In this document: positions 1-64,000 of the stretch, in pieces
Layout of the letters: every line of letters begins with the position of its first letter
How positions within the stretch are numbered: position 1 is the stretch's first letter
From: Thiofilum flexile DSM 14609
Lineage (GTDB): Bacteria > Pseudomonadota > Gammaproteobacteria > Thiotrichales > Thiotrichaceae
Assembly: GCF_000380185.1 (NCBI RefSeq)
Contig: NZ_KB904752.1
Coordinates: 1-64,000 of the forward strand
DNA length: 64,000 nucleotides
Direction of reading: 5' to 3'
Translations under genes and position numbers: made by a program
The notes under the pieces: generated by a model
What the model was told of the DNA's origin: nothing
The model's database searches: none
The model's input: the letters and a program-made list of their open reading frames with translations, nothing else

Positions 1-273
1 CTGGGAGATAAAGCCTACAACGACTACGCTTTTGAGGACTGGTTAGCGGAGGCCAAGATCACCTTATCTCCTTTGAGAAAAAGTAACTCGAAGCGGCCGA
101 TTCCGGCCTATGTCACCTATTGGCGACAGCTCAAACGTAAGGTGGTGGAGACCACTGGAAGCTTGCTCGAACAGCTTATGCCTAAACACATTCATACCGT
201 CACCGCTGACGGATTTCAGATTAAGCTAATGGGCTTTCTGTTGGCCTTGAGCCTAAAATTATTACTCTCATGA
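1..273 (+). CDS. IS982-like transposase, C-terminal part (cut by window edge)
   Basis: The frame is open from base 1 and ends with TGA at 271-273, so the gene begins before the window. The visible 90 residues begin LGDKAYNDYAFEDWL, then RKSNSKR, then VETTGSLLEQLMPKHIHTVT and a hydrophobic tail. This pattern matches the end of IS982-family (DDE_Tnp_1_3-type) transposases, with the conserved GDK, the late E of the DDE triad in 'VETT', and the LPK.IHAVT.GF region. A possible terminal inverted repeat, ACGCAACTTGGGT, sits just after the stop at 278-290. The other IS end is outside the window, so whether the element is intact cannot be judged. An IS5-group transposase is the main alternative. Confidence 0.62.
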   Translation: MGDKAYNDYAFEDWLAEAKITLSPLRKSNSKRPIPAYVTYWRQLKRKVVETTGSLLEQLMPKHIHTVTADGFQIKLMGFLLALSLKLLLS

Positions 274-341
274 TTGGACGCAACTTGGGTTAAGAAAATA
301 CTTGACGCTTAGAGGATCCATCTATATCATACGCCTCCATT

Positions 342-417
<76 letters not shown>

Positions 418-421
418 TATT

Positions 422-458
422 AAAAAGCCTTGTAAGTGAATAGCTTACAGGGCTTTTT
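422..458 (+). terminator. Rho-independent terminator of tRNA-Thr
   Basis: The left arm AAAAAGCC.TGTAAG and the right arm CTTACA.GGCTTTTT enclose the loop TGAATAG. The hairpin ends in a T run and starts four bases after the tRNA CCA end. Confidence 0.85.
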
Positions 459-502
459 GCTTTGTGAGGATAAGATTTAAAAAGCAGCTAAAACCGTTTT
501 AT

Positions 503-524
503 GGTGTACTTTGCGGTGTACTTT
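503..524. repeat. Short tandem direct repeat downstream of tRNA-Thr
   Basis: GGTGTACTTT occurs at 503-512 and again at 515-524. Short repeats just 3' of a tRNA can be arm-type sites of a tyrosine-integrase attachment region, but no integrase gene is visible here. The rest of 459-631 holds no gene I can support. Confidence 0.4.
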
Positions 525-631
525 TGGCATTTTGACTCCCTCAAAATTATTCTTTCGAGGTGCTAAGGGTAGCCAGTGATTACCCCGCAGATTGTTGCAC
601 TCACCTAGGCAGTACTAGCAATCAAACAAGG

Positions 632-901
632 CTACTTATCGTCATAGTGTCCACCAATGGCAAAAATGTACACGCTATCTTCATCAAAGCGATAAATCAC
701 CCGATCACTTTTAGAGAGTCGCCTTGACCATAAATCAGATAAGTTATGGCGTAGCGGTTCAGGCTTGCCGATACCTTGAGAGGGGTCATTTCTCAGCATT
801 TCTTTTAGAATTTCACATAGTTTCTTATGTAACACTCGATTATCTGCTCTTAATTGCTCGTAAGCTTCCCAAGTACGCCCCTCAAATACTAAAGATTTCA
901 T
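632..901 (-). CDS. yoeB: YoeB/Txe-family mRNA interferase toxin
   Basis: This 89-aa protein has the length and fold signature of the YoeB/Txe branch of RelE-type ribosome-dependent endoribonucleases, which cut mRNA in the ribosomal A site. Family marks are the N-terminal '.TWEAYEQL' helix, 'GIGKPEPLRHNLSDLWSRRL' and the C-terminal GHYDD. The GKPEPL glutamate, the WSRR arginine and the HY histidine are where YoeB keeps its catalytic residues. The gene overlaps the upstream antitoxin by 20 bases, so the two are probably translationally coupled. A GGGA Shine-Dalgarno sequence lies about 8 bases before the ATG. All the key residues look intact, so it should be active. Confidence 0.9.
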   Translation of the reverse strand: MKSLVFEGRTWEAYEQLRADNRVLHKKLCEILKEMLRNDPSQGIGKPEPLRHNLSDLWSRRLSKSDRVIYRFDEDSVYIFAIGGHYDDK

Positions 902-1163
902 CCAACATCCCTTGATCTGCTATGCGTCCTTGTTTGGCTTTATGCGTATTAAGAGAGTCGGCTAGTTGCTGCATGAGAGCCTTATTATTAAGAACGTAAA
1001 GCGTTTCTTGCTCTTGCTCCCAATCCTCTAGGCTCATGACAATAGCAGCTTGCCCGTTTTGGCGGGTGACTTTCACCACGGTGCTATCTTGGTGAACCTT
1101 ATCTAACACTTTGGCTAGGTTTTCTCGAAAATGAGAATAGGTCATGGCTTCCATTATTATCAC
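882..1163 (-). CDS. yefM: YefM/Axe-family antitoxin
   Basis: The 93-aa product is the antitoxin partner of the YoeB gene downstream. The N-terminal part (MEAMTYSHFRENLAKVLDKV, then VTRQNGQAAIVMSLEDWE) is the Phd/YefM DNA-binding fold. The charged C-terminal third would be the toxin-wrapping, protease-sensitive arm. Two in-frame starts are possible, at 1163 (MIIMEAM) and 1154 (MEAMTY), and the second fits usual YefM N-termini better. YefM normally represses its own promoter, with YoeB as co-repressor, and the palindromic sites just upstream fit that. Confidence 0.9.
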   Translation of the reverse strand: MIIMEAMTYSHFRENLAKVLDKVHQDSTVVKVTRQNGQAAIVMSLEDWEQEQETLYVLNNKALMQQLADSLNTHKAKQGRIADQGMLDEIFSI

Positions 1164-1170
1164 TCTATTA

Positions 1171-1193
1171 GTTGTACAACATATCGGTACAAT
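1171..1193 (-). promoter_or_regulatory. Probable YefM-YoeB autoregulatory operator/promoter
   Basis: GTTGTACAAC (1171-1180) is a perfect palindrome around the TGTACA core known for YefM-YoeB operators. A second, imperfect core, GGTACA (1186-1191), has its centre 13 bp away. Read on the minus strand, TTGTAC, 17 bases, then AATAGA can serve as the promoter, so repressor binding would cover it. Confidence 0.6.
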
Positions 1194-1396
1194 GTTAGCA
1201 GAGTTGAGCAGGACGATACCAATAGAATCGGATGATTAGCGGGTTAAAGCGGGTAGATATGGCGCTATTTTCCGAAAGGGGTATTGCTCTCTAATCCAGT
1301 CGGCCTTAAGAGCGGCTGATTTAGCGCGTTCTTGTCTGATTTGAGCGATGGCACATCTAGGCGAAGCTATGAAGCCATTTATTGCTCGTATTCGCT

Positions 1397-1473
1397 ATAT
1401 AGTAAATTTTGGGACTACTTGCGCTTTCAATCTTTCTATACTACTATACGAAATATAGTAAATTTTGGGACTA
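1397..1473. promoter_or_regulatory. Duplicated operator-like sequence before the marR-type gene
   Basis: A 21-base sequence beginning ATATAGTAAATTTT and ending GGGACTA is present exactly at 1397-1417 and again at 1453-1473, 56 bases apart. The second copy also forms a perfect inverted repeat, ACTATA (1443-1448) and TATAGT (1454-1459), spaced five bases. It ends just before the ATG at 1476. The placement is right for autorepression by the MarR-like product. The upstream stretch 1194-1396 shows no gene. Confidence 0.5.
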
Positions 1474-1475
1474 TT

Positions 1476-1922
1476 ATGAGTGACTTTGAACAGTTAGGTA
1501 GAAGCATTAGTGAAGTCGATGACGTCATGAATGCCTGGATAAAAAAATTAGGCTTGAATTATAGTCAATTCGCAGTGCTTTACTCTTTAGCTTCATCACC
1601 CAACAAGCAATGCACACAAAAACATATTTGCGAAGAGTGGTTGTTACCCAAACAAACGGTATTTAATGTTTGCAAGGAATACAAAGAGATTGGGTGGATT
1701 GTTTTTAGTGAAAGCGCTATCGATAAGCGTGAGCGAATTTTGAATTTAACAGAAGAAGGTATTTCGCAGGCTGAAGTGATTTTACAAGCCACTACTATAA
1801 TGAGTAAGAAAACGTTTAATCATTTTGGTGAAAAGAAGACAGTTCAACTTTTCAGATTATTAGAAGAATTTTGCTTAATTTGTCGTGAACAAATTAATGA
1901 AACAAATATTGGTAACAAGTAA
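1476..1922 (+). CDS. MarR-family transcriptional regulator
   Basis: This is a 148-aa winged-helix protein. I chose the ATG at 1476 (MSDFEQLGRS) because the 48 preceding in-frame codons cross the operator repeats and look non-coding. Visible parts are an N-terminal dimerisation helix (SEVDDVMNAWIKKLG), the DNA-binding helices around LNYSQFAVLYSLASS and CTQKHICEEWLLPKQTVFNVCKE, and the wing with the typical D-R motif (SAIDKRERILNLTEEG). Its last codon overlaps the next ATG (TAATG), so it is cotranscribed with the membrane protein that follows and probably controls it. The ligand is unknown. Confidence 0.83.
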   Translation: MSDFEQLGRSISEVDDVMNAWIKKLGLNYSQFAVLYSLASSPNKQCTQKHICEEWLLPKQTVFNVCKEYKEIGWIVFSESAIDKRERILNLTEEGISQAEVILQATTIMSKKTFNHFGEKKTVQLFRLLEEFCLICREQINETNIGNK

Positions 1923-2797
1923 TGGAATTAAACACAGTCACTTTCGAGCCAACCATGTCTCGAACACTTAAAATACTTGCGGTTCAACATAAAAGACGTT
2001 TATTTGCAACATTTAGTTTAGTGGCGGCAGAGAACTTATTGTTATTAACTTACCCATTAATTGGGAGTTTTGCCGTAAATGCCATATTGAATGGTAAATT
2101 ATTATCCGCTTTAGTTTATGCGTTAATGGTATTTGTTATTTGGTCAGTCGGCTCGGCTAGAAGAGCGGTTGACACTAGAGCCTTCACACGTATTTACTCA
2201 GAGCTAGTCGTGCCTGTGATATTAGGGCAAAAAACTAAAGGTGTAGATGTCTCTACGGCAACAGCAAGAGTCACACTCTCTCGTGAGTTCGTTAATTTTT
2301 TTGAACATCACTTGCCTACCTTAATAACAGCAGCATTTTCCATTATCGGGGCAGTAGTGATGCTATTGTTTATTGAGTTTTGGTCTGGTGTAGTTGCATT
2401 ATTGATAGTTATTATTGCTGGGCTACTGTTGCCTGGCTATGTTAAAGGTAACGACCGTTTATATTTCAAGCTAAATAATCGTCTAGAGAAAGAAGTAAAT
2501 TGTGTGGAGCGAGCTAAAAAGAGTGAGCTTACAAAACATTATCATTTAGTAGAAAAATTACGGATTCTTATTTCTAACCGAGAAGCACTTAGCTTTTTCT
2601 GTGTTGGTTTGGTTATGAGTGTTCTATTTGGAATAACCTTGACTATTTTGACCTTTAAAGAAGGTGTCACAGCAGGGCATATTTATGCGGTTATCACTTA
2701 TCTTTGGACTTTTGCTTTTAGTCTAGATGATGCACCACGCTTAATAGAAGAATTTTCTAAGCTAAAAGATATTGGGAAGAGGGTTGAGGTTAAATAA
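1922..2797 (+). CDS. ABC-type six-transmembrane domain protein without ATPase
   Basis: The 291-aa integral membrane protein has about six hydrophobic segments, near residues 28-48, 62-80, 130-150, 155-175, 225-245 and 255-275. It resembles the transmembrane half of an ABC exporter (the 'ABC transporter six-transmembrane domain' family, PF13748 type). No Walker A, signature or Walker B motif is present, and no ATPase gene is adjacent. The polypeptide ends naturally after an 'EEFSKLKDIGKRVEV' helix, which in full exporters leads into the ATPase. Its start overlaps the MarR gene by one base, so it is the likely target of that regulator. It could work with an unlinked ATPase or be a non-transport derivative. 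Confidence 0.75.
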   Translation: MELNTVTFEPTMSRTLKILAVQHKRRLFATFSLVAAENLLLLTYPLIGSFAVNAILNGKLLSALVYALMVFVIWSVGSARRAVDTRAFTRIYSELVVPVILGQKTKGVDVSTATARVTLSREFVNFFEHHLPTLITAAFSIIGAVVMLLFIEFWSGVVALLIVIIAGLLLPGYVKGNDRLYFKLNNRLEKEVNCVERAKKSELTKHYHLVEKLRILISNREALSFFCVGLVMSVLFGITLTILTFKEGVTAGHIYAVITYLWTFAFSLDDAPRLIEEFSKLKDIGKRVEVK

Positions 2798-2829
2798 AAA
2801 TCCCCTAGACTAAGTCCTTAGTCTAGGGG
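2795..2829 (-). terminator. Terminator of the three-gene giant-protein operon
   Basis: There is a perfect 12-bp stem, CCCCTAGACTAA and TTAGTCTAGGGG, with the loop GTCC (2802-2829). The T run follows only on the minus strand, where the complement of AATAAAAA gives T-rich RNA. It therefore terminates the leftward giant-protein genes. For the rightward membrane-protein gene it is a hairpin without a T tract. Confidence 0.88.
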
Positions 2830-2867
2830 TCGGTAGGAGGAGTAATTGTCCTCAAACTAAAGAGGTA

Positions 2868-5711
2868 CTATGGTGTAACGGGTACAGTCCCCGACACCAC
2901 AAAGTTCGCTGAGAAGGTTGAATTATTAGGGTGTAATAAGACATTGCCTGCCAAGATATTCACGTCATTATTCACACCTGCAAAGATCACATCACCACTT
3001 AAATTGAGATCCGCATTCCAATAGCCGGGTAGAATATAATTGGAGTTCATAGGGGTATTACCTACTGCCATGAGCACAGAACCTAAGATTAGATCACTGT
3101 CATTATCTACCCCATAAGCAATCACATTCTGATCTAGGTTACTATTCCCCGCCCAGAGTAATGCTTGAGCAGCGTTTTCTAGACGAGCATTTGCGCCATA
3201 AACCGGAGTGGCAGTCAGGCGGAAGTCCACCATGGTGGTACTGGAGGTGGATAGAGCCACAGGTGCTTGTGTCATCACAGCTAAGTGATTACGGTGACGT
3301 AACACTACATAGTAGGAGCCAGGGGTGAGATTAAAGAGTAGTTCTGAACTATCGGTATCAGCGGCGAGTATAGTGCCATCACTAGTGAGTAGGGCTGCCG
3401 TTTGAGCAACGATTACAGTAGGATCGCTGGCATTGCGCAATTCGACTAAGACCCAGTCCACCACTGCATTGGTTCCGGTGGTTGTTAGTCGGGCAGCGGA
3501 GACGGTTTCTGTGCCGTTATAGTTAAAGGCCGGATATTGACCATAGGGCTGAGTGCTAGGTATGAAACCACGCGAACGTAAGTTATCTAACATCAAACCA
3601 CTATTAGCATCATAAGCACCTTGTAACCAACCCATCACAGTGAGTTTTAGGCTTTCCATCACATCGGTTACGGTAAGGGTCAGGTCTTGAGTAGTGATGC
3701 CACCTCTACCATCCACCACAGTGACTTGTACCTCATAGGCATTATTGGTGTCTGCATCGGTAGGTGATTCAAAATCAGGTGCTGAGTTAAAGGTTAATAC
3801 GCCCGTACTGGCATCAATAGTAAACAATGCAGCATCGGCTCCCCCTGTAATGCTATAGGTCAATATATCACTATCTACATCGGTAGCGATGACGGTGGTA
3901 GCGGTAGTTTGATTTTCAGATACAGAGACCGTAGCCATAGCGCCACCACCATCGCTATTAATAACGGGTGCGTTATTAGGACTAATGGTTAAAGCATAGT
4001 CCTCTACCTCACCATTATTCGCGGCGAGTGCAGCATCGGCACTTGTGAGGGTATCCGTGGTGAGTCGTAGACGGGCATAGGTATTTCCACTGGCTGCAAT
4101 AGTTCCAAAGCCCGAAAAGACTAAATCGCCAGCGAGAGCATTAGCGGTGACGGTGGTGGTAGCAAATTCATTACTATCAAAAGTGCCATTATTATTAAAG
4201 TCCACCCAGGCATAGAGCTTACCTGTTCCTAGCGCGGTAATATTCGCAGCGGGTAAGGTATATGTAGCACTACTACCACCTTTAAGGGTTAGGAAAGCAC
4301 TTACCCCATCCTCATCATTGAGGCCGTTAGTATTATCACCATCAGCACCCGTGCTGGTCCATGCGGCTCCCTCGGATTCAACACTAGTACCTAAATGAAG
4401 GGTAGTACCGCCATTCAACACCGCATGAGTTGGAGTGCCATAGCCTGCGGGTGCATCCCCATAATCGCGGCAGTCGGCAAAACCAAAGATGAGATCATCC
4501 CAACGTATTTCAGTGGTACTACTGGTGACATCATGGAAAATAATACGAATATAGTAGGTCGTAGAGGGCGAGAGATAGAGCGCTTGACTCAAAGGAACCA
4601 CGGTTTGTACATAACCTGAAACGGGAGCTACCACGGTATGACTATCGATGGCTAAAGAGGCGGTCGCAAAAGTAGGATCGTTCGAAAATAACATCGAGAT
4701 TTTATAAGGCAAATGCGGGGTAGCAGTCGAGGCCGTGACCCCATAGCGTAATTGTTTAAGAAAACGCCCCGTGCTCATGCTGTTGGAGGTGGTAAATTGA
4801 TATTGCGCATAATCGCCGGCTTGATAGGCTGCCATATATCCGGTGTGGTCAGCCCCCAAAATACGGGCGAAACCAGACGTAACCGTGGCAATATAATCAA
4901 CACCATTCCCACTGACTAAGGGGGGAGCCGCAGCAATATCGGTTGCTACGGCGGCGGTTGCCGCATAAGGATTAGCTCCCCCATGATTCCAGCCCACTTG
5001 ATAGGCAACGTTATAGGTTGAGGAGCTATCCATGGGACAAGTCGCTAGATTAGGATCTGGGGGATAGCTCGATAGGGTTGCTACCGATACCGCATAGTCC
5101 TCCACCTCGCCATCGGTCGCAGCACCTATAGCATTCGCACTAGTGAGGGTATTCGAGGTAAAGCGTAACCGTACATAGGTACTACCACTGGCGGTCACCA
5201 TACCAAAGCCAGAAAAGGTTAAATTACCCGCCACCACATTGGCGGTTACGGTAGTTGAGGCAAATTCAGTGGCCTCAAACGTACCATTACCATTGAAATC
5301 CACCCACGCATAAAGATTGCCAGTCCCTGTGACTGTAATCGTGGAGGCGGGTATGGTATAGCTCGTAGCCCCTGTGGTCAGCGGTGCGAGTATAACACCA
5401 TCATCAGAGGCATTATCGGCATCAAGGATAGCACTCGCCTCCGTGGTAATCGTAGCACCAAGTCGTGTACCCGCCACAAAGGTGTGAGTCGCGACTCCAT
5501 AGCTTGCAGGAGCATCCGAATAGTCATCCGCTGCATAAAGTGGAGCAGCAAAGGCTGTCATAGCAAGACCTAATAACCAAAGGCTTAAGCTGGGTCGTAT
5601 CTTTATAGCGTGCAGGGGTGCTAAGAGTAGGGTGAATAAATGAATAATATTCATAAGGGGTTTTATTAGATAATTATTAGACGCGTTATATAGCGTTAGT
5701 CGTTTATTCAT
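2868..5711 (-). CDS. Secreted GEVED/cadherin modular protein, 947 aa (giant family member 1)
   Basis: This is the last gene of the minus-strand array. A signal peptide with cleavage near A60 (FAAPLYA/ADDYSDAP) leads into a GEVED domain (about 61-210: DYSDAPASYG, LYAWVDFNGNGTFE, GEVEDYA). A jelly-roll-like module follows (about 215-415, starting DPNLATCPMDSSS), then a second GEVED domain (about 415-580), one cadherin-like repeat (about 582-686), and the family C-terminal domain (687-947). The start is uncertain. ATG at 5711 has AAGG upstream and matches the next paralog, but ATG at 5654 (MNIIHLF) is the first point shared by all three array members. It is probably exported and surface-bound, with calcium-rich D/N loops throughout. 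An adhesin or sheath role is inference. Confidence 0.85.
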   Translation of the reverse strand: MNKRLTLYNASNNYLIKPLMNIIHLFTLLLAPLHAIKIRPSLSLWLLGLAMTAFAAPLYAADDYSDAPASYGVATHTFVAGTRLGATITTEASAILDADNASDDGVILAPLTTGATSYTIPASTITVTGTGNLYAWVDFNGNGTFEATEFASTTVTANVVAGNLTFSGFGMVTASGSTYVRLRFTSNTLTSANAIGAATDGEVEDYAVSVATLSSYPPDPNLATCPMDSSSTYNVAYQVGWNHGGANPYAATAAVATDIAAAPPLVSGNGVDYIATVTSGFARILGADHTGYMAAYQAGDYAQYQFTTSNSMSTGRFLKQLRYGVTASTATPHLPYKISMLFSNDPTFATASLAIDSHTVVAPVSGYVQTVVPLSQALYLSPSTTYYIRIIFHDVTSSTTEIRWDDLIFGFADCRDYGDAPAGYGTPTHAVLNGGTTLHLGTSVESEGAAWTSTGADGDNTNGLNDEDGVSAFLTLKGGSSATYTLPAANITALGTGKLYAWVDFNNNGTFDSNEFATTTVTANALAGDLVFSGFGTIAASGNTYARLRLTTDTLTSADAALAANNGEVEDYALTISPNNAPVINSDGGGAMATVSVSENQTTATTVIATDVDSDILTYSITGGADAALFTIDASTGVLTFNSAPDFESPTDADTNNAYEVQVTVVDGRGGITTQDLTLTVTDVMESLKLTVMGWLQGAYDANSGLMLDNLRSRGFIPSTQPYGQYPAFNYNGTETVSAARLTTTGTNAVVDWVLVELRNASDPTVIVAQTAALLTSDGTILAADTDSSELLFNLTPGSYYVVLRHRNHLAVMTQAPVALSTSSTTMVDFRLTATPVYGANARLENAAQALLWAGNSNLDQNVIAYGVDNDSDLILGSVLMAVGNTPMNSNYILPGYWNADLNLSGDVIFAGVNNDVNILAGNVLLHPNNSTFSANFVVSGTVPVTP

Positions 5712-5729
5712 ACATCATCAACCTTACTC

Positions 5730-5751
5730 CTAGGCTACGCCATTAGCCTAG
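5730..5751 (-). other. Hairpin in the 5' leader of family member 1
   Basis: CTAGGCTA and TAGCCTAG enclose six bases. The hairpin lies about 20 bases before the 5711 start codon, with no T tract. A similar CCTAGG-based hairpin precedes the next gene, so it may set mRNA stability or processing rather than termination. Confidence 0.5.
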
Positions 5752-5769
5752 AAGTATGTTTTGGAGTGT

Positions 5770-5794
5770 AATAGCTCATCCTAAAGGAGCTATT
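5770..5794 (-). other. Intergenic hairpin after family member 2
   Basis: AATAGCTC and GAGCTATT pair perfectly across nine bases, five bases past the stop codon of the 1949-aa gene. No T run follows on the minus strand, so at most it is a weak attenuator or a 3'-end stabiliser. Confidence 0.5.
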
Positions 5795-5798
5795 GATA

Positions 5799-8700
5799 CT
5801 AGGGGGATACCGGTACCCTCCCCATTACCACAAAGTTAGCTGAGTAAGTAGTATTATCAGGGTGTAATAATACGTTCCCCACCAAGACGTTCACATCGTT
5901 ATTCACACCGGCATAGATCACATCGCCGCTTAAGTTAATATCCGCATTGAAGTAACCCGGTACGATGTAATTAGAGTTCAATAACGTATTCGCTGGTGCC
6001 ATGAGTACCCCGCCTAAGATCGGGTTAATATCATTCTCGGCTCCATACGCAATCACATTCTGATCTGCATTACTATTACCCGCCCACATGAATGTTTGTG
6101 TACCATTTTCTATTTGGGCTTGTGTACCATAGGTGAGGGTGGTATTCACACGGAAGTCCACCACCGTAGCGCTGGCAACTGACAGTGCAACAGGGGCTTG
6201 AGTCATGACCGCAAGATGATTACGGTGACGCAATACCACGTAGTAGGATCCAGCACTGACACTAAAGCTCAGTTCTGGGCTATCAGTATCGGCCTCTAAT
6301 ACATTACCTTCACGAGTGAGTAGAGCCGCCTTACGGGTGATAATCACCGTAGGGTCTAGTGGATCACGTAACTCAACCAGTACCCAATCCACCACCGCAT
6401 TAGCTCCAGTAATAGCCAGACGAGCACCAGAGACGGTTTCTGTGCCGGTATAGTTAAAGCTTGGATATTGCCCATAAGGCTGAGTAGCAGGTAAGAAGCT
6501 GCGAGAGCGTAAGGCATCTTGCATCAGGCTAGTATTGGAATCATAAGGCCCTTGTAACCAACCCATCACAGTGAGTTTGATCGCCTCATTCACATCAGTC
6601 ACAGTGATAGTGAGGTCTTGGATATCTGTCCCACCATTACCATCTGATACGGTCACTTGAACCAGATAAGCATTATTCATATCCGCATCGGCGGGTGATT
6701 CAAAATCAGGAGCCGCTGTAAAGGTCAATACACCAGTACTCGGATCAATACTAAATAATGCTGCATCTGCGCCACCACTAATGGAGTAAGTCAGAGTATC
6801 CGTAGGATCGGCATCGGTTGCAGTCACTGTAGTCACTGCGGTTTGGTTTTCGGCTACGGACACTGCTGCCGTTGCTGCTCCGCCATCACTAGTGATATCG
6901 GGTGCTACATTTTCAGCAACATCGGTCACTGTAATCGTGAGGTCTTGAACATCGGTTCCGCCATTACCATCCGATACAGAGACTTGTACCTCGTAAGCAT
7001 TATTACCATCAGCATCGGTAGGTGACTCAAAGTCAGGAGCCGCTGTAAAGGTTAGGATGCCAGTACTCGGATCGATACTAAATAAGCCTGAATCTGCGCC
7101 ACCACTAATAGAGTAGGTCAGGGTATCGGTAGGATTCGCATCGGTTGCAGTCACCGTAGTCACTGCGGTTTGATTTTCAGCCACTGACAGAGCAGCGGTA
7201 GCACCACCACTATCACTGGTAATAGTGGGAGCCGCATTAATCAGGACTGCATAATCCTCAACCTCACCATCAATAGCGGCTGCCGTACTATCTAAACCCG
7301 CTACACTCGACCAACGGAAACGGGCATAGGTTTGTGTTAAAACGGCATCACTCGGTACGGCAACATTAAAACTAATCGCACCTGCAGTAGGATTCGTATC
7401 GTTTGCACCACCATCTTGTAAATCGGTCGCAATCTGTTCACTCGCATCCCATGCATTATTGCCATTCCAGTCAATCCACGCTTGTAAATAGCCCGCACCA
7501 CTAACGACTACAGGCACGACGGCGGTATTACCTTGAGTCAATAGGGGTAAAGTCACGCCATTTTCATCATCCGTCGCATCTGTATCGTCACCATCAGCAT
7601 TCATACTGGACAAGGCCGCTAATTCTGGGTCAGGGTCACCAGAGCCCATTTTGATAGTGCCGAGGATTTTGTGAGTAGGATCACCATAAACAGCAGGCGC
7701 ATCCCCACGGTCATAACCGCAACTCACCAGCTTAAACATAATATCATCCCATAACACAATAGTTGGATAAGCCTGAGAACCTGTAGAACCCGCTGCTGAT
7801 GCACCATAAACAAATACGCGAATGGTGTAAGCCGTATTAGATACTAAGGGTACTGTTGTGCCATTAGCATCAAAGCGTAATTGAGTTTGTATGCCTTGAC
7901 CTAAATCAACAGGAGTTGCAGCCACGGTTGCAGTAGAGGTATCTCCATTATTAAGACTGACATCACTGATTAAGGTAGTAGGAGAACCAAAAGCAGGATC
8001 ATCATCCACTTGAATCGCAAAATGATACGCACCCGTAGCAAAGGTATCAGCAACATCTCCCTTGTTATAGACCGATAAACTTAAGCCTGTTAATTCGGCG
8101 ACCTTACCCGCAAGATTGGCAGTGGTGAAGGTGTATTGAATATAGTAATTAGGATCATACTGAGTAGGCACAGTGGTCATATTCACTTGAGTTGTGCCGG
8201 ATTGAACTTGGCTGGCTAATCCAGTTGAGGATTCATCACCTGCAATAGCGATCAAATCTGTCCGTGCAATTTGAGCAGCAAGCGAGGTTCCCCCACTAGC
8301 ATTATGTGACCAGTAAATGCCCGCATCGGTACTTGTACTAGTAGCTGTTTGTACACTACACACACTATTGGCTAATCCAGCTCCATTCGGGAAGGCAGGA
8401 TTAGTCGTTTCAACGACATCAGTGACAGTGACGGTTATATCCTGCACATCTGTCCCACCATTACCGTCATCTACTGTGACTTGCACGATATAGGTGTTAT
8501 TGCTATCCGCATCAGTGGGTGATTCAAAATCAGGGGCAGCAATAAAGGTTAGTACGCCAGTACTAGGATCAATACTAAACAATGTTGCATCCGCTCCACC
8601 ACTAATGGAGTAGGTCAAAGTATCAGCAGGATCAGCATCCGTTGCAGTCACTGTAGTCACTGCCGTTTGATTTTCAGCCACTGACAAAGCAGCCGTTGCA

Positions 8701-11648
8701 CCACTGCCATCGCTGCTAATCACAGGCGCTGTATTAGGCGCTGCAGTAGGGCAGATATTGGCAATAGGAGTAACAAAGTTAGTAATTTGTGCAGCAGAAA
8801 GTAGGAAGGTAGAAGAGGTTTCATAGCGTCTAGGGCTAGTCTGAGATCCTTCAGGATCCATCGGATTACTTTCTATAATACCGCTCCAAGACCCACCGAC
8901 AGAGGCAATAGCTGCAGCCGCGCCATCACGCTCATCTGCTGTGATCCCATTAGGTAGCGTAAGTGCTGCGACTGAAAACTTAACACCTTGCGCTTTTAAG
9001 AGGTTATAGATGGTAAAGTTTGACCCATCATTAGGCTCGTAGCCATACCCCACGCCATCAATCATGGCAGAACCCGCGACAGATCCGTCTCGATAGGCAT
9101 CGGTGAAAATGACGATTTGTAAGGGACGAGTTAAGTCACGGCTCAGCTCTTTGAGCGGGCTTAGAATAAAACTAGAGGTAGTAATGGCATTTCCGTCAAG
9201 CGCATAGCTCAACTGATTCACAGCGCCCGCTAGATTGTCCTCACCATAATTATAAATGTTGGGAAATTGACGGACAGGAGAGGAGAGTGCAGCGGTTGAG
9301 AAATCACGTTCCAGAGAGAGATACTGACCAAAATCGGCTAGGGATACACTACCACCAGCGACAGGGCCTGCATAGTGAGCGACAGCAATACGGGTGGATG
9401 GATTAGCAGTCAGTAGCGTATTACCGATACTCACCACCGTTGAAGCATAGTCAGTATATTCTCCAGCAAGGACAGAGCCTGAGTTATCCAATAGAAAGAT
9501 GACATCGGTGCCCCCTGTAGCCGTACAAGTACCAGAACCTCCAATAGCAGGTACATTACTTTCAACAACATCGGTTACTGTAATTGTGAGGTCTTGGACA
9601 GCAGTGCCACCTCGACCATCTGATACCGTGACTTGTACAATGTAAGTATTATTCGCATCTGCATCAGTAGGTGACTCAAAGTCAGGAGCTGCATTAAAGG
9701 TTAGGACACCAGTACTCGGATCAATGCTAAAGAGTGCCGCATCTACTCCGCCACTAATACTATAGGTAAGCGTATCAGCATCCACATCGGTCGCAATAAC
9801 CGTAGTGGCGGCGGTTTGGTTTTCAGCGACTGACAGTACAGCGGTAGCTCCACCACCATTACTGGTAATCACGGGAGCAATATCTGGAGTAATGGTTAAA
9901 GCATAGTCCTCCACTTCACCATTGTTAGCTGCAAGCGTCGCATTAGCACTGGTTAGGGTATCGGTAGTGAGACGTAAACGGGCATAAGTTGTTCCACTGG
10001 CTGCAACAGCTCCAAATCCAGAGAAAGTTAAGTCGCCAGCGAGAGCATTAGCAGTAACAGTAGTGGTGGCAAACTCATTACTATCAAAGGTGCCATTATT
10101 ATTAAAGTCCACCCAAGCATAGAGAGTCCCTGTGCCTAGAGCCGTAATATTGGCAGCCGGTAAGGTATAAGTAGCACTACTACCGCCCTTAAGAGTTAGA
10201 AACGCACTTACCCCATCCTCATCATTGATACCGTTAGTATTATCACCATCAGCACCCGTACTAGTCCATGCGGCACCTTCGGATTCCACACTGGCTCCTA
10301 GATGGAGGGTAGTGCCACCATTCATCACTGCATGAGGCGGAGTACCATAGCTCGCAGGAGCATCCCCATAGTCGCGGCAGTTGGAAAATAAGGTGGCAAA
10401 ATCATCCCAGTGTACATCGGCTGTACTACTAGTCACATCATGGAAAATCACCCGCATGTAATAAGTAGTCGATGGGGCTATATAAACAGGTTTGATAATG
10501 GGAATGAATGTTGTTAGATAGGTAGGACTCGCTTGGGCTACCGCCGTATGGCTATCCACAATCAAGGTAGCATTAGTAAAGCTAGGGTCGGTAGAGAATA
10601 ATACTGAAACTTTATAGGGGAGGTTGGGTGTTGAGGCAGGAATGGTGACTCCATAGCGTAGCTGTCTGATAAAACGCCCTGCACTTAGGCTGCTGCTAGT
10701 AGTGAAAGAATACTGAGCATAATCACCGGCTTGATAGGCCGCAAGATACCCTGAATGATCAGCTCCTACCAATCTACCTGTTTGATTAGAGTTGGTATAA
10801 AGAATACCACTACCTGCCACAGCATTAGCTGCAGAGGCAATCTCTGCGGGGGCTATTATATTAGGAGCAAAGTAGTTTGGAGCACTATGAGGCCAACTAA
10901 TGACAGTAGTTGTGGGAAAGGTAGAGGAACTGTCCATTGGGCAAGTCGCGAGATTGGGGTCAGCGGGAAAAGTCTGAGGGACTGCCACACCGACGACATA
11001 ATCCTCTACCTCACCATTGGCAGCCGCACCTGTGGCATTGGCACTCGTCAGCACACTGGAGGTGAAGCGTACCCGTGCATAAGTACTACCACTCGCCGTG
11101 ACTGTACCAAAACCGGAAAAGGTTAAATCACTAGCGACTACATTGGCATTCACAGTGGTGGAGGCGAACTCAGTCGTCTCAAAGGTGCCATTACCATTAA
11201 AATCAATCCATACATACAGATTGCCGGTAGTACCTGTTACTGCGAAATCAGCCGCGTGTAATACATAGCTTGTAGCCCCTGCGTCGAGAGGAGGAATTAA
11301 TGCCCCATCATCGGAGGCATTGTCGGCATCCTGTACGGCACTGGTCTCCGACGTAATCGTAGCACCGAGTTGTGTACCCGCAACGATGGTATGGGTGGCT
11401 ACACCATAGCTTGCAGGAGCATCCGAATAGTCATCCGCCGCATAAGCAGGTGCAGCGAATGCCGTACCTAAAAGTAAACAGATTAACCCAAGACTTCGTC
11501 GAGCTGTCATCCATGACTGGGATAAGCACGAGGGCAGGGCTATTTTGTGTGGTAAAAAACGGGCAGTTAACAAATGAATAAGGTTCATAATATAAGACTT
11601 TGTTAGGTTTTTGTTAAAATATTCGTATGCTATTAGTAGTTTATTCAT
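5799..11648 (-). CDS. Secreted GEVED/vWA/cadherin modular protein, 1949 aa (giant family member 2)
   Basis: A signal peptide is cleaved near A70 (APAYA/ADDYSDAP). Domains in order: GEVED (71-222), jelly-roll-like module (about 226-425), GEVED (425-585), cadherin (588-697), von Willebrand A domain (about 700-965), cadherin (967-1080), a second jelly-roll-like module (1082-1300), GEVED (1303-1465), two cadherins (1468-1688) and the family C-terminal domain (1689-1949). The vWA domain keeps the MIDAS metal site DNSGS (in IFLLDNSGSVLAGEY) and a later IFTDAYRDGS. This suggests metal-dependent adhesion. An alternative start is ATG 11588 (MNLIHLL). The gene lies 82 bp after member 3 and 87 bp before member 1, so the three probably form one operon. 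Its vWA module is much closer to members 6 and 7 than its other parts are. Confidence 0.87.
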   Translation of the reverse strand: MNKLLIAYEYFNKNLTKSYIMNLIHLLTARFLPHKIALPSCLSQSWMTARRSLGLICLLLGTAFAAPAYAADDYSDAPASYGVATHTIVAGTQLGATITSETSAVQDADNASDDGALIPPLDAGATSYVLHAADFAVTGTTGNLYVWIDFNGNGTFETTEFASTTVNANVVASDLTFSGFGTVTASGSTYARVRFTSSVLTSANATGAAANGEVEDYVVGVAVPQTFPADPNLATCPMDSSSTFPTTTVISWPHSAPNYFAPNIIAPAEIASAANAVAGSGILYTNSNQTGRLVGADHSGYLAAYQAGDYAQYSFTTSSSLSAGRFIRQLRYGVTIPASTPNLPYKVSVLFSTDPSFTNATLIVDSHTAVAQASPTYLTTFIPIIKPVYIAPSTTYYMRVIFHDVTSSTADVHWDDFATLFSNCRDYGDAPASYGTPPHAVMNGGTTLHLGASVESEGAAWTSTGADGDNTNGINDEDGVSAFLTLKGGSSATYTLPAANITALGTGTLYAWVDFNNNGTFDSNEFATTTVTANALAGDLTFSGFGAVAASGTTYARLRLTTDTLTSANATLAANNGEVEDYALTITPDIAPVITSNGGGATAVLSVAENQTAATTVIATDVDADTLTYSISGGVDAALFSIDPSTGVLTFNAAPDFESPTDADANNTYIVQVTVSDGRGGTAVQDLTITVTDVVESNVPAIGGSGTCTATGGTDVIFLLDNSGSVLAGEYTDYASTVVSIGNTLLTANPSTRIAVAHYAGPVAGGSVSLADFGQYLSLERDFSTAALSSPVRQFPNIYNYGEDNLAGAVNQLSYALDGNAITTSSFILSPLKELSRDLTRPLQIVIFTDAYRDGSVAGSAMIDGVGYGYEPNDGSNFTIYNLLKAQGVKFSVAALTLPNGITADERDGAAAAIASVGGSWSGIIESNPMDPEGSQTSPRRYETSSTFLLSAAQITNFVTPIANICPTAAPNTAPVISSDGSGATAALSVAENQTAVTTVTATDADPADTLTYSISGGADATLFSIDPSTGVLTFIAAPDFESPTDADSNNTYIVQVTVDDGNGGTDVQDITVTVTDVVETTNPAFPNGAGLANSVCSVQTATSTSTDAGIYWSHNASGGTSLAAQIARTDLIAIAGDESSTGLASQVQSGTTQVNMTTVPTQYDPNYYIQYTFTTANLAGKVAELTGLSLSVYNKGDVADTFATGAYHFAIQVDDDPAFGSPTTLISDVSLNNGDTSTATVAATPVDLGQGIQTQLRFDANGTTVPLVSNTAYTIRVFVYGASAAGSTGSQAYPTIVLWDDIMFKLVSCGYDRGDAPAVYGDPTHKILGTIKMGSGDPDPELAALSSMNADGDDTDATDDENGVTLPLLTQGNTAVVPVVVSGAGYLQAWIDWNGNNAWDASEQIATDLQDGGANDTNPTAGAISFNVAVPSDAVLTQTYARFRWSSVAGLDSTAAAIDGEVEDYAVLINAAPTITSDSGGATAALSVAENQTAVTTVTATDANPTDTLTYSISGGADSGLFSIDPSTGILTFTAAPDFESPTDADGNNAYEVQVSVSDGNGGTDVQDLTITVTDVAENVAPDITSDGGAATAAVSVAENQTAVTTVTATDADPTDTLTYSISGGADAALFSIDPSTGVLTFTAAPDFESPADADMNNAYLVQVTVSDGNGGTDIQDLTITVTDVNEAIKLTVMGWLQGPYDSNTSLMQDALRSRSFLPATQPYGQYPSFNYTGTETVSGARLAITGANAVVDWVLVELRDPLDPTVIITRKAALLTREGNVLEADTDSPELSFSVSAGSYYVVLRHRNHLAVMTQAPVALSVASATVVDFRVNTTLTYGTQAQIENGTQTFMWAGNSNADQNVIAYGAENDINPILGGVLMAPANTLLNSNYIVPGYFNADINLSGDVIYAGVNNDVNVLVGNVLLHPDNTTYSANFVVMGRVPVSP

Positions 11649-11664
11649 ATATCGCCAACCTTCT

Positions 11665-11720
11665 TCCTAGGCTAACTAATGAACCTAGGAGTGTATTGAA
11701 GATGAGAGCAAGCCCTCATC
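11665..11720 (-). other. Two hairpins between family members 3 and 2
   Basis: GATGAGAGC/GCCCTCATC (11701-11720) forms a stem just downstream of the member 3 stop. TCCTAGG/CCTAGGA (11665-11690) forms a second one before member 2. Neither has a T tract. The layout matches the gap between members 2 and 1. Confidence 0.5.
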
Positions 11721-11730
11721 CTGTGGGTTA

Positions 11731-14700
11731 TTATGGAGATGCAGGTACAGTCCCTGTCACCACGAAGTTAGCGGAGTAGGTAGTATTATTCGGATGTAGT
11801 AATACGTTGCCTACTAGGATATTGACATCATTATTGACGCCGGCATAAATGACATCGCCACTTAAATTGACATCGGCATTGGCGTAACCAGGTAAAATAT
11901 AATTGGAGTTGAGAAGGGTATTATCTACCGCCATTAGGACAGAGCCTAAGATGGGGTTAATATCATTATTAGCCCCATAAGCAATCACGTTTTGATCTAG
12001 ATTACTATTACCCGCCCATAAGAGTGCTTGAGCGCCACTTTCCATGCGGGCTTGTGTTCCATAGGTGAGCGTTGCTGTTAGACGGAAATCGACGACCGCC
12101 GCACTAGCAGCCGACAATGGAATAGGGGTTTGAGTCATGACTGCTAGATGATTACGGTGGCGCAAGACCACATAGTATGAGCCAGCGCTGAGACTAAAGG
12201 TGAGCTGAGGGCTATCGGTGTCCGCATTGAGTACATTTCCCTCGCGAGTCAGTAGCGCCGCCTTACGAGTGATAATAATGGTAGGGTCTAGTGCATCCCG
12301 TAATTCAACCAGTACCCAATCGACGACCGCGTTTGTACCCGTAATGGCAAGTCGAGCAGCGCTGACCATTTCTGTACCCGTATAGTTAAAGGCGGGGTAC
12401 TGACCATAGGGTTGAGTACTGGGTAACAAATCACGAGAACGCAAGGAATCCACCATTAAACCACTATTAGCATCATAAGGGCCTTGTAACCAACCCATTA
12501 CGGTGAGTTTTAGATCTTCATCTACATTAGCCACCGTAATGGTAAGGTCTTGGATATCTGTCCCACCATTGCCATCATCTACAGTAACTTGCACGAGATA
12601 GGTATTATTCATATCCGCATCAGTAGGTGATTCAAAGTCAGGCGCGGTAATGAAGGTTAATACCCCTGTACTCGCATCAATCGCAAATAGCGCTGCATCC
12701 GCACCCCCACTAATGGTGTAGGTCAGGGTATCGGTAGGGTTAGCATCCGTAGCGGTCACCGTGGTTACAGCCGTTTGGTTTTCATCTACTGATAAAGCAG
12801 CCGTAGCTCCCCCACCATCGCTGTTAATCACGGGCGCTACATTTTCAGCAACATCGGTTACGGTAATAGCTAAATCTTGGACAGTCGTTCCGCCTCTACT
12901 ATCGTCTACGGTGACTTGTACCTCGTAAACATTATTGCTATCCGCATCGGTCGGAGACTCAAAGTCGGGTGCAGTAATAAAGGTTAATACCCCAGTAGTG
13001 GCATCAATAGTAAAGAGTGCTGCATCGGCTCCCCCAGTAATGCTATAGGTGAGTACATCACTATCCGCATCAGTCGCTGTTACGGTCGTAACTGCAGTTT
13101 GATTTTCATCCACGGCTAAAGCAGCGGTTGCTCCACCACCATCACTCGTAATAACAGGGGCTGTGTTTGGAGTAATGGCTAGCGCATAGTCCTCGACCTC
13201 ACCATTGTTAGCTGCAAGCGTTGCATCAGCATTGGTCAGGGTATCGGTAGTGAGGCGTAACCGTGCATACGTGGTGCCACTGGCTGCAATAGCTCCAAAT
13301 CCAGAGAAGACAAGATCCCCTGCTAACACATTACTTGTCACCGTTGTAGAGGCAAATTCTGTGCTCTCAAAAGTACCATTCGCATTAAAGTCAACCCAAG
13401 CATAGAGCGTACCACTACCCTGAGCCGTAATATTGGCAGCCGGTAGGGTATAACTGCTAGTGCTACCGTTGAGTGGCACAAAGGCACTTACCCCGTCCTC
13501 ATCATTGAGGCCGTGAGTATTATCACCATCGGCATCAGTACTCGACCATGCCGCACCTTCTGCTTCTACGCTTGCGCCAAGACGCAGGGTACTACCACCC
13601 TCGGTGATTGCATGATAGGGCGCACCATAACTGGTGGCACTCGTAGGTGCATCACCATAGTCACGGCAGTCAGAAAAGAAGGTAACAAAGTCATCCCAAT
13701 GGATATCCCCAGTGCTACTGGTGACATCATGGAAAATCACCCGCATGTAATAGGTCGTGGAGGGCTGGATATAGACCGGCTCAAGAGTGGGAACGACCGT
13801 TTGCGTATAGACTGCAGGAGTAACCACTGTTTGGCTGTCCACGATCAAAGTAGCATTCGCAAAGCTAGGATCAGTGGAAAATAAGATCGATACTTGATAG
13901 GGGAGGTTAGGGTCTGAAGAGGGGGTTACACCATAACGTATTTGCTTGAGAAAACGTCCCGCATTTAGGCTGCTGGCAGTAGTGAACTCATATTGAGCAT
14001 AATCACCGGCTTGATAGGCTGCGAGGTATCCTGAATGATCAGCACCGATGATTCGACCCGTTGCAGTAGAGGTCGTATAAATAATACCACTACCGGCTGT
14101 TATGTTAGTAGCAGAGGCGATTTCTGCACTGAGTATGTTAGGAGCTAAGCGGTCTGTAGCAATGCCATGATTCCAACTGATCTCCGTGGTAGCGGTAAAG
14201 GTAGAGGAGCTATCCATCGGACAGGTTGCCGTATTTGGGTCAGTGGGATAGGCCAAAGGAGCCGCCACTGATACCGCATAATCCTCCACCTCACCATTAG
14301 TGGTGGCAGTAGATGCATCAGCACTAGTGAGTGTGTTAGAGGTGAAGCGTACCCGTGCATAGGTACTACCGCTGGCTGTAATGCTACCAAATCCAGTGAA
14401 GGTTAAATTGCCTGCCACCACATTAGTTGCAACAGTGGTTGAGGCAAATTCAGTCGTTTCAAAGACGCCATTGCCATTAAAATCAATCCACACATAGAGA
14501 TTGCCACTCCCTGTTGCAGTGATGCTGGCGGCATTTAGTGTATAGCTACTAGCCCCTGAGGTGAGTGGCGCGAGTAATACACCATCATCGGAGGCATTAT
14601 CGGCATCTTGTAACGCACTAGTATCGGCTGTAATCGTAGCGCCTAGCTGTGTACCTGCGACAATGGTATGAGTCGCTGTGCCATAGCTTGCTGGAGCATC

Positions 14701-16998
14701 GGAGTAGTCGGTCGGTGGTTCAGTAATGGGAAAGGCATAATCTTCCACCTCGCCATTTGCGGCAGCCATGGTAGCACGCTCATCTACAGTAGTGGTGGCT
14801 GCATTATCGGTCAATACGGTAGAGGTAAAGCGAAACCGTGCATAAGTGGTTCCAGCAGATCCAGCGCTAATACTTGACCAGGTTAAAGCACCAGCTAGCG
14901 TACCTGTCGTGACTGCTACCGAACGATACTCACTACTGGTAAACGCGCCATTTTTATCAAAATCGATCCAAGCATGAAGAGTACCCGTACCTGTAGCAGA
15001 GATATTAGCAATTGGTAGGGTATAAGAGGTTGCGCCTACTAATAGGGTTGGGAAAGCTGACACACCATCTTCATCATCGGTTCCTGTAACATCATCACCC
15101 GAACCATTAAGAGGGGTTAAGGTGCCTTCACTATCGGGTGCATTAGCCCCTAACTTTAGGGTGCCTGCAATGGCGTGCGTAGGAGCACCGTAGCTAGCAG
15201 GCGCATCGGATCTATCAAGGAGTGTTTCAATCGCCAAGGCATAATCTTCAATTTCCCCATCCAAAGCCGACATAGTGGATCGTTCATCCACAGTCGTAGT
15301 GGTCGCATTATCGGTTAGAGCGGCCGAGGTAAAGCGTAAGCGAGCATAGGTTGTTCCCACACTCCCTACCGCAATGCCTGTCCATGAAAGTGGGCCTGCT
15401 AGCACGCCATTAGTTACCGCTACTGAGCGCTCTTCGTTAGCAGCAAATAGACCATCCTTATTAAAATCAACCCATGCATAGAGAGTACCCGTACCGGTAG
15501 CAGAAATACTGGCCGCCGGAATAGTGTAAGAGGTCGTACCTGCAATTAACCAAGGAAAAGTGGTAACACCATCATCATCTGCACCATCCCCACTACCATC
15601 AAGGACTGAGAAGGTATCATCATCACTATCCACATTTACCCCTAAATGTAGCGTGCTAGGTAAAAAATGTACCGGCGTGCCATAACTTGAAGGCGCATCA
15701 GCTCGGTCTAGGGTTGGACAAACGGCTCCCGCAAATATCACTCTGTCAATCATATAATCAGAGTTTTGACCCGCTAGATTTTGGTCAACTTGAAATAGTA
15801 AATAATAATTGCCATAGATGGGTACGGATACTGAGCCACTGATAGTTTTCCATTGAGGTGTTTCCACCGCCGCTGTAGGTAGGGTATCCACAAAGTCTTG
15901 TGCGAGCACCGCAGTAATGGTGTCGGTATCAGCGTTGTATAGAGATACCTTATATTGATCTTGGAAAACGGTATGGTTAAAGCGACTCGTTAGATCAAAT
16001 GAGAAAGGATAAACCCCAGGTTTTAACGCACGCGGGAAATGATAAGCAACCGCTGTAGAAGGCCCATCGCTTTCTTGCAGAATGTTGTACATCCCGGTGC
16101 TGGGGTTACCACTAGGATTAAACGCATCATAAAGTCCGCCGGATTGATCGGAGTTGTAGTGAATGGAGGTATAGCTATAAGCCGCGAGAATCGGTATATC
16201 ATACGGGGCATTAGCATAGATCCAGCCAGAATTATTGGGAACTGTCCAAGTAGTGCTAGCTAAAGTACCACTTGAAAAATTGCCATTGTCTATTAGCGTT
16301 TCTGTAGCACAAAAAGCAGGCAGAGGAGGAATCGCTTCAATCGCGATAGCATAATCTTCCACCTCGCCATTAGCGGCTGCCATGGTAGAGCGCTCATCCA
16401 CTGTGGTAGTAGCGGCATTGTCGGTCAAAGCGGTGGAGGTGAAACGGAACCGTGCATAGGTCGTTCCCACACTACCAGCAGTAATACTATTCCAATTTAA
16501 TGAGTCGGCTAGTACACCTGCGCTGACTGCAACCGATTTATATTCGGAGGCTGAAAAAACACCATCCTTATTAAAGTCAATCCACGCATGTAATGTGCCC
16601 GTACCAGTTGCTGAAATTCGATTCAGAGGGATGCTATAGGCCGTTACACCCGTATAAAGGGTAGGGAAAGAGCTAATACCATCCTCGTCATCTGTTCCCG
16701 TCACATCATCTCCAGAACCATCGAGTGGGGAGAGTGTGGTATCACCATCGGGGGCGTTGGCACCTAGCTTTAAAGTGCCCGCAATAGTATGGCTAGGAGC
16801 ACCATAGCTGGCTGGGGCATCTGATAAGTCATCTGCAGCGTAAACAGGTGCGGCTAAGGCGGTGCCTAAAAATAAACAGATCACCCCTAGACTTCGTCGA
16901 ATGTTAGCCCCTGAATGAAATAAGCACGAGGGCAGAGGGGGTATCTTTGGTAAAAATAGGGCAATTAATAAGTGAATAATGTTCATAATATATGGCAT
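11731..16998 (-). CDS. Secreted GEVED-rich modular protein, 1755 aa (giant family member 3)
   Basis: This is the first gene of the leftward array. The signal peptide is cleaved near A54 (APVYA/ADDLSDAP). Five GEVED domains lie at about 55-220, 425-590, 590-755, 760-915 and 1110-1280, each with DAP.SYG, DDEDG, L.AW.DF.K/NG and GE(V/I)EDYA. A jelly-roll-like module unique to this protein (about 227-424, FCATETLIDNGNFSSG, YLLFQVDQ) follows the first GEVED domain. A second module (about 915-1110, CPMDSSSTF) is shared with members 1 and 2. Then come two cadherins (1280-1490) and the family C-terminal domain (1495-1755). The ATG at 16998 precedes the shared MNIIHLL (16986), and neither has a strong Shine-Dalgarno sequence. 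It is predicted to be exported and calcium-binding. Confidence 0.86.
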   Translation of the reverse strand: MPYIMNIIHLLIALFLPKIPPLPSCLFHSGANIRRSLGVICLFLGTALAAPVYAADDLSDAPASYGAPSHTIAGTLKLGANAPDGDTTLSPLDGSGDDVTGTDDEDGISSFPTLYTGVTAYSIPLNRISATGTGTLHAWIDFNKDGVFSASEYKSVAVSAGVLADSLNWNSITAGSVGTTYARFRFTSTALTDNAATTTVDERSTMAAANGEVEDYAIAIEAIPPLPAFCATETLIDNGNFSSGTLASTTWTVPNNSGWIYANAPYDIPILAAYSYTSIHYNSDQSGGLYDAFNPSGNPSTGMYNILQESDGPSTAVAYHFPRALKPGVYPFSFDLTSRFNHTVFQDQYKVSLYNADTDTITAVLAQDFVDTLPTAAVETPQWKTISGSVSVPIYGNYYLLFQVDQNLAGQNSDYMIDRVIFAGAVCPTLDRADAPSSYGTPVHFLPSTLHLGVNVDSDDDTFSVLDGSGDGADDDGVTTFPWLIAGTTSYTIPAASISATGTGTLYAWVDFNKDGLFAANEERSVAVTNGVLAGPLSWTGIAVGSVGTTYARLRFTSAALTDNATTTTVDERSTMSALDGEIEDYALAIETLLDRSDAPASYGAPTHAIAGTLKLGANAPDSEGTLTPLNGSGDDVTGTDDEDGVSAFPTLLVGATSYTLPIANISATGTGTLHAWIDFDKNGAFTSSEYRSVAVTTGTLAGALTWSSISAGSAGTTYARFRFTSTVLTDNAATTTVDERATMAAANGEVEDYAFPITEPPTDYSDAPASYGTATHTIVAGTQLGATITADTSALQDADNASDDGVLLAPLTSGASSYTLNAASITATGSGNLYVWIDFNGNGVFETTEFASTTVATNVVAGNLTFTGFGSITASGSTYARVRFTSNTLTSADASTATTNGEVEDYAVSVAAPLAYPTDPNTATCPMDSSSTFTATTEISWNHGIATDRLAPNILSAEIASATNITAGSGIIYTTSTATGRIIGADHSGYLAAYQAGDYAQYEFTTASSLNAGRFLKQIRYGVTPSSDPNLPYQVSILFSTDPSFANATLIVDSQTVVTPAVYTQTVVPTLEPVYIQPSTTYYMRVIFHDVTSSTGDIHWDDFVTFFSDCRDYGDAPTSATSYGAPYHAITEGGSTLRLGASVEAEGAAWSSTDADGDNTHGLNDEDGVSAFVPLNGSTSSYTLPAANITAQGSGTLYAWVDFNANGTFESTEFASTTVTSNVLAGDLVFSGFGAIAASGTTYARLRLTTDTLTNADATLAANNGEVEDYALAITPNTAPVITSDGGGATAALAVDENQTAVTTVTATDADSDVLTYSITGGADAALFTIDATTGVLTFITAPDFESPTDADSNNVYEVQVTVDDSRGGTTVQDLAITVTDVAENVAPVINSDGGGATAALSVDENQTAVTTVTATDANPTDTLTYTISGGADAALFAIDASTGVLTFITAPDFESPTDADMNNTYLVQVTVDDGNGGTDIQDLTITVANVDEDLKLTVMGWLQGPYDANSGLMVDSLRSRDLLPSTQPYGQYPAFNYTGTEMVSAARLAITGTNAVVDWVLVELRDALDPTIIITRKAALLTREGNVLNADTDSPQLTFSLSAGSYYVVLRHRNHLAVMTQTPIPLSAASAAVVDFRLTATLTYGTQARMESGAQALLWAGNSNLDQNVIAYGANNDINPILGSVLMAVDNTLLNSNYILPGYANADVNLSGDVIYAGVNNDVNILVGNVLLHPNNTTYSANFVVTGTVPASP

Positions 16999-17623
16999 GA
17001 TATTTTTATATAGTTATTAAAAGTAATATATCCATCTTATTCTTCATGCTCTGCAACGAGATGAAAGAGACCCTATTACCAAAGTTTAAAAAATAGAGCT
17101 TTCTTGGTTTAAGCTTTTTTATTATTAGGGAAATTAGTCTGGGTGCTATTATTAGGTTGTTAGGTTTATTAATTAAAAATGACAACTGAATTAAGGTATT
17201 TTTATTTATATAAAGATTAAGCCCCAGTAAACCTCTTATTTATAATAGGCTACAGTCTTCATATTAGTCATTTAACTATATACTAGCGAGCTGGATAATA
17301 GTTTATTTTAGATGATGTATAAGACCCAAAAACCTTAATTAATAATTATCATAGGGAATAAGAAAAGTCAATCTGAAAACAAGGTTCTTTTAGCTTTTTA
17401 CTAAAAGTATCAATAGCTAAGAGCAAATTTTGACAGTCTTGACAATAAAGTCAGTAGAGTTTGTAAGGATATTTAGTTTTAATAATAAAAGTGTGGTTAA
17501 TATTTTATCGGACTATCAAGATACCCTCTCCTAAATTATCTTTAATTAAACGCTATAATTCCCCCTAAAGAGCTGCTATGATCTGCACCCTCTTATCAAC
17601 CTATAATCTGGAGCTTTGGATAC
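16999..17623. other. AT-rich divergent intergenic region between the giant array and rpsO
   Basis: These 625 bases contain no convincing gene. They must hold the leftward promoter of the giant array and the rightward rpsO promoter. TATAAT at 17554-17559 is a plausible -10 for rpsO, although the -35 is weak. TTGACA sequences occur near 17428-17445. I could not define the leftward promoter. Confidence 0.5.
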
Positions 17624-17893
17624 ATGTCTCTGAGTGCAGAAGAAAAAGCGGCAATCGTCACCGATTATCGCCAGTCAGATACTGATACCGGGTCGCCGGA
17701 GGTGCAGGTTGCGCTATTAACAGCGAGCATTAAGCACCTTACCGAGCACTTTAAAATTCATACCCATGACCATCATTCACGTCGTGGTATGTTAAAAATG
17801 GTTAACCAACGTCGTAAATTGTTGGACTACCTCAAACGTAAAGATAATGCACGTTATCAAACGCTGATTGAGCGTCTCGGTCTGCGTCGCTAA
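17624..17893 (+). CDS. rpsO: 30S ribosomal protein S15
   Basis: The 89-aa product has the standard S15 length and sequence. [16 protein letters not shown] is followed by the S15 signature region ([44 protein letters not shown]) and ends IERLGLRR. S15 binds the central domain of 16S rRNA early in small-subunit assembly and often represses its own translation. A GGAG sequence sits about 10 bases before the ATG. The gene has its own terminator before pnp, as in other gammaproteobacteria. Confidence 0.98.
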
Positions 17894-17903
17894 ACCGATA
17901 CCC

Positions 17904-17934
17904 AAAACACCGCCTTGTGCGGTGTTTTGTTTTA
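17904..17934 (+). terminator. rpsO terminator
   Basis: A perfect 10-bp stem, AAAACACCGC/GCGGTGTTTT, with the loop CTTGT is followed by GTTTTAT. It starts about 10 bases after the rpsO stop codon. Read-through to pnp is expected to be partial. Confidence 0.9.
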
Positions 17935-17989
17935 TAGTTAAATGTTCCCACGATGACACAAGTAACAGACTATCGTTCATGCAGGAAGG

Positions 17990-18128
17990 TTGTTGAAAAG
18001 CGCTGAGCATTAATAGATATAAGGCTACTCTGATAGTCGGAATGCAACCGCGCAAAGCCTGCTAACTCTTTGTTTTCATTTGCTTCTCTTGTCTATCACT
18101 ACTATAAGCCTTCAGTGCTTCTCAACAG
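17990..18128 (+). promoter_or_regulatory. Long-range stem in the pnp leader, probable RNase III target
   Basis: Bases 17990-18006 pair with 18112-18128 in 16 of 17 positions (two G-U), enclosing about 105 bases and ending some 56 bases before the pnp ATG. In E. coli, pnp is autoregulated through a leader stem cut by RNase III, which PNPase then degrades. The position and shape fit that mechanism, but the role here is inferred. Confidence 0.5.
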
Positions 18129-18184
18129 CCTGCCCGTGGCGATCTGTACTTGGTTTTAATAAACCTTAGGAAATAAACATACAG

Positions 18185-20266
18185 ATGGCAAAAGTTACCA
18201 AAACCTTTCAATACGGCAATCATACAGTAACCTTAGAAACGGGTGAGATCGCGCGTCAAGCGACTAGTACCATTATGGTGAATATGGATGACACCATTGT
18301 CATGGTCGCTGTAGTTGCGAAAAAAGACGCAGACCCAGGGCGTGATTTCTTCCCCCTTACGGTTAATTATCAAGAAAAATTCTATGCAACAGGTCGCATT
18401 CCGGGCGGATTCTTCAAGCGTGAAGCCCGTCCTACTGAAGAAGAAACCTTAGTAGCTCGTTTAATTGACCGCCCGATTCGTCCACTTTTCCCCGAAGGGT
18501 TTGTGAACGAGATTCAAGTCGTCGCGACGGTGGTGTCATTAAATCCTGAAGCAAGTGCCGATATCGCCGCGATGATTGGTGCTTCAGCAGCACTAAAAGT
18601 AGCAGGCGTACCGTTCCAAGGCCCGATTGGTGCGGCACGGGTAGGTTATATCAATGGTCAATATGTACTGAATCCTACGCCTAAACAATTAGAAACTTCG
18701 GATCTCGATTTAGTCGTAGCAGGCACACAAGATGCCGTGTTGATGGTGGAATCAGAGGCTAAATTATTATCTGAAGAAATCATGCTCGGTGCCGTTATTT
18801 ATGGTCATGAGCAGATGCAAGTCGTTATTCAGGCCATTAATGAACTGGCGGCTGAAGTGGCGAATCCTGTATGGGATTGGGTGGCACCGGCACCAAATGA
18901 AGAGTTAATTCGTCGTCTGTCTGAAACCTGTGAAGATGAATTGGTCGCCGCTTTCCGTGTGGCAGATAAAATGGAACGTCATGCACGAGTCGAAGAGTCT
19001 TATGCGAAAGCCGTTGCGGCGTTAGTGACTCCAGAGGGCAGTACCGTCTCTGAAGAAGATCTGCGTGGTGAGTTTAAAAACTTAGAAAAGAAAGTCGTGC
19101 GTGGCAGTATCCTGTCCGGTAATCCACGTATTGACGGACGTGATTTAGTCACTGTGCGTCCTATCACGGTTCGGGTAGGGGTATTACCACGTGCGCATGG
19201 TTCGGCACTGTTTACCCGTGGCGAAACTCAAGCGTTAGTAGTGACCACTTTAGGTACGGAAAAAGACTCGCAAATCATCGATGCGATTACCGGCGAATAC
19301 CGTGATCCTTTCATGTTCCACTACAACTTCCCCCCCTATAGCGTGGGCGAAACCGGACAAATTGGTTCACCGAAGCGTCGTGAAATTGGTCACGGACGTT
19401 TAGCCAAACGTGGGGTGAAAGCGACCATTCCAGTGATGCAAGATTTCCCCTATGTGATTCGTTGCGTATCTGAAATTACTGAATCGAATGGTTCAAGCTC
19501 GATGGCGAGTGTGTGTGGTAGCTCCCTTGCACTGATGGATGCTGGTGTACCAGTCTCTCAACCCGTGGCAGGTATTGCGATGGGTTTGATTAAAGAAGGT
19601 AATGACTACGCCGTATTAAGCGATATTCTAGGTGATGAAGATCATCTAGGTGATATGGATTTTAAAGTCGCTGGTTCACGTAATGGTATTACCGCCTTAC
19701 AAATGGATATTAAAATCCAAGGTATTACCCGTGAAATTATGGCGAAAGCACTAGAGCAAGCCAAAGGTGGACGTTTATTTATCTTAGGTGAAATGGAAAA
19801 AGTTATTTCTGCACCGCGTGATGAATTATCCGAATATGCGCCACGCTATGTCACCATGAAAATTAATCCGGAAAAAATCCGTGAGGTCATTGGTAAAGGT
19901 GGCGAAACGATTCGTTCCATTACCGAAGAAACTGGCACTACAATTGATATTAGTGACGATGGCTTTATTAAAATTGCCGCTGTCGATGCAAAAGCTGCCT
20001 ATGAAGCTCGTAGTCGAATTGAGGCCATTACTGCTGAAGTGGAGTTGAATAAAGTTTATACCGGTAAAGTTGCTCGCATTATGGATTTTGGTGCCTTTGT
20101 TACCATTCTACCGGGTAAAGATGGCTTATTACATATTTCACAAATTAGCCAAGAGCGTGTGAATAATGTAACGGATTTTGTTAATGTCGGTGATGTGGTT
20201 AAAGTTAAAGTCATTGAAATTGATAAGCAAGGCCGTATGCGTTTAAGCATGAAAGAAGCTATGTAA
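18185..20266 (+). CDS. pnp: Polyribonucleotide nucleotidyltransferase (PNPase)
   Basis: This 693-aa enzyme is the phosphorolytic 3'-5' exoribonuclease of the degradosome, with the usual family length. It has two RNase PH-like cores (about 1-220 and 310-540, the second with [10 protein letters not shown] and the active-site region [16 protein letters not shown]), an all-alpha linker, a KH domain (about 553-615, with the [10 protein letters not shown] loop) and an S1 domain (about 620-690, [16 protein letters not shown]). All catalytic regions look intact. It lies downstream of rpsO, the conserved gammaproteobacterial order, behind the leader stem described above. Confidence 0.98.
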
Positions 20267-20290
20267 GCACTCATATTGCTTATAATTTGC

Positions 20291-20325
20291 AACAAAAAGA
20301 CCCCTAGTGGGTCTTTTTGTTTTTG
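20291..20325 (+). terminator. pnp terminator
   Basis: AACAAAAAGACCC pairs with GGGTCTTTTTGTT across the loop CTAGT, followed by more T residues, about 25 bases after the pnp stop codon. Because the stem is A/T-symmetric it may also act on the minus strand for the glycosyltransferase gene ending at 20427. Confidence 0.9.
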
Positions 20326-20426
20326 AGGAGGATAATGCTGTAGGTTCAAATGGAACGATTAAAGGTTAGGTTAATTATGACCGTTCATACAGAATTATTC
20401 GTCGAGTTACCCCATTACAGTTAAAG

Positions 20427-21830
20427 TTAAATCTCTTCTAGTTCAGGTGCTACAGGTTTTGATACCTTTTGAGTTGAAGTAATATTAGGAATAGAGGGAA
20501 TAATGGGTGCAATGAGAGTAGGTTTAACGGCTAAAATCCTGATAAAATCATCTTTTTTGCCATGATCAGCCCCTTGGCGAGAACCCCAAACGCCTACTTT
20601 ATGCTGAGTCATTAAAGCCCAGACCCGAATAAACTGAGCATAGGTAACGACTAAGGCAAAAGCAGGTAATATACGCCAGTCGCGTTTATATTTATGTAAA
20701 TGAGGGTATTGGCGTATTGCTATGGTTAACATCATACCGACTAGAGCTATTACAAGCGCTTGTATAACTGGTCGATGTGAATCACCTGATAAAATATGAT
20801 AAGGCCAATAAATAGCGATCATACCGACGGTAAATAGCGCAATTAGAATATCCGTCCAATAAACAAAAAATGCAAACGGATAACGATGTAACCAACGTGA
20901 GCGTAAGGTATACCCCTGACTAGTGCGTCCCCACCGCACCCACATTTTAAAAGTCTTTTTAAAAGTGGCGGGGGCGGAAGTCGTAATAACCGCTTCAGGG
21001 ACTAATACAGTTTTATAACCGGCTTCGAGAATAAAATTAGTAATAACCCGGTCATCACCGGCAATACAACTACGGCGCATAAAACCAAAATAACTAAAGG
21101 TATCATTCACTAATTCATCCATACGATGTTCAATTAATGAGGTTTTTGCAGCATACATTCTACCGGGTAAACAGGCTATTTGACCAAATAAACTAGCTGC
21201 TGCCATAGAGGAGTTAAGGCGAGCATCTTCCAGCCAAAAACTAATGCGTTCGCTTAAAGTGCGTGGATTATGTACGAGTTGTGCAGTGGTAACGCCTCCT
21301 ATCATGGGATCAGAAAAAGGAGAGAGTAAGTTTAAAACCACTTGATCATCTTTAGGAATGGTATCAGAATCTAAAAAGATGGTAATATCATAAAGAATGT
21401 CACGCTTACGAGCTTCTTTTAATAAAGCACGTAGATTTTTACGCTTATTACGAGCATCTGTACCTAATACGACATCCGCATATTGATGAGCAATCTTATA
21501 TTGTTCTGAGTCAAAATCATCATTTTGCCAGCCATCAATAATGGCGATAATCGCAAATTTCTCACAGCCTACCTCTAAAGCATGGCGAGTTTTAGCAATA
21601 CATTGCTCTAGTATAATAGGATCTTCTTTATAGATGGTCAAAACTACTGTGGCATTTTTTTTAGTCAGTGGGTAGTTCTGAATAAGCTTCCTTTTCTTTA
21701 GCTGGTAAAAAACTCCGGCTAATAACATTCGAGGTAGCATAGCTACCCACACAAAAATTACATAGAATTCAAATAAAAACCATTGATTAGTATGCCATGT
21801 AATATTAAAGAGGTAGATAAGCTCAAGCAT
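20427..21830 (-). CDS. Membrane glycosyltransferase family 2 (hyaluronan/chitin synthase-like)
   Basis: The 467-aa protein has N-terminal membrane helices (about 5-40), a cytoplasmic GT2 domain (about 55-310) and three or four C-terminal membrane segments (about 318-420). The GT-A motifs are present: VVLTIYKED, FLDSDT (DXD), AGDDR (the acid before the acceptor site) and WVRWGRTSQGY, which stands where processive synthases carry Q/RxxRW. It probably polymerises a UDP- or GDP-sugar and extrudes the chain. It follows the secreted GH26-like gene by 141 bases on the same strand, so the pair likely makes and trims an exopolysaccharide. The sugar cannot be told from sequence. A short proline-rich tail ends the protein. 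Confidence 0.85.
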   Translation of the reverse strand: MLELIYLFNITWHTNQWFLFEFYVIFVWVAMLPRMLLAGVFYQLKKRKLIQNYPLTKKNATVVLTIYKEDPIILEQCIAKTRHALEVGCEKFAIIAIIDGWQNDDFDSEQYKIAHQYADVVLGTDARNKRKNLRALLKEARKRDILYDITIFLDSDTIPKDDQVVLNLLSPFSDPMIGGVTTAQLVHNPRTLSERISFWLEDARLNSSMAAASLFGQIACLPGRMYAAKTSLIEHRMDELVNDTFSYFGFMRRSCIAGDDRVITNFILEAGYKTVLVPEAVITTSAPATFKKTFKMWVRWGRTSQGYTLRSRWLHRYPFAFFVYWTDILIALFTVGMIAIYWPYHILSGDSHRPVIQALVIALVGMMLTIAIRQYPHLHKYKRDWRILPAFALVVTYAQFIRVWALMTQHKVGVWGSRQGADHGKKDDFIRILAVKPTLIAPIIPSIPNITSTQKVSKPVAPELEEI

Positions 21831-21971
21831 AATGATAGTCTTATGTTTATTAGTTAATTGACACAGTTATTCCTAATAAGCTATTTATGAGTAGCTTATT
21901 GTCCAAGTGCTAAATTTTATCTTTAATAGGGGCGTGTTTTAATACTTTATATTAATTAGATCTTATTATAG

Positions 21972-23663
21972 TTACTGAGACCAATTACCACCAAAACTAC
22001 TTTCGACACCTATGTATACTTGGTTTTCAGCGCTGCGACCAATCAGTGTATTGCGATCATAAATTTCAGGGGTTTTACCTAAATATTCGATACGTCCAAC
22101 GCCCGTAAATACGCACGTTTTACCCCATTGCTCGGCACTTTCTTGGCAAAAACGTACATCGGCTTTGGCACTCACTTGATTATTCCACCATTGATTATTA
22201 TTGGAGGAGACAACACCACCTACGGTGAATTGTGGGCCAAAGCTTTTACCATTACCTAAATCCCAGATAACCGCTTGATTAGCATTAGCACGAATACGCG
22301 AGCCTATATAACCAAATTGATCACCCGTTACGGTATTGAGTGCAGGGTTTTCTGTTTCAGTCATGAAATGTTCCGCCCGCATATAAACCGACCAAGGTGT
22401 GGAGGGCTGACCACAGGTCGGCTCTTGTACGGTTCTTTTAATTTTTTTCATTTTCTTAGGCGGCGGACAAGTACCTGTACGAGTGGTTTTAATCGCTTTA
22501 GTTCTATTTAAAGTAGTAGGTGTCTCATCTGCGACATCAACCGTAATCAGTTCATCTACTATTTCCTCTCCTGCTGCTAATTCAACTCGATTATTATGAG
22601 CTTGCACAGCCTGTGTTTTAGTGACTCTTGTGTTAGTAGCAGCATTGGAATGCTCTTGGCCTTGAGACTCTATTTTATGTTTCCCCGGCGATGATTTTCG
22701 TTTTTTCTTTATAGCATGGCTAGTCGTATGGCTTTTAGCAAAACCGGCGGCTCTAAAATCATCAATAAGCGCTCTAAATTCAGGTTTTTCTTCTTTATAT
22801 AATTGCCAGTTAATCTGCTTGGTATTAGAGGCTAAACCTGGTGCTATAGATTCAAAGAAGAAAGTAACGTGTTCCACACGAGTAAATTCATCTTGAATGG
22901 CATTTAGCATATCGCGATACCATTCAATACGATTAACACCACATTTATCAGTAGTAGCCGTTTCGGCAACGCCAATCGGTTTGCTAGTAATGGTCGTTAG
23001 TTTTTCATAGGCGGGACGAAATTCTTCGGCAAAGGATTTAGCTTTAGTGTGACTAGGTGAGGTACCGCAGCGGTTATAACTTGAAATCGTCACTTGATCT
23101 ACATAATCATCTCCCGCATATAGCTGGGCGAAATCGTTGGTTTTACCATTAGCACTTTTGCGATTGTAATTTTGATCAAAGCGCACTAATCCATCAGCTT
23201 GCTCACGAATTAGGGTCACAATATGTCTAAAAGCAGGGGCGAAGTCTTCAGGTCTATTAGGTTTTTTATAGGCGTGCCAAGCATACCAATCACCATTACC
23301 TTCATAAAGTGGACGAATCGTAATAGGCCGACCATCTTGTTTAATCAGTTGACCCAATTTTCTTAAGTCATCGTCATAATGCCCCTCTAAAATAGCTGCT
23401 AATAAACTGCCCTCTACTTTAGGGATTTTTAAAATAAGCAGAATATCGTAATTACCCCGAAAGCGGTCATAAGGATGCGTTGCAAAGGAGCCTAAAGTCC
23501 AATAAACGGCAGCATGATCCATATTGCCTAATACTTCGGATTCTTGTTCATAGCGGTCTACGCCTTGGGTAGCAGAGAGACCGAGACTCACTTCTCTAGC
23601 CATTGCTATCGGTGTCGTGAGTAAAGAAATACATAGCAGAGAAATAAGTGATAAGAGTTTCAC
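21972..23663 (-). CDS. Secreted GH26-like glycoside hydrolase with C-terminal extra domain
   Basis: The 563-aa protein starts with a clear signal peptide (cleavage near A22, PIAMA/REV). Residues about 25-305 form a TIM-barrel with GH26 marks: IRPLYEGNGDWYAWH carries the acid/base glutamate and PIGVAETATTDKC the likely nucleophile glutamate. GH26 enzymes act on beta-mannan or related beta-glycans and are often found in exopolysaccharide loci. Residues about 310-400 form a lysine-rich low-complexity linker. The final 150 residues (SVYMRAEHFMTE onward, ending GGNWSQ) look like a beta-rich domain, perhaps outer-membrane-associated. It is upstream of and collinear with the GT2 synthase. The substrate is not determinable. 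Confidence 0.75.
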   Translation of the reverse strand: MKLLSLISLLCISLLTTPIAMAREVSLGLSATQGVDRYEQESEVLGNMDHAAVYWTLGSFATHPYDRFRGNYDILLILKIPKVEGSLLAAILEGHYDDDLRKLGQLIKQDGRPITIRPLYEGNGDWYAWHAYKKPNRPEDFAPAFRHIVTLIREQADGLVRFDQNYNRKSANGKTNDFAQLYAGDDYVDQVTISSYNRCGTSPSHTKAKSFAEEFRPAYEKLTTITSKPIGVAETATTDKCGVNRIEWYRDMLNAIQDEFTRVEHVTFFFESIAPGLASNTKQINWQLYKEEKPEFRALIDDFRAAGFAKSHTTSHAIKKKRKSSPGKHKIESQGQEHSNAATNTRVTKTQAVQAHNNRVELAAGEEIVDELITVDVADETPTTLNRTKAIKTTRTGTCPPPKKMKKIKRTVQEPTCGQPSTPWSVYMRAEHFMTETENPALNTVTGDQFGYIGSRIRANANQAVIWDLGNGKSFGPQFTVGGVVSSNNNQWWNNQVSAKADVRFCQESAEQWGKTCVFTGVGRIEYLGKTPEIYDRNTLIGRSAENQVYIGVESSFGGNWSQ

Positions 23664-23917
23664 CGCGGTTAACTCCTGTTAATGAGGTAATTAGCCTGAG
23701 CTGGTTATAATTTTTGCGTTATAGCTGTTTGTCGTTAAATGATAACTCTTTTATAGCTAAGGCTATTAAAAATAAGATAAATGGATGGATTTTGTTAAAT
23801 ACTATTTAACTAGATTTGTATTAGAAGAGTGGGATGAGTGTGATATTAGCGCTAGGGTGGTGGCTAATGTTGCAATATTGACACACTGGTTTTAATCACG
23901 TAGCTTTCTCGCCTCCT

Positions 23918-24125
23918 AGGTGCGTCTAGTGGAGGATACATTCCTATCCTTACACGAAAGACGATAAACGGGAAGTTGGTGCGTAATAGTCCACTATTAT
24001 TAAGCCAACGCTGCCCCCGCAACGGTAAATGAGTACGCTATTGCATCAATGTCACTGTGAGTAGTCATGGGAAGACGCAATAGGGAATTTAGCTATTCCA
24101 CTCATAAGCCCGGATACCGGCCTAA
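23918..24125 (+). ncRNA. Cobalamin (adenosylcobalamin-type) riboswitch
   Basis: The conserved elements occur in order. GGTGCGTC is near 23919, GGGAAGTTGGTG follows, then CTGCCCCCGCAACGGTAA (the B12-box region, about 24030-24050), CACTG, GGGAAGACGC, and AAGCCCGGATACCGGCC closing near 24122. It ends about 80 bases before the btuB start, so it is set to shut off the B12 receptor and adenosyltransferase genes when cobalamin is plentiful. Confidence 0.93.
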
Positions 24126-24203
24126 GATTCTTGAGTTCTGTTATTGAGCTTGTTCTTTTTTTACCTTGTTACTGCGCGGTGGGCGCGGTAGTTGGATAGC
24201 CTT

Positions 24204-26054
24204 ATGAAAACCCCTTTAAGTGCCGCTGTGAGCGGTTTTATTATTTTATTTCCCCTGACTTTACCCAGTTTTGCCGCTGATCAGCCCTTAGAGATTGTCA
24301 TTACCGCTGGGCGTAAATCCCAGCCTATTAAAGACACCTTAGCGCCTGTTACAGTGATTACCCGTGAGGATATTAAACGTTGGCAAGTTACTGATGTAGT
24401 GGATGTACTGCGGCGTGTACCAAGTTTAAACGTAGTCAATCAAGGGGGGGCGGGCAAATTAACCACTATTAATCTACGCGGTAGCAATGCGAATCAGGTC
24501 TTAGTGTTAGTCGACGGAGCAAAAGTGGGTTCTGCTACAACGGGATTAACCGCCTTTGAATTTTTACCCTTAGATCAGATTGAACGTATTGAAGTAGTGC
24601 GTGGGCCGCGTTCAAGCCTATATGGTTCAGAGGCCATTGGGGGGGTGATTCAGATTTTTACCCGTCGCGATAGTGCGCGGGGATTTAAACCGAGTGCCAG
24701 TATGGCGGTGGGTACAGACAATACCCGTCAGGTGAATGTCAATCTGGCAGGCGGCAATGGTCGTAGTTGGTTTAATGCTAATGCAGGCTATGAAAAGACT
24801 GATGGTATTAATGCCTTGGCCTTAAATTGGGATGGCACGCCAAATACTGAAACTGATAAAGACGGTTTTGAGAGCCAAAATCTGTCGCTGCGTACGGGGC
24901 ATCGCTTTAATAATGGTGCTACCGTAGAAATGAGCGCATTACGAGCGCAAGGTGAGAATCAATTTGATGGTACAGTGAGTGATCGCGAGGAGTTTGTCCA
25001 ACAAGTATTGAGTGCTAAGGGCAATGTGCCCCTCAGTTTACGTACCCAACTAGCCTTGCAATTAAGCCAAACTCGTGATGAGCGCGATAGCTTTCAAGGA
25101 GTGGTATTTAGTAATCGGTTTGATACCCAACGCAACAATGCGACGGTGCAGCTTAATTCCCAGCTTACCGAGCGCGATCAACTGACCTTAGGTTTAGACG
25201 ATCAAACTGATAAGGTTGATAGCACAACGGCTTTCACCGTTACGAAACGGAATAATCAGGGGTATTTTTTAGGCTATCAAAAGAAATTAGGGAAGACTCA
25301 GCTCGATACAGCATTACGTTACGATGATAATGAGCAATTTGGCAGTGCTAAAACAGGAAGTATCGGAGTAGGCCGCGCATTAACGGCGAATACACGAGCG
25401 ACTTTAACCTATGGGACGGCCTTTAAAGCCCCCACTTTTAATGACCTTTATTTTCCTAATAGTTTTGGCTTTAGTGGCAATCCTAATTTAAACCCCGAAA
25501 AGGCACGTAATATTGAGTTAGGCTTACAAGGTAATCTTGCCCATGGTAATTGGTATGCTCAGGCTTTTCACAATAATATTAAAGACCTAATTAACTATGA
25601 ATATGATAGTAATACGGGCTTAGGCACAATGAATAATGTGGATAAGGCGAAAATAAAAGGCATAGAGTTAGGTTTTAATCAATCTCGTGGAGCTTGGCAA
25701 AGTAATATTAGTGCGACTTATCAGCAGCCTAAGAGTGCGTCCGGTTCAACGGATGGAAAGTGGCTTGTACGCCGTCCGCAAACTCAATTGAAATTGGATC
25801 TTGACCGCAGTGTGGGGCGTGGCTCCGTCGGTGCTAGTCTGCAAGCGTTTGGCAAGCGTTATGAGGATACTGCGAATACGCAAAAATTGGGTGGGTATGC
25901 CACAGTGGATTTACGCGCCCAGTACCCCATTGGTAAAGCAGTTACTGTAGGCGTTAAAATAGGTAATGTATTGGATAAACACTACGAGACAGCGCGAGGG
26001 TATAATCAACTAGGTCGAAATGGCTTAGTGACCTTAAACTATACACCTAAATAA
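24204..26054 (+). CDS. btuB: TonB-dependent vitamin B12 receptor
   Basis: I use the ATG at 24204 (MKTPLSAAVSG), giving 617 aa. An upstream in-frame TTG at 24192 adds only four residues. A signal peptide ends near SFA/ADQP, followed by the TonB box EIVITA. The plug domain (about 35-150) has VTREDIKRWQVTDVVDVLRRVPSLNV and RVEVVRGP-type text (IERIEVVRGPRSSLYGSEAIGGVIQI). A 22-strand barrel follows and ends in NYTPK rather than a terminal aromatic residue. Its place behind a cobalamin riboswitch and before cobO makes B12 the expected ligand. Confidence 0.92.
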   Translation: MKTPLSAAVSGFIILFPLTLPSFAADQPLEIVITAGRKSQPIKDTLAPVTVITREDIKRWQVTDVVDVLRRVPSLNVVNQGGAGKLTTINLRGSNANQVLVLVDGAKVGSATTGLTAFEFLPLDQIERIEVVRGPRSSLYGSEAIGGVIQIFTRRDSARGFKPSASMAVGTDNTRQVNVNLAGGNGRSWFNANAGYEKTDGINALALNWDGTPNTETDKDGFESQNLSLRTGHRFNNGATVEMSALRAQGENQFDGTVSDREEFVQQVLSAKGNVPLSLRTQLALQLSQTRDERDSFQGVVFSNRFDTQRNNATVQLNSQLTERDQLTLGLDDQTDKVDSTTAFTVTKRNNQGYFLGYQKKLGKTQLDTALRYDDNEQFGSAKTGSIGVGRALTANTRATLTYGTAFKAPTFNDLYFPNSFGFSGNPNLNPEKARNIELGLQGNLAHGNWYAQAFHNNIKDLINYEYDSNTGLGTMNNVDKAKIKGIELGFNQSRGAWQSNISATYQQPKSASGSTDGKWLVRRPQTQLKLDLDRSVGRGSVGASLQAFGKRYEDTANTQKLGGYATVDLRAQYPIGKAVTVGVKIGNVLDKHYETARGYNQLGRNGLVTLNYTPK

Positions 26055-26081
26055 TTTTAGCATTTAAGGTAAGGGGTGATC

Positions 26082-26687
26082 ATGTCCGAGACGGAGTTGA
26101 ACAATCGTCATAAAGAACGTATGGCGAAGAAAAAGGCTTTAATCGATGCCAGTATTGCGAGTGCTACTAAGCAAAAAGGTTTGCTCATAGTATTAACAGG
26201 TAATGGTAAAGGTAAGTCGAGTTCTGCTTTTGGCATGGTCGCCCGTGCCTTAGGGCATGGGATGAAGGTGGGGGTGGCGCAGTTTATTAAAGCGCGTACC
26301 GATACAGGGGAGGAGGCGTTTTTTAGTCGGCAACCTCAGGTCGATTGGCAGGTGTTGGGTGATGGCTTTACTTGGGATACACAGGATCGCAACCAAGATA
26401 TTGCTACGGCTGAGCGTGGTTGGCGGGTAGCACAGCAGATGCTAACAGATGCTTCGTATCACGTAGTGGTGTTAGATGAGCTGACTTATCTACTGAATTA
26501 TCAGTATTTAGACAGTGATGTAGTGTTGAATAACCTTATTAACCGTCCGCCTATGCAGCATGTGATCGTGACCGGACGAGCGGCAAGTGAGGCGTTATGT
26601 GCATTAGCTGATACGGTGTCTGAGATACAGGATATTAAACATGCTTATCGAGATGGCATACAGGCTCAGTTAGGGATTGATCTGTAG
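26082..26687 (+). CDS. cobO: Cob(I)yrinic acid a,c-diamide adenosyltransferase
   Basis: The 201-aa CobO/BtuR-type enzyme transfers the adenosyl group of ATP to cobalt to form adenosylcobalamin. The P-loop is TGNGKGKSSSAFG (about 42-54). VVVLDELTYLLNY is the Walker B-like segment, and VIVTGRAASEAL is the conserved late motif. The ATG at 26082 has AAGGGG six bases upstream, which beats the GTG at 26076 lying inside that Shine-Dalgarno sequence. It is 27 bases after btuB and shares its riboswitch control. A weak hairpin followed by TTTTTT at 26698-26728 may end the unit. Confidence 0.94.
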   Translation: MSETELNNRHKERMAKKKALIDASIASATKQKGLLIVLTGNGKGKSSSAFGMVARALGHGMKVGVAQFIKARTDTGEEAFFSRQPQVDWQVLGDGFTWDTQDRNQDIATAERGWRVAQQMLTDASYHVVVLDELTYLLNYQYLDSDVVLNNLINRPPMQHVIVTGRAASEALCALADTVSEIQDIKHAYRDGIQAQLGIDL

Positions 26688-26750
26688 TCTAAGTGTACAG
26701 GCTGTTGTGGCAACGGTTCTGCTTTTTTATTTGTTTATGAACCAGATAGA

Positions 26751-26919
26751 TTTTTCTGCATTAAAAACAAGCTTGCTTATAAGTTTTAAATATGGCAATT
26801 TAATAGTAAAAGTGCAGCTTGAATGCAAAATAATTAATTAATATTAAAAACATATCGAAAATCAAAATAAATAGCCTAATGAAAATAATTTAAAATTATA
26901 ACTCTGGGTAAAAAATATT
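26751..26919 (+). promoter_or_regulatory. Leader/promoter region copy A (upstream of giant member 4)
   Basis: This AT-rich segment starts TTTTTCTG.ATTAAAAACAAG and ends CTCTGGGTAAAAAATAT before the ATG. It is closely repeated at 33381-33542 ahead of member 5. The best-kept part (26760-26812) is the probable promoter/regulatory core. I could not fix -35 and -10 boxes with confidence. Confidence 0.55.
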
Positions 26920-29900
26920 ATGTCTATAAAGTATACTCTCTATTCCTTATCTAGAGGTGGAGGGGGGCGTTTGTTGCTAAAACCCTTCCTGATAATGTTA
27001 CTATTTCTTACTTTTTCCCTCAGCAATGCCTATGCTGCTACGACCCTGAGTGGAACGGTCTTTGATGATCCCAATTATGGTGGGGGCGCTGGGCGCAGCT
27101 TAACCACCTCCAGTGGAGTAGGGGTCAGTGGTGCCACCATTGAGTTATACGATGCTACTGGTACGTTAGTGACCACGGTAACCAGCGCTGGCGGAGGTGC
27201 TTATAACTTTGCGACGGTAGATCCGGGTGATTACTATGTGCGGGTTGTGAGTGATAGCGTGAACTCCAGCCGCAGTGGTTCAACGGGGGCAGAGCTAGGA
27301 GTCATGACCTTCCGCACGGATGGTACAACGGATGTTACCAGTGAAGTCGGGGGACGTAATCCAGCAGTAGCCGATAGTGCCGCCAATAGTGGTACAGAAA
27401 CCCTCAACACGACAACGTTTGTTTTATCGGGTGGGGGACAAGCCCAAGCAGTACAACCCATTACCGTTGGAGCTACACCGATTAGCGGCGTGGACTTTGG
27501 TTTTAACTTCAGCACCATCGTCAATACCAATAATGCGGGGCAAGGCTCGTTACGGCAATTTATTCTTAATAGTAATCTTTTAGCCAATACGGGATTAGAT
27601 CAAGTAGACAATCCTAGTGATGGCGCACCGGATCCAGCAGCGGGGGTAGAAACCTCCATCTTTATGATTCCGGGGAGCGGTGCCCATACCATTAGCCTTA
27701 GTAGTATTTTACCTACTATTACCGGAGCCGCTACCGCTATCGATGCCAGTACCCAAGATGGAGTGAGCTGTAGCGCGGCTACTCGTACTTTAACCGTGAC
27801 CTTAGATGGAACCAGTGCAGGAAGTCTGGTCAGTGGTTTAAATATTGATGCGGCTAATGTCCATGTACGTGGTATTGCCATTGGTAAGTTTACGGAGTCG
27901 GGCATTACAGGGACAGCGAATGGTGATGGCTTAGTCGTGACCTGTAGCAATTTAGGTCTAGCGGCGGATGGTACTACACTCCTCACCAATACCTTACACG
28001 GTATCCATGCGAAGAGTGGTCTAAGTGGTTTAATCCTCGGCGGTAGCTCGGTAGATGACCGCAATATTATCTCTGGCAATGCCCGTAATGGAGCCTTTTT
28101 AGAGGGGGCTTCTAATGCCATTATTGATCATAACTATATTGGTACCAGTGCGGATGGGTTATCTGCTCGTTCTAATAATCGCGAGGGAGTTGCTTATGCG
28201 GGGATTGTCACATCAGCAGCGGCAGCGACCAATATCATGATTCGCAATAATCTGATTTCTGGTGGTGATATTATTACCGGAACAGGGCCGGTTAATGTCA
28301 CTAGTGGTATTCGTCTAGAGAATTTAAGTAATAATATTACCATTACGGGCAATTTAATTGGTACGAATCCTAGCGGTACCGCCGCTTTAGCCAATACCGG
28401 CTATGGTATTTATATTCAAAATGTCACCGATATCACTATCGGGGGACTCACGGCGGCGGAACGCAATATTATTTCGGGGAATGGTAAAGACGGTATTAAT
28501 ACCCGTTTTGGCACCAAACGCCTGAATATTTATGGTAACTACATTGGTGTCGATATTACCGGCACAGTGGCTCTAGGTAATACGGATAATGGTATTTTCT
28601 TAGCCGATACCCAAACCACCAATATTGGTAATGCTGATCCTTCAGGGCGCAATATTATTACCGGCAATAAAATCAGCGGTATTCGCAATAGTGCTTCCAC
28701 CATTACCTCGATCGCGGGTAACTATATCGGGGTGGATGCCACAGGCACAGCAGCGCCAGGTAATACCTTACATGGTATTTTCGTACAAAATTCCAGTGAT
28801 GTGACCATCGGGGGTAGCACGGTAGGGGCACGCAATGTGGTCTCTGGTAATAAAGTGATTGGTATTTTCATGCAAAATATTAACGCTGCCACTACTACTA
28901 CTACCCGCATCGAAGGCAACTATATTGGTCTATTACCCGATGGGGATACTGCAGCCGGTAATACTCAGTCAGGGATTGAAAGCTCGTGGTCTGCAGGTAC
29001 ATTAACCGGCAATGTGATTCATAACAATGTTATTTCAGGCAATAAGACGCGCGGGATTCACCCTGTGAATAGTGCCAGTACTACTATTACTAATAATATT
29101 ATCGGTTTAAATGCGGCAGGTACGGCTGCCCGTCCAAACATAGAGCATGGGATTGATATTGATATCGCTGCCAGTGATTTATTGATCGAGAACAATGTTA
29201 TTTCAGGGAATACTAAATCGGGTATTCGGGTGTTCACGGGTACGGCTACGAACGGGCGGATTATTAATAATCGGATTGGTGTGGGTGTTGATGGTGTTAC
29301 CGCTTTTGGCAATAGTATTTCAGGGATTTTGATCGACGGCGCTACGGGTATTACGGTGGGCGGCAGTGGGGCAACCGATTCCAATATTATTGCTTATAAT
29401 ACAGGCGATGCCGTATCTCTCACTGGTACGGGTAGCAAGGCGAATATTATTAGTCGCAATATCATGTTTGCGAATACAAACCTAGGTATCGATTTAGATG
29501 ATAATAATGTCACCCTTAATGATGGTAGTGCGCTCAGCACCGGAGCCAATGAGGGCTTGAACTTCCCACAATTCAAACAAGTTACCTTATTAGGTGGCAA
29601 TTTAACCGTAAATGGTTGTGCGCCTGCGGGGGCTACTATTGAGCTATTTGAGGCCGATGTATCACCGACTTCTGGCTCTGGCGTGGCAGCAGGCTCGAAT
29701 CAAATAGGGCGTACGCTAGATTATGGTGAGGGTGAGCGTTATTTAGCGACCTTTGTCGAGGGTGTGGGTGAGGAAACACCGACTACTACCATTGACTGCG
29801 CAACATTGACCGATACAGATGCGAATAATGCTACCGGAATGAGTGTGTTCCAATGGACGATACCAGTTCCTAGCAATGTTGTATTAGGGGATAAGCTAAC

Positions 29901-32900
29901 CGCAACTTCAACGATTGCGGCCTCTGGGACTTCAGAGTTTTCCAGTGTTTCATCAGTAGTTTTAGGTAATGTCGCTCCGGTGATTACCAGTGATGGTGGG
30001 GGAGCTACTGCTGCTCTATCTGTAGCTGAAAATCAAACCGCAGTGACTACAGTAACCGCTACCGATGCGAACCCTACTGATACTTTGACTTACTCTGTTA
30101 ACGGAGGAGCGGATGCGGCTAAGTTTGCTATTAATGCATCTACTGGCGTATTGACTTTTGTTACTGCTCCAGACTTTGAAAATCCGACCGATGCCGATAC
30201 GAATAATACCTATCTAGTACAAGTGACGGTAGACGATGGCAATGGCGGGACAACCATTCAAGACCTCACTATCACTGTAACGGATGCTGCCGAAAATGTA
30301 GCACCTGTGATTAGTAGTGATGGCGGAACTGCAACGGCTGCCTTGTCAGTTGCTGAAAATCAAACCGCTGTTACCACAGTAACCGCAACCGATGCGAACC
30401 CTACCGATACTCTAACTTACTCCATTACTGGTGGAGCCGATTCAGCTAAGTTTGCGATTGATACAAATACGGGGGTACTGACCTTCACTACCGCACCTGA
30501 CTTTGAAAATCCGACCGATGCTGATACTAATAATACCTATCTGGTTCAAGTGACTGTATCTGATGGTAATGGCGGTACAGATATCCAAGATATCACTGTG
30601 ACCGTAACCGATGTTGCGGAAAATGTGGCACCTGATATCACTAGTGATGGCGGAACTGCTACCGCTGCTCTATCTGTAGCTGAAAATCAAACCGCAGTGA
30701 CTACTGTCGCCGCAACGGATGCAAATGGTGATACCTTAACTTACTCCATTAGTGGTGGAACCGATGCGGCTAAGTTTGCGATTGATACAAATACGGGGGT
30801 ACTGACCTTCACTACCGCACCTGACTTTGAAAATCCGACCGATGCTGATACTAATAATACCTATTTGGTACAAGTGACTGTATCTGATGGTAATGGTGGG
30901 ACTGATGTTCAGGATATAACCGTCACTGTTACAGATGTTGCGGAAAATGTGGCACCTGATATCACTAGTGATGGCGGAACTGCTACCGCTGCTCTATCTG
31001 TAGCTGAAAATCAAACGGCAGTTACTACGGTTACGGCAACCGATGCGAATCCGACCGATACTCTAACTTACTCCATTAGTGGTGGAACCGATGCGGCTAA
31101 GTTTGCGATTGATACAAATACGGGGGTACTGACCTTCATTACCGCACCGGACTTTGAAAATCCAACCGATGCTGATACCAATAATGCGTATGAAGTACAA
31201 GTGACTGTATCTGATAACAATGGTGGCACAGATATCCAAGATATCACTGTGACGGTAACGGATGTTGCGGAAAACATTGCTCCGGTAATTACCAGTGATG
31301 GAGGCGGTGCGACGGCAGCACTCAGTGTTCCTGAGGGTACAGCAACGGTGACTACTGTAGTAGCAACAGATGCAAATCCTACTGATACCTTGACTTACTC
31401 TATTAGTGGGGGCGTCGATGCGGCATTGTTTGGTATTGACGCAAGTACGGGGGTATTAATCTTTAATACTATTCCTAATTTCACAACCCCGACTGATGCG
31501 GATAGCAATAATGTTTACGAGGTGCAAGTGAGCGTTTCGGATGGTCAGGCTACGGCGGTGCAGGATTTGACTGTGACGGTGACGGATGTCTCGGTACAGG
31601 TACTAGAGTATACCGTGCGTCGTGCTGTGGATGGGCGTTATCATGTCTATATGCGTCCGACTATAGATCCGGTATTAGGCCCTAATCTAAGCTTTACTGG
31701 ACAGATTACGCTCACCGTTCCAACGGGCGTAGGTGCTAATCAATTTATGGTGAATGATTTGCAAACGGCTGTACCGGGTGTGACATGGGCAATGAATTCA
31801 CGGGCAAATGCGCCTACCGAAAGCAGTGGCACGGATTACCTATCCTTTAACTTCACTCCGAATGGTACGAATCTATTTAACTGGCAAGCGGGCGTAGAGT
31901 TGGAGGTATTTAACTTTACTAATCCGAATGCCTGCGTGGGGGTTGTGGCAGTAATGGAGGATGCTGATCCGTTTAATGCGCAACCTAACTCCGTCGGTTC
32001 AGTGCCAGGGAATCAATTTACCAATACCGGCTGGGGTTCACCTACTGATAATAATTACCTCGCTAATTATGGTAGCCCAGTTGATTGTGTGAATAATGTT
32101 CCTCCGGTTATTAACAGCGATGGTGGAGGTGCTACAGCGGCACTCTCAATGGTTGAAAACCAAACTGCAGTGACTACCGTAACCGCAACCGATGCCAATA
32201 CGACTGATACCTTAACCTACTCTATTAGTGGTGGGGCAGATGCGGCGAAGTTTGCGATTGATGCGACTACTGGTGTATTAAGCTTTGTTACAGCACCAAG
32301 CTTTGCTACTCCAACGGATGCGGATACTAATAATGTGTATGAGGTGCAAGTCACCGTAACCGATAGTAGTGCTAATACGGCGGTGCAAGATATTAGTGTA
32401 ACGATCACTAGTACACCTGCTGGGGTAGTCGTGCAAGTACGTGGTTTCTTGCAAGGGCCGTTTAATGGTTCTACTAGCTTAATGGAGGATAGTTTACGCA
32501 CACTCAATCTTATCCCTAGTGCACAGCCTTATACGATGGCACCCTTTGCTTATACCGGAACAGAGTCAGCGGATAATACTTTGCTGGCGGTCAGTGGTAA
32601 TGATGCAATAGTGGATTGGGTATTGGTAGAGTTGCGCGATGCAGCTAGCCCAACGACTATCTTGGCGCAACAGGCAGCACTTTTACAACGGGATGGCGAT
32701 GTGGTAAGGCCAGATACTGGCAGTGTAGACCTAACCTTCTCTAGTATAAGTGCAGGGAATTACTATGTATCTTTACGCCATCGCAATCATCTTGGTGTTA
32801 TAAGTGCTAGTGCCTTGCCGTTGAGTTCTACTCCGACTATGGTCGACTTCATCCAACTCAGTACAGCAGTCATGGGGACTAATCCGCGCATGCAGGCGGC

Positions 32901-33201
32901 AGGTCTAGCACTGATGTGGGCTGGGGATGCCAATCGGACGAGTCAGGTTATTGCAAGTGGTCCGAATAATGACACTAGCGATATCTTAGGTGTGGTGTTG
33001 ATGGCGGTGAATAATACCCTGCTCAACAGCAACTTTAGACTCGATGGCTATCAAGTAACGGACTTAGATCTGAATGGTTCCACTTTATTTGCCGGCCCTA
33101 GTAACGATACTAACTTGGTGATTGGTAATGTGTTAGTGCACCCAGGGAATAGTACCTACTCAGCTAATTTCGTGATACAGGGAGGTATTCCACAAAATTA
33201 A
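26920..33201 (+). CDS. Secreted beta-helix/cadherin modular protein, 2093 aa (giant family member 4)
   Basis: A signal peptide is cleaved near A39 (LSNAYA/ATTLSG). Next is an SdrD/Cna-B-like domain (about 40-195, TLSGTVFDDPNYGGG, GVSGATIELYDATGTLV). A long right-handed parallel beta-helix follows (about 200-1010) with many copies of RNIISGN, NYIG and GI-type rungs. Then come five cadherin-like repeats (about 1017-1555), a novel beta-rich module (about 1557-1727, LEYTVRRAVDGRYHVYM), a sixth cadherin (1728-1835) and the family C-terminal domain (1836-2093). Three cadherins share near-identical 324-bp DNA repeats. The protein is probably an exported filamentous adhesin or sheath component. No catalytic polysaccharide-lyase residues can be singled out in the helix. 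Confidence 0.87.
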   Translation: MSIKYTLYSLSRGGGGRLLLKPFLIMLLFLTFSLSNAYAATTLSGTVFDDPNYGGGAGRSLTTSSGVGVSGATIELYDATGTLVTTVTSAGGGAYNFATVDPGDYYVRVVSDSVNSSRSGSTGAELGVMTFRTDGTTDVTSEVGGRNPAVADSAANSGTETLNTTTFVLSGGGQAQAVQPITVGATPISGVDFGFNFSTIVNTNNAGQGSLRQFILNSNLLANTGLDQVDNPSDGAPDPAAGVETSIFMIPGSGAHTISLSSILPTITGAATAIDASTQDGVSCSAATRTLTVTLDGTSAGSLVSGLNIDAANVHVRGIAIGKFTESGITGTANGDGLVVTCSNLGLAADGTTLLTNTLHGIHAKSGLSGLILGGSSVDDRNIISGNARNGAFLEGASNAIIDHNYIGTSADGLSARSNNREGVAYAGIVTSAAAATNIMIRNNLISGGDIITGTGPVNVTSGIRLENLSNNITITGNLIGTNPSGTAALANTGYGIYIQNVTDITIGGLTAAERNIISGNGKDGINTRFGTKRLNIYGNYIGVDITGTVALGNTDNGIFLADTQTTNIGNADPSGRNIITGNKISGIRNSASTITSIAGNYIGVDATGTAAPGNTLHGIFVQNSSDVTIGGSTVGARNVVSGNKVIGIFMQNINAATTTTTRIEGNYIGLLPDGDTAAGNTQSGIESSWSAGTLTGNVIHNNVISGNKTRGIHPVNSASTTITNNIIGLNAAGTAARPNIEHGIDIDIAASDLLIENNVISGNTKSGIRVFTGTATNGRIINNRIGVGVDGVTAFGNSISGILIDGATGITVGGSGATDSNIIAYNTGDAVSLTGTGSKANIISRNIMFANTNLGIDLDDNNVTLNDGSALSTGANEGLNFPQFKQVTLLGGNLTVNGCAPAGATIELFEADVSPTSGSGVAAGSNQIGRTLDYGEGERYLATFVEGVGEETPTTTIDCATLTDTDANNATGMSVFQWTIPVPSNVVLGDKLTATSTIAASGTSEFSSVSSVVLGNVAPVITSDGGGATAALSVAENQTAVTTVTATDANPTDTLTYSVNGGADAAKFAINASTGVLTFVTAPDFENPTDADTNNTYLVQVTVDDGNGGTTIQDLTITVTDAAENVAPVISSDGGTATAALSVAENQTAVTTVTATDANPTDTLTYSITGGADSAKFAIDTNTGVLTFTTAPDFENPTDADTNNTYLVQVTVSDGNGGTDIQDITVTVTDVAENVAPDITSDGGTATAALSVAENQTAVTTVAATDANGDTLTYSISGGTDAAKFAIDTNTGVLTFTTAPDFENPTDADTNNTYLVQVTVSDGNGGTDVQDITVTVTDVAENVAPDITSDGGTATAALSVAENQTAVTTVTATDANPTDTLTYSISGGTDAAKFAIDTNTGVLTFITAPDFENPTDADTNNAYEVQVTVSDNNGGTDIQDITVTVTDVAENIAPVITSDGGGATAALSVPEGTATVTTVVATDANPTDTLTYSISGGVDAALFGIDASTGVLIFNTIPNFTTPTDADSNNVYEVQVSVSDGQATAVQDLTVTVTDVSVQVLEYTVRRAVDGRYHVYMRPTIDPVLGPNLSFTGQITLTVPTGVGANQFMVNDLQTAVPGVTWAMNSRANAPTESSGTDYLSFNFTPNGTNLFNWQAGVELEVFNFTNPNACVGVVAVMEDADPFNAQPNSVGSVPGNQFTNTGWGSPTDNNYLANYGSPVDCVNNVPPVINSDGGGATAALSMVENQTAVTTVTATDANTTDTLTYSISGGADAAKFAIDATTGVLSFVTAPSFATPTDADTNNVYEVQVTVTDSSANTAVQDISVTITSTPAGVVVQVRGFLQGPFNGSTSLMEDSLRTLNLIPSAQPYTMAPFAYTGTESADNTLLAVSGNDAIVDWVLVELRDAASPTTILAQQAALLQRDGDVVRPDTGSVDLTFSSISAGNYYVSLRHRNHLGVISASALPLSSTPTMVDFIQLSTAVMGTNPRMQAAGLALMWAGDANRTSQVIASGPNNDTSDILGVVLMAVNNTLLNSNFRLDGYQVTDLDLNGSTLFAGPSNDTNLVIGNVLVHPGNSTYSANFVIQGGIPQN

Positions 33202-33226
33202 TAAATAGTTACTGTTCTGAGAAACT

Positions 33227-33261
33227 AAAAAGCCACCTCTGAATTAGAGGTGGCTTTTTTT
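33227..33261 (+). terminator. Terminator of giant member 4
   Basis: AAAAAGCCACCTCT pairs with AGAGGTGGCTTTTTT over the loop GAATT and ends in seven T residues, 25 bases after the stop codon. A related terminator follows member 5. Confidence 0.93.
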
Positions 33262-33380
33262 ATTGGATAATTAGCTAATCAACAGTAAGAGATATTATTT
33301 TTATTGATAATAATATAACCAATACCGAAGTTAATTTGTTTGAGTGTTTATCTGGCAATTTTAATGCTTAATAGCAGTCT

Positions 33381-33542
33381 TTTTTCTGTATTAAAAACAA
33401 GCTTGCTTATAAGTTTTAAATATGGCAATTTAATATAGAAGTGTCACTTGGTTTTAATATATTTATATTAAAAATATATCAGAATCAAAATAAATAGCCT
33501 GATGAAAATAATTTAAAATTATAACTCTGGGTAAAAAATATC
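33381..33542 (+). promoter_or_regulatory. Leader/promoter region copy B (upstream of giant member 5)
   Basis: This is a diverged copy of 26751-26919, including TTAAAAACAAGCTTGCTTAT and the AACTCTGGGTAAAAAATAT before the start codon. It gives member 5 its own promoter downstream of the member 4 terminator. The preceding 33262-33380 shows nothing recognisable. Confidence 0.55.
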
Positions 33543-36500
33543 ATGTCTATAAAATATACTCTCTATCCCTTTTTCAGAGGTGGTGGGGGTCATTTTTCTC
33601 TCAAACCCTCCTTTCTTATCTTACTGCTGCTTACCTTTTTCCTCAGCAATGCCTATGCTGCCACGACCTTGAGTGGAACGGTCTTTGATGATCCCAATTA
33701 TGGTGGGGGAGCCGGACGCAGCTTAGCCACTTCCAGTGGATTAGGGGTCAGTGGTGCCACCATTGAGTTATACGATGCTACTGGTACGCTAGTGACTACG
33801 GTAACCAGCGCCGGTGGGGGCGCTTATAACTTTGCGACGGTAGATCCGGGTGATTACTATGTGCGGGTTGTGAGTGATTCAGTAAACGCCAGCCGCAGTG
33901 GTTCAACGGGTGCCGAGCTAGGGGTGATGACCTTCCGCACTGATGGTACTACAGATGTCACTAGTGAAGTGGGGGGGCGCAATCCCGCTGTAGCCGATAG
34001 TGCCGCCAATAGTGGTACAGAAACCCTCAACACGACAACGTTTGTTTTATCGGGTGGGGGACAAGCCCAAGCAGTACAACCCATTACGGTTGGAGCCACA
34101 CCGATTAGCGGCGTGGACTTTGGTTTTAACTTCAGCACCATCGTCAATACCAATAATGCGGGGCAAGGTTCGTTACGGCAATTTATTCTTAATAGCAATC
34201 TCTTAGCCAATACTGGCCTCGATCAAGTAGATAATCCCAGTGATGGCGCACCGGATCCAGCGGCGGGGGTAGAAACCTCCATCTTTATGATTCCGGGGAG
34301 CGGTGCCCATACCATTAGCCTTAGTAGTATTTTACCTACTATTACCGGAGCGGCTACCGCTATCGATGCCAGTACCCAAGACGGGGTGAGCTGTAGCGCG
34401 GCTACTCGTACTTTAACCGTGACCTTAGATGGAACCAGTGCAGGAAGTCTGGTCAGTGGTTTAAACATTGATGCAGCTAATGTCCATGTGCGTGGTATTG
34501 CGATTGGTAAGTTTACGGAGTCGGGTATTACAGGGACAGCGAATGCCGATGGCTTAGTCGTGACCTGTAGCAATTTAGGGTTAGCTGCCGATGGGACTAC
34601 ACTCCTAACTAATACCTTACACGGTATCCATGCTAAGAGTGGTCTAAGTGGTTTAATCCTCGGCGGTAGCTCGGTAGATGACCGCAATATTATCTCTGGT
34701 AATGGACGCAATGGAGCCTTTTTAGAAGGGGCTTCTAATGCCATTATTGATCATAACTATATTGGTACCAGTGCGGATGGCTTGTCGGCTCGTTCTAATA
34801 ATCAGGAGGGAGCCGCAACATATGGTGGGGTTGCCACCTCAACCGTAGCCGCCACCAATATTATGATCCGTAATAACCTGATTTCAGGGGGGAGTATTAT
34901 TGTAGGGATTAATGTTACCAGCGGTATTCGTTTAGAGAATTTAAGTAATAATATTACCGTGACCGGTAACTTGATCGGTACTAATCCTAGTGGTACAGCC
35001 GCTTTAGCGAATAGTGGTTATGGTATTTATATTCAAAATGCCACCGATATCACTATCGGGGGACTCACCGTAGCCGAGCGCAATATTATTTCGGGGAATG
35101 GTAGAGATGGTATTAATACTCGTTTTGGTACCAAACGGGTCAATATCTATGGTAACTATATCGGGGTGGACATTACCGGAGCGGTTGCATTGGGTAATAC
35201 CGATAATGGTATTTTCTTAGCCGATACCCAAACCACCAATATTGGTAATGCGGATCCTTCAGGGCGCAATATTATTACTGGCAATAAAATCAGCGGTATT
35301 CGCAATAGTGCTTCTACCATTACCACGATCGCGGGTAACTATATTGGGGTAGATGCTTCGGGTACAGCAGCACTGGGGAATACCTTACACGGTATTTATG
35401 TACAAAACTCCATCGATGTAACCATTGGGGGGAGTACGGTAGGGGCACGTAATGTGGTCTCTGGTAATAAAACGATTGGTATCTTCCTGCAAAACAGCTC
35501 GTCTACCGCGACCACTACTGCCCGCATCGAAGGTAACTATATTGGCCTATTACCCGATGGGGATACCGCAGCCGGTAATACTCAATCAGGGATTGAAAGC
35601 GCGTGGTCTGTGGGGACACTAACCGGCAATGTGATTCACAATAACGTCATTTCTGCGAATAAAACCCGTGGAATTCATCCTGTGAATAGTGCCAATACCA
35701 CGATTACCAATAATATCGTGGGTTTAAATGCGGCGGGTACGGCGGCTCGTCCAAATCTTGAGCATGGTATTGATATTGATATCGCCGCCAGTAATTTATT
35801 GATCGAGAACAATATTGTTTCGGGCAATACCAAGGCCGGTATTCATGTGCTTTCAGGTACGGCTACCAATAGTCGAATTATAAATAATAAGATCGGTGTG
35901 GCAGGTGATGGAGTAACAGCATTTGGTAATGGAATGTCTGGGGTATGGTTAGAGGGTACTAACAGTGTCACCGTGGGCGGCAGTGGCGCAACCGATGCGA
36001 ATATTATTGCCCATAACACGGGCGATGGCGTGTCGCTGAGTGGCACCAATAATAAAATGAACATTATTAGTCGCAATATGATCTTTGCGAATAGTAATCT
36101 AGGGATTGATTTAGATAAAAATAATGTCACCCTCAATGATGGCAGTGCGCTTAGTACCGGAGCCAATGAGGGACTGAATTTCCCGCAATTTAAACAGGTG
36201 GCTTTGTTAGGTGGTAATTTAACCATAAATGGTTGTGCGCCTGCGGGAGCTACCATTGAGCTATTTGAGGCGGATGTATCACCCACTTCAAGCTCTGGTG
36301 TCGCGGCAGGTTCTAATCAAATAGGCCGTACGCTAGATTATGGTGAGGGGGAACGTTATCTCGCTACCTTTGTCGAGGGGGTAGGCGAGGAAGTGCCGAC
36401 TACAGCCATTGACTGTGCCACCTTGACCGATAGTGATGCCAATAATGCTACCGGAATGAGTGTGTTCCAATGGACGATACCTGCCCCTAGCAATATCGTA

Positions 36501-38009
36501 TTAGGGGATAAAATCACCGCGACCTCAACCATTGCCGCTTCAGGTACTTCTGAGTTTTCTAATATCACTGTGACTAGTTTAGGTAATGTAGCTCCTGATA
36601 TTACTAGTGATGGAGGCGGCGCTACTGCGGCTCTATCAGTGCCTGAGAATCAAACCGTAGCGACCACTGTTACAGCCACTGATGCGAATGGTGATACCTT
36701 AACTTACTCCATTACCGGAGGAGCAGATGCGGCCTTATTTAGTATCGATGCAAGTACGGGGGTGTTAACCTTTATTGCAGCACCTGACTTTGAGTTACCG
36801 ACCGATGCCGATAGTAATAATGTATATGAGGTGCAAGTGACTGTGGATGATGGTAATGGTGAAACCGATGTTCAGGATATAACGATTACTGTGACGGATG
36901 CTGCTGAAAATATTGCTCCAGTGATTACCAGTGATGGAGGCGGAGCAACCACAAGCGTGAGTATTCCTGAAAACACTACCAGTGTAACAACCGTAACCGC
37001 TACGGATGCAAATGGTGATACTTTAACTTACTCCATTAGTGGGGGCGCGGATGCCGCATTGTTTAGTATTGATGCATCTACTGGGATATTAACCTTTAAT
37101 GCTGCACCTGACTTTGAAAATCCGACCGATGCAGATACTAATAATACTTATCTAGTACAAGTGACTGTAAGTGATGGTAATGGTGGGACAGATGTTCAGG
37201 ATATAACCATTACGGTGACAGATATTGCTGAGGATGTCGTGATTCAAGTACGCGGATTCCTACAAGGGCCGTTTAATAGCACGACTGGATTAATGGAGGA
37301 TACCCTACGTACTCTCAGCCTTATTCCAGCTACACAACCCTATACTAATGCACCCTTCGCTTATGGCGGAATGGAGCTAGCTGATAATACCCTGATGGCG
37401 GTTAGTGGTAACGATGCGGTTGTGGATTGGGTCTTAGTGGAATTGCGCGATGCAACTGATCCTACGGTTATTCTGGCGCAACAAGCCGCACTATTACAAC
37501 GAGATGGCGATGTCGTGAAACCTGATACAGGGAGTATTGATTTGACCTTCGCAGGTATGAGTGCAGGTAACTATTACGTGTCGCTCCGTCATCGTAACCA
37601 TCTAGGTGTGATGAGTGCAACGGCGCTTCCCTTAAGTCCTACTCCAACCATGGTCGATTTTACTCAAACTAGTACTATGGTATTCGGTATGGAGGCTCGA
37701 TTACAGGTGGGGAGTATTGCCCTCATGTGGGCAGGGGATGCGAATAAGTCTAATCAGGTTATTTCGAGTGGCCCGAATAATGATACCAGCGATATTTTGG
37801 GGTCAGTATTAATGAGTGTAGATAATACCTTACTCAATAGTAACTTTAGACTAGAAGGCTATCGCGTCACCGATTTAGATATGGATGGCTCAACGCTATT
37901 TGCCGGCCCTGGTAATGATACTAACTTGGTGATGGGTAATGTATTAATGCACCCACTCAATAGCACCTATTCGGCTAACTTTGTAGTGCAAGGAGGCATT
38001 CCTCAATAA
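33543..38009 (+). CDS. Secreted beta-helix/cadherin modular protein, 1488 aa (giant family member 5)
   Basis: This is the tandem paralog of member 4. The signal peptide (cleavage near A39), SdrD-like domain (40-195) and beta-helix (about 200-1010) are nearly identical to member 4 over about 1000 residues. After the helix it has only two cadherin-like repeats (about 1016-1229) and no extra beta-rich module, then the family C-terminal domain (1230-1488, VIQVRGFLQGPFN to GGIPQ). The start MSIKYTLYPF matches MSIKYTLYSL of member 4. Substitutions cluster in a few beta-helix rungs (for example near residues 415-440), where surface variation would be expected. It has its own leader and terminator. 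Confidence 0.87.
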   Translation: MSIKYTLYPFFRGGGGHFSLKPSFLILLLLTFFLSNAYAATTLSGTVFDDPNYGGGAGRSLATSSGLGVSGATIELYDATGTLVTTVTSAGGGAYNFATVDPGDYYVRVVSDSVNASRSGSTGAELGVMTFRTDGTTDVTSEVGGRNPAVADSAANSGTETLNTTTFVLSGGGQAQAVQPITVGATPISGVDFGFNFSTIVNTNNAGQGSLRQFILNSNLLANTGLDQVDNPSDGAPDPAAGVETSIFMIPGSGAHTISLSSILPTITGAATAIDASTQDGVSCSAATRTLTVTLDGTSAGSLVSGLNIDAANVHVRGIAIGKFTESGITGTANADGLVVTCSNLGLAADGTTLLTNTLHGIHAKSGLSGLILGGSSVDDRNIISGNGRNGAFLEGASNAIIDHNYIGTSADGLSARSNNQEGAATYGGVATSTVAATNIMIRNNLISGGSIIVGINVTSGIRLENLSNNITVTGNLIGTNPSGTAALANSGYGIYIQNATDITIGGLTVAERNIISGNGRDGINTRFGTKRVNIYGNYIGVDITGAVALGNTDNGIFLADTQTTNIGNADPSGRNIITGNKISGIRNSASTITTIAGNYIGVDASGTAALGNTLHGIYVQNSIDVTIGGSTVGARNVVSGNKTIGIFLQNSSSTATTTARIEGNYIGLLPDGDTAAGNTQSGIESAWSVGTLTGNVIHNNVISANKTRGIHPVNSANTTITNNIVGLNAAGTAARPNLEHGIDIDIAASNLLIENNIVSGNTKAGIHVLSGTATNSRIINNKIGVAGDGVTAFGNGMSGVWLEGTNSVTVGGSGATDANIIAHNTGDGVSLSGTNNKMNIISRNMIFANSNLGIDLDKNNVTLNDGSALSTGANEGLNFPQFKQVALLGGNLTINGCAPAGATIELFEADVSPTSSSGVAAGSNQIGRTLDYGEGERYLATFVEGVGEEVPTTAIDCATLTDSDANNATGMSVFQWTIPAPSNIVLGDKITATSTIAASGTSEFSNITVTSLGNVAPDITSDGGGATAALSVPENQTVATTVTATDANGDTLTYSITGGADAALFSIDASTGVLTFIAAPDFELPTDADSNNVYEVQVTVDDGNGETDVQDITITVTDAAENIAPVITSDGGGATTSVSIPENTTSVTTVTATDANGDTLTYSISGGADAALFSIDASTGILTFNAAPDFENPTDADTNNTYLVQVTVSDGNGGTDVQDITITVTDIAEDVVIQVRGFLQGPFNSTTGLMEDTLRTLSLIPATQPYTNAPFAYGGMELADNTLMAVSGNDAVVDWVLVELRDATDPTVILAQQAALLQRDGDVVKPDTGSIDLTFAGMSAGNYYVSLRHRNHLGVMSATALPLSPTPTMVDFTQTSTMVFGMEARLQVGSIALMWAGDANKSNQVISSGPNNDTSDILGSVLMSVDNTLLNSNFRLEGYRVTDLDMDGSTLFAGPGNDTNLVMGNVLMHPLNSTYSANFVVQGGIPQ

Positions 38010-38032
38010 AGCACTTGTATTAATAATACAAG

Positions 38033-38066
38033 AAAAAGCCATCTCTAATTTGAGGTGGCTTTTTTA
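38033..38066. terminator. Bidirectional terminator between giant member 5 and the ABC importer operon
   Basis: AAAAAGCCATCTC and GAGGTGGCTTTTTT form the stem, with A and T runs on both sides, so it can end transcription from either strand. A second small perfect stem, CTTGTAT/ATACAAG (38013-38031), lies just before it. Confidence 0.88.
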
Positions 38067-38092
38067 TGGGACTTTGTTCGGTTATGTTCTAT

Positions 38093-39025
38093 TTAACGTG
38101 AACGATGGAAGGGTTTTCCTAATGAAATCGGCGCGTAAAGCTTAATACGCTTTTGGTTCATGGATAAGAATACTAATACTACTATAGTAGCAATATAGGG
38201 CATACTGCCTAGTAAATTAGGTGAAACATTAAATCCTAAACCTTGCACCACTAAATGTAGAATGCTCATTAAACCAAATAAATAGGCACCTAATAATATT
38301 CGTCCGGTTTGCCAACTAGCAAATACGACTAAAGCCAAAGCAATCCAACCCCGCCCAGCACTCATATTCTCAGCCCACATCGGGGTATACGCGAGTGATA
38401 AATAAGCCCCCGCTAACCCTGCCATCGCCCCGCCAAACATCACGGCTAAATAACGGGTTCTAATCACGGGTAAACCGACAGCTTCAGCCGCATGAGGATT
38501 TTCTCCGACAGCTTTGACTATCAGACCTGGGCGTGACCAACGAAAGAACCAATAAACGCCGAGAAAAATAATAAAGGATAAATAAACTAATAAATCCTGC
38601 CCAAAGAGCATTTTACCAATAATAGGTGTATCACTTAGTCCCGCTACATTAATCGGTTCAAAACCCTTAATGGGCTGGCCTACATAACTAGCCCCAATGA
38701 AAGCGGATAAGCCAATACCAAAAATAGTTAGTGCTAAGCCTGTAGCAACCTGATTGGCATTTAAGGTAATGGCGATAAACCCAAAGAGCAGCGACATTAA
38801 AATACCCATTAGCATAGCGAGTAAAACACCAATGAATAAATTACCCGTAGCATAGGCCGTAATAAAGCCTGCCACCGCTCCCATGAGCATCATGCCTTCT
38901 TGCCCTAAGTTTAGTACGCCACTTTTTTCACAGACCATTTCACCTAGAGCGACTAATAATAAAGGGGTTCCGGTGCGTACCATGGCATAGAGCAAATTAC
39001 TCAGCATATTGAGATCAAAGTCCAT
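38093..39025 (-). CDS. ABC importer permease, nucleoside-type (NupQ/YufQ-like)
   Basis: The 310-aa membrane protein has about eight hydrophobic helices. Near the N-terminus it has the family text MVRTGTPLLLVALGEMVCEKSGVLNLGQEGMMLMGA, and in the middle VGENPHAAEAVGLPVIRTRYLAVMFGGAMAGLAGAYLSL. These are marks of the BPL_transp_2 permeases of BMP-type nucleoside importers. Its ATG overlaps the stop of the partner permease by one base. It is the last gene of a three-gene operon (ATPase, permease, permease). The expected BMP-family binding lipoprotein is absent from this window. Confidence 0.9.
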   Translation of the reverse strand: MDFDLNMLSNLLYAMVRTGTPLLLVALGEMVCEKSGVLNLGQEGMMLMGAVAGFITAYATGNLFIGVLLAMLMGILMSLLFGFIAITLNANQVATGLALTIFGIGLSAFIGASYVGQPIKGFEPINVAGLSDTPIIGKMLFGQDLLVYLSFIIFLGVYWFFRWSRPGLIVKAVGENPHAAEAVGLPVIRTRYLAVMFGGAMAGLAGAYLSLAYTPMWAENMSAGRGWIALALVVFASWQTGRILLGAYLFGLMSILHLVVQGLGFNVSPNLLGSMPYIATIVVLVFLSMNQKRIKLYAPISLGKPFHRSR

Positions 39026-40107
39026 TAGTTTGCTCCTTGAGAAAGAGTGGTGGGTTTGGTTTTAATGAATCGATAGCGAATCAAGACATCACAGGCTAAT
39101 AAGTAAAATAACAACATGCCTTGGAATAAGGAGGTGAGGGCAGCAGGAGTGCTGAGCTTAATTTGTGCTAATTCTCCGCCCATATAAATCAGCGCCATTA
39201 ATAGACTAGCAGCTAAAATGCCAATGGGGTGTAAGCGCCCTAAAAACGCCACAATAATAGCAGCATACCCATAGCCGGGTGAGACATTCGGAATCAGTTG
39301 ACCAATGGGGCCTGTCACTTCACAGACTCCCGCCAAGCCTGCCAAACCACCACTGATCATTAAGACTAACCACGTCAATCTTTTCTCTGGGTATCCAGCA
39401 AATTTAGCGGCTTTGGCTTCCATACCCATAACTTTCATTTGAAACCCTAGGAAGCTTTTACTCACCAAAAACCAAACTAATAAAACAGCTATTAATGCTA
39501 AGCCAAAACCAATATGGACGCGTCCGTCTTCCATGAGTGTGGGTAAGGTAGCACCGGCTGAAAAGGCGGCTGATTCGGGAAAGCTATAACCTTCTGGGTC
39601 TTTAAGCGGGCCATGCACGGCATATTGCAATAAATTCAGGGCAATATAGTTGAGCATAATGGTGGTGAGGATTTCATTGGTATTAAATTGTGTTTTGAGA
39701 TAGGCCGCAATGCCTGCCCAAAACATCCCCGCTAATATCCCGCAGATAAGCACTAATACCAGTACCGCTTTTGATTCACTGTCTGGGAATTGTAATGCAA
39801 CCGCACTGCCTACTAATGCGCCCATGAGGAGTTGCCCCTCGGCACCGATATTCCAAATATTAGCGCGATAGGCCACCGCTAGCCCAATGGCGCACAGTAG
39901 AATCGGCGAGGCTTTGACTAACCATTCAGAGACCCCTTGGCTGTCTTGTAGTGGGGCTATTAAAAAAGTGTGCAAGGCGGTTAAGGGGTTATAGCCAAGA
40001 GCGGTAAATAGAATCGCCCCAGTGATTAAGGTCAATAAGCCTGCTAGTACAGGCGATAAATAGACCATGAGCGCGGATGGCTCACGGCGTGGTTGTAGTT
40101 TAATCAT
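39025..40107 (-). CDS. ABC importer permease, nucleoside-type (NupP/YufP-like)
   Basis: The 360-aa inner-membrane permease has about ten hydrophobic segments and the family motifs YRANIWNIGAEGQLLMGAL, TNEILTTIMLNYIALNLLQY and GMEAKAAKFAGY near the coupling region. With the downstream permease it forms the heterodimeric channel of a BMP-dependent nucleoside or purine importer. Its start overlaps the ATPase stop by four bases, showing translational coupling. No truncation is visible. Confidence 0.9.
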   Translation of the reverse strand: MIKLQPRREPSALMVYLSPVLAGLLTLITGAILFTALGYNPLTALHTFLIAPLQDSQGVSEWLVKASPILLCAIGLAVAYRANIWNIGAEGQLLMGALVGSAVALQFPDSESKAVLVLVLICGILAGMFWAGIAAYLKTQFNTNEILTTIMLNYIALNLLQYAVHGPLKDPEGYSFPESAAFSAGATLPTLMEDGRVHIGFGLALIAVLLVWFLVSKSFLGFQMKVMGMEAKAAKFAGYPEKRLTWLVLMISGGLAGLAGVCEVTGPIGQLIPNVSPGYGYAAIIVAFLGRLHPIGILAASLLMALIYMGGELAQIKLSTPAALTSLFQGMLLFYLLACDVLIRYRFIKTKPTTLSQGAN

Positions 40108-41633
40108 GCCGCAGCCTCCTCAGTATTAAAGACTCCTGCCATCCATTGTCCTACTTCATCAATAGTCGCTTGTGCGGTGGGTTTAAAAGGGGATAGTTGT
40201 CCATCAAAGATGGCTCCGATGCGATCGGAGATTTGAAATAATTCATCGGTATCTTCAGAAATCACTAAAATCGCAGCCCCTTGATCGCGTAACTGAATCA
40301 AGGCTTGGTGTATCGCAGTGGCAGCCCCAATATCCACGCCCCAAGTGGGATGGGAGGCCACTAATAGCTGAGGGTTTTGCAGAATTTCACGCCCAATAAT
40401 AAATTTTTGCAGATTACCCCCTGATAGGCTCGCCGCGTGCGCTTGGGCATTCGGGGTTTTGACTTTGTAGTCTTGAATAATCTGTTCGGCAAAGTGTTTG
40501 GTTTTACCAGAGAGCACCATACCGCCTTTAACTAAACCATGCAGAAAGCCCGTGAGTAAGCCATTTTCAGTCAAAGTCATATCGGGTACTGCACCGCGCC
40601 CCAGACGGTCTTCGGGGACAAAGGCCATGCCTAATTGACGGCGCTCGGTGGGGTTGAGTGAACCGACTGCACCTGTGGGAAAGCGGATACTGTCTGCCGT
40701 TGGAGTGAGTGTCTCACCACTTAAGGCGGCTAATAGCTCTTCTTGCCCATTACCGGCAACCCCTGCAATCCCTACAATCTCGCCACTGCGCACCTGTAAG
40801 GAGATATTTTTTAGTGAAGTGCCAAAGGGATCATGTGAAATTTGATTGAGCTGGTGCAGGGTTAAAAAGACCTCACCGCCTTGTTTTTTCTCATAGGTAT
40901 TAGAGACCGGCGTTTCATCACCCACCATCATTTTTGCCATGCTTAAGGTGCTTTCATCGGCAGGGGTACATTCACCCGAAACGCGTCCCCCACGTAGGAT
41001 CGTGGCTTTATGGCATAGTTCTTTTACTTCATAGAGTTTGTGGCTGATGAATAAAATGCTGCAGCCTTCGCTTGCCAATTGGCGCAGGGTGACAAATAGC
41101 GTTTTGACTTCTTGTGGGGTGAGTACCGAGGTCGGCTCATCCAGAATCAGCAGTTTAATGTCTTGGACTAAGCAGCGCACAATCTCAACCCGTTGGCGTT
41201 CGCCAATCGAGAGCGAATGCACCGGACGATGTGGCTCTAAGGCCATACCATAGCGTTTTGAAATGGTGCTAATTCGTTCGGGTAGGGTTTTGATATCACC
41301 GGCCTGATCGCCTAAAGCCAGCGCAATGTTTTCACTCACGGTCAGCGTTTCAAACAAGGAAAAATGTTGAAATACCATGCCAATCCCAAGGCTGCGGGCC
41401 TGGGCAGGGTCACGTATTTGAATGGGGTTGCCTTCCCAAATCATGGCTCCGGTGTCGGGTTTGACTACGCCGTAGATAATTTTCATCAAGGTGCTTTTTC
41501 CTGCACCATTTTCGCCCAAAAGTGCATGAATTTCGCCCGGTAAGATGGACAGATGAATATCGTCATTAGCGAGTGTGCCGGGGTATTGTTTGCGAATACC
41601 CTGTAGCTCTAAACGTGCAGTGGTGGCGGTCAT
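40104..41633 (-). CDS. ABC importer ATPase with two nucleotide-binding domains (NupO/YufO-like)
   Basis: I start at ATG 41633 (MTATTARLEL, 509 aa), which has GGGAG five bases upstream. The 12-codon extension to 41669 has no such site. The first ATPase domain has Walker A GENGAGKST, signature LSIGERQRVEI and Walker B LLILDEPTSVL. The second has a relaxed P-loop (GVAGNGQEEL), signature LSGGNLQKFI and WGVDIGAA, the asymmetric RbsA-like pattern. It powers the two permeases encoded next. The nearby xdhA gene suggests purine uptake and breakdown, but that link is inference. Confidence 0.92.
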   Translation of the reverse strand: MTATTARLELQGIRKQYPGTLANDDIHLSILPGEIHALLGENGAGKSTLMKIIYGVVKPDTGAMIWEGNPIQIRDPAQARSLGIGMVFQHFSLFETLTVSENIALALGDQAGDIKTLPERISTISKRYGMALEPHRPVHSLSIGERQRVEIVRCLVQDIKLLILDEPTSVLTPQEVKTLFVTLRQLASEGCSILFISHKLYEVKELCHKATILRGGRVSGECTPADESTLSMAKMMVGDETPVSNTYEKKQGGEVFLTLHQLNQISHDPFGTSLKNISLQVRSGEIVGIAGVAGNGQEELLAALSGETLTPTADSIRFPTGAVGSLNPTERRQLGMAFVPEDRLGRGAVPDMTLTENGLLTGFLHGLVKGGMVLSGKTKHFAEQIIQDYKVKTPNAQAHAASLSGGNLQKFIIGREILQNPQLLVASHPTWGVDIGAATAIHQALIQLRDQGAAILVISEDTDELFQISDRIGAIFDGQLSPFKPTAQATIDEVGQWMAGVFNTEEAAA

Positions 41634-41758
41634 GCGGACTCCCAGATAAATGAAGGGGGTAGAGCGCAAATGGTAGCAGACTCAACCTAATCAGGGTATG
41701 TGCAAGATTGGTTCCAAAGGGGGAATGAAGTTAAGGTGTATTATAAACGTGGGCTAAG

Positions 41759-43270
41759 TCAATGGATCAGCCAATCTAAACGAAATTTTTTGCACCATGC
41801 TCGAATAATCGCTTGTTCTTCTGGAGTAGTAGAGCGATTGGCATATCCTCGAGCTTGAGTAATTTTTTTATGATAGGGGTGCACCTCAATTGTTATCAGA
41901 CGTTTATTGTTCTTCTGTAGTGAAAAAATGGCGGAGGAGTTGTTTTTACACGAATAGGCGTAGCCTCCTACACAATGGCGTTGGGCAGCTCCTTCTTCTC
42001 GTAACGCGTTTGAATTATTCAACTCCTTAAAAGACCATTGGTTATGATTAGTGGAGTATTCCCAATCCCAGCTATGTTTTTTCCAATTTAAATTAATGTT
42101 ATATGTATATCTATTATAGATAGAGTCATAATAATTATTAGCTCTCTCTAAACAGGCGGCTAAGCTACGCCCTTTCCAACTAAAGGGATCAGCATTGCAT
42201 CTACGAGCTTCTGAGTTTAAATGCATCGCCCAGTCTAAAATAAGCTCTATTTCACGATAGGTTAGCCTAGAATGATGGTGTGTTAACCAATTAATTGTTT
42301 CACACCAAAAATTTCCATAAATATCAGTATTATAGGTGGAGTGGAGATAGGCATTATTTACTATGCAGTTTTTATTATCAGACTGGAAGCATTCCAGCGT
42401 TGCTCTAAATATTTTATTATTTCCGCCTAATGATTTAATTTTTGTATAGTATAGTACAGAGTCAATGGCAATATTAGAGGGTGTTTTAAATAAATGAAGC
42501 TGTAGTTGTTTGGGTAAGGCCCATTTAAACGATTGAGCTGAGCGTGTTAAGCTTCCACCTTGAGCTAATAAAATAAACCAATAAAAATAAAAATTTATAT
42601 CTTTGTCATAAGCGCTAGACCAGATAGAATATAAGCAAGCAGGTATAGGATAGCGACCAAAGACATGATCTAATAAGCTTTCTAATGTATTCCCTTGCCA
42701 AGTATTAGGGGATCTTATCCAAAAATCCCTAAATAAAAGCAAATTTATAACTACATTGGTATTGAGTAATAGAGCAATAGCATGGTACTTATGGGGGTCA
42801 ATAATATTCTCATTAATAAGATCCAAGACTAGATTAAATTCTTGTTCAATTTGTTGCCAATGATTAAATAACTCTATTTCTAATCGGTATGCATTGCGTT
42901 GAATAAAATCACTATCTTCATCATCATGAGTATAGTCTTTAAAGCTAGGATTTAGGGTTTTTAATAAATCACTTAGTATCGGTTTTACAAACTTAGTATC
43001 GACTTGATGAGTCAATTCATACCCAGTATTATCATAATCATAATACCGATCATAATAATAAGGAGATCGATGGTCCCAGTTTTCATAGAGATCGTCATAT
43101 ATTGTTTCATAAAAACATTCATTATCGTGCTTAACTTGCTGGGTATAATTGTTAGACGAGTAATAAAGAGGATCTAGATCAACGCAGCGCAAATAGCCGT
43201 TTTTAAAATCATTTAACCTTAGTCCTATATGGCTATTGTGCATAATTTTACTGTTTTTATGATATTTCAC
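41759..43270 (-). CDS. PcfJ-like domain protein
   Basis: The 503-aa protein is AT-rich and full of N, Y and D, unlike its neighbours, suggesting transfer from outside. The only recognisable part is C-terminal (about 415-490): ALREEGAAQRHCVGGYAYSC, then SAIFSLQKNNKRLITIEV and ITQARGYANR. This is the pattern of PcfJ-type proteins, named from conjugative plasmid pCF10 and common in mobile elements. The N-terminal 400 residues match nothing I know. No signal peptide or membrane segment is evident. Function is unknown, and the conserved H-C/E/Q residues suggest a catalytic site. Confidence 0.7.
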   Translation of the reverse strand: MKYHKNSKIMHNSHIGLRLNDFKNGYLRCVDLDPLYYSSNNYTQQVKHDNECFYETIYDDLYENWDHRSPYYYDRYYDYDNTGYELTHQVDTKFVKPILSDLLKTLNPSFKDYTHDDEDSDFIQRNAYRLEIELFNHWQQIEQEFNLVLDLINENIIDPHKYHAIALLLNTNVVINLLLFRDFWIRSPNTWQGNTLESLLDHVFGRYPIPACLYSIWSSAYDKDINFYFYWFILLAQGGSLTRSAQSFKWALPKQLQLHLFKTPSNIAIDSVLYYTKIKSLGGNNKIFRATLECFQSDNKNCIVNNAYLHSTYNTDIYGNFWCETINWLTHHHSRLTYREIELILDWAMHLNSEARRCNADPFSWKGRSLAACLERANNYYDSIYNRYTYNINLNWKKHSWDWEYSTNHNQWSFKELNNSNALREEGAAQRHCVGGYAYSCKNNSSAIFSLQKNNKRLITIEVHPYHKKITQARGYANRSTTPEEQAIIRAWCKKFRLDWLIH

Positions 43271-43449
43271 AGCCTTACCCTTTGCTTTATACTAACATAG
43301 GTATGAAAGCAACATACGTGCCATATTCTTGTATATTTTAGTTTATTGTTTTTATTGAGTATTTTTAATTTTAAAAATATAACAATGATAAAATCCTATC
43401 ATAAAAAATAGATTTCTATCTGAAATGAGTTTCCATTACAAAGTTCCGT

Positions 43450-43704
43450 TTACAGCCGCCAGTCAATTTCTGCTTGTAACTCTTCTGTACTCTCATAAGT
43501 TTGCAGTTCAACTCCCCATTTGCAGCATTCATATAAAAACTCATAACGATCCATATTGCCGCCGATAAATTCCAATGCCGCACCAGTAGAGAGTCGACCA
43601 TGATGATAAAGATCAATGGCAGTATTAAGCTTAAGTAAGTGTATTAGCTCGGTAGGAGATTGATAGATTAAGTATTTTTCGGGAATATTTAGTGTAAGTT
43701 GCAT
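43450..43704 (-). CDS. UPF0175-family small protein (possible antitoxin)
   Basis: The 84-aa product follows the UPF0175 plan. A short N-terminal strand is followed by a helix-turn-helix-like segment (NTAIDLYHHGRLSTGAALEFIGGNMDRYEFLYECCKWGVELQTY) and an acidic tail. Members are often antitoxins paired with PIN-like toxins, but no such partner is adjacent. An overlapping frame at 43416-43616 is a shadow. A small stem, ATGATA/TATCAT, lies downstream at 43385-43402. Confidence 0.7.
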   Translation of the reverse strand: MQLTLNIPEKYLIYQSPTELIHLLKLNTAIDLYHHGRLSTGAALEFIGGNMDRYEFLYECCKWGVELQTYESTEELQAEIDWRL

Positions 43705-43759
43705 AATAGATTTCCTTGAGTTCTTTATTTTAGCATGACTGAATATCTGGCAGTGAAAA

Positions 43760-44329
43760 TCAACTCATCCCAAAAATATAACCTAAATCAATGCCTTGCT
43801 CCTGAAAGGGTGGAATAAATACCCGTTGGCAATCTTCGCTATTCTCACATTCTTTGGAAAAAACGACGCGGTAATGTTCTCCCGCTAGCTCATAAGCAAT
43901 CAGGGTCTTATTTTCTGGGGAAATAATCCAATAATAAGGGACTTGATAGGTTTGTAAGCGTATTAAGTGCGTTACTAAATCCTTATGCTCATGCCCCGGA
44001 GACGTAATTTCACAGACCCAATCGGGTAAAGTCTCCATAACACCCGCAGGAGGAGTCGGAACACGCTCTTTACGCCAACCGGCTAAATCATGAGTGGGGC
44101 AGTGATGTTGGTTATATCGCACACTAATTTCCGTCACAATCCACCACCCGCCACCATCTTTGCGTCGTTTAAAGGTAGCCATTTCATCCGATAACCCTGA
44201 CTGTGCCAAGGCATGGTTAAATCGTGCCATGGGGCGCTTGACGATTTCACCATTAATTAGCTCAATGCGCTCATCCTTCAATGTGGCGAGTAAAAAGTCA
44301 GCGACAGTTACTAATTGACGGGCTTCCAT
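43760..44329 (-). CDS. Uma2-family (DUF820) putative endonuclease, copy 1
   Basis: The 189-aa protein has the PD-(D/E)XK-like Uma2 fold: ERIELINGEIVKRP, then ISVRYNQHHCPTHDLAGWRKE, PDWVCEITSPGHEHKD, and YWIISPENKTLIAYEL. The catalytic set D...E.(T)S...K is readable around DLAGW, CEITS and HKD. GAGGGGAA precedes the ATG. Uma2 proteins are numerous in cyanobacteria and filamentous bacteria, often near mobile DNA. Their role is unproven. A second copy lies at 47683-48261. Confidence 0.85.
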   Translation of the reverse strand: MEARQLVTVADFLLATLKDERIELINGEIVKRPMARFNHALAQSGLSDEMATFKRRKDGGGWWIVTEISVRYNQHHCPTHDLAGWRKERVPTPPAGVMETLPDWVCEITSPGHEHKDLVTHLIRLQTYQVPYYWIISPENKTLIAYELAGEHYRVVFSKECENSEDCQRVFIPPFQEQGIDLGYIFGMS

Positions 44330-44492
44330 TGGTTATTCCCCTCAGATTGATGTAAGAACAGTATACTGAATGTCATAGGTAACGGGTTCAAGTGAATAGT
44401 ATAGAGGTTCAAGGCACAAAATCTAATTGGCACAACGGTTGTATCTGCGTCATTATTCATGAAGCAGCTAGACAGCATTGAAGGAGTAGGTT

Positions 44493-45908
44493 GTGATCCA
44501 GTTTTTACTCAATGACCAATTGATAACCTTAGAGCAGATCGATACGAATACCACCGTATTGGATTATTTACGTCTCCATCGGCAGCAGACCGGCACTAAA
44601 GAAGGCTGTGCTTCGGGTGATTGTGGTGCCTGTACCGTGGTGTTGGGTGAATTGAATGAGGCACAAACTGGATTACAGTATCGAGCGATCAATAGCTGCA
44701 TTACCTTATTGGGGGCGCTACAAGGCAAGCAATTAATCACCGTGGAGTGTCTCGCGGGTGAAAGGCTGCATCCTGTCCAGCAAACGATGGTCGATTGTCA
44801 CGGCTCGCAATGTGGCTTTTGTACGCCAGGCTTTGTCATGTCATTGTTTGCTATGTGGAAACAGCAGCCAAAACCCAGCCATGAGCATATTGATCTAGCT
44901 CTTGGGGGCAATTTATGTCGTTGCACCGGGTATCAGCCGATTATTAAAGCCGCGCAAGCCCTAGGCGAGTATGCAACTGATGATACCTTTAGTGCGAATG
45001 CGCAGACGACACGTCAAGCCTTAAAAGCGCTTCAGCCCGCCTCACACTTAGCCCTATCCTATCAACAGCAACAGTACTTTTTACCTCATACTCGCGCGGA
45101 GCTAGCTGAGTTATGCCTGCACTATCCTGATGCTCGACTCGTCGCGGGTAGTACGGATTTAGCCTTAGAGATTACTCAAAACCTGAAAGAATTACCGTGT
45201 TTGATCGGCGTGAATCAAGTACAGGATATGCAGCAACTAGACGTGCTCGCCGAGAAAATCATTATTGGTGCTGCGCGACCCTATAGCGATTGTATGGAGG
45301 TGATACACACCTATTACCCCGCTTTTGCAGCCATGATGCAGCGTTTAGGCTCAACACAAATCCGTAATCAAGGCACCTTTGGGGGCAATATTGGTACAGC
45401 TTCCCCGATTGGTGATACCTTGCCAGTATTATTAGCACTCAACGCTGAGGTGGAGTTACAAAAGGGGGAGCATATTCGCTTGGTGAATCTCAATGATTAC
45501 TTTACCGGCTACCGCAAAACCGTATTAGAGAAAGGTGAGTTTATTGCAGCCGTGCATATTCCGCGCTTGCAAGCACAGCAAGTGTTGATGGTGGATAAGG
45601 TATCTAAGCGTTTTGATGATGATATTTCAGCCGTATGTGCAGCATGGGTTTTGACGCTCAATAATAATGTCATTGAGTGCGCGAGAAGCGGCTATGGCGG
45701 TATGGCAGCCACACCAGCCAGAGCTTTAAATGCTGAGCAGGCTTTAATCGGTAAGCCCTTAGATCACACCACGATCCAAGCTGCCCAGCAAGCACTCGCT
45801 CACGATTTTAAGCCAATGAGTGATGTCAGAGCTAGCAGTTGGTATCGCATGATGGTAGCCCAGAATTTATTGGAGCGTATGAGTCTTTCAGTCCATCAAC
45901 CTGCTTAG
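44493..45908 (+). CDS. xdhA: Xanthine dehydrogenase small subunit (2Fe-2S and FAD)
   Basis: The 471-aa protein starts at GTG 44493 with AAGGAG seven bases upstream. Residues 1-165 bind two 2Fe-2S clusters: CASGDCGAC with a later C, and CGFCTPG with LCRCTGY. The FAD domain (about 185-350) has VAGSTDLALEI and TQIRNQGTFGGNIGTASPIGD, and the CO-dehydrogenase flavoprotein C-terminal domain follows. It passes electrons from the molybdenum subunit to NAD. The usual next gene, xdhB, and the maturation gene xdhC are missing here. The next gene is a radical SAM protein, so xdhA is split from its partners or relocated. Confidence 0.93.
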   Translation: MIQFLLNDQLITLEQIDTNTTVLDYLRLHRQQTGTKEGCASGDCGACTVVLGELNEAQTGLQYRAINSCITLLGALQGKQLITVECLAGERLHPVQQTMVDCHGSQCGFCTPGFVMSLFAMWKQQPKPSHEHIDLALGGNLCRCTGYQPIIKAAQALGEYATDDTFSANAQTTRQALKALQPASHLALSYQQQQYFLPHTRAELAELCLHYPDARLVAGSTDLALEITQNLKELPCLIGVNQVQDMQQLDVLAEKIIIGAARPYSDCMEVIHTYYPAFAAMMQRLGSTQIRNQGTFGGNIGTASPIGDTLPVLLALNAEVELQKGEHIRLVNLNDYFTGYRKTVLEKGEFIAAVHIPRLQAQQVLMVDKVSKRFDDDISAVCAAWVLTLNNNVIECARSGYGGMAATPARALNAEQALIGKPLDHTTIQAAQQALAHDFKPMSDVRASSWYRMMVAQNLLERMSLSVHQPA

Positions 45909-45932
45909 TTTAATAGCGCTAAGTAGTTATAG

Positions 45933-46038
45933 CAAAGTAATCGGGTATTTTTGGAGCAGTCTTGGCGGCAAGGATGCCGCCTTGTAGCGTACAGGGATGT
46001 ATTCATAGCGGCTGCGGAAGAAATACTCGATTACTTTG
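45933..46038. repeat. Palindromic cloverleaf-like element (about 106 bp)
   Basis: Outer arms of 18 bases (45933-45950 and 46021-46038) pair at 17 of 18 positions. Inside is a perfect hairpin, GGCGGCA/TGCCGCC (45964-45981), and a smaller TACA/TGTA stem with loop GGGA (45990-46001). It starts 25 bases after xdhA and has no T tract. It resembles intergenic palindromic repeats (REP/MITE-like) or a structured RNA. Confidence 0.65.
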
Positions 46039-46167
46039 TCTCAAGTAATTATCAGGCTTTTTGCTTAACTATTAAGCTGTATATTTTTAATATAAATGGG
46101 TTAACTCTTATTTAAATAAATTTATTTTGTGCTATAAAGAATTAGTGTAAGTTTTATTAGGACGATT

Positions 46168-47664
46168 ATGAACGACACACTTAATTCATCATCTAGCTCG
46201 GTTTTATTAGTAGATTTAAATAATTTTGCTCGTTACCCAACGCTAGCGATTGGTTATTTAGTAGCACCTTTGCGTCAGGCTGGTTTTAAAGTAGAAGTAT
46301 TATCACCGCTTGCACAAGGTGCTCCGGCTATGACCCATGAAGTAGCCGAAACGAAGTGGGAGCATATTAAGCGAAGAGTTTATTTTTCTACCCATCCCTT
46401 GATGCAATCATTGCATGAGCCTTTGCGAGCTTTTTATGCTAAGCGTAGTTTTAAACCCCACCAACCCACATTATCTTTATTAAGTGAGCGCCTACAAACA
46501 AATCCGCCAGATATTATTTTATTGTCTGCGTATTTAGAGCATTATCCGACCGTACAGTGGATTGGTGAGCAAGCCGCTTTATTTAACATACCTGTTTTAT
46601 TAGGAGGACCTGCTTTTACGCATGCTGAAACTATTAAAAAATGGTCACAGTTAAAAGGGATTAGTGCTGTTTTTGCCGGTGAGGCAGATTTTGTCGTGGC
46701 GGATTTAGTGCAGCATCTCTGTACTGGAAAGCCAGCACAAGAATGGAAAGGCGAGGGGCTTTCTACGCTATCGAATGTTAATACAGTTGCTAGGCCTTTA
46801 ACTCAGTTAGAGCAATTACCACTCCCAGATTTTAATGATTTTCCTTGGGAGTATTATCCCCATCGCATTGTGCCTGTTATGGCAGGACGAGGCTGTAGTT
46901 GGAATATTTGTACTTTTTGTAGCGATGTAATTACTGCTAATGGGCGCACCTTTCGTTCACGCCCCTTAATGGCTATTTTACAGGAATTAAAAACCCAAGC
47001 CTTACAGTATCAAGCTAAAGATTTTATTTTTTTGGATTTAAAACTCAATTCAGACTTAGTGATATGGCGGGGTTTAATTGAGCACTTTCAAACTGTTGTT
47101 CCCGGAGGACGTTGGATTGCGACGGTACATGTCGATGGTAAAGGTGAGCATGGTTTAGACCGGGCAATGCTAACACAAGCCAAAGCGGCAGGTTTAACCC
47201 GAATTAGTTTTGGTTTAGAAAGCGGTAGTCAGCGAGTATTAAAGCGTATGGGGAAGGGGACTACGGTGGAACGTAATGCCCAATTTATTCAAGATGCTCA
47301 CGCCGCCGGTTTGAGTGTACGCTGCTCTATGATGCTAGGTTATCCCGGCGAAACCTTAGAAGATATTGAGGCTACACGTGATTTTTTAGCAGCTCATCAT
47401 GCCCAACTAGATCGAGTTCGCCCAGCACGTTTTAAAGCGATTCCCGGAACCCGTTTTGAGCGGCTATATACACATCGTCCGCAGCGTTTTAAAGGTGTGG
47501 AAGTGCAGCAATGGGATTATCGTTTAGCACGTGCTAATTATCACAATACCGCAACCTCGCCTCTGGCCTATCGGCGTGTTAAAGCACAAGTATTAGCCCT
47601 GATTCACCAGATTAATAGTAAACCGCTACGCGATGGAGCGCGTCAATTTGATGGTTTAATGTGA
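46168..47664 (+). CDS. B12-binding-type radical SAM protein
   Basis: The 498-aa protein has an N-terminal Rossmann-like cobalamin-binding-type domain (about 10-200, SSVLLVDLNNFARYPTLAIGYLVAPLRQAGF, VLLGGPAFTH) and a radical SAM barrel (about 230-440). The cluster motif is GCSWNICTFCSD (CxxxxCxxC spacing rather than CxxxCxxC). RISFGLESGSQRVLKRMGKGTT and MLGYPGETLEDIEATRDFL are also typical. The substrate is unknown. No precursor peptide or methyl-acceptor gene is adjacent. AGGA sits upstream of the ATG. The genome's B12 uptake and adenosylation genes at 24-26.7 kb would supply its cofactor if it binds B12. Confidence 0.83.
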   Translation: MNDTLNSSSSSVLLVDLNNFARYPTLAIGYLVAPLRQAGFKVEVLSPLAQGAPAMTHEVAETKWEHIKRRVYFSTHPLMQSLHEPLRAFYAKRSFKPHQPTLSLLSERLQTNPPDIILLSAYLEHYPTVQWIGEQAALFNIPVLLGGPAFTHAETIKKWSQLKGISAVFAGEADFVVADLVQHLCTGKPAQEWKGEGLSTLSNVNTVARPLTQLEQLPLPDFNDFPWEYYPHRIVPVMAGRGCSWNICTFCSDVITANGRTFRSRPLMAILQELKTQALQYQAKDFIFLDLKLNSDLVIWRGLIEHFQTVVPGGRWIATVHVDGKGEHGLDRAMLTQAKAAGLTRISFGLESGSQRVLKRMGKGTTVERNAQFIQDAHAAGLSVRCSMMLGYPGETLEDIEATRDFLAAHHAQLDRVRPARFKAIPGTRFERLYTHRPQRFKGVEVQQWDYRLARANYHNTATSPLAYRRVKAQVLALIHQINSKPLRDGARQFDGLM

Positions 47665-47682
47665 GTCTCAAGCTAATAAACT

Positions 47683-48261
47683 TTAAGTGGGGGCTTGGAA
47701 GACTTTTTCGTAAACCTCTACAACGCTTAAAGTGCAGCCGATAGCGGCTAATGGAATGACATCATTCCATTCCGTGGCCTCAAATAAGAGCCATTGGTTT
47801 TGTTCAGTTTTGACATAGCGCTCAATACTTAAACGGTCTTGGGCGACTAATATATATTCCTGTAACGAGGCTAGACGTCGATAATGTGCAAACTTGGCAC
47901 CACGATCATAACCCTCAGTAGAGGGTGATAGCACTTCGATAATCAACGTTGGATTGATAAGTGTATCTGATTTTTCATCTTCAAATTGTAGCTCACCACA
48001 AGCAACAGTGAGATCAGGATAAAAATAGGCCTCATTCGGGCGGGTACGCACACGCATATCGGCTACAAAGGCGGAGCAAGGTTTTTGACGTAATTGCGCA
48101 TGTAGCAAACCCGTTAGATTAAATACCAATTGATTATGCTCACGACTAGCCCCTGCCATAGCGTAAATCTGCCCATTAATAAACTCTGCTCGCTCAGTAC
48201 TTTGGCGCTCCAGCATTAAATAGGCGCTAGGTGTTAAATAAGATTGTATGGCAACTGGCAT
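47683..48261 (-). CDS. Uma2-family (DUF820) putative endonuclease, copy 2
   Basis: The 192-aa product is a more typical Uma2 member than copy 1: RAEFINGQIYAMAGASREHN, FVADMRVRT, YFYPDLTVAC, TLIIEVLSPSTEGYDRGAKFAHYRRL and EYILVAQDRLSIERY. The PD-(D/E)XK-like residues (PDL, IEVLS, then K) are all present. It is convergent with the radical SAM gene, 18 bases between the stops. Function is unproven. Confidence 0.9.
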   Translation of the reverse strand: MPVAIQSYLTPSAYLMLERQSTERAEFINGQIYAMAGASREHNQLVFNLTGLLHAQLRQKPCSAFVADMRVRTRPNEAYFYPDLTVACGELQFEDEKSDTLINPTLIIEVLSPSTEGYDRGAKFAHYRRLASLQEYILVAQDRLSIERYVKTEQNQWLLFEATEWNDVIPLAAIGCTLSVVEVYEKVFQAPT

Positions 48262-48325
48262 AATGGGACTACCTTGAAGTAGGTAAAACAGGATCTTAGT
48301 GTAACATGGGCTACAGTGTTCACCC

Positions 48326-49102
48326 TTATTTTAGCTCAAACTCATTCGCATCACGCCAAGCGGGAAATTGGGTCTTAAATTGATTTAAGGCCTCTAGGCT
48401 TAAGGTGCGTGTCTCTACAAAGGGAGTACTCGGTGCCTGATCAAGGAGTAATTCACCTTTAAAATTCACCACTAATGAATCACCTGTATAGTTCAACCCT
48501 GAGCCATCTTGCCCGACTCGATTAACCCCCACAACATAACTCAAGTTTTCAATCGCGCGGGCTTGCAGCAAGGTACGCCAAGCCATACGCCGAGGTTCAG
48601 GCCAGTTAGCTACCACAATGGCAAAATCATAGTCATTACGATTACGCATAAAGACCGGAAAGCGTAGGTCATAACACACTTGAGGCAGAATACGCCAACC
48701 TTGATAGGTAAAGATTTTACGCTCTTGTCCAGCTTGGTAGTGTTCGGGTTCTGGACTCATCCGAAAGAGGTGATGTTTATCATAATACAGCACCTCGCCC
48801 TCTGGGGTAACAAAAGTAAAACGATTTACAAAACCGGTTTCAATTTGAGTGGCAAGCGAACCACAAATAGCTGCCTTTAAAAGACTAGCCTGTTGTTTTA
48901 ACCACTGTATGGTTTCACCCTCAAAGGATTCGGCATGCAATTCGGGCTGCATACTAAATCCAGTGGTAAACATTTCAGGCAATATGACTAAATCCGTTTT
49001 ACCCTGAAGGGTAGCAAAGGTACTGCTAAAGTAGTCACGATTCGCGGCGGGATTTTGCCAAATTAGATTAGCTTGAATTAAGGTAATACGTAGCTCATTC
49101 AT
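48326..49102 (-). CDS. Omega-amidase, nitrilase family (YafV-like)
   Basis: The 258-aa carbon-nitrogen hydrolase has the E-K-C triad: LVILPEMFTTGF (Glu), YYDKHHLFRMSPE (Lys) and LPQVCYDLRFP (Cys). Text such as NELRITLIQANLIWQNP and the MAWRTLLQARAIENLSYVVGVNRVG segment is typical of YafV/NIT2 omega-amidases. These hydrolyse alpha-ketoglutaramate, the product of glutamine transamination. It lies 11 bases after an aminotransferase gene, so the pair probably couples glutamine-dependent transamination of 2-keto-4-methylthiobutyrate to methionine with removal of the product. Confidence 0.9.
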   Translation of the reverse strand: MNELRITLIQANLIWQNPAANRDYFSSTFATLQGKTDLVILPEMFTTGFSMQPELHAESFEGETIQWLKQQASLLKAAICGSLATQIETGFVNRFTFVTPEGEVLYYDKHHLFRMSPEPEHYQAGQERKIFTYQGWRILPQVCYDLRFPVFMRNRNDYDFAIVVANWPEPRRMAWRTLLQARAIENLSYVVGVNRVGQDGSGLNYTGDSLVVNFKGELLLDQAPSTPFVETRTLSLEALNQFKTQFPAWRDANEFELK

Positions 49103-49113
49103 ATTAATCCCCT

Positions 49114-50268
49114 TTAAATATTCAAACTGCGTAAACGTGCAGTGCCATGTTTTAACGTCATACTATTTTTAGCAAAACAAAAGCGGATAAGTTTCATATC
49201 AGCAGGCGGGTTTTCATAAAATACCGAAACGGGAATCGCGGCAACGCCAATATCCGTGGTTAACCAGCGGCAAAAGGCCACATCGTTTAGTTGGCTAAGG
49301 CCGGTATAATCGGCTAATTGAAAATAGGTTCCACTGCTAGGTAAGAGTTTAAAGCGTGTCTCTTGCATTAACTGGCTAAACTCATCACGTTTAGTTTGAT
49401 AAAAAGCGGGTAATTGCTCCACATGCTGAGGGTTATCTCGCATCACATCGACTAAGGCATATTGCATAGGTGTGCTAGTAGTAAACGTCACATATTGATG
49501 AATTTTACGGAATTCTTGGGTTAAAGCAGGGGGCGCTACGCAATAGCCTATCTTCCAGCCCGTGGTATGGTAGGTTTTACCAAAGGAAGAAATCACAAAA
49601 CTACGAGCGTATAATTCGGGGTGGCGATGAATACTCGCATGCGCTAAACCATCAAAAATAATATGCTCATAGACTTCATCCGACACGATGAGAATATTCG
49701 TATCGCGCACTAATTCGGCTAATTGATTTAAATCATGCTTATCTAAAACGGTGCCGGTAGGATTATGCGGGGTATTAATAATAATTAAACGCGTTTTAGC
49801 ATTAATGGAGTCTTTGAGTTGCTGCCAATCGATTTTAAAGGTGGGCGGTAATAAGTTTAAGCGCACCGCTTTACCCCCATTTAAGGTAATCGCAGGCTCA
49901 TAACTATCATAGGCGGGATCAAAGATAATCACTTCATCCCCCTGTCGCACTACGGCACTAATGGCATTAAACAGGGCTTCGGTAGCGCCTGAGGTGATGG
50001 TGACTTCATCAGGGGAGACGGGATTAGCGTATAAATGCTGCACTTTCAGGGCGATTTGCTCACGTAGCGCGGGAATGCCTGCCATCGGTGCGTATTGATT
50101 TAAACCTTGGGCGATATATTTGCCCACACCTTCTAGTAAGAGCGAGGGGCCATCAAAGTCAGGAAAGCCTTGGGACAGGTTCACCGCTTTAAAATCAGCC
50201 GCTAATTGCGACATGACGGTAAAAATCGTTGTACTAATATGCGGTAATTTAGAAGCGGGATAGTTCAT
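49114..50268 (-). CDS. Methionine/glutamine-type PLP aminotransferase (YbdL-like)
   Basis: The 384-aa fold-type I aminotransferase opens with NLSQGFPDFDGP and has TSGATEALFNAI, NTPHNPTGTVLDKHDL, IVSDEVYEHI and SFGKTYHTTGWKIGY, where the K binds pyridoxal phosphate. A conserved arginine near the end (LIRFCFAKN) contacts the substrate carboxylate. The sequence is closest in style to YbdL methionine aminotransferases and KAT/glutamine transaminase K. With the omega-amidase gene 11 bases downstream it forms a methionine-salvage style module. Kynurenine aminotransferase activity is a possible side function. Confidence 0.9.
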   Translation of the reverse strand: MNYPASKLPHISTTIFTVMSQLAADFKAVNLSQGFPDFDGPSLLLEGVGKYIAQGLNQYAPMAGIPALREQIALKVQHLYANPVSPDEVTITSGATEALFNAISAVVRQGDEVIIFDPAYDSYEPAITLNGGKAVRLNLLPPTFKIDWQQLKDSINAKTRLIIINTPHNPTGTVLDKHDLNQLAELVRDTNILIVSDEVYEHIIFDGLAHASIHRHPELYARSFVISSFGKTYHTTGWKIGYCVAPPALTQEFRKIHQYVTFTTSTPMQYALVDVMRDNPQHVEQLPAFYQTKRDEFSQLMQETRFKLLPSSGTYFQLADYTGLSQLNDVAFCRWLTTDIGVAAIPVSVFYENPPADMKLIRFCFAKNSMTLKHGTARLRSLNI

Positions 50269-50510
50269 AGTCGAGCACGTTTAGTCAATGAGAGGGCTAG
50301 TCTAACATGAGTCATTAATAAGCGAACTAGGCGACGGGATTTGTTTGCTTGGATGGGTAAGTGTCGACAATGCTGCAGGGCAATATTTCACTATTGGATC
50401 AAAACACGTTTAAATCTACTGATAGAGCGTCTATACTAGCTACTTTATTAACGTTGATTTTTATTATGTCGACACCTATGCTGAAAGTAGGTGACCATGG
50501 GATTAGATGT

Positions 50511-52121
50511 ATGACAATGAACACAATCGCTACTTATCTAGCAGATACCTGGGGTTTAAAAGAGTTAGCTACTATTCACTGGAATCAAACCGCGCCAGTG
50601 TTGTATGAAGCTGCCGTGCGCCATGCAGAGGTCCAAGTGGCTGAGGGCGGTTCAATCGTGGCTTATACGGGGGTATTCACGGGTCGTGCACCTAAGGAAA
50701 AATTTACGGTAGAAGAAGACACCAGTCGTGAGTATATCTGGTGGGGCGATGTGAATAAGGGCATGAAAGAAGCCCATTTTGAGCGCCTACTAGCCGATGC
50801 CCAAGCCTTTTTAAAAGGCAAAAGTGTCTATGTGCAAGATTTATTAGCGGGCGCTGATCCTAGTTCAGAGTTACCGATTCGGGTGATTACCCAAAAAGCA
50901 TGGCATGCTTTATTTGCCCAGAATATGTTTATTCGTCCTAGTGAGTTAGGGCGTGAATTAGGGGTTGATGAGCCACGTTTTACCGTATTACATGTCCCCG
51001 ATATGCAGGCTAATCCCGCGATTCATGGCACCCATTCCGGCACCTTTGTCATTATTAATTTCAAACAGCGCCTAGTACTAATTGGTGGTACGCATTATGC
51101 GGGTGAAATTAAGAAATCTATTTTCTCGGTGATGAATTATATCCTGCCACGTCAGGGGATTATGTCCATGCACTCTTCTGCCAATGTAGGGGAAGAGGGT
51201 GATGTGGCCGTATTATTTGGTCTGTCAGGTACGGGCAAAACCACATTATCAGCTGATCCTAAGCGTCAATTGATTGGGGATGATGAACACGGTTGGAGTG
51301 ATCAGGGCGTCTTTAATATTGAAGGCGGTTGCTATGCCAAAGTGATTAATCTATCACAAGAGCAAGAGCCGATGATTTATAAAACCACCCATACTTTCGG
51401 TACAGTACTCGAAAATGTGGTGATGGATGAAGCGACGCGTAAGCTCGATTTATTTGATGGCAGTATCACCGAAAATACCCGCTCTAGCTATCCAGTCACT
51501 CAAGTGCCGAATGCGCTGTACCCCGGCAAAGCAGGGCATCCTAAGCATATTATTATGTTGACCTGTGATGCGTTTGGGGTGCTCCCTCCGATTGCTAAAC
51601 TCACGACTGAGCAAGCGATGTATCATTTTATGTCAGGCTATACTGCTAAAGTAGCGGGGACTGAAAAAGGTGTAACAGAACCTACCGCAACCTTTAGTAC
51701 CTGTTTCGGTGCTCCATTCATGGCTCTACACCCCTCGGTTTATGCGGATCTATTGGGTAAGAAAATCAATGAGCATGGGGTATCGTGCTGGTTATTGAAT
51801 ACCGGCTGGAGTGGGGGCGCGTATGGTGTCGGTAAGCGTATGAAGATTAGCCATACCCGCGCTATGCTCAATGCTGCTTTAGATGGTTTCTTGGATAATA
51901 CCCCGATGCAAGTAGATCCCATTTTTGGTTTACAAGTGCCGGTCAAATGTCCGGGTGTACCTACTGATGTATTAGATCCTTCCTCGACTTGGGAAGATAA
52001 AGCGCTTTATAAAGAAAAAGCGACGCAATTAGCCCATGCCTTCCATGAAAACTTTAAAAAGTACGCCGAAGGTACCAGTGAGGCCATCCGTAATGCAGGG
52101 CCAGTAGCCGGACGCGAATAG
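50511..52121 (+). CDS. pckA: Phosphoenolpyruvate carboxykinase (ATP)
   Basis: Counting from ATG 50511 (MTMNTIATYLADTWGLKEL) the enzyme has 536 aa, the family length. The open frame upstream to 50361 is hydrophobic and unlike PEPCK, so I reject it. Motifs are GRAPKEKFTV (oxaloacetate site), the kinase P-loop GLSGTGKTTLS, LIGDDEHGWSD (metal and Walker B-like) and NTGWSGGAYGVGKRM. It makes phosphoenolpyruvate from oxaloacetate for gluconeogenesis. The upstream region carries GTGTCGACA (50361) and its inverse TGTCGACAC (50467-50475), possibly regulatory. Confidence 0.95.
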   Translation: MTMNTIATYLADTWGLKELATIHWNQTAPVLYEAAVRHAEVQVAEGGSIVAYTGVFTGRAPKEKFTVEEDTSREYIWWGDVNKGMKEAHFERLLADAQAFLKGKSVYVQDLLAGADPSSELPIRVITQKAWHALFAQNMFIRPSELGRELGVDEPRFTVLHVPDMQANPAIHGTHSGTFVIINFKQRLVLIGGTHYAGEIKKSIFSVMNYILPRQGIMSMHSSANVGEEGDVAVLFGLSGTGKTTLSADPKRQLIGDDEHGWSDQGVFNIEGGCYAKVINLSQEQEPMIYKTTHTFGTVLENVVMDEATRKLDLFDGSITENTRSSYPVTQVPNALYPGKAGHPKHIIMLTCDAFGVLPPIAKLTTEQAMYHFMSGYTAKVAGTEKGVTEPTATFSTCFGAPFMALHPSVYADLLGKKINEHGVSCWLLNTGWSGGAYGVGKRMKISHTRAMLNAALDGFLDNTPMQVDPIFGLQVPVKCPGVPTDVLDPSSTWEDKALYKEKATQLAHAFHENFKKYAEGTSEAIRNAGPVAGRE

Positions 52122-52162
52122 TCTCGTTTATGTTTTTTCTAACAAGTTTTCTCTAGCATCAG

Positions 52163-52220
52163 ACTTCTGCTCGTGTAGATTTTGTGAGGATCACCTCATG
52201 AAATTACACGAGGCAGAAGT
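52163..52220 (+). repeat. Long imperfect hairpin, copy 1 (after pckA)
   Basis: Two arms of about 27 bases, beginning ACTTCTGC and ending GCAGAAGT, pair almost end to end around the loop ATCA, with a few bulges. A diverged copy lies at 56684-56736, after giant member 6. It may terminate pckA, though no T run follows. It marks the left edge of the duplicated unit. Confidence 0.7.
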
Positions 52221-52362
52221 GCCATTACTCTTGAATAGCTCCCCACATTCTTAACCGATTCCACAGACAACTTTGTCGCCTATAAAGCTGATTATACACC
52301 CTGTCGCTTTGGTAAATAATTCCTTGATAAACAAATAGTATGTCATAACAGTTAAAAATTTC

Positions 52363-52430
52363 TTGACTTATGAAACAATTGTTTCATAATAATGATTTTA
52401 TCTTGACATATGAAACGATTATTTCATAAT
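52363..52430 (+). promoter_or_regulatory. Two tandem promoters with palindromic operators (upstream of giant member 6)
   Basis: Promoter one is TTGACT (52363-52368), a 16-base spacer and CATAAT (52385-52390). Promoter two is TTGACA (52403-52408), 16 bases and CATAAT (52425-52430), exactly 40 bp later. In the first the sequence 52369-52388 (TATGAAACAATTGTTTCATA) is a perfect 20-bp palindrome. The second keeps TATGAAA and TTTCATA arms. Each palindrome fills the -35/-10 spacer, where a dimeric repressor would block RNA polymerase. The start codon is about 380 bases further on. Confidence 0.75.
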
Positions 52431-52809
52431 AATAAGGTTAATTGAGGTAAAAAAATTATAATAGGCCATTTTTTAAAGAAATGATCTTAGTTATGGATCA
52501 GTATTCCAAGATTTAATTATTACACAATATTTTAGATAAATTTTAAGTGACTAGAATAAATTTTGATTTTGTACACTACGTTCATATTAAAAATAGAAGC
52601 TTATGATCTCATTACACATTAAATCAGATAAACATAGGTTAGCTATAATTTTTTGAATTTTATAGTTTAGGTGGGTGGGTTATTGTGATTGTCTTAATTT
52701 TTTTAATAAAGTCTATAAAATCTTAAGTTATTAAGATAGCTACTTAATTAGCTTAATCTATTTTGAATTATTTATATAACAACTATAGCAATATAGGGCG
52801 GGTATAATC
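52431..52809 (+). other. Long AT-rich leader of giant member 6
   Basis: These 380 bases between the promoters and the ATG have no gene. The leader is largely repeated, with substitutions, at 56981-57370. It ends GCGGGTATAATC directly before the ATG, also repeated, and no purine-rich Shine-Dalgarno sequence is present. Confidence 0.55.
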
Positions 52810-55800
52810 ATGCTAAAAATAGCTAGTTTTAAAGTCAAACTGTATTGGCTATACAGTCTATTTCTCTTACTTTTTTATTTTCCTGTACCCGCGTTAGCGG
52901 CAGTACCGGCTATTGGGGGTTCTAGTACTTGTACGGCTACCGGGGGTACCGATGTACTTTTTCTAGTGGATGACTCAGGATCGGTCACTGACGCAGAATA
53001 TACTGAGTTTGCTGCAACCATAGTGAATATCGGTAATACACTGCTGGCTGCTAATCCAGCCACCCGTCTGGCTGTGGCTCATTATGCAGGGCCTGATACT
53101 GGCCCTGAGATTGGTCAACAGATCTTTCTTGAGCGTGATTTTTCGACCGCTGCACTCTCCTCTCCTGTACGTCATTTTGCCCAAACTTTGCTGTATACTG
53201 ATCATTTGGCAGGCTCTGTTTATCAAGTGAGCTATGCGCTGGATGGAGATGCTGCTACCACCTCTAGTTATATTGTAAGCCCTCTCAAAGAACTTAGTCG
53301 TGATTTAAACCGTCCTTTGCAAATTGTGGATTTTACCGATGCAATGCGAGCGGAGTCATACGGCACCGCCGTACTCCCTGGCGAAGCCAGTGCTATGATT
53401 GATATTCCGGGGTATGACTATGAACCCAATGATGCCTCTAACTTTACCATCTTCAATATATTAAAAAACCAAGGGGTTAAGTTTTCAGTAGCACTTCTTA
53501 GTTCACCTGCACCAGCGGTGACTAACCCCGCCGCCGCCGCCATTGCCTCGGTGGGTGGATCGTGGACAGGTGCTATAGAAGATAATCCGGTGGATCCTGA
53601 AGGATCTAAGACTCTCCCTAGACGTTTTGAAACCTCCGCTACTACTTTCACACTCTCTGCCACACAAATTACGAATTTTGTTACCCCCATTGCTAATATG
53701 TGCCCCTATAATGTTAATGCAGCGCCTGTGATTAGCAGTAATGGGGGTGGCGATACGGCCGCTATTAGTGTGGCGGAGAATCAAACCGCAGTGACAACAG
53801 TGACCGCCACCGATGCCGACGGGGATACCCTGACTTATAGCATTACGGGTGGAGCGGATGCGGCTAAGTTCACCATCAATAGTAGTACGGGTGTCTTACA
53901 ATTTGCCACAGCCCCTGACTATGAAGCGCCTACCGATAGTGGAGCTAATAATGTTTATGACGTTCAAGTGACGGTATCGGATGGCAGAGGTGGTACGGAT
54001 CTGCAAACCATTGCCGTGACAGTGACGGATGTCGCTGAAAGCATACCTGTTATTGGAGGTTCTGGTACTTGTACGGCTACGGGGGGTACCGATGTTGTGT
54101 TTCTATTGGATAACTCAGGATCTGTCCTTGCGGCAGAATATACTGAATATGCCTCAACGGTGGTGAGTATCGGTAATGCGCTGCGTACTGCTAATCCAGC
54201 CACTCGTATTGCTGTCGCTCATTTTGCAGGCCCCTTGAGTGGTATACCCTTCTCCGATTATGGCCAGTATCTCTCTCTAGAGCGTGACTTCTCAACCGCT
54301 GCGCTCTCCTCGCCTGTACGTCAATTTCCCAGCATTTATAACTATGGTGAGGACAATCTAGCCGGTGCTGTTACTCAATTGAGCTATGCGCTGGATGGGA
54401 ATGCCAGTACTACCTCTAGTTTTGTTCTAAGCTCGCTCAAAGAGCTAAACCGTGATTTAACTCGCCCCTTACAAATCGTCATTTTCACCGATGCCTATCG
54501 AGACGGGTCTGTCGCTGGTTCTGCCATGATTGATGGGGTGGGGTATGGTTATGAGCCGAATGATGGGTCAAACTTTACCATCTATAACCTCTTAAAAGCC
54601 CAAGGTGTTAAGTTTTCAGTCGCAGCGCTTACGCTACCTAATGGAATCACAGCCGATGAGCGTGATAAAGCGGCAGCTGCCATTGCCTCCGTGGGTGGAT
54701 CTTGGACGGGTATTATAGAAAGTAATCCGGTGGATCCTGAGGGATCTCAGACTAGCCCTAGACGTTATGAAACCTCTTCTACCTTCACACTGTCTGCTGC
54801 ACAAATTAGTAACTTTGTAACATCAATCGCTAATATCTGCGGTCCTAATGTAGCACCTGTGATTACCAGTAATGGTGGTGGTGCAACAGCGGCTATTAGT
54901 GTGGCAGAAAATCAAACGGCTGTTACAACAGTCACAGCCACCGATGCGGATGGGGATACTCTCACTTATAGCATTACAGGTGGAGCGGATGCCGCTAAGT
55001 TCACCATCGATAGCAGTACGGGGGTCTTACAGTTTGCTACAGCCCCCGACTTTGAAACGCCTACCGATTCTGGAGGCAATAATGTTTATGATGTTCAAGT
55101 CACTGTATCGGACGGTAATGGTGGTACAGATATGCAAGACATTGCAGTCACAGTGACGGATGTAGCTGAAAATGTGGCACCCGTGATTACCAGTAATGGG
55201 GGTGGTGATACCGCCGCTATTAGTGTGGCAGAAAACCAAACTGCAGTGACAACAGTGACAGCCACCGATGCCGACGGGGATACCTTAACCTATAGCATTA
55301 CAGGTGGAGCGGATGCGGCTCTGTTCACTATTGATAACAGTACCGGCGTTTTACAATTTGTCACAGCTCCCGACTATGAAGCCCCCACCGATACCGGAGC
55401 TGATAATGTTTATGATGTTCAAGTCACTGTATCGGATGGTAAGGGTGGTACGGATATGCAAGCGATTAGTGTTACCGTGACGGATGTAGCTGAAAATGTG
55501 GCCCCCGTGATTACTAGCAATGGAGGCGGTGATACTGCCTCTATTAGTGTGGCAGAGAATCAAACCGCCGTTACAACAGTTACCGCTACCGATGTGGATG
55601 GGGACAACCTCACTTATAGCATTACAGGTGGAGCGGATGCCGCTAAGTTCACTATTGATAACAGTACCGGCGTTTTACAATTTGTCACAGCTCCTGACTA
55701 TGAAAATCCTACCGATACCGGAGCCGATAATGTTTATGATGTTCAAGTGACGGTATCCGATGGTAAGGGTGGTACGGATATGCAAGCGATTAGTGTTACT

Positions 55801-56604
55801 GTTACGGATGTCGCTGAGGGGGGAGTCGTCTTACAAGTGAGAGGCTTTTTACAAGGGCCGTTTAGTAGCGAAACTCAGCTAATGTATGATTCATTACGTA
55901 CTAAAAACTTAATCCCTAGTACTCAACCTTATACCGCTGCGCCCTTTAATTACTCAGGAACTGAGCAACTCAATGCTGCTTTGTTAACCGTGAGTGATTC
56001 AAATGCGATAGTTGATTGGGTATTAGTCGAGTTACGTAATGCGACTAACCCTAGTACCCTCGTAGCACAAAAAGCTGCCTTACTACAACGAGATGGTGAT
56101 GTGGTTACAGCGGATACAGGTAGTGTGGATCTGACCTTTGCGAGTGTGGCGGCGGGTAATTACTATGTGGTCTTACGTCATCGTAATCACTTAGGTGTTA
56201 TGAGTGCGAGTGCTTTAGCTTTAAGCCCTGTCCCTAGTCTGGTTGATTTTACCTTATCCGCTACCGCTGTTTATGGCAGCTATGCTCGGTTAGAGGTGGA
56301 TAGCAAGGCGGTTATGTGGGCGGGGGATGCGAATAAAAGCAATCAAGTGATCGCCAATGGCCCTAATAATGATGTCAATGATCTATTAGGCCCTGTATTA
56401 GTTTATGAAAGCAATTCATTACTAAATAGTAACTATCAATTAGCGGGGTATCGTATATCGGATATCGATATGAATGGCTATACGCTGTTTGCAGGCCCTA
56501 GTAATGACACCAATATTGTCATTGGTAATGTATTAATGCACCCCAGTAATACTAGCCTTTCAGCCAATTTTGTGATCCCAGGTACTATTCCAAACGTCCA
56601 ATAA
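52810..56604 (+). CDS. Secreted vWA/cadherin modular protein, 1264 aa (giant family member 6)
   Basis: A signal peptide (SFKVKLYWLYSLFLLLFYF, cleavage near A30) is followed by a vWA domain (about 34-300, MIDAS DDSGS in VLFLVDDSGSVTDAEY), a cadherin-like repeat (303-410), a second vWA domain (413-680, MIDAS DNSGS, later FTDAYRDGS), three cadherins (680-1003) and the family C-terminal domain (1006-1264, LQVRGFLQGPF to GTIPNVQ). The second vWA domain is closest to that of member 2, 45 kb away. The first is more diverged, and its later acidic site reads DFTDAMRAES. It is probably a metal-dependent surface adhesin. It is expressed from its own operator-controlled promoters. Confidence 0.87.
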   Translation: MLKIASFKVKLYWLYSLFLLLFYFPVPALAAVPAIGGSSTCTATGGTDVLFLVDDSGSVTDAEYTEFAATIVNIGNTLLAANPATRLAVAHYAGPDTGPEIGQQIFLERDFSTAALSSPVRHFAQTLLYTDHLAGSVYQVSYALDGDAATTSSYIVSPLKELSRDLNRPLQIVDFTDAMRAESYGTAVLPGEASAMIDIPGYDYEPNDASNFTIFNILKNQGVKFSVALLSSPAPAVTNPAAAAIASVGGSWTGAIEDNPVDPEGSKTLPRRFETSATTFTLSATQITNFVTPIANMCPYNVNAAPVISSNGGGDTAAISVAENQTAVTTVTATDADGDTLTYSITGGADAAKFTINSSTGVLQFATAPDYEAPTDSGANNVYDVQVTVSDGRGGTDLQTIAVTVTDVAESIPVIGGSGTCTATGGTDVVFLLDNSGSVLAAEYTEYASTVVSIGNALRTANPATRIAVAHFAGPLSGIPFSDYGQYLSLERDFSTAALSSPVRQFPSIYNYGEDNLAGAVTQLSYALDGNASTTSSFVLSSLKELNRDLTRPLQIVIFTDAYRDGSVAGSAMIDGVGYGYEPNDGSNFTIYNLLKAQGVKFSVAALTLPNGITADERDKAAAAIASVGGSWTGIIESNPVDPEGSQTSPRRYETSSTFTLSAAQISNFVTSIANICGPNVAPVITSNGGGATAAISVAENQTAVTTVTATDADGDTLTYSITGGADAAKFTIDSSTGVLQFATAPDFETPTDSGGNNVYDVQVTVSDGNGGTDMQDIAVTVTDVAENVAPVITSNGGGDTAAISVAENQTAVTTVTATDADGDTLTYSITGGADAALFTIDNSTGVLQFVTAPDYEAPTDTGADNVYDVQVTVSDGKGGTDMQAISVTVTDVAENVAPVITSNGGGDTASISVAENQTAVTTVTATDVDGDNLTYSITGGADAAKFTIDNSTGVLQFVTAPDYENPTDTGADNVYDVQVTVSDGKGGTDMQAISVTVTDVAEGGVVLQVRGFLQGPFSSETQLMYDSLRTKNLIPSTQPYTAAPFNYSGTEQLNAALLTVSDSNAIVDWVLVELRNATNPSTLVAQKAALLQRDGDVVTADTGSVDLTFASVAAGNYYVVLRHRNHLGVMSASALALSPVPSLVDFTLSATAVYGSYARLEVDSKAVMWAGDANKSNQVIANGPNNDVNDLLGPVLVYESNSLLNSNYQLAGYRISDIDMNGYTLFAGPSNDTNIVIGNVLMHPSNTSLSANFVIPGTIPNVQ

Positions 56605-56614
56605 TACGACTCAT

Positions 56615-56648
56615 ACTTCCTTTCTATTCATTAGGATAGAAAGGAAGT
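56615..56648 (+). terminator. Hairpin after giant member 6
   Basis: A perfect 13-bp stem, ACTTCCTTTCTAT/ATAGAAAGGAAGT, with an 8-base loop lies about 10 bases past the stop codon. There is no T tract. The same hairpin follows member 7 at 61173-61206. Confidence 0.6.
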
Positions 56649-56683
56649 CAATGATCTCACTTCGATTTTCTCTAACAACAGAC

Positions 56684-56736
56684 TTCTGCTCGTGTGAGCT
56701 TCGTGAGTATTACTTCATGAAGCTACACAAGGCAGA
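56684..56736 (+). repeat. Long imperfect hairpin, copy 2 (after giant member 6)
   Basis: This is the counterpart of 52163-52220. Arms starting TTCTGC and ending GCAGA pair through CGTGTGAGCTTCGTGAG and TTCATGAAGCTACACA. Where copy 1 has ATTT/AAAT in the stem, copy 2 has AGCTT/AAGCT, so both arms changed together and pairing is kept. Confidence 0.65.
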
Positions 56737-56952
56737 GCCGCTATTACTGCTGAGTGACTCTCTTCCTTCCCCTCATTCTTAACCGACTCTACTTTCGAGC
56801 AGGTTATTACCTACCTTTTTCATTCAGATTAGCCTAATAGGCTGCTAGCACTAGATCACTTCGCTGTCTATGAAGCTGATCATACACCCTATCGCCTTGG
56901 TAAATAATTCCTTGATAAATAAAGAGTATGTCATAATAGTTAAAATTTTTTC

Positions 56953-56980
56953 TTGACTTACGAAGCAATAATTTCATAAT
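56953..56980 (+). promoter_or_regulatory. Single promoter with degenerate operator (upstream of giant member 7)
   Basis: TTGACT (56953-56958), a 16-base spacer and CATAAT (56975-56980) match the member 6 promoters. The spacer palindrome is degraded on its left arm (TACGAAG) but keeps TTTCATA on the right. Only one of the two tandem copies is present. The leader 56981-57370 follows and holds no gene. A minus-strand reading frame at 56834-57019 has no support. Confidence 0.65.
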
Positions 56981-57370
56981 AATAGGGTTAATTGAGGTGA
57001 GAAAATTACAATAGGCCATTTTTTAAAGAAATGATTTCGGCTGTTGATCAGTATTTCAAGATTTAATTATTACGCAATAGGTTAGATAAAATTTTAAGTA
57101 ACTAGAATAAATTTTGATTTTGTACACTAAATTCATATTAAAAACATGAACTTTTGATCTTGTTATGCATTAAATCAATTGAGTATCTAAGCGTTAGGTT
57201 AACTATAATTTTTTTGAGTTATAGCTTATGGGGCTGCTTATTGTGATTGTTTCAATTTCTTTTTTAATAAAATCTATAAAATATTAAATTATTAATATAG
57301 CCACTTAATTATTTTAATCTATTTTGGATTATTTATATAAAAACTATAGTAATGTAAAGCGGGTATAATC

Positions 57371-60300
57371 ATGCTAAAAATAGCTAGTTTCAAAATCAAA
57401 CTGTATTGGCTATACAGTCTATTCCTCTTACTTTTTTATTTTCCTGTACCCACGTTAGCCGCAGCACCTGCTACTGGAGGTTCTACGAGCTGTACGGCTA
57501 CCGGGGGTACCGATGTCATTTTTCTATTGGATAACTCAGGCTCTGTCCTTGCTGGAGAGTATGCTGACTATGCCTCAACGGTGTTGAGTATCGGTAATGC
57601 GCTGCGTACTGCTAATCCAGCCACCCGGATTGCTGTCGCTCATTTTGCAGGCCCCTTGAGTGGTGTACCCTTCGCCGATTATGGACAGTATCTCTCTCTG
57701 GAGCGTGACTTCTCAACGGCTGCACTTTCCTCCCCTGTCCGTCAATTTCCCAGCATTTATAATTATTCTGAGGACAATCTAGCGGGCGCTGTGAATCAAT
57801 TGAGCTATGCGCTTGATGGAAATGCCAGCACCACCTCTAGTTTTATTCTAAGCCCCCTCAAAGAGCTGAGTCGTGACTTAACTCGTCCTTTACAAATCGT
57901 CATTTTCACCGATGCCTATCGAGACGGGTCTATCTCTGGTTCTGCTATGATTGATGGGGTGGGATATGGTTACGAGCCTAATGATGGATCAAACTTTACT
58001 ATCTATAACCTATTAAAAGCGCAAGGTGTTAAGTTTTCAGTCGCCGCACTTACGCTACCTAATGGAATCACAACAGATGAGCGTGATAAAGCGGCTGCAG
58101 CGATTGCCTCGGTCGGTGGATCTTGGACGGGTATTATAGAAAGTAATCCGGCTGATCCTGAGGGGTCTCAGACTAGCCCTAGACGCTATGAAACCTCCGC
58201 TACCTTCTTACTGTCTGCTGCACAAATTAGTAATTTCGTTACCCCCATCGCTAATATCTGCCCTCCTAATGCAGTTCCTGTGATTACCAGCGATGGTGGC
58301 GGGGATACCGCTGCTATTAGTGTGGTAGAGAACCGAACCGCTGTCACAACAGTCACCGCCACGGATGCCAATGGAGATACCCTCACTTATAGCATTACCG
58401 GTGGAGCGGATGCGGCTAAGTTCACCATCGATAGCAGTACTGGCGTCTTACAATTTGTCACCGTTCCTGACTACGAAGCGCCCACCGATAATGGAGCCAA
58501 TAATGTTTATGATGTTCAAGTGACTGTAGCGGATGGTAAAGGCGGCACGGATATGCAGGCCATTGCAGTGACCGTGACGGATATGTTTGATAATCCCGTA
58601 CCGGCTATTGGAGGTTCTGGTCTTTGTACGGCGACGGGGGGGACAGATGTACTTTTTCTTTTGGATAACTCAGGATCTATTGTTCCGGCAGAATATACGG
58701 ACTTTGCCTCCACGGTGGTGAAAGTGGGTAATGCGCTGCGTACTGCTAATTCAGCCACCCGTATTGCAATAGCTCATTATGCCGGGTCTCTTGGAGGAGC
58801 AGATTTTGGTCAAAATGTCTATTTTGAGCGTAATTTTTCAACGGCGTCTGTCGCCTCTCCAGTACGCCGATTTACTCCTCCTTCTACCCCTAATATGACC
58901 GAAGATAATATGGCGGGGGCTATTTATCAAATGAGTTATGCCCTTGATGGAAATGCCAGTACCACCTCTAGTTATATTGTCGGCTCTCTTAAGGAGCTGA
59001 GTCGTGATTTAACCCGCACTTTACAAATCGTTATTTTCACGGATGCGACTCGGTACTATCCCGACTCCTCAGCCATCATTGATGGTGAGGGGTTTGGCTA
59101 TGAGCCTAATGATGGATCAAACTTTACTATCTATAATTTATTAAAAGCCCAAGGTGTTAAGTTTTCAATTACAGCGCTTTCGATAGCGGAAACAGTAGGG
59201 GGGGAAACGGTGGAGATGCGTGATGCTGCTGCCGCTGCTGTGGCCTCCGTCGGTGGGTCTTGGACAGGTGGTATAGAAACTAATCCAAATGATCCAGAAG
59301 GGTCTCAAACCTCTCCAAGGCGTTTTGAAACCACGACTAACTTTTTACTTAATGCGACACAAATTACTAATTTCGTTACCCCCATCGCTAATATCTGCCC
59401 GCTCAATGCAGTACCTGTGATTACCAGTAATGGTGGTGGAGCAACGGCCGCTATTAGTATGGCAGAAAATAAAACAGCGGTAACGACAGTAACAGCCACT
59501 GATGCTGATAACGATATCTTGACCTTTAGTATTACCGGTGGAGCGGATGCGGCTAAGTTCACCATCAATAGTAGTACTGGCGTCTTACAATTTGTCACAG
59601 CTCCCGACTATGAAGCGCCTACCGATTCTGGAGCCAATAATGTTTATAATGTTCAAGTCACAGTCGCTGATGGCAAAGGTGGCACAGATATGCAGGCCAT
59701 TGCGGTGACAATAACTAATGTGGTGGCTGAAAATGCTCCCCCAGTGATTACCAGTAATGGTGGTGGTGATACAGCCGCTATCAGTGTGCCAGAAAATCAA
59801 ACCGCAGTTACAACCGTCACCGCGACGGATGCGAATGGGGATACCTTAACCTATAGCATTACAGGTGGAACTGATGCAGCTAAGTTCACCATCAATAGCA
59901 GTACGGGCGTCTTACAATTCGTTACAGCACCAGACTTTGAAACGCCTACCGATAATGGGGCTAATAATGTTTATGATGTTCAAGTCACGGTCTCCGATGG
60001 CAAAGGCGGCACAGATATGCAAGCCATTGCAGTCACAGTGACTAATGTGGTTGAAAATGTTCCCCCTGTGATTACCAGCAATGGTGGTGGAGATACCGCA
60101 GCAATCAGTGTGGCGGAGAATCAAACTGCAGTCACAACGGTCACGGCAACTGATGCGGACGGGGATACCCTGACTTATAGCATTACAGGTGGAGCGGATG
60201 CGGCTAAGTTCACCATCAATAGTAGTACCGGAGTTTTACAATTTGTCACCGCTCCCGACTATGAAGCGCCAACCGATAGCGGAGGCAATAATGTTTACGA

Positions 60301-61162
60301 CGTTCAAGTGACAGTCTCTGATGGCAAAGGCGGCACGGATATGCAGGCTATTGCAGTCACAGTGACTAATGTGGCTGAAGGTGTTGTATTACAAGTGAAG
60401 GGTTTCTTACAAGGGCCGTTTAATGCTGAGACTTATTTGATGCATGATTCATTACGTATTCTCAATATAATCCCTAATAGCCAACCCTATACGATAACCC
60501 CCTTCGGCTATACTGGCACAGAGCCGTTAAATAATACTCTGCTAACAGTCAGTGGTGTTGATGCTATAACTGACTGGATACTAGTCGAGTTACGTAATGC
60601 GACTAACCCTTCTATCATAGTGGCACAACAAGCGGCTCTCTTACAGCGTGATGGGGATGTGGTGACGGCGGATACCGGGAGTGTGAATCTGACGTTTGCG
60701 AGTGTGATGGCGGGTAATTACTATGTGGTCTTACGTCATCGTAATCACTTAGGTGTTATGAGCGCGAGTGCTGTAGCTTTAGGTTCTGCGCCTAACTTAG
60801 TTGATTTTACCTTATCCGCTACCGCTGTTTATGGCAACAATGCACGGTTAGTGGTGGATAGTAAAGCCGTTATGTGGGCAGGGGATGCGAATAAAAGCAA
60901 TCAGGTGATCGCAAATGGCCCTAATAATGATGTCAATGGTCTATTAGGACCCATATTAGTGTATGAAGGTAATACATTACTGAATAGTAACTATCAATTA
61001 AATGGGTATCGTATATCCGACGTCGATATGAATGGCTATACGCTATTTGCAGGCCCTAGTAATGATACTAATCTTGTCATAGGTAATGTTTTAATGCACC
61101 CCGGCAATGCTAGCTTTTCAGCAAACTTTGTAGTGCCAGGTACTATTCCAAACGCCCAATAA
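57371..61162 (+). CDS. Secreted vWA/cadherin modular protein, 1263 aa (giant family member 7)
   Basis: This is the tandem duplicate of member 6, with the same signal peptide (cleavage near A30), layout and length. vWA domain 1 (about 35-298, MIDAS DNSGS) is followed by a cadherin-like repeat (298-405), vWA domain 2 (411-678, DNSGSIVPAEY, with FTDATRYYPDS), three cadherins (679-1000) and the family C-terminal domain (1003-1263, LQVKGFLQGPFN to GTIPNAQ). The first vWA domain of this protein resembles the second of member 6 and that of member 2, so modules have been exchanged or converted. It is probably exported and surface-exposed. Confidence 0.87.
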   Translation: MLKIASFKIKLYWLYSLFLLLFYFPVPTLAAAPATGGSTSCTATGGTDVIFLLDNSGSVLAGEYADYASTVLSIGNALRTANPATRIAVAHFAGPLSGVPFADYGQYLSLERDFSTAALSSPVRQFPSIYNYSEDNLAGAVNQLSYALDGNASTTSSFILSPLKELSRDLTRPLQIVIFTDAYRDGSISGSAMIDGVGYGYEPNDGSNFTIYNLLKAQGVKFSVAALTLPNGITTDERDKAAAAIASVGGSWTGIIESNPADPEGSQTSPRRYETSATFLLSAAQISNFVTPIANICPPNAVPVITSDGGGDTAAISVVENRTAVTTVTATDANGDTLTYSITGGADAAKFTIDSSTGVLQFVTVPDYEAPTDNGANNVYDVQVTVADGKGGTDMQAIAVTVTDMFDNPVPAIGGSGLCTATGGTDVLFLLDNSGSIVPAEYTDFASTVVKVGNALRTANSATRIAIAHYAGSLGGADFGQNVYFERNFSTASVASPVRRFTPPSTPNMTEDNMAGAIYQMSYALDGNASTTSSYIVGSLKELSRDLTRTLQIVIFTDATRYYPDSSAIIDGEGFGYEPNDGSNFTIYNLLKAQGVKFSITALSIAETVGGETVEMRDAAAAAVASVGGSWTGGIETNPNDPEGSQTSPRRFETTTNFLLNATQITNFVTPIANICPLNAVPVITSNGGGATAAISMAENKTAVTTVTATDADNDILTFSITGGADAAKFTINSSTGVLQFVTAPDYEAPTDSGANNVYNVQVTVADGKGGTDMQAIAVTITNVVAENAPPVITSNGGGDTAAISVPENQTAVTTVTATDANGDTLTYSITGGTDAAKFTINSSTGVLQFVTAPDFETPTDNGANNVYDVQVTVSDGKGGTDMQAIAVTVTNVVENVPPVITSNGGGDTAAISVAENQTAVTTVTATDADGDTLTYSITGGADAAKFTINSSTGVLQFVTAPDYEAPTDSGGNNVYDVQVTVSDGKGGTDMQAIAVTVTNVAEGVVLQVKGFLQGPFNAETYLMHDSLRILNIIPNSQPYTITPFGYTGTEPLNNTLLTVSGVDAITDWILVELRNATNPSIIVAQQAALLQRDGDVVTADTGSVNLTFASVMAGNYYVVLRHRNHLGVMSASAVALGSAPNLVDFTLSATAVYGNNARLVVDSKAVMWAGDANKSNQVIANGPNNDVNGLLGPILVYEGNTLLNSNYQLNGYRISDVDMNGYTLFAGPSNDTNLVIGNVLMHPGNASFSANFVVPGTIPNAQ

Positions 61163-61172
61163 CATGACTCAT

Positions 61173-61206
61173 ACTTCCTTTCTATTCATTAGGATAGAAA
61201 GGAAGT
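61173..61206 (+). terminator. Hairpin after giant member 7
   Basis: The same 13-bp stem as after member 6 (ACTTCCTTTCTAT/ATAGAAAGGAAGT) lies in the 55-base gap before the convergent glnD stop codon. It lacks an immediate T tract but may block convergent transcription. Confidence 0.6.
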
Positions 61207-61217
61207 GGCTTGTGGTT

Positions 61218-63857
61218 TTATATTTTTAGCGCCTCAGTAATACGCGAGCGAATATATTCTTGATCATAGGTTTCGGTAATCGGTGAGCCATCGCGCCAAG
61301 TAATATAAAACACATCCTCGGCTTGTTCGCCTAGCGTCGTGATTAAGGCATTACGCACGGTTAAATCTAGCTCATAAAATACTGCGCCTAAACGAGATAA
61401 GAGTCCGGGCATATCGCCTGTTCTAAGCTCCATTTCTGTTAATTGCCGCTCAATGTTTTGACGGAAATGGACACGAGTCGGAATATCAAAGTTGCGTAAA
61501 ATACGCGAGCGATGATGCTGACGTGGAATGATTTCGGGTAAGGTTAAATTATGTTTTAAGGTTTGAATTACATAGTCCTCATCATTTTTACCAATGAGCT
61601 GATTATTAGGCCCTAATACATGCAAGGTATATAAGTCATGCTCGTCAATAGACGTTAGTCTTGCTTGTACAATATTAAGATTTAATTGCTCCATCGTAGC
61701 GGCAACACGGAAAAATAAATCTCCTTTATCATGCCCGTAAATAAAGACGAGATTAATATTGCCTGAAACCGTTTCACTGAGTTGCACTACGGGTAAATGA
61801 TGTTCTCGTGTGGATAGTAAACATTCTGCATGCCAGCAAATAGATTCAACCGAATGCTGTAATAAATACTCCTCACCTAAACGATCCCAAAGGCTCTCAC
61901 ATTCATCCACTGAAAAACCTAATTTCACTAAGCATTCTAAAGCAGAGCGTTTCTTCTCCTTGATCAATGAATCACTTTGTTGTGAATGCGGGGTACGTGC
62001 TTGTAAATGGCGACGGGTGGCATGATAAAGCTCATGTAATAACGATTCTTTCCATCCATTCCATAATTTAGGATTAGTACCACGAATATCGGCAATGGTA
62101 AGTAAGAATAAATAGTCTAGACGGCTTTGCTCTACTACCTGAGCAGCAAAATCAGCAATAACCTCAGGGTCGCTAATATCTTTACGTTGGGCGGTAACAC
62201 TCATAATCAAATGATTGCGGACTAGCCAGCTCACTAAACCCGAATCATGTAAATCCATATTATGCTCACGACAAAAGTCATACGCATCTTTTGACCCTAA
62301 TTCGGAGTGATCACCATTACGACCTTTGGCAATATCATGAAATAAGCCTGCTAAATACAGTAGCTCTGGTTTTTGCAAATTGCGAAATACTTGGCTACAA
62401 AAAGGCATTTCCTGCTCGCCTTTCGGAGTACTATAATGGCGTAAATTACGTAATACCCAAAGCGTATGCTCATCAACGGTATACACATGAAATAAATCAT
62501 ATTGCATGCGCCCTACAATACTCGCAAAAGCGGGAATATAAGCTGCTAAAATACCTAAACGATTCATCAGGCGCATTACAAAGGTAATGCCAGTATTTTG
62601 CTGTAGAATTTGGCGGAATATTTGCCGATGCCGTGATTGTTGTCTAAAGCTATTATCAATACGATAAACATTACGCCGAATCAGCCGAATAGTATCGGGT
62701 GTTAAGCCGGTAATATGGGGCGTAATCTGCATTACCAGAAAAATTTCCAGCAAAGCAGTCGGGTATAATACAAAAGTATCGGGTGAACTAACTGCTAAAT
62801 AACTGCCATAACGTTGATAATGCTCGCCTAACATAACCGGAGCAGGGTAGGTAGGCATTAAGACCTTATCACGTAATACCCCAATTAATACTTCCGTTAA
62901 ACGTTCTAATTCGGTAATGGTGCGATAGTATTGATGCATAAAAGCTTCAACCGCACTATTACGATTAGGGTCGTTATAACCAAAGGCTTGAGCAAGAGCA
63001 TGTTGATAATCAAATAAGAGACGATCTTCTTTGCGTTTAGTGATTTCGTGTAGTAAAAAGCGAATACGCCATAAAAAAGCCCGTCCGCGTTGTAGCGTAC
63101 TATATTCGCCCGGTTCGAGTAGTTGGTGCTCGTGTAGTTCTTGTAGGGATAATTGCCCGTATTCGCGTTTAATAATCCACGTAATCATTTGAATATCGCG
63201 CAAACCGCCGCGCCCTTCTTTTAGATTAGGCTCAACGCGATAGGAGGTATCGCCGAATTTAATATGGCGCTGTTTTTGTTCTTCTAGTTTAGCGGTAAAA
63301 AAATCTTGGCTAGACCACATATTGTCAGGGGCTATGGTTTTATTGAGTAGCTCAAATAAATCATGGCTGCCGGTAATATAGCGCGACTCCACTAGATTAG
63401 TAATAATCGTTAAGTCTTGGCGTGCGGCAGCTTCGCATTCGGGTAGGGTGCGCACACTGTGGCCTACTTCTAAACCGATATCCCACAGCATAGTAATAAA
63501 CTGCCCAATACGTTCACTACAATGCGGGTCGGGGGTAGCTTTGAGCAGAATGAGTAGATCAATATCCGATTGAGGATGGAGTTCGCGTCGCCCATAGCCC
63601 CCGACGGCGATCAACGTGGTATTAAGATTGGCTTCTTCCGGTAGAATTTGCTCCCATAAACCTTGGAGCAAATTATCAATAACATGGGTATGGGCATGGA
63701 GCAAGGTGCGAATATCTAAGCCAGCATGGAATTGCTGGCTTAATAGTTCTCGCGCTTGTTTAAGATACTGCCGATAGTGGGCAGGGCGCGAAGGCTCGGT
63801 TTTTAAAAAGGTTCTATATTGTTTAATAAATGCGTCAGTTTGTTCAAATACACTCAT
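61218..63857 (-). CDS. glnD: Bifunctional uridylyltransferase/uridylyl-removing enzyme GlnD
   Basis: From ATG 63857 ([10 protein letters not shown]) the protein has 879 aa. I chose this start because its ATG overlaps the map stop (ATGA). The TTG seven codons upstream (63878) lies inside map. The nucleotidyltransferase site is [19 protein letters not shown] (about 85-103), the HD hydrolase site is [20 protein letters not shown] (about 500-520), and two ACT domains sit near the C-terminus ([23 protein letters not shown], and [19 protein letters not shown]). GlnD adds UMP to PII proteins when glutamine is low and removes it when high. All motifs look intact. Confidence 0.97.
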
Positions 63858-64000
63858 TGTACCATGCGTTCCTGCCAACCTTCTTCTTCTGGTCGGAGCG
63901 TGAGAATCTCAAAGCCTGTATCAGTGACTAGTACCGTGTGCTCCCATTGCGCGGAGAGCTTGTGATCTTTAGTCACGACGGTCCATTGATCAGGGAGCAG
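63854..64000 (-). CDS. map: Methionine aminopeptidase type I, C-terminal part (cut by window edge)
   Basis: The final 48 residues are visible: [26 protein letters not shown], then [22 protein letters not shown] and a stop. [11 protein letters not shown] contains the last metal-binding glutamate of type I methionine aminopeptidases, which trim initiator methionine. The stop TGA overlaps the glnD ATG by sharing ATGA, so the two are translationally coupled. The map-glnD order is usual in gammaproteobacteria. Confidence 0.96.

Follow-up and report, generated by a model that had tools for sequence, protein, structure and literature searches.

A vWA module shuffled among large, differently built genes in the genome of Thiofilum flexile

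A von Willebrand factor A (vWA) module carried by four large genes of Thiofilum flexile DSM 14609 has moved between scaffolds within this genome: the tree of the module conflicts with the tree of the scaffolds, and the conflict goes beyond what protein-level selection produces. Such intragenomic domain shuffling had been proposed in an initial annotation of the same DNA, which saw in one gene (member 2) a vWA placed in a different scaffold; the module trees, the contrast at synonymous sites and the sharp module edges described below bear this out. The window, i.e. the whole stretch of DNA that was analysed, is 64 000 nt long and belongs to contig 7 of a genome of 3.79 Mb in 71 contigs.

A family of large genes with a common C-terminal domain

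The window contains seven large ORFs that share a C-terminal domain (CTD) of ∼250 residues. Genome-wide we counted 25 such loci; outside the window, several family members have gene starts that were set mechanically, and in some the 5′ end is truncated by a contig end. The CTD was found in 24 of the 60 family genomes searched (the genome studied here included). No Pfam or NCBIfam model matched the CTD; for the CTD and the lectin-like segments together, Pfam gave no match and NCBIfam a single sub-threshold one, taken as chance. The CTD may merit a family model of its own, and its role is perhaps that of a sorting or anchoring domain. Two family members, L015 (C32c) and L016 (C19), are 96.8% identical over 2949 bases and both open at a contig end, which points either to duplication in the very recent past or to one locus split by the assembly.

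Member 2 (positions 5799-11648, minus strand, 1949 aa) has three GEVED domains, four cadherin-like repeats and one vWA, in the order signal peptide, GEVED, lectin-like segment, GEVED, cadherin, vWA, cadherin, unmatched segment, third GEVED (GEVED-c), two cadherins and CTD. GEVED (PF20009) scores above the Pfam cut-off in member 2 (120.8 bits, three stretches) and in member 3 (176.9 bits, five stretches). The unmatched segment, at residues 1090-1310 (7719-8381) and reaching up to the start of the next GEVED, has no match above 30 bits among the other family members compared and no Pfam model. The second GEVED of member 2 (9891-10379) and that of member 1 are 92.6% identical in protein (88-98% in windows), with 76.5% for the first GEVED. 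A recent conversion between members 1 and 2 in the second GEVED received no clear support from fourfold sites (44/89 in agreement vs 28/72 in the first GEVED).

Members 6 and 7 are on the plus strand and have two vWAs and four cadherin-like repeats each. Member 6 (52810-56604, 1264 aa) reads signal peptide, vWA of type B, cadherin, vWA of type A, three cadherins and CTD; member 7 (57371-61162, 1263 aa) reads signal peptide, vWA of type A, cadherin, vWA of type C, three cadherins and CTD. Six vWAs of this kind exist genome-wide, five in the window and one on contig 8.

The type-A vWA of members 2, 6 and 7 and of a gene on contig 8

The vWA of member 2 (m2v; 8745-9545, minus strand, residues ∼702-968) had been described as nearly the same, residue for residue, as the second vWA of member 6 (m6v2; 54052-54840, plus strand) and the first of member 7 (m7v1; 57476-58264, plus strand). 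Both this likeness and the coordinates given for it are confirmed. All three are open modules, and over 263 codons m2v is 90.1% identical to m6v2 in amino acids (89.0% in nucleotides) and 90.9% identical to m7v1 (89.4%). One of the two stretches reported as shared, GYGYEPNDGSNFTIYNLLKA, is exact in m2v, m6v2, m7v1 and the contig 8 copy; the other, SPLKELSRDLTRPLQIVIFT, is unaltered only in m2v and m7v1 and differs at two positions in m6v2 and at one in the contig 8 copy. The remaining vWAs of members 6 and 7, the type-B first vWA of member 6 (m6v1; 52912-53706, plus strand) and the type-C second vWA of member 7 (m7v2; 58607-59401, plus strand), are divergent.

The fourth copy of type A (C8v; contig 8, 48805-49602, hence apart from the contig of the window) is part of C8b, an ORF of 1155 aa with GEVED, cadherin, vWA, cadherin and CTD; C8v and m2v are 89.5% identical in amino acids. 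When residues 691-960 of member 2 were compared in windows of 60 aa, members 6 and 7 and C8b matched at 89-123 bits and all the others of the 24 genes compared at 24 bits or less. The similarity of m2v to m6v2 and m7v1 is far above chance and above the background of the gene family. Members 1 and 3, the relatives of member 2 by CTD, had no vWA in a whole-genome search.

Module edges and module trees

The high similarity of member 2 to the region of m6v2 has sharp edges: DNA identity is 67% for the cadherin upstream, rises to 89% within the vWA and is 72% downstream; in windows of 25 codons the values are 63-71, 75-95 and 61-77%, respectively. The cadherin directly upstream of m2v (c1; 9561-9878, minus strand) is 66-68% identical in nucleotides to the corresponding repeats of members 6 and 7 and C8b. 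For both cadherins flanking m2v the range against members 6 and 7 is 66-72% in DNA, and the CTDs are 48-51% identical in protein. In C8b the edge lies elsewhere: against member 6, DNA identity is 84% in the upstream cadherin, 87% in the vWA and 65% in the downstream cadherin.

In the vWA DNA tree m2v, m6v2, m7v1 and C8v form a clade (97/98) with m6v1 and m7v2 outside, and five outgroup modules from four relatives are far off. The module of member 2 is thus nested among modules of the member 6/7 type and is not an old outgroup, as the initial annotation had expected of a module-by-module phylogeny. A first protein tree did not separate the four-copy clade from m7v2; a later one, to which two outgroup rows had been added, did (97/99). 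In this later tree L037 was left out on account of its stop codons, and L031-L035 were omitted as loci of G008, G014, G004 and G024 already present. AU tests rejected a clade of all four member 6/7 vWAs without m2v (p = 0.029) as well as the positional pairs m6v1 with m7v1 (p = 0.021) and m6v2 with m7v2 (p = 0.025), values of 0.02-0.03 that are modest and are raw values from six tests. The partner of m2v was not ranked by the AU test, with p = 0.237 for C8v, 0.247 for m6v2 and 0.089 for m7v1.

The other modules have different trees. In the CTD tree the CTD of member 2 (5802-6560, minus strand) falls in a clade with those of members 1 and 3 and C8b (98/98), whereas members 6 and 7 are sisters (97/90). 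Within that clade member 2 is sister to member 3 (97/88), in line with the assignment of the remainder of member 2 to the GEVED group; that assignment holds for the CTD and the N-terminal third, and it fails for residues 1081-1290, where no other family member matches above 30 bits. In a tree of 46 cadherin repeats (hits below 50 bits or covering fewer than 85 model positions were dropped) the repeats of member 2 group with those of members 1, 3, 4 and 5. This includes c1, which groups with the repeats of members 1-5 and not with those of members 6 and 7, and the cadherin directly downstream of m2v (c2; 8409-8729, minus strand), which is nearest to the second repeat of member 3 and the fourth of member 2, again not to members 6 and 7. 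The C8b repeat just before C8v is inside a nine-row member 6/7 cadherin clade (100/100), nearest to the third repeat of member 7 (99/83), and the second C8b repeat is outside that clade. Finally, the third GEVED of member 2 (7239-7715, minus strand) has as its sister the only GEVED that C8b carries (91/88, 51% identity in amino acids), with a long branch for member 2. Each kind of module thus gives a different history, as shuffling predicts.

Agreement at fourfold sites

Between member 2 and member 6 (m6v2), fourfold sites agree at 98 of 139 positions in the vWA and at 25 of 59 in the CTD (Fisher p = 3.7e-4). The corresponding counts are 104/136 vs 18/60 for member 2 and member 7 (m7v1; p = 1.1e-9) and 98/138 vs 25/68 for member 2 and C8b (p = 4.3e-6). 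Agreement of member 2 with members 6 and 7 is therefore 71-76% in the vWA and 30-42% in the CTD, and in all five cross-scaffold pairs the vWA shows far higher agreement at these fourfold-degenerate sites than the CTD does.

The pair of members 6 and 7 serves as an internal control: here vWA (94/135) and CTD (64/95) are alike at fourfold sites (p = 0.77), which indicates that the vWA is under no special synonymous constraint. The contrast in the cross-scaffold pairs thus argues that the vWA module was copied and not merely conserved. It also follows from this contrast that the vWA copies spread long after the backbones had split, at about the age of the duplication that gave members 6 and 7, a timing that rests on one genome of the genus.

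Conflict among the four copies

Among the four type-A copies there are 41 sites at which two copies share one base and two another: 17 unite m2v with m6v2, 13 with C8v and 11 with m7v1; 29 of the 41 are third codon positions. We compared the number of gap-free minor-split sites with simulations over 762 sites (gapped codons removed, at the cost of one of the 41 two-to-two sites), in which GTR was used per site class, with separate fits for fourfold sites and for the remaining third positions. The observed number is 23. Simulation on the ML tree gave 6.6 (sd 2.5), with maxima of 15 and 16, and simulation on a star tree gave 6.9, with a maximum of 14; 23 sites were reached in none of the 500 replicates of each of three sets (1500 in total), all simulated without codon preference, which would raise chance parallel change.

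The two-to-two patterns are weakly clustered (p = 0.016). Longest-run tests on polymorphic sites in the six pairs of copies were not significant (all p at least 0.054, the best value), and the longest exact shared run is 51 nt in any pair and 41 nt between m2v and any copy. Judged by these site patterns, the excess of conflict fits short patches of later gene conversion. Gene conversion, which the initial annotation had offered beside domain shuffling together with a test for tracts at the DNA level, is therefore probable as later mosaicism, to which the excess and clustering of conflicting sites point, and not as one recent tract, which the longest runs do not reveal.

Predicted fold and metal site

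The predicted structure of m2v (m4d326320ea14), made with a 12-row alignment, has a mean pLDDT of 57 and a pTM of 0.69; an earlier model (5 rows, pLDDT 40) was not used. Compared with the I domain of integrin alpha-M (1mf7), the model gives Z = 18.0 and rmsd 3.0 over 186 aligned residues, and the predicted fold is that of vWA/I domains. The Pfam VWA model scores m2v alone at 21.2 bits, under the cut-off of 23.8, and members 6 and 7 above the cut-off.

Residues D20, S22, S24, D103, T148 and D149 are invariant in all 12 rows of alignment A3, as well as in the 11 rows of A2, C8v among them. The model thus resembles integrin alpha I domains (1mf7, 1ido) in its fold and in the invariant motifs D-x-S-x-S and T-D, while identity to them is only 15% and an invariant Asp103 stands just ahead of helix 105-117. 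This presumably corresponds to the position held by the MIDAS Thr in alpha I domains, which in integrin beta I domains is occupied by an acidic residue. Given the motif and the secondary structure around Asp103, the predicted metal site of m2v may depart from the classical one and be a modified MIDAS. The adhesive metal-site module of the initial annotation is thus a putative one.

Relatives of the module in other genomes

A search of the contigs of other genomes with a single vWA sequence returned no loci, and a search with alignment A2 returned eight: six in Thiothrix-named genomes (one of the Thiothrix species is also named ‘Thiolinea’ eikelboomii), one on a plasmid of Thiothrix fructosivorans and one in a Neomegalonema MAG. 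Within the class, the vWA module is present in 2 of 369 genomes, that of T. flexile included. A locus in a Candidatus Thiothrix singaporensis MAG (L037, 6001-6782) has several stops in the vWA frame, so that either the copy is disrupted or the assembly is at fault.

The Neomegalonema locus (L030, 5740-10329) encodes a signal peptide, a vWA and, after it, three GEVEDs together with lectin-like segments. The vWA of this locus belongs to the same subfamily (63% in the alignment, 58% by tblastn) and is placed on the side of the window vWAs, not of the Thiothrix vWAs (100/100). It differs from the genes described here in the 68.6% GC of its contig, in a vWA that directly follows the signal peptide and in a translation without a cadherin block. 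The position of its vWA in the tree may point to a transfer across class boundaries, from one filamentous bacterium to another.

DISCUSSION

The history that very probably accounts for these data is that the type-A vWA comes from the lineage of members 6 and 7, was copied to C8b and to member 2 and later underwent conversion in patches. The 25 CTD loci are built from interchangeable blocks (GEVED, cadherin, vWA and others). The lineage of members 6 and 7 is the most likely place of origin of type A, since three vWA types are found there, members 1 and 3 have no vWA and the C8b copy is accompanied by a cadherin of the member 6/7 type. The module would have been copied into C8b together with its upstream cadherin and into member 2 alone, either from member 6 or 7 or via C8b, at roughly the time of the tandem duplication of members 6 and 7; the similar ends of cadherin and vWA may have supplied the homology for the joins. 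The four copies would then have traded short patches, with gene conversion as the probable mechanism behind the observed conflict. The order B-A in member 6 and A-C in member 7 could both derive from an ancestor of the order B-A-C, each gene having lost one vWA.

A direct exchange across 45 kb between member 2 and members 6 and 7, as originally envisaged, is not supported in that form, because the C8b copy shares two indels with m2v and has an upstream cadherin of the member 6/7 type. The two features common to m2v and C8v, a 2-residue insert and a 3′ linker longer by three codons, suggest that C8b or its ancestor may have been the nearer source for member 2. Against this hint, the N-terminal codons of m2v match m6v2, and the AU test leaves the pairings unranked.

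The least probable account is old vertical inheritance, in which the type-A vWA was ancestral to all these genes and strong protein selection kept it alike. Many vWA residues are indeed invariant over the family, and in Thiothrix relatives too vWA and CTD share one long ORF, so their pairing is old; the synonymous contrast nevertheless leads us to reject this account, as it is seen in five cross-scaffold pairs and is missing between members 6 and 7, and the absence of a vWA from members 1 and 3 and the cadherins around m2v, which follow the scaffold and not the vWA, speak against it as well. We also regard as very improbable a single recent gene conversion of member 2 with member 6 or 7. The location on opposite strands of the same contig, the 89% identity in DNA and the sharp edges would suit such an event, but 24-30% of the fourfold sites differ, no long tract is significant, the two indels tie m2v to the C8 copy, and m2v is no nearer to m6v2 or m7v1 than these two are to each other (89.8% in nucleotides). 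An explanation that stops at one-time shuffling, with the conflicting sites as chance parallel changes at fast synonymous sites and no later conversion, is unlikely in our judgement: the predominance of third codon positions and the lack of significant longest runs agree with it, but neither ML-tree nor star-tree simulations ever produced the observed number of minor-split sites.

With copying followed by patch conversion as the preferred reading, shuffling would have placed one vWA head on different stalks. We take the product to be, most probably, a long protein of the cell surface whose stalk of cadherins and GEVEDs would present one vWA head or two, each resembling an integrin I domain and holding a divalent metal. 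A bolder proposal, which we consider doubtful, is that the 25 loci are a self-diversifying repertoire, a combinatorial adhesin system of a filamentous environmental bacterium, in which cadherin repeats would act as interchangeable joints, vWA heads would pass from stalk to stalk and ongoing conversion would preserve their exchangeability.

A similar case is that of the bab paralogues of Helicobacter pylori (PMC4552749), surface adhesin genes that are reported to relocate and to undergo gene conversion. There whole segments of close paralogues are concerned, whereas here it is a single module in scaffolds otherwise saturated at synonymous sites. The fibrillar adhesins with CshA_NR2 and GEVED domains (PMC10952558), in which NR2-like domains sit upstream of GEVED, are likewise modular surface proteins with GEVEDs, put together through domain shuffling in a range of bacteria, and together with the architecture they suggest that the proteins described here may function in adhesion. 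The main text of that paper, however, is without mention of von Willebrand, VWA, cadherin or recombination, and it sets architectures of species side by side, whereas we compared copies within one genome at synonymous sites. In the open-access literature searched, neither the module nor shuffling of vWAs in Thiotrichaceae turned up. That GEVED surface proteins undergo domain shuffling (PMC10952558) and adhesin paralogues undergo conversion is already known, and the present case is a well-resolved further example.

What we describe, module shuffling and then probable sequence exchange in giant surface proteins of a relative of filamentous sulfur bacteria, is of an ordinary kind and unusually well documented. 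Shuffling of adhesin modules is usually inferred from architectures compared between species. With one module in four genes of a single genome and backbones that are synonymously saturated, the relative timing, the edges and the later exchange become measurable. Once a second strain is sequenced, the rate of module exchange in the surface proteins of filament-forming bacteria would be directly measurable.

Follow-up and report, generated by a model that had tools for sequence, protein, structure and literature searches.

Regulators of the RpiR family are known both as metabolic regulators and as regulators of surface proteins. In Aeromonas hydrophila, the RpiR-family protein IolR directly represses RmpA, as demonstrated by EMSA and deletion, and RmpA is an adhesin of 223 kDa that combines VCBS, VWA and RTX parts (PMC7239862). 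IolR of Caulobacter crescentus, also of the RpiR family, works with GGAA-N6-TTCC (PMC2597717), and the RpiR-family NanR of Streptococcus pneumoniae has been crystallised on TCTGAAAGTACTTTTAGA (PMC12713135). In Burkholderia the NanR-like SapR, an activator, controls the surface attachment protein sap1 (PMC9884982). Here we describe a candidate locus of this kind in Thiofilum flexile, in a 64-kb window (the whole stretch of DNA analysed, 64,000 nucleotides), where a doubled promoter with palindromes stands before a putative adhesin gene, member 6.

Tandem putative promoter-operator units before member 6

The features upstream of member 6, and the gene itself, are as follows.

52361..52440, + strand: tandem unit, two head-to-tail 40-bp units with 85% identity
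52363..52390, + strand: promoter 1 of member 6, TTGACT-16-CATAAT, in the register of the RpiR operon promoter on contig C57
52368..52389, unstranded: putative operator copy 1, 22-bp perfect palindrome TTATGAAACAATTGTTTCATAA; PWM score 22.0 bits, the maximum
52403..52430, + strand: promoter 2 of member 6, TTGACA-16-CATAAT, 11/12 sigma-70-like
52409..52428, unstranded: putative operator copy 2, TATGAAACGATTATTTCATA, one mismatch to TATGAAACN4GTTTCATA; PWM score 16.1 bits
52434..52809, + strand: predicted 5' leader of member 6, about 373 nt, 23% GC
52810..56604, + strand: member 6, 1264 aa, with VWA, cadherin and Big_9 domains and a signal-peptide-like N-terminus; putative adhesin

The region reads TTGACT-TATGAAACAATTGTTT-CATAAT at 52363-52390 (copy 1) and TTGACA-TATGAAACGATTATTT-CATAAT at 52403-52430 (copy 2), which confirms, in sequence and in coordinates, the first-pass annotation of TTGAC(T/A), a palindrome and CATAAT occurring twice before member 6 at a 40-bp period. 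In copy 1 the -35 element TTGACT occupies 52363-52368, the palindrome 52369-52388 and the -10 element CATAAT 52385-52390; the corresponding parts of copy 2 are TTGACA at 52403-52408, the palindrome at 52409-52428 and CATAAT at 52425-52430. Both copies have a 16-bp spacer, and the description of the palindrome as exactly filling it was slightly off because the palindrome, at 20 bp, runs on into the -10 element by four bases. The claim of two perfect palindromes holds for copy 1, which is symmetric for 11 bp each way (22 bp, 52368-52389), but not for copy 2, in which 16/20 positions are symmetric. The 40 bp between the copies corresponds to ~3.8 helical turns, and therefore two bound dimers would not lie exactly on one face of the helix.

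The sigma-70-like matches of the two promoters (11/12 for promoter 2, 10/12 for the other) are the two best in the 710-bp gap before member 6, and promoter-like matches across the whole gap were no more numerous than in its shuffles. The leader was searched for a long open frame, a known riboswitch and unusual RNA structure (z = -0.15), and none was found; a search for plasmid DNA resembling the member 6 promoter region also found none. The putative assignment of member 6 as an adhesin comes from its domains.

Several other features accompany these genes in the window. A long, very stable hairpin lies upstream of member 6 (~52163-52220, about -35 kcal/mol) and of member 7 (~56684-56740, about -28 kcal/mol), each downstream of the preceding gene and in these two copies only within the window; they are possibly a terminator or a REP-like element. 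The member 6 stop codon is followed directly by a perfect inverted repeat (56615-56648; 13-bp arms, 8-base loop) that is possibly the terminator of that gene. Members 4 and 5 share a conserved upstream block (ATTAAAAACAAGCTTGCTTATAAGTTTTAAATATGGCAATTTAATA, ~26750-26920 and ~33370-33543) that differs from the sequence before members 6 and 7; the paralogs thus seem to be driven from different promoters. No operator within two mismatches was found for members 1 to 5 in the 64-kb window. Elsewhere, a cobalamin riboswitch (23901-24139, 93.7 bits) stands just 5' of an ORF at 24192 that is TonB-dependent receptor-like, and a ribosomal S15 leader (17565-17680, 48.5 bits) just 5' of an 89-aa ORF.

The C57 locus and its conserved candidate operator

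Genome scans, done by pattern only, bore out the expectation that they would lead to the regulator's own promoter: exactly one other promoter of this build was found, and it is the divergent promoter of a regulator gene. In the 3.79-Mb genome TATGAAACN4GTTTCATA has two perfect occurrences, member 6 copy 1 and G000:C57:95462-95481, and one with a single mismatch, member 6 copy 2; there are no sites with two mismatches in the 3.79 Mb. The architecture TTGACN3TGAAACN5TTTCA occurs at three places genome-wide, namely both member 6 copies and the divergent promoter of the RpiR gene, and was not found across 56 related genomes. By chance, given the size and composition of the genome, 0.028 occurrences of TATGAAAN6TTTCATA would be expected, and 0.0007 per genome of TTGACN3TGAAACN4GTTTCA under a third-order Markov model. 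The core TGAAAC-N4-GTTTCA alone is expected 0.33 times per genome under the same type of model and 0.2 times by simulation, and the argument therefore depends on the complete architecture. What we observe directly is the sites, how rare they are and their identity with the promoter conserved beside the C57 regulator.

Seven other core sites with one mismatch exist in the genome and were rejected as operators, every one of them overlapping an open reading frame. Allowing two mismatches gives 34 sites, vs 30 for a reversed control pattern, which is no excess over background; loose regulon lists are therefore noise, and the two- and three-mismatch regulon scans, at or near that background, were discarded. 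A further cadherin/GEVED/VWA family member lies elsewhere in the genome (L099:3252-6719; G000:C8:47251-50718), and a three-mismatch operator-like site at C8 47206-47225, 26-45 bp before its start codon, was too weak to count.

The genes at the C57 locus are as follows.

G000:C57:95504-96349: RpiR/MurR-family regulator, HTH_6 + SIS
C57 operon: 5-FTHF-cycloligase-like protein, NMT1/THI5-like (NMT1-type) binding protein, ABC ATPase and ABC permease

The C57 site lies in the 81-bp divergent gap between the regulator gene and the operon, with TTGACT in the same register as in the member 6 copies and CATAAT after it. The regulator has an N-terminal HTH_6 domain (PF01418, E 1.5e-10) and a C-terminal SIS domain (PF01380, E 5.8e-13), each passing its curated cut-off, and was the sole RpiR/MurR-family match found in the genome in one protein search. 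The earlier proposal of control by an unlinked dimeric regulator is thus well supported by sequence, the sole other promoter of this kind being that of the RpiR gene itself; the TetR/MarR candidates it had named give way to a regulator of the RpiR/MurR family (HTH_6 + SIS). The effector bound by the SIS domain of RpiR/MurR-family regulators is usually a phosphosugar. The C57 operon contains no sugar genes, and we found no description of an RpiR-family regulator of such an ABC operon in the literature searched.

Among the 56 related genomes there is no close ortholog of the C57 regulator (best 29%) or of the cycloligase-like protein (best 26%), whereas alphaproteobacterial matches reach 78% and 85%, respectively, and in a tree the host regulator falls among alphaproteobacterial proteins. 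The simplest reading is that the regulator was likely acquired from an alphaproteobacterial group. Base composition (GC 0.50 in the C57 operon vs 0.48-0.49 in its neighbours) neither supports nor excludes transfer and, not being decisive, was set aside as a sign of it.

Footprinting covered 13 alphaproteobacterial orthologs, from a Maritimibacter MAG (L053), a Roseinatronobacter plasmid (L054) and 11 genomes of family f74 (presumably Rhodobacteraceae). In all 13 a cycloligase-like gene is divergent to the regulator with TGAAAC-N4-GTTTCA between them, exact in eight and with one change in five:

Exact core: L053, L054, L063, L064, L065, L068, L070, L071
One-change core: L062, L066, L067, L069, L072

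In 7/13 (L053, L062, L064, L065, L066, L067 and L070) the core is preceded by TTGAC at a distance of three or four bases, and the helix-turn-helix stretch GVSKATTARFF is identical in the host protein and most orthologs. An extra TGAAAC half-site lies six bases downstream of the core in 12/13 orthologs and at C57; it is absent after member 6 copy 1, where a second full palindrome follows 40 bp on instead. Ten such genomes were scanned, and the seven that hold the exact core have one copy each, six at the divergent promoter and one (G473) adjoining another gene of the HTH_6 + SIS type. An exact TGAAAC-N4-GTTTCA also stands in the gap upstream of a second alphaproteobacterial gene of the RpiR family (L102, ~1501-1516), which suggests that a wider RpiR branch uses the same operator.

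A PWM trained on the 13 alphaproteobacterial sites, with zero sites from the T. flexile genome, gave copy 1 and the C57 site the maximum score (22.0 bits), copy 2 16.1 bits and the member 7 site 6.7 bits. Chance alone would supply 12.5 sites per genome that score at least as high as copy 2; copy 2 counts because it adjoins copy 1 and has the -35 register, and not by its PWM score alone.

Predicted repression of member 6 and the member 7 site

From these sequences, the tandem palindromes are quite probably operators for the C57 RpiR/MurR-family repressor, placed over the two member 6 promoters. A regulator dimer on TGAAAC-N4-GTTTCA would sit between the -35 and -10 elements, cover part of the -10 and block RNA polymerase; a protein filling the stretch from -35 to -10 is most naturally predicted to repress. 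The block would act at the C57 divergent operon and at both tandem promoters of member 6, and binding of a ligand by the SIS domain would release the C57 operon and member 6 together. The doubled 40-bp unit would provide two promoters and two operators, probably with stronger off and on states. Binding, repression, the ligand response and a difference between members 6 and 7 are what we infer from the sequence. Counting against the RpiR model are the lack, at member 6, of the downstream TGAAAC half-site of the cognate promoters, the ~3.8-turn offset between the two dimers and the predicted ~373-nt 5' leader, which is long for a bacterial gene. Counting against repression is that some RpiR proteins activate, SpNanR being one example (PMC12713135).

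TATGAAA/TTTCATA palindromes are not necessarily exclusive to RpiR proteins, and the link to RpiR is drawn from sequence, so the sites might serve another dimeric repressor (TetR, MarR or other) of which the RpiR operon is merely one target. We regard this as unlikely, as the core is kept beside RpiR orthologs in 13 other genomes and the further exact alphaproteobacterial copy also adjoins an RpiR-family gene. That the 40-bp unit is nothing more than a strong promoter in duplicate, with an accidental palindrome and no regulator, is less probable still: the -35 and -10 elements are well kept in both units and simple tandem duplication would give such a pair, yet TTGACN3TGAAACN4GTTTCA, at 0.0007 expected occurrences per genome, recurs exactly at the RpiR promoter.

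We also considered a promoter for a MerR-type activator, read as TTGAC(T/A)-19-AATAAT, in which the dyad would lie at the centre of a 19-bp spacer, since AATAAT (5/6 of the -10 consensus) does stand 19 bp after the -35 element in both member 6 copies and at member 7. At C57, however, the 19-bp alternative is the weaker AATCAT, whereas CATAAT at 16 bp is kept, and the conserved neighbour is an RpiR gene and not a MerR gene, which makes this reading highly improbable.

The paralog of member 6 has a related promoter.

56953..56980, + strand: member 7 promoter, TTGACT-16-CATAAT, with degenerate operator TACGAAGCAATAATTTCATA at 56959-56978; PWM score 6.7 bits, background
57371..61162, + strand: member 7, 1263 aa, paralog of member 6 with 77% identity

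The single decayed copy that had been noticed at 56953-56980 is present and degenerate, its site (56959-56978) having two mismatches to TATGAAA-N6-TTTCATA and three to the fuller consensus. Member 7 has TACGAAGC in place of member 6's TATGAAAC, and because the two member 6 copies share TATGAAAC with the C57 site, the changes at member 7 are most simply losses. Its operator score is not above the genome background (~612 such sites expected per genome), and the earlier suggestion of a partial loss of control fits the site scores, 6.7 bits vs 22.0 and 16.1. Member 7 keeps one promoter and an operator that has lost conserved bases, and is probably no longer controlled by the RpiR regulator. In our reading of the sequences the left half of its single copy is like copy 1 and the right half like copy 2; either recombination between the repeats may have removed 40 bp from member 7, or a single unit may have been doubled at member 6.

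Copy 1 and the C57 site also have bases in common outside the core, CTTGACTTA before it and TAATNATGA after it. These flanking bases would favour descent of the member 6 promoter from a copy of the C57 promoter over convergence, although the segment they span is short. Under a tentative history, to which we give somewhat less than an even chance, a metabolic repressor from alphaproteobacteria was wired onto a resident adhesin gene, ~36 bp of promoter-operator being possibly copied from the repressor's own operon and then doubled, and the paralog subsequently lost the link.

From an anonymous palindrome the analysis arrives at a specific regulator/operator pair that can be tested, with the operator TGAAAC-N4-GTTTCA defined by footprinting. 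If the regulator does control member 6, nutrient uptake would be tied to surface adhesion via an apparently acquired regulator, and member 7 would be an internal control for regulatory rewiring.

Comparison with described regulators

The Aeromonas IolR-rmpA system is like the one proposed here in joining an RpiR-family metabolic repressor to a giant VWA surface adhesin, control of member 6 being predicted from sequence. The Aeromonas case concerns an inositol operon, whereas the C57 regulator stands with an NMT1-type ABC operon; the adhesin there has VCBS and RTX parts, whereas member 6 combines VWA with cadherin and Big_9 domains; and the tandem 40-bp promoter-operator of member 6 has no described counterpart in the part of that report available to us.

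Caulobacter IolR resembles the C57 case in its four-base arms, its N6 spacing and its place beside a transport/catabolic module, but its arms are GGAA/TTCC and not GAAA/TTTC, and its known targets are metabolic. SpNanR is likewise an RpiR-family protein on a TGAAA-type palindrome, and its dimer/tetramer, with a further half-site proposed downstream, counts as another likeness; it has four bases between the arms and is an activator, whereas the sites here have six and are predicted to mediate repression. Burkholderia SapR, like the predicted C57 regulator of member 6, regulates a surface attachment protein, but it is an activator whose binding sites were not mapped in PMC9884982, and a repressor is predicted here. 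The kind of system is thus already known, both in the RpiR-family operator and in the precedent for RpiR-family repression of a VWA-containing adhesin; what is new is the specific predicted regulator-adhesin link, the operator definition for this branch of regulators and the probable acquired origin of the regulator.
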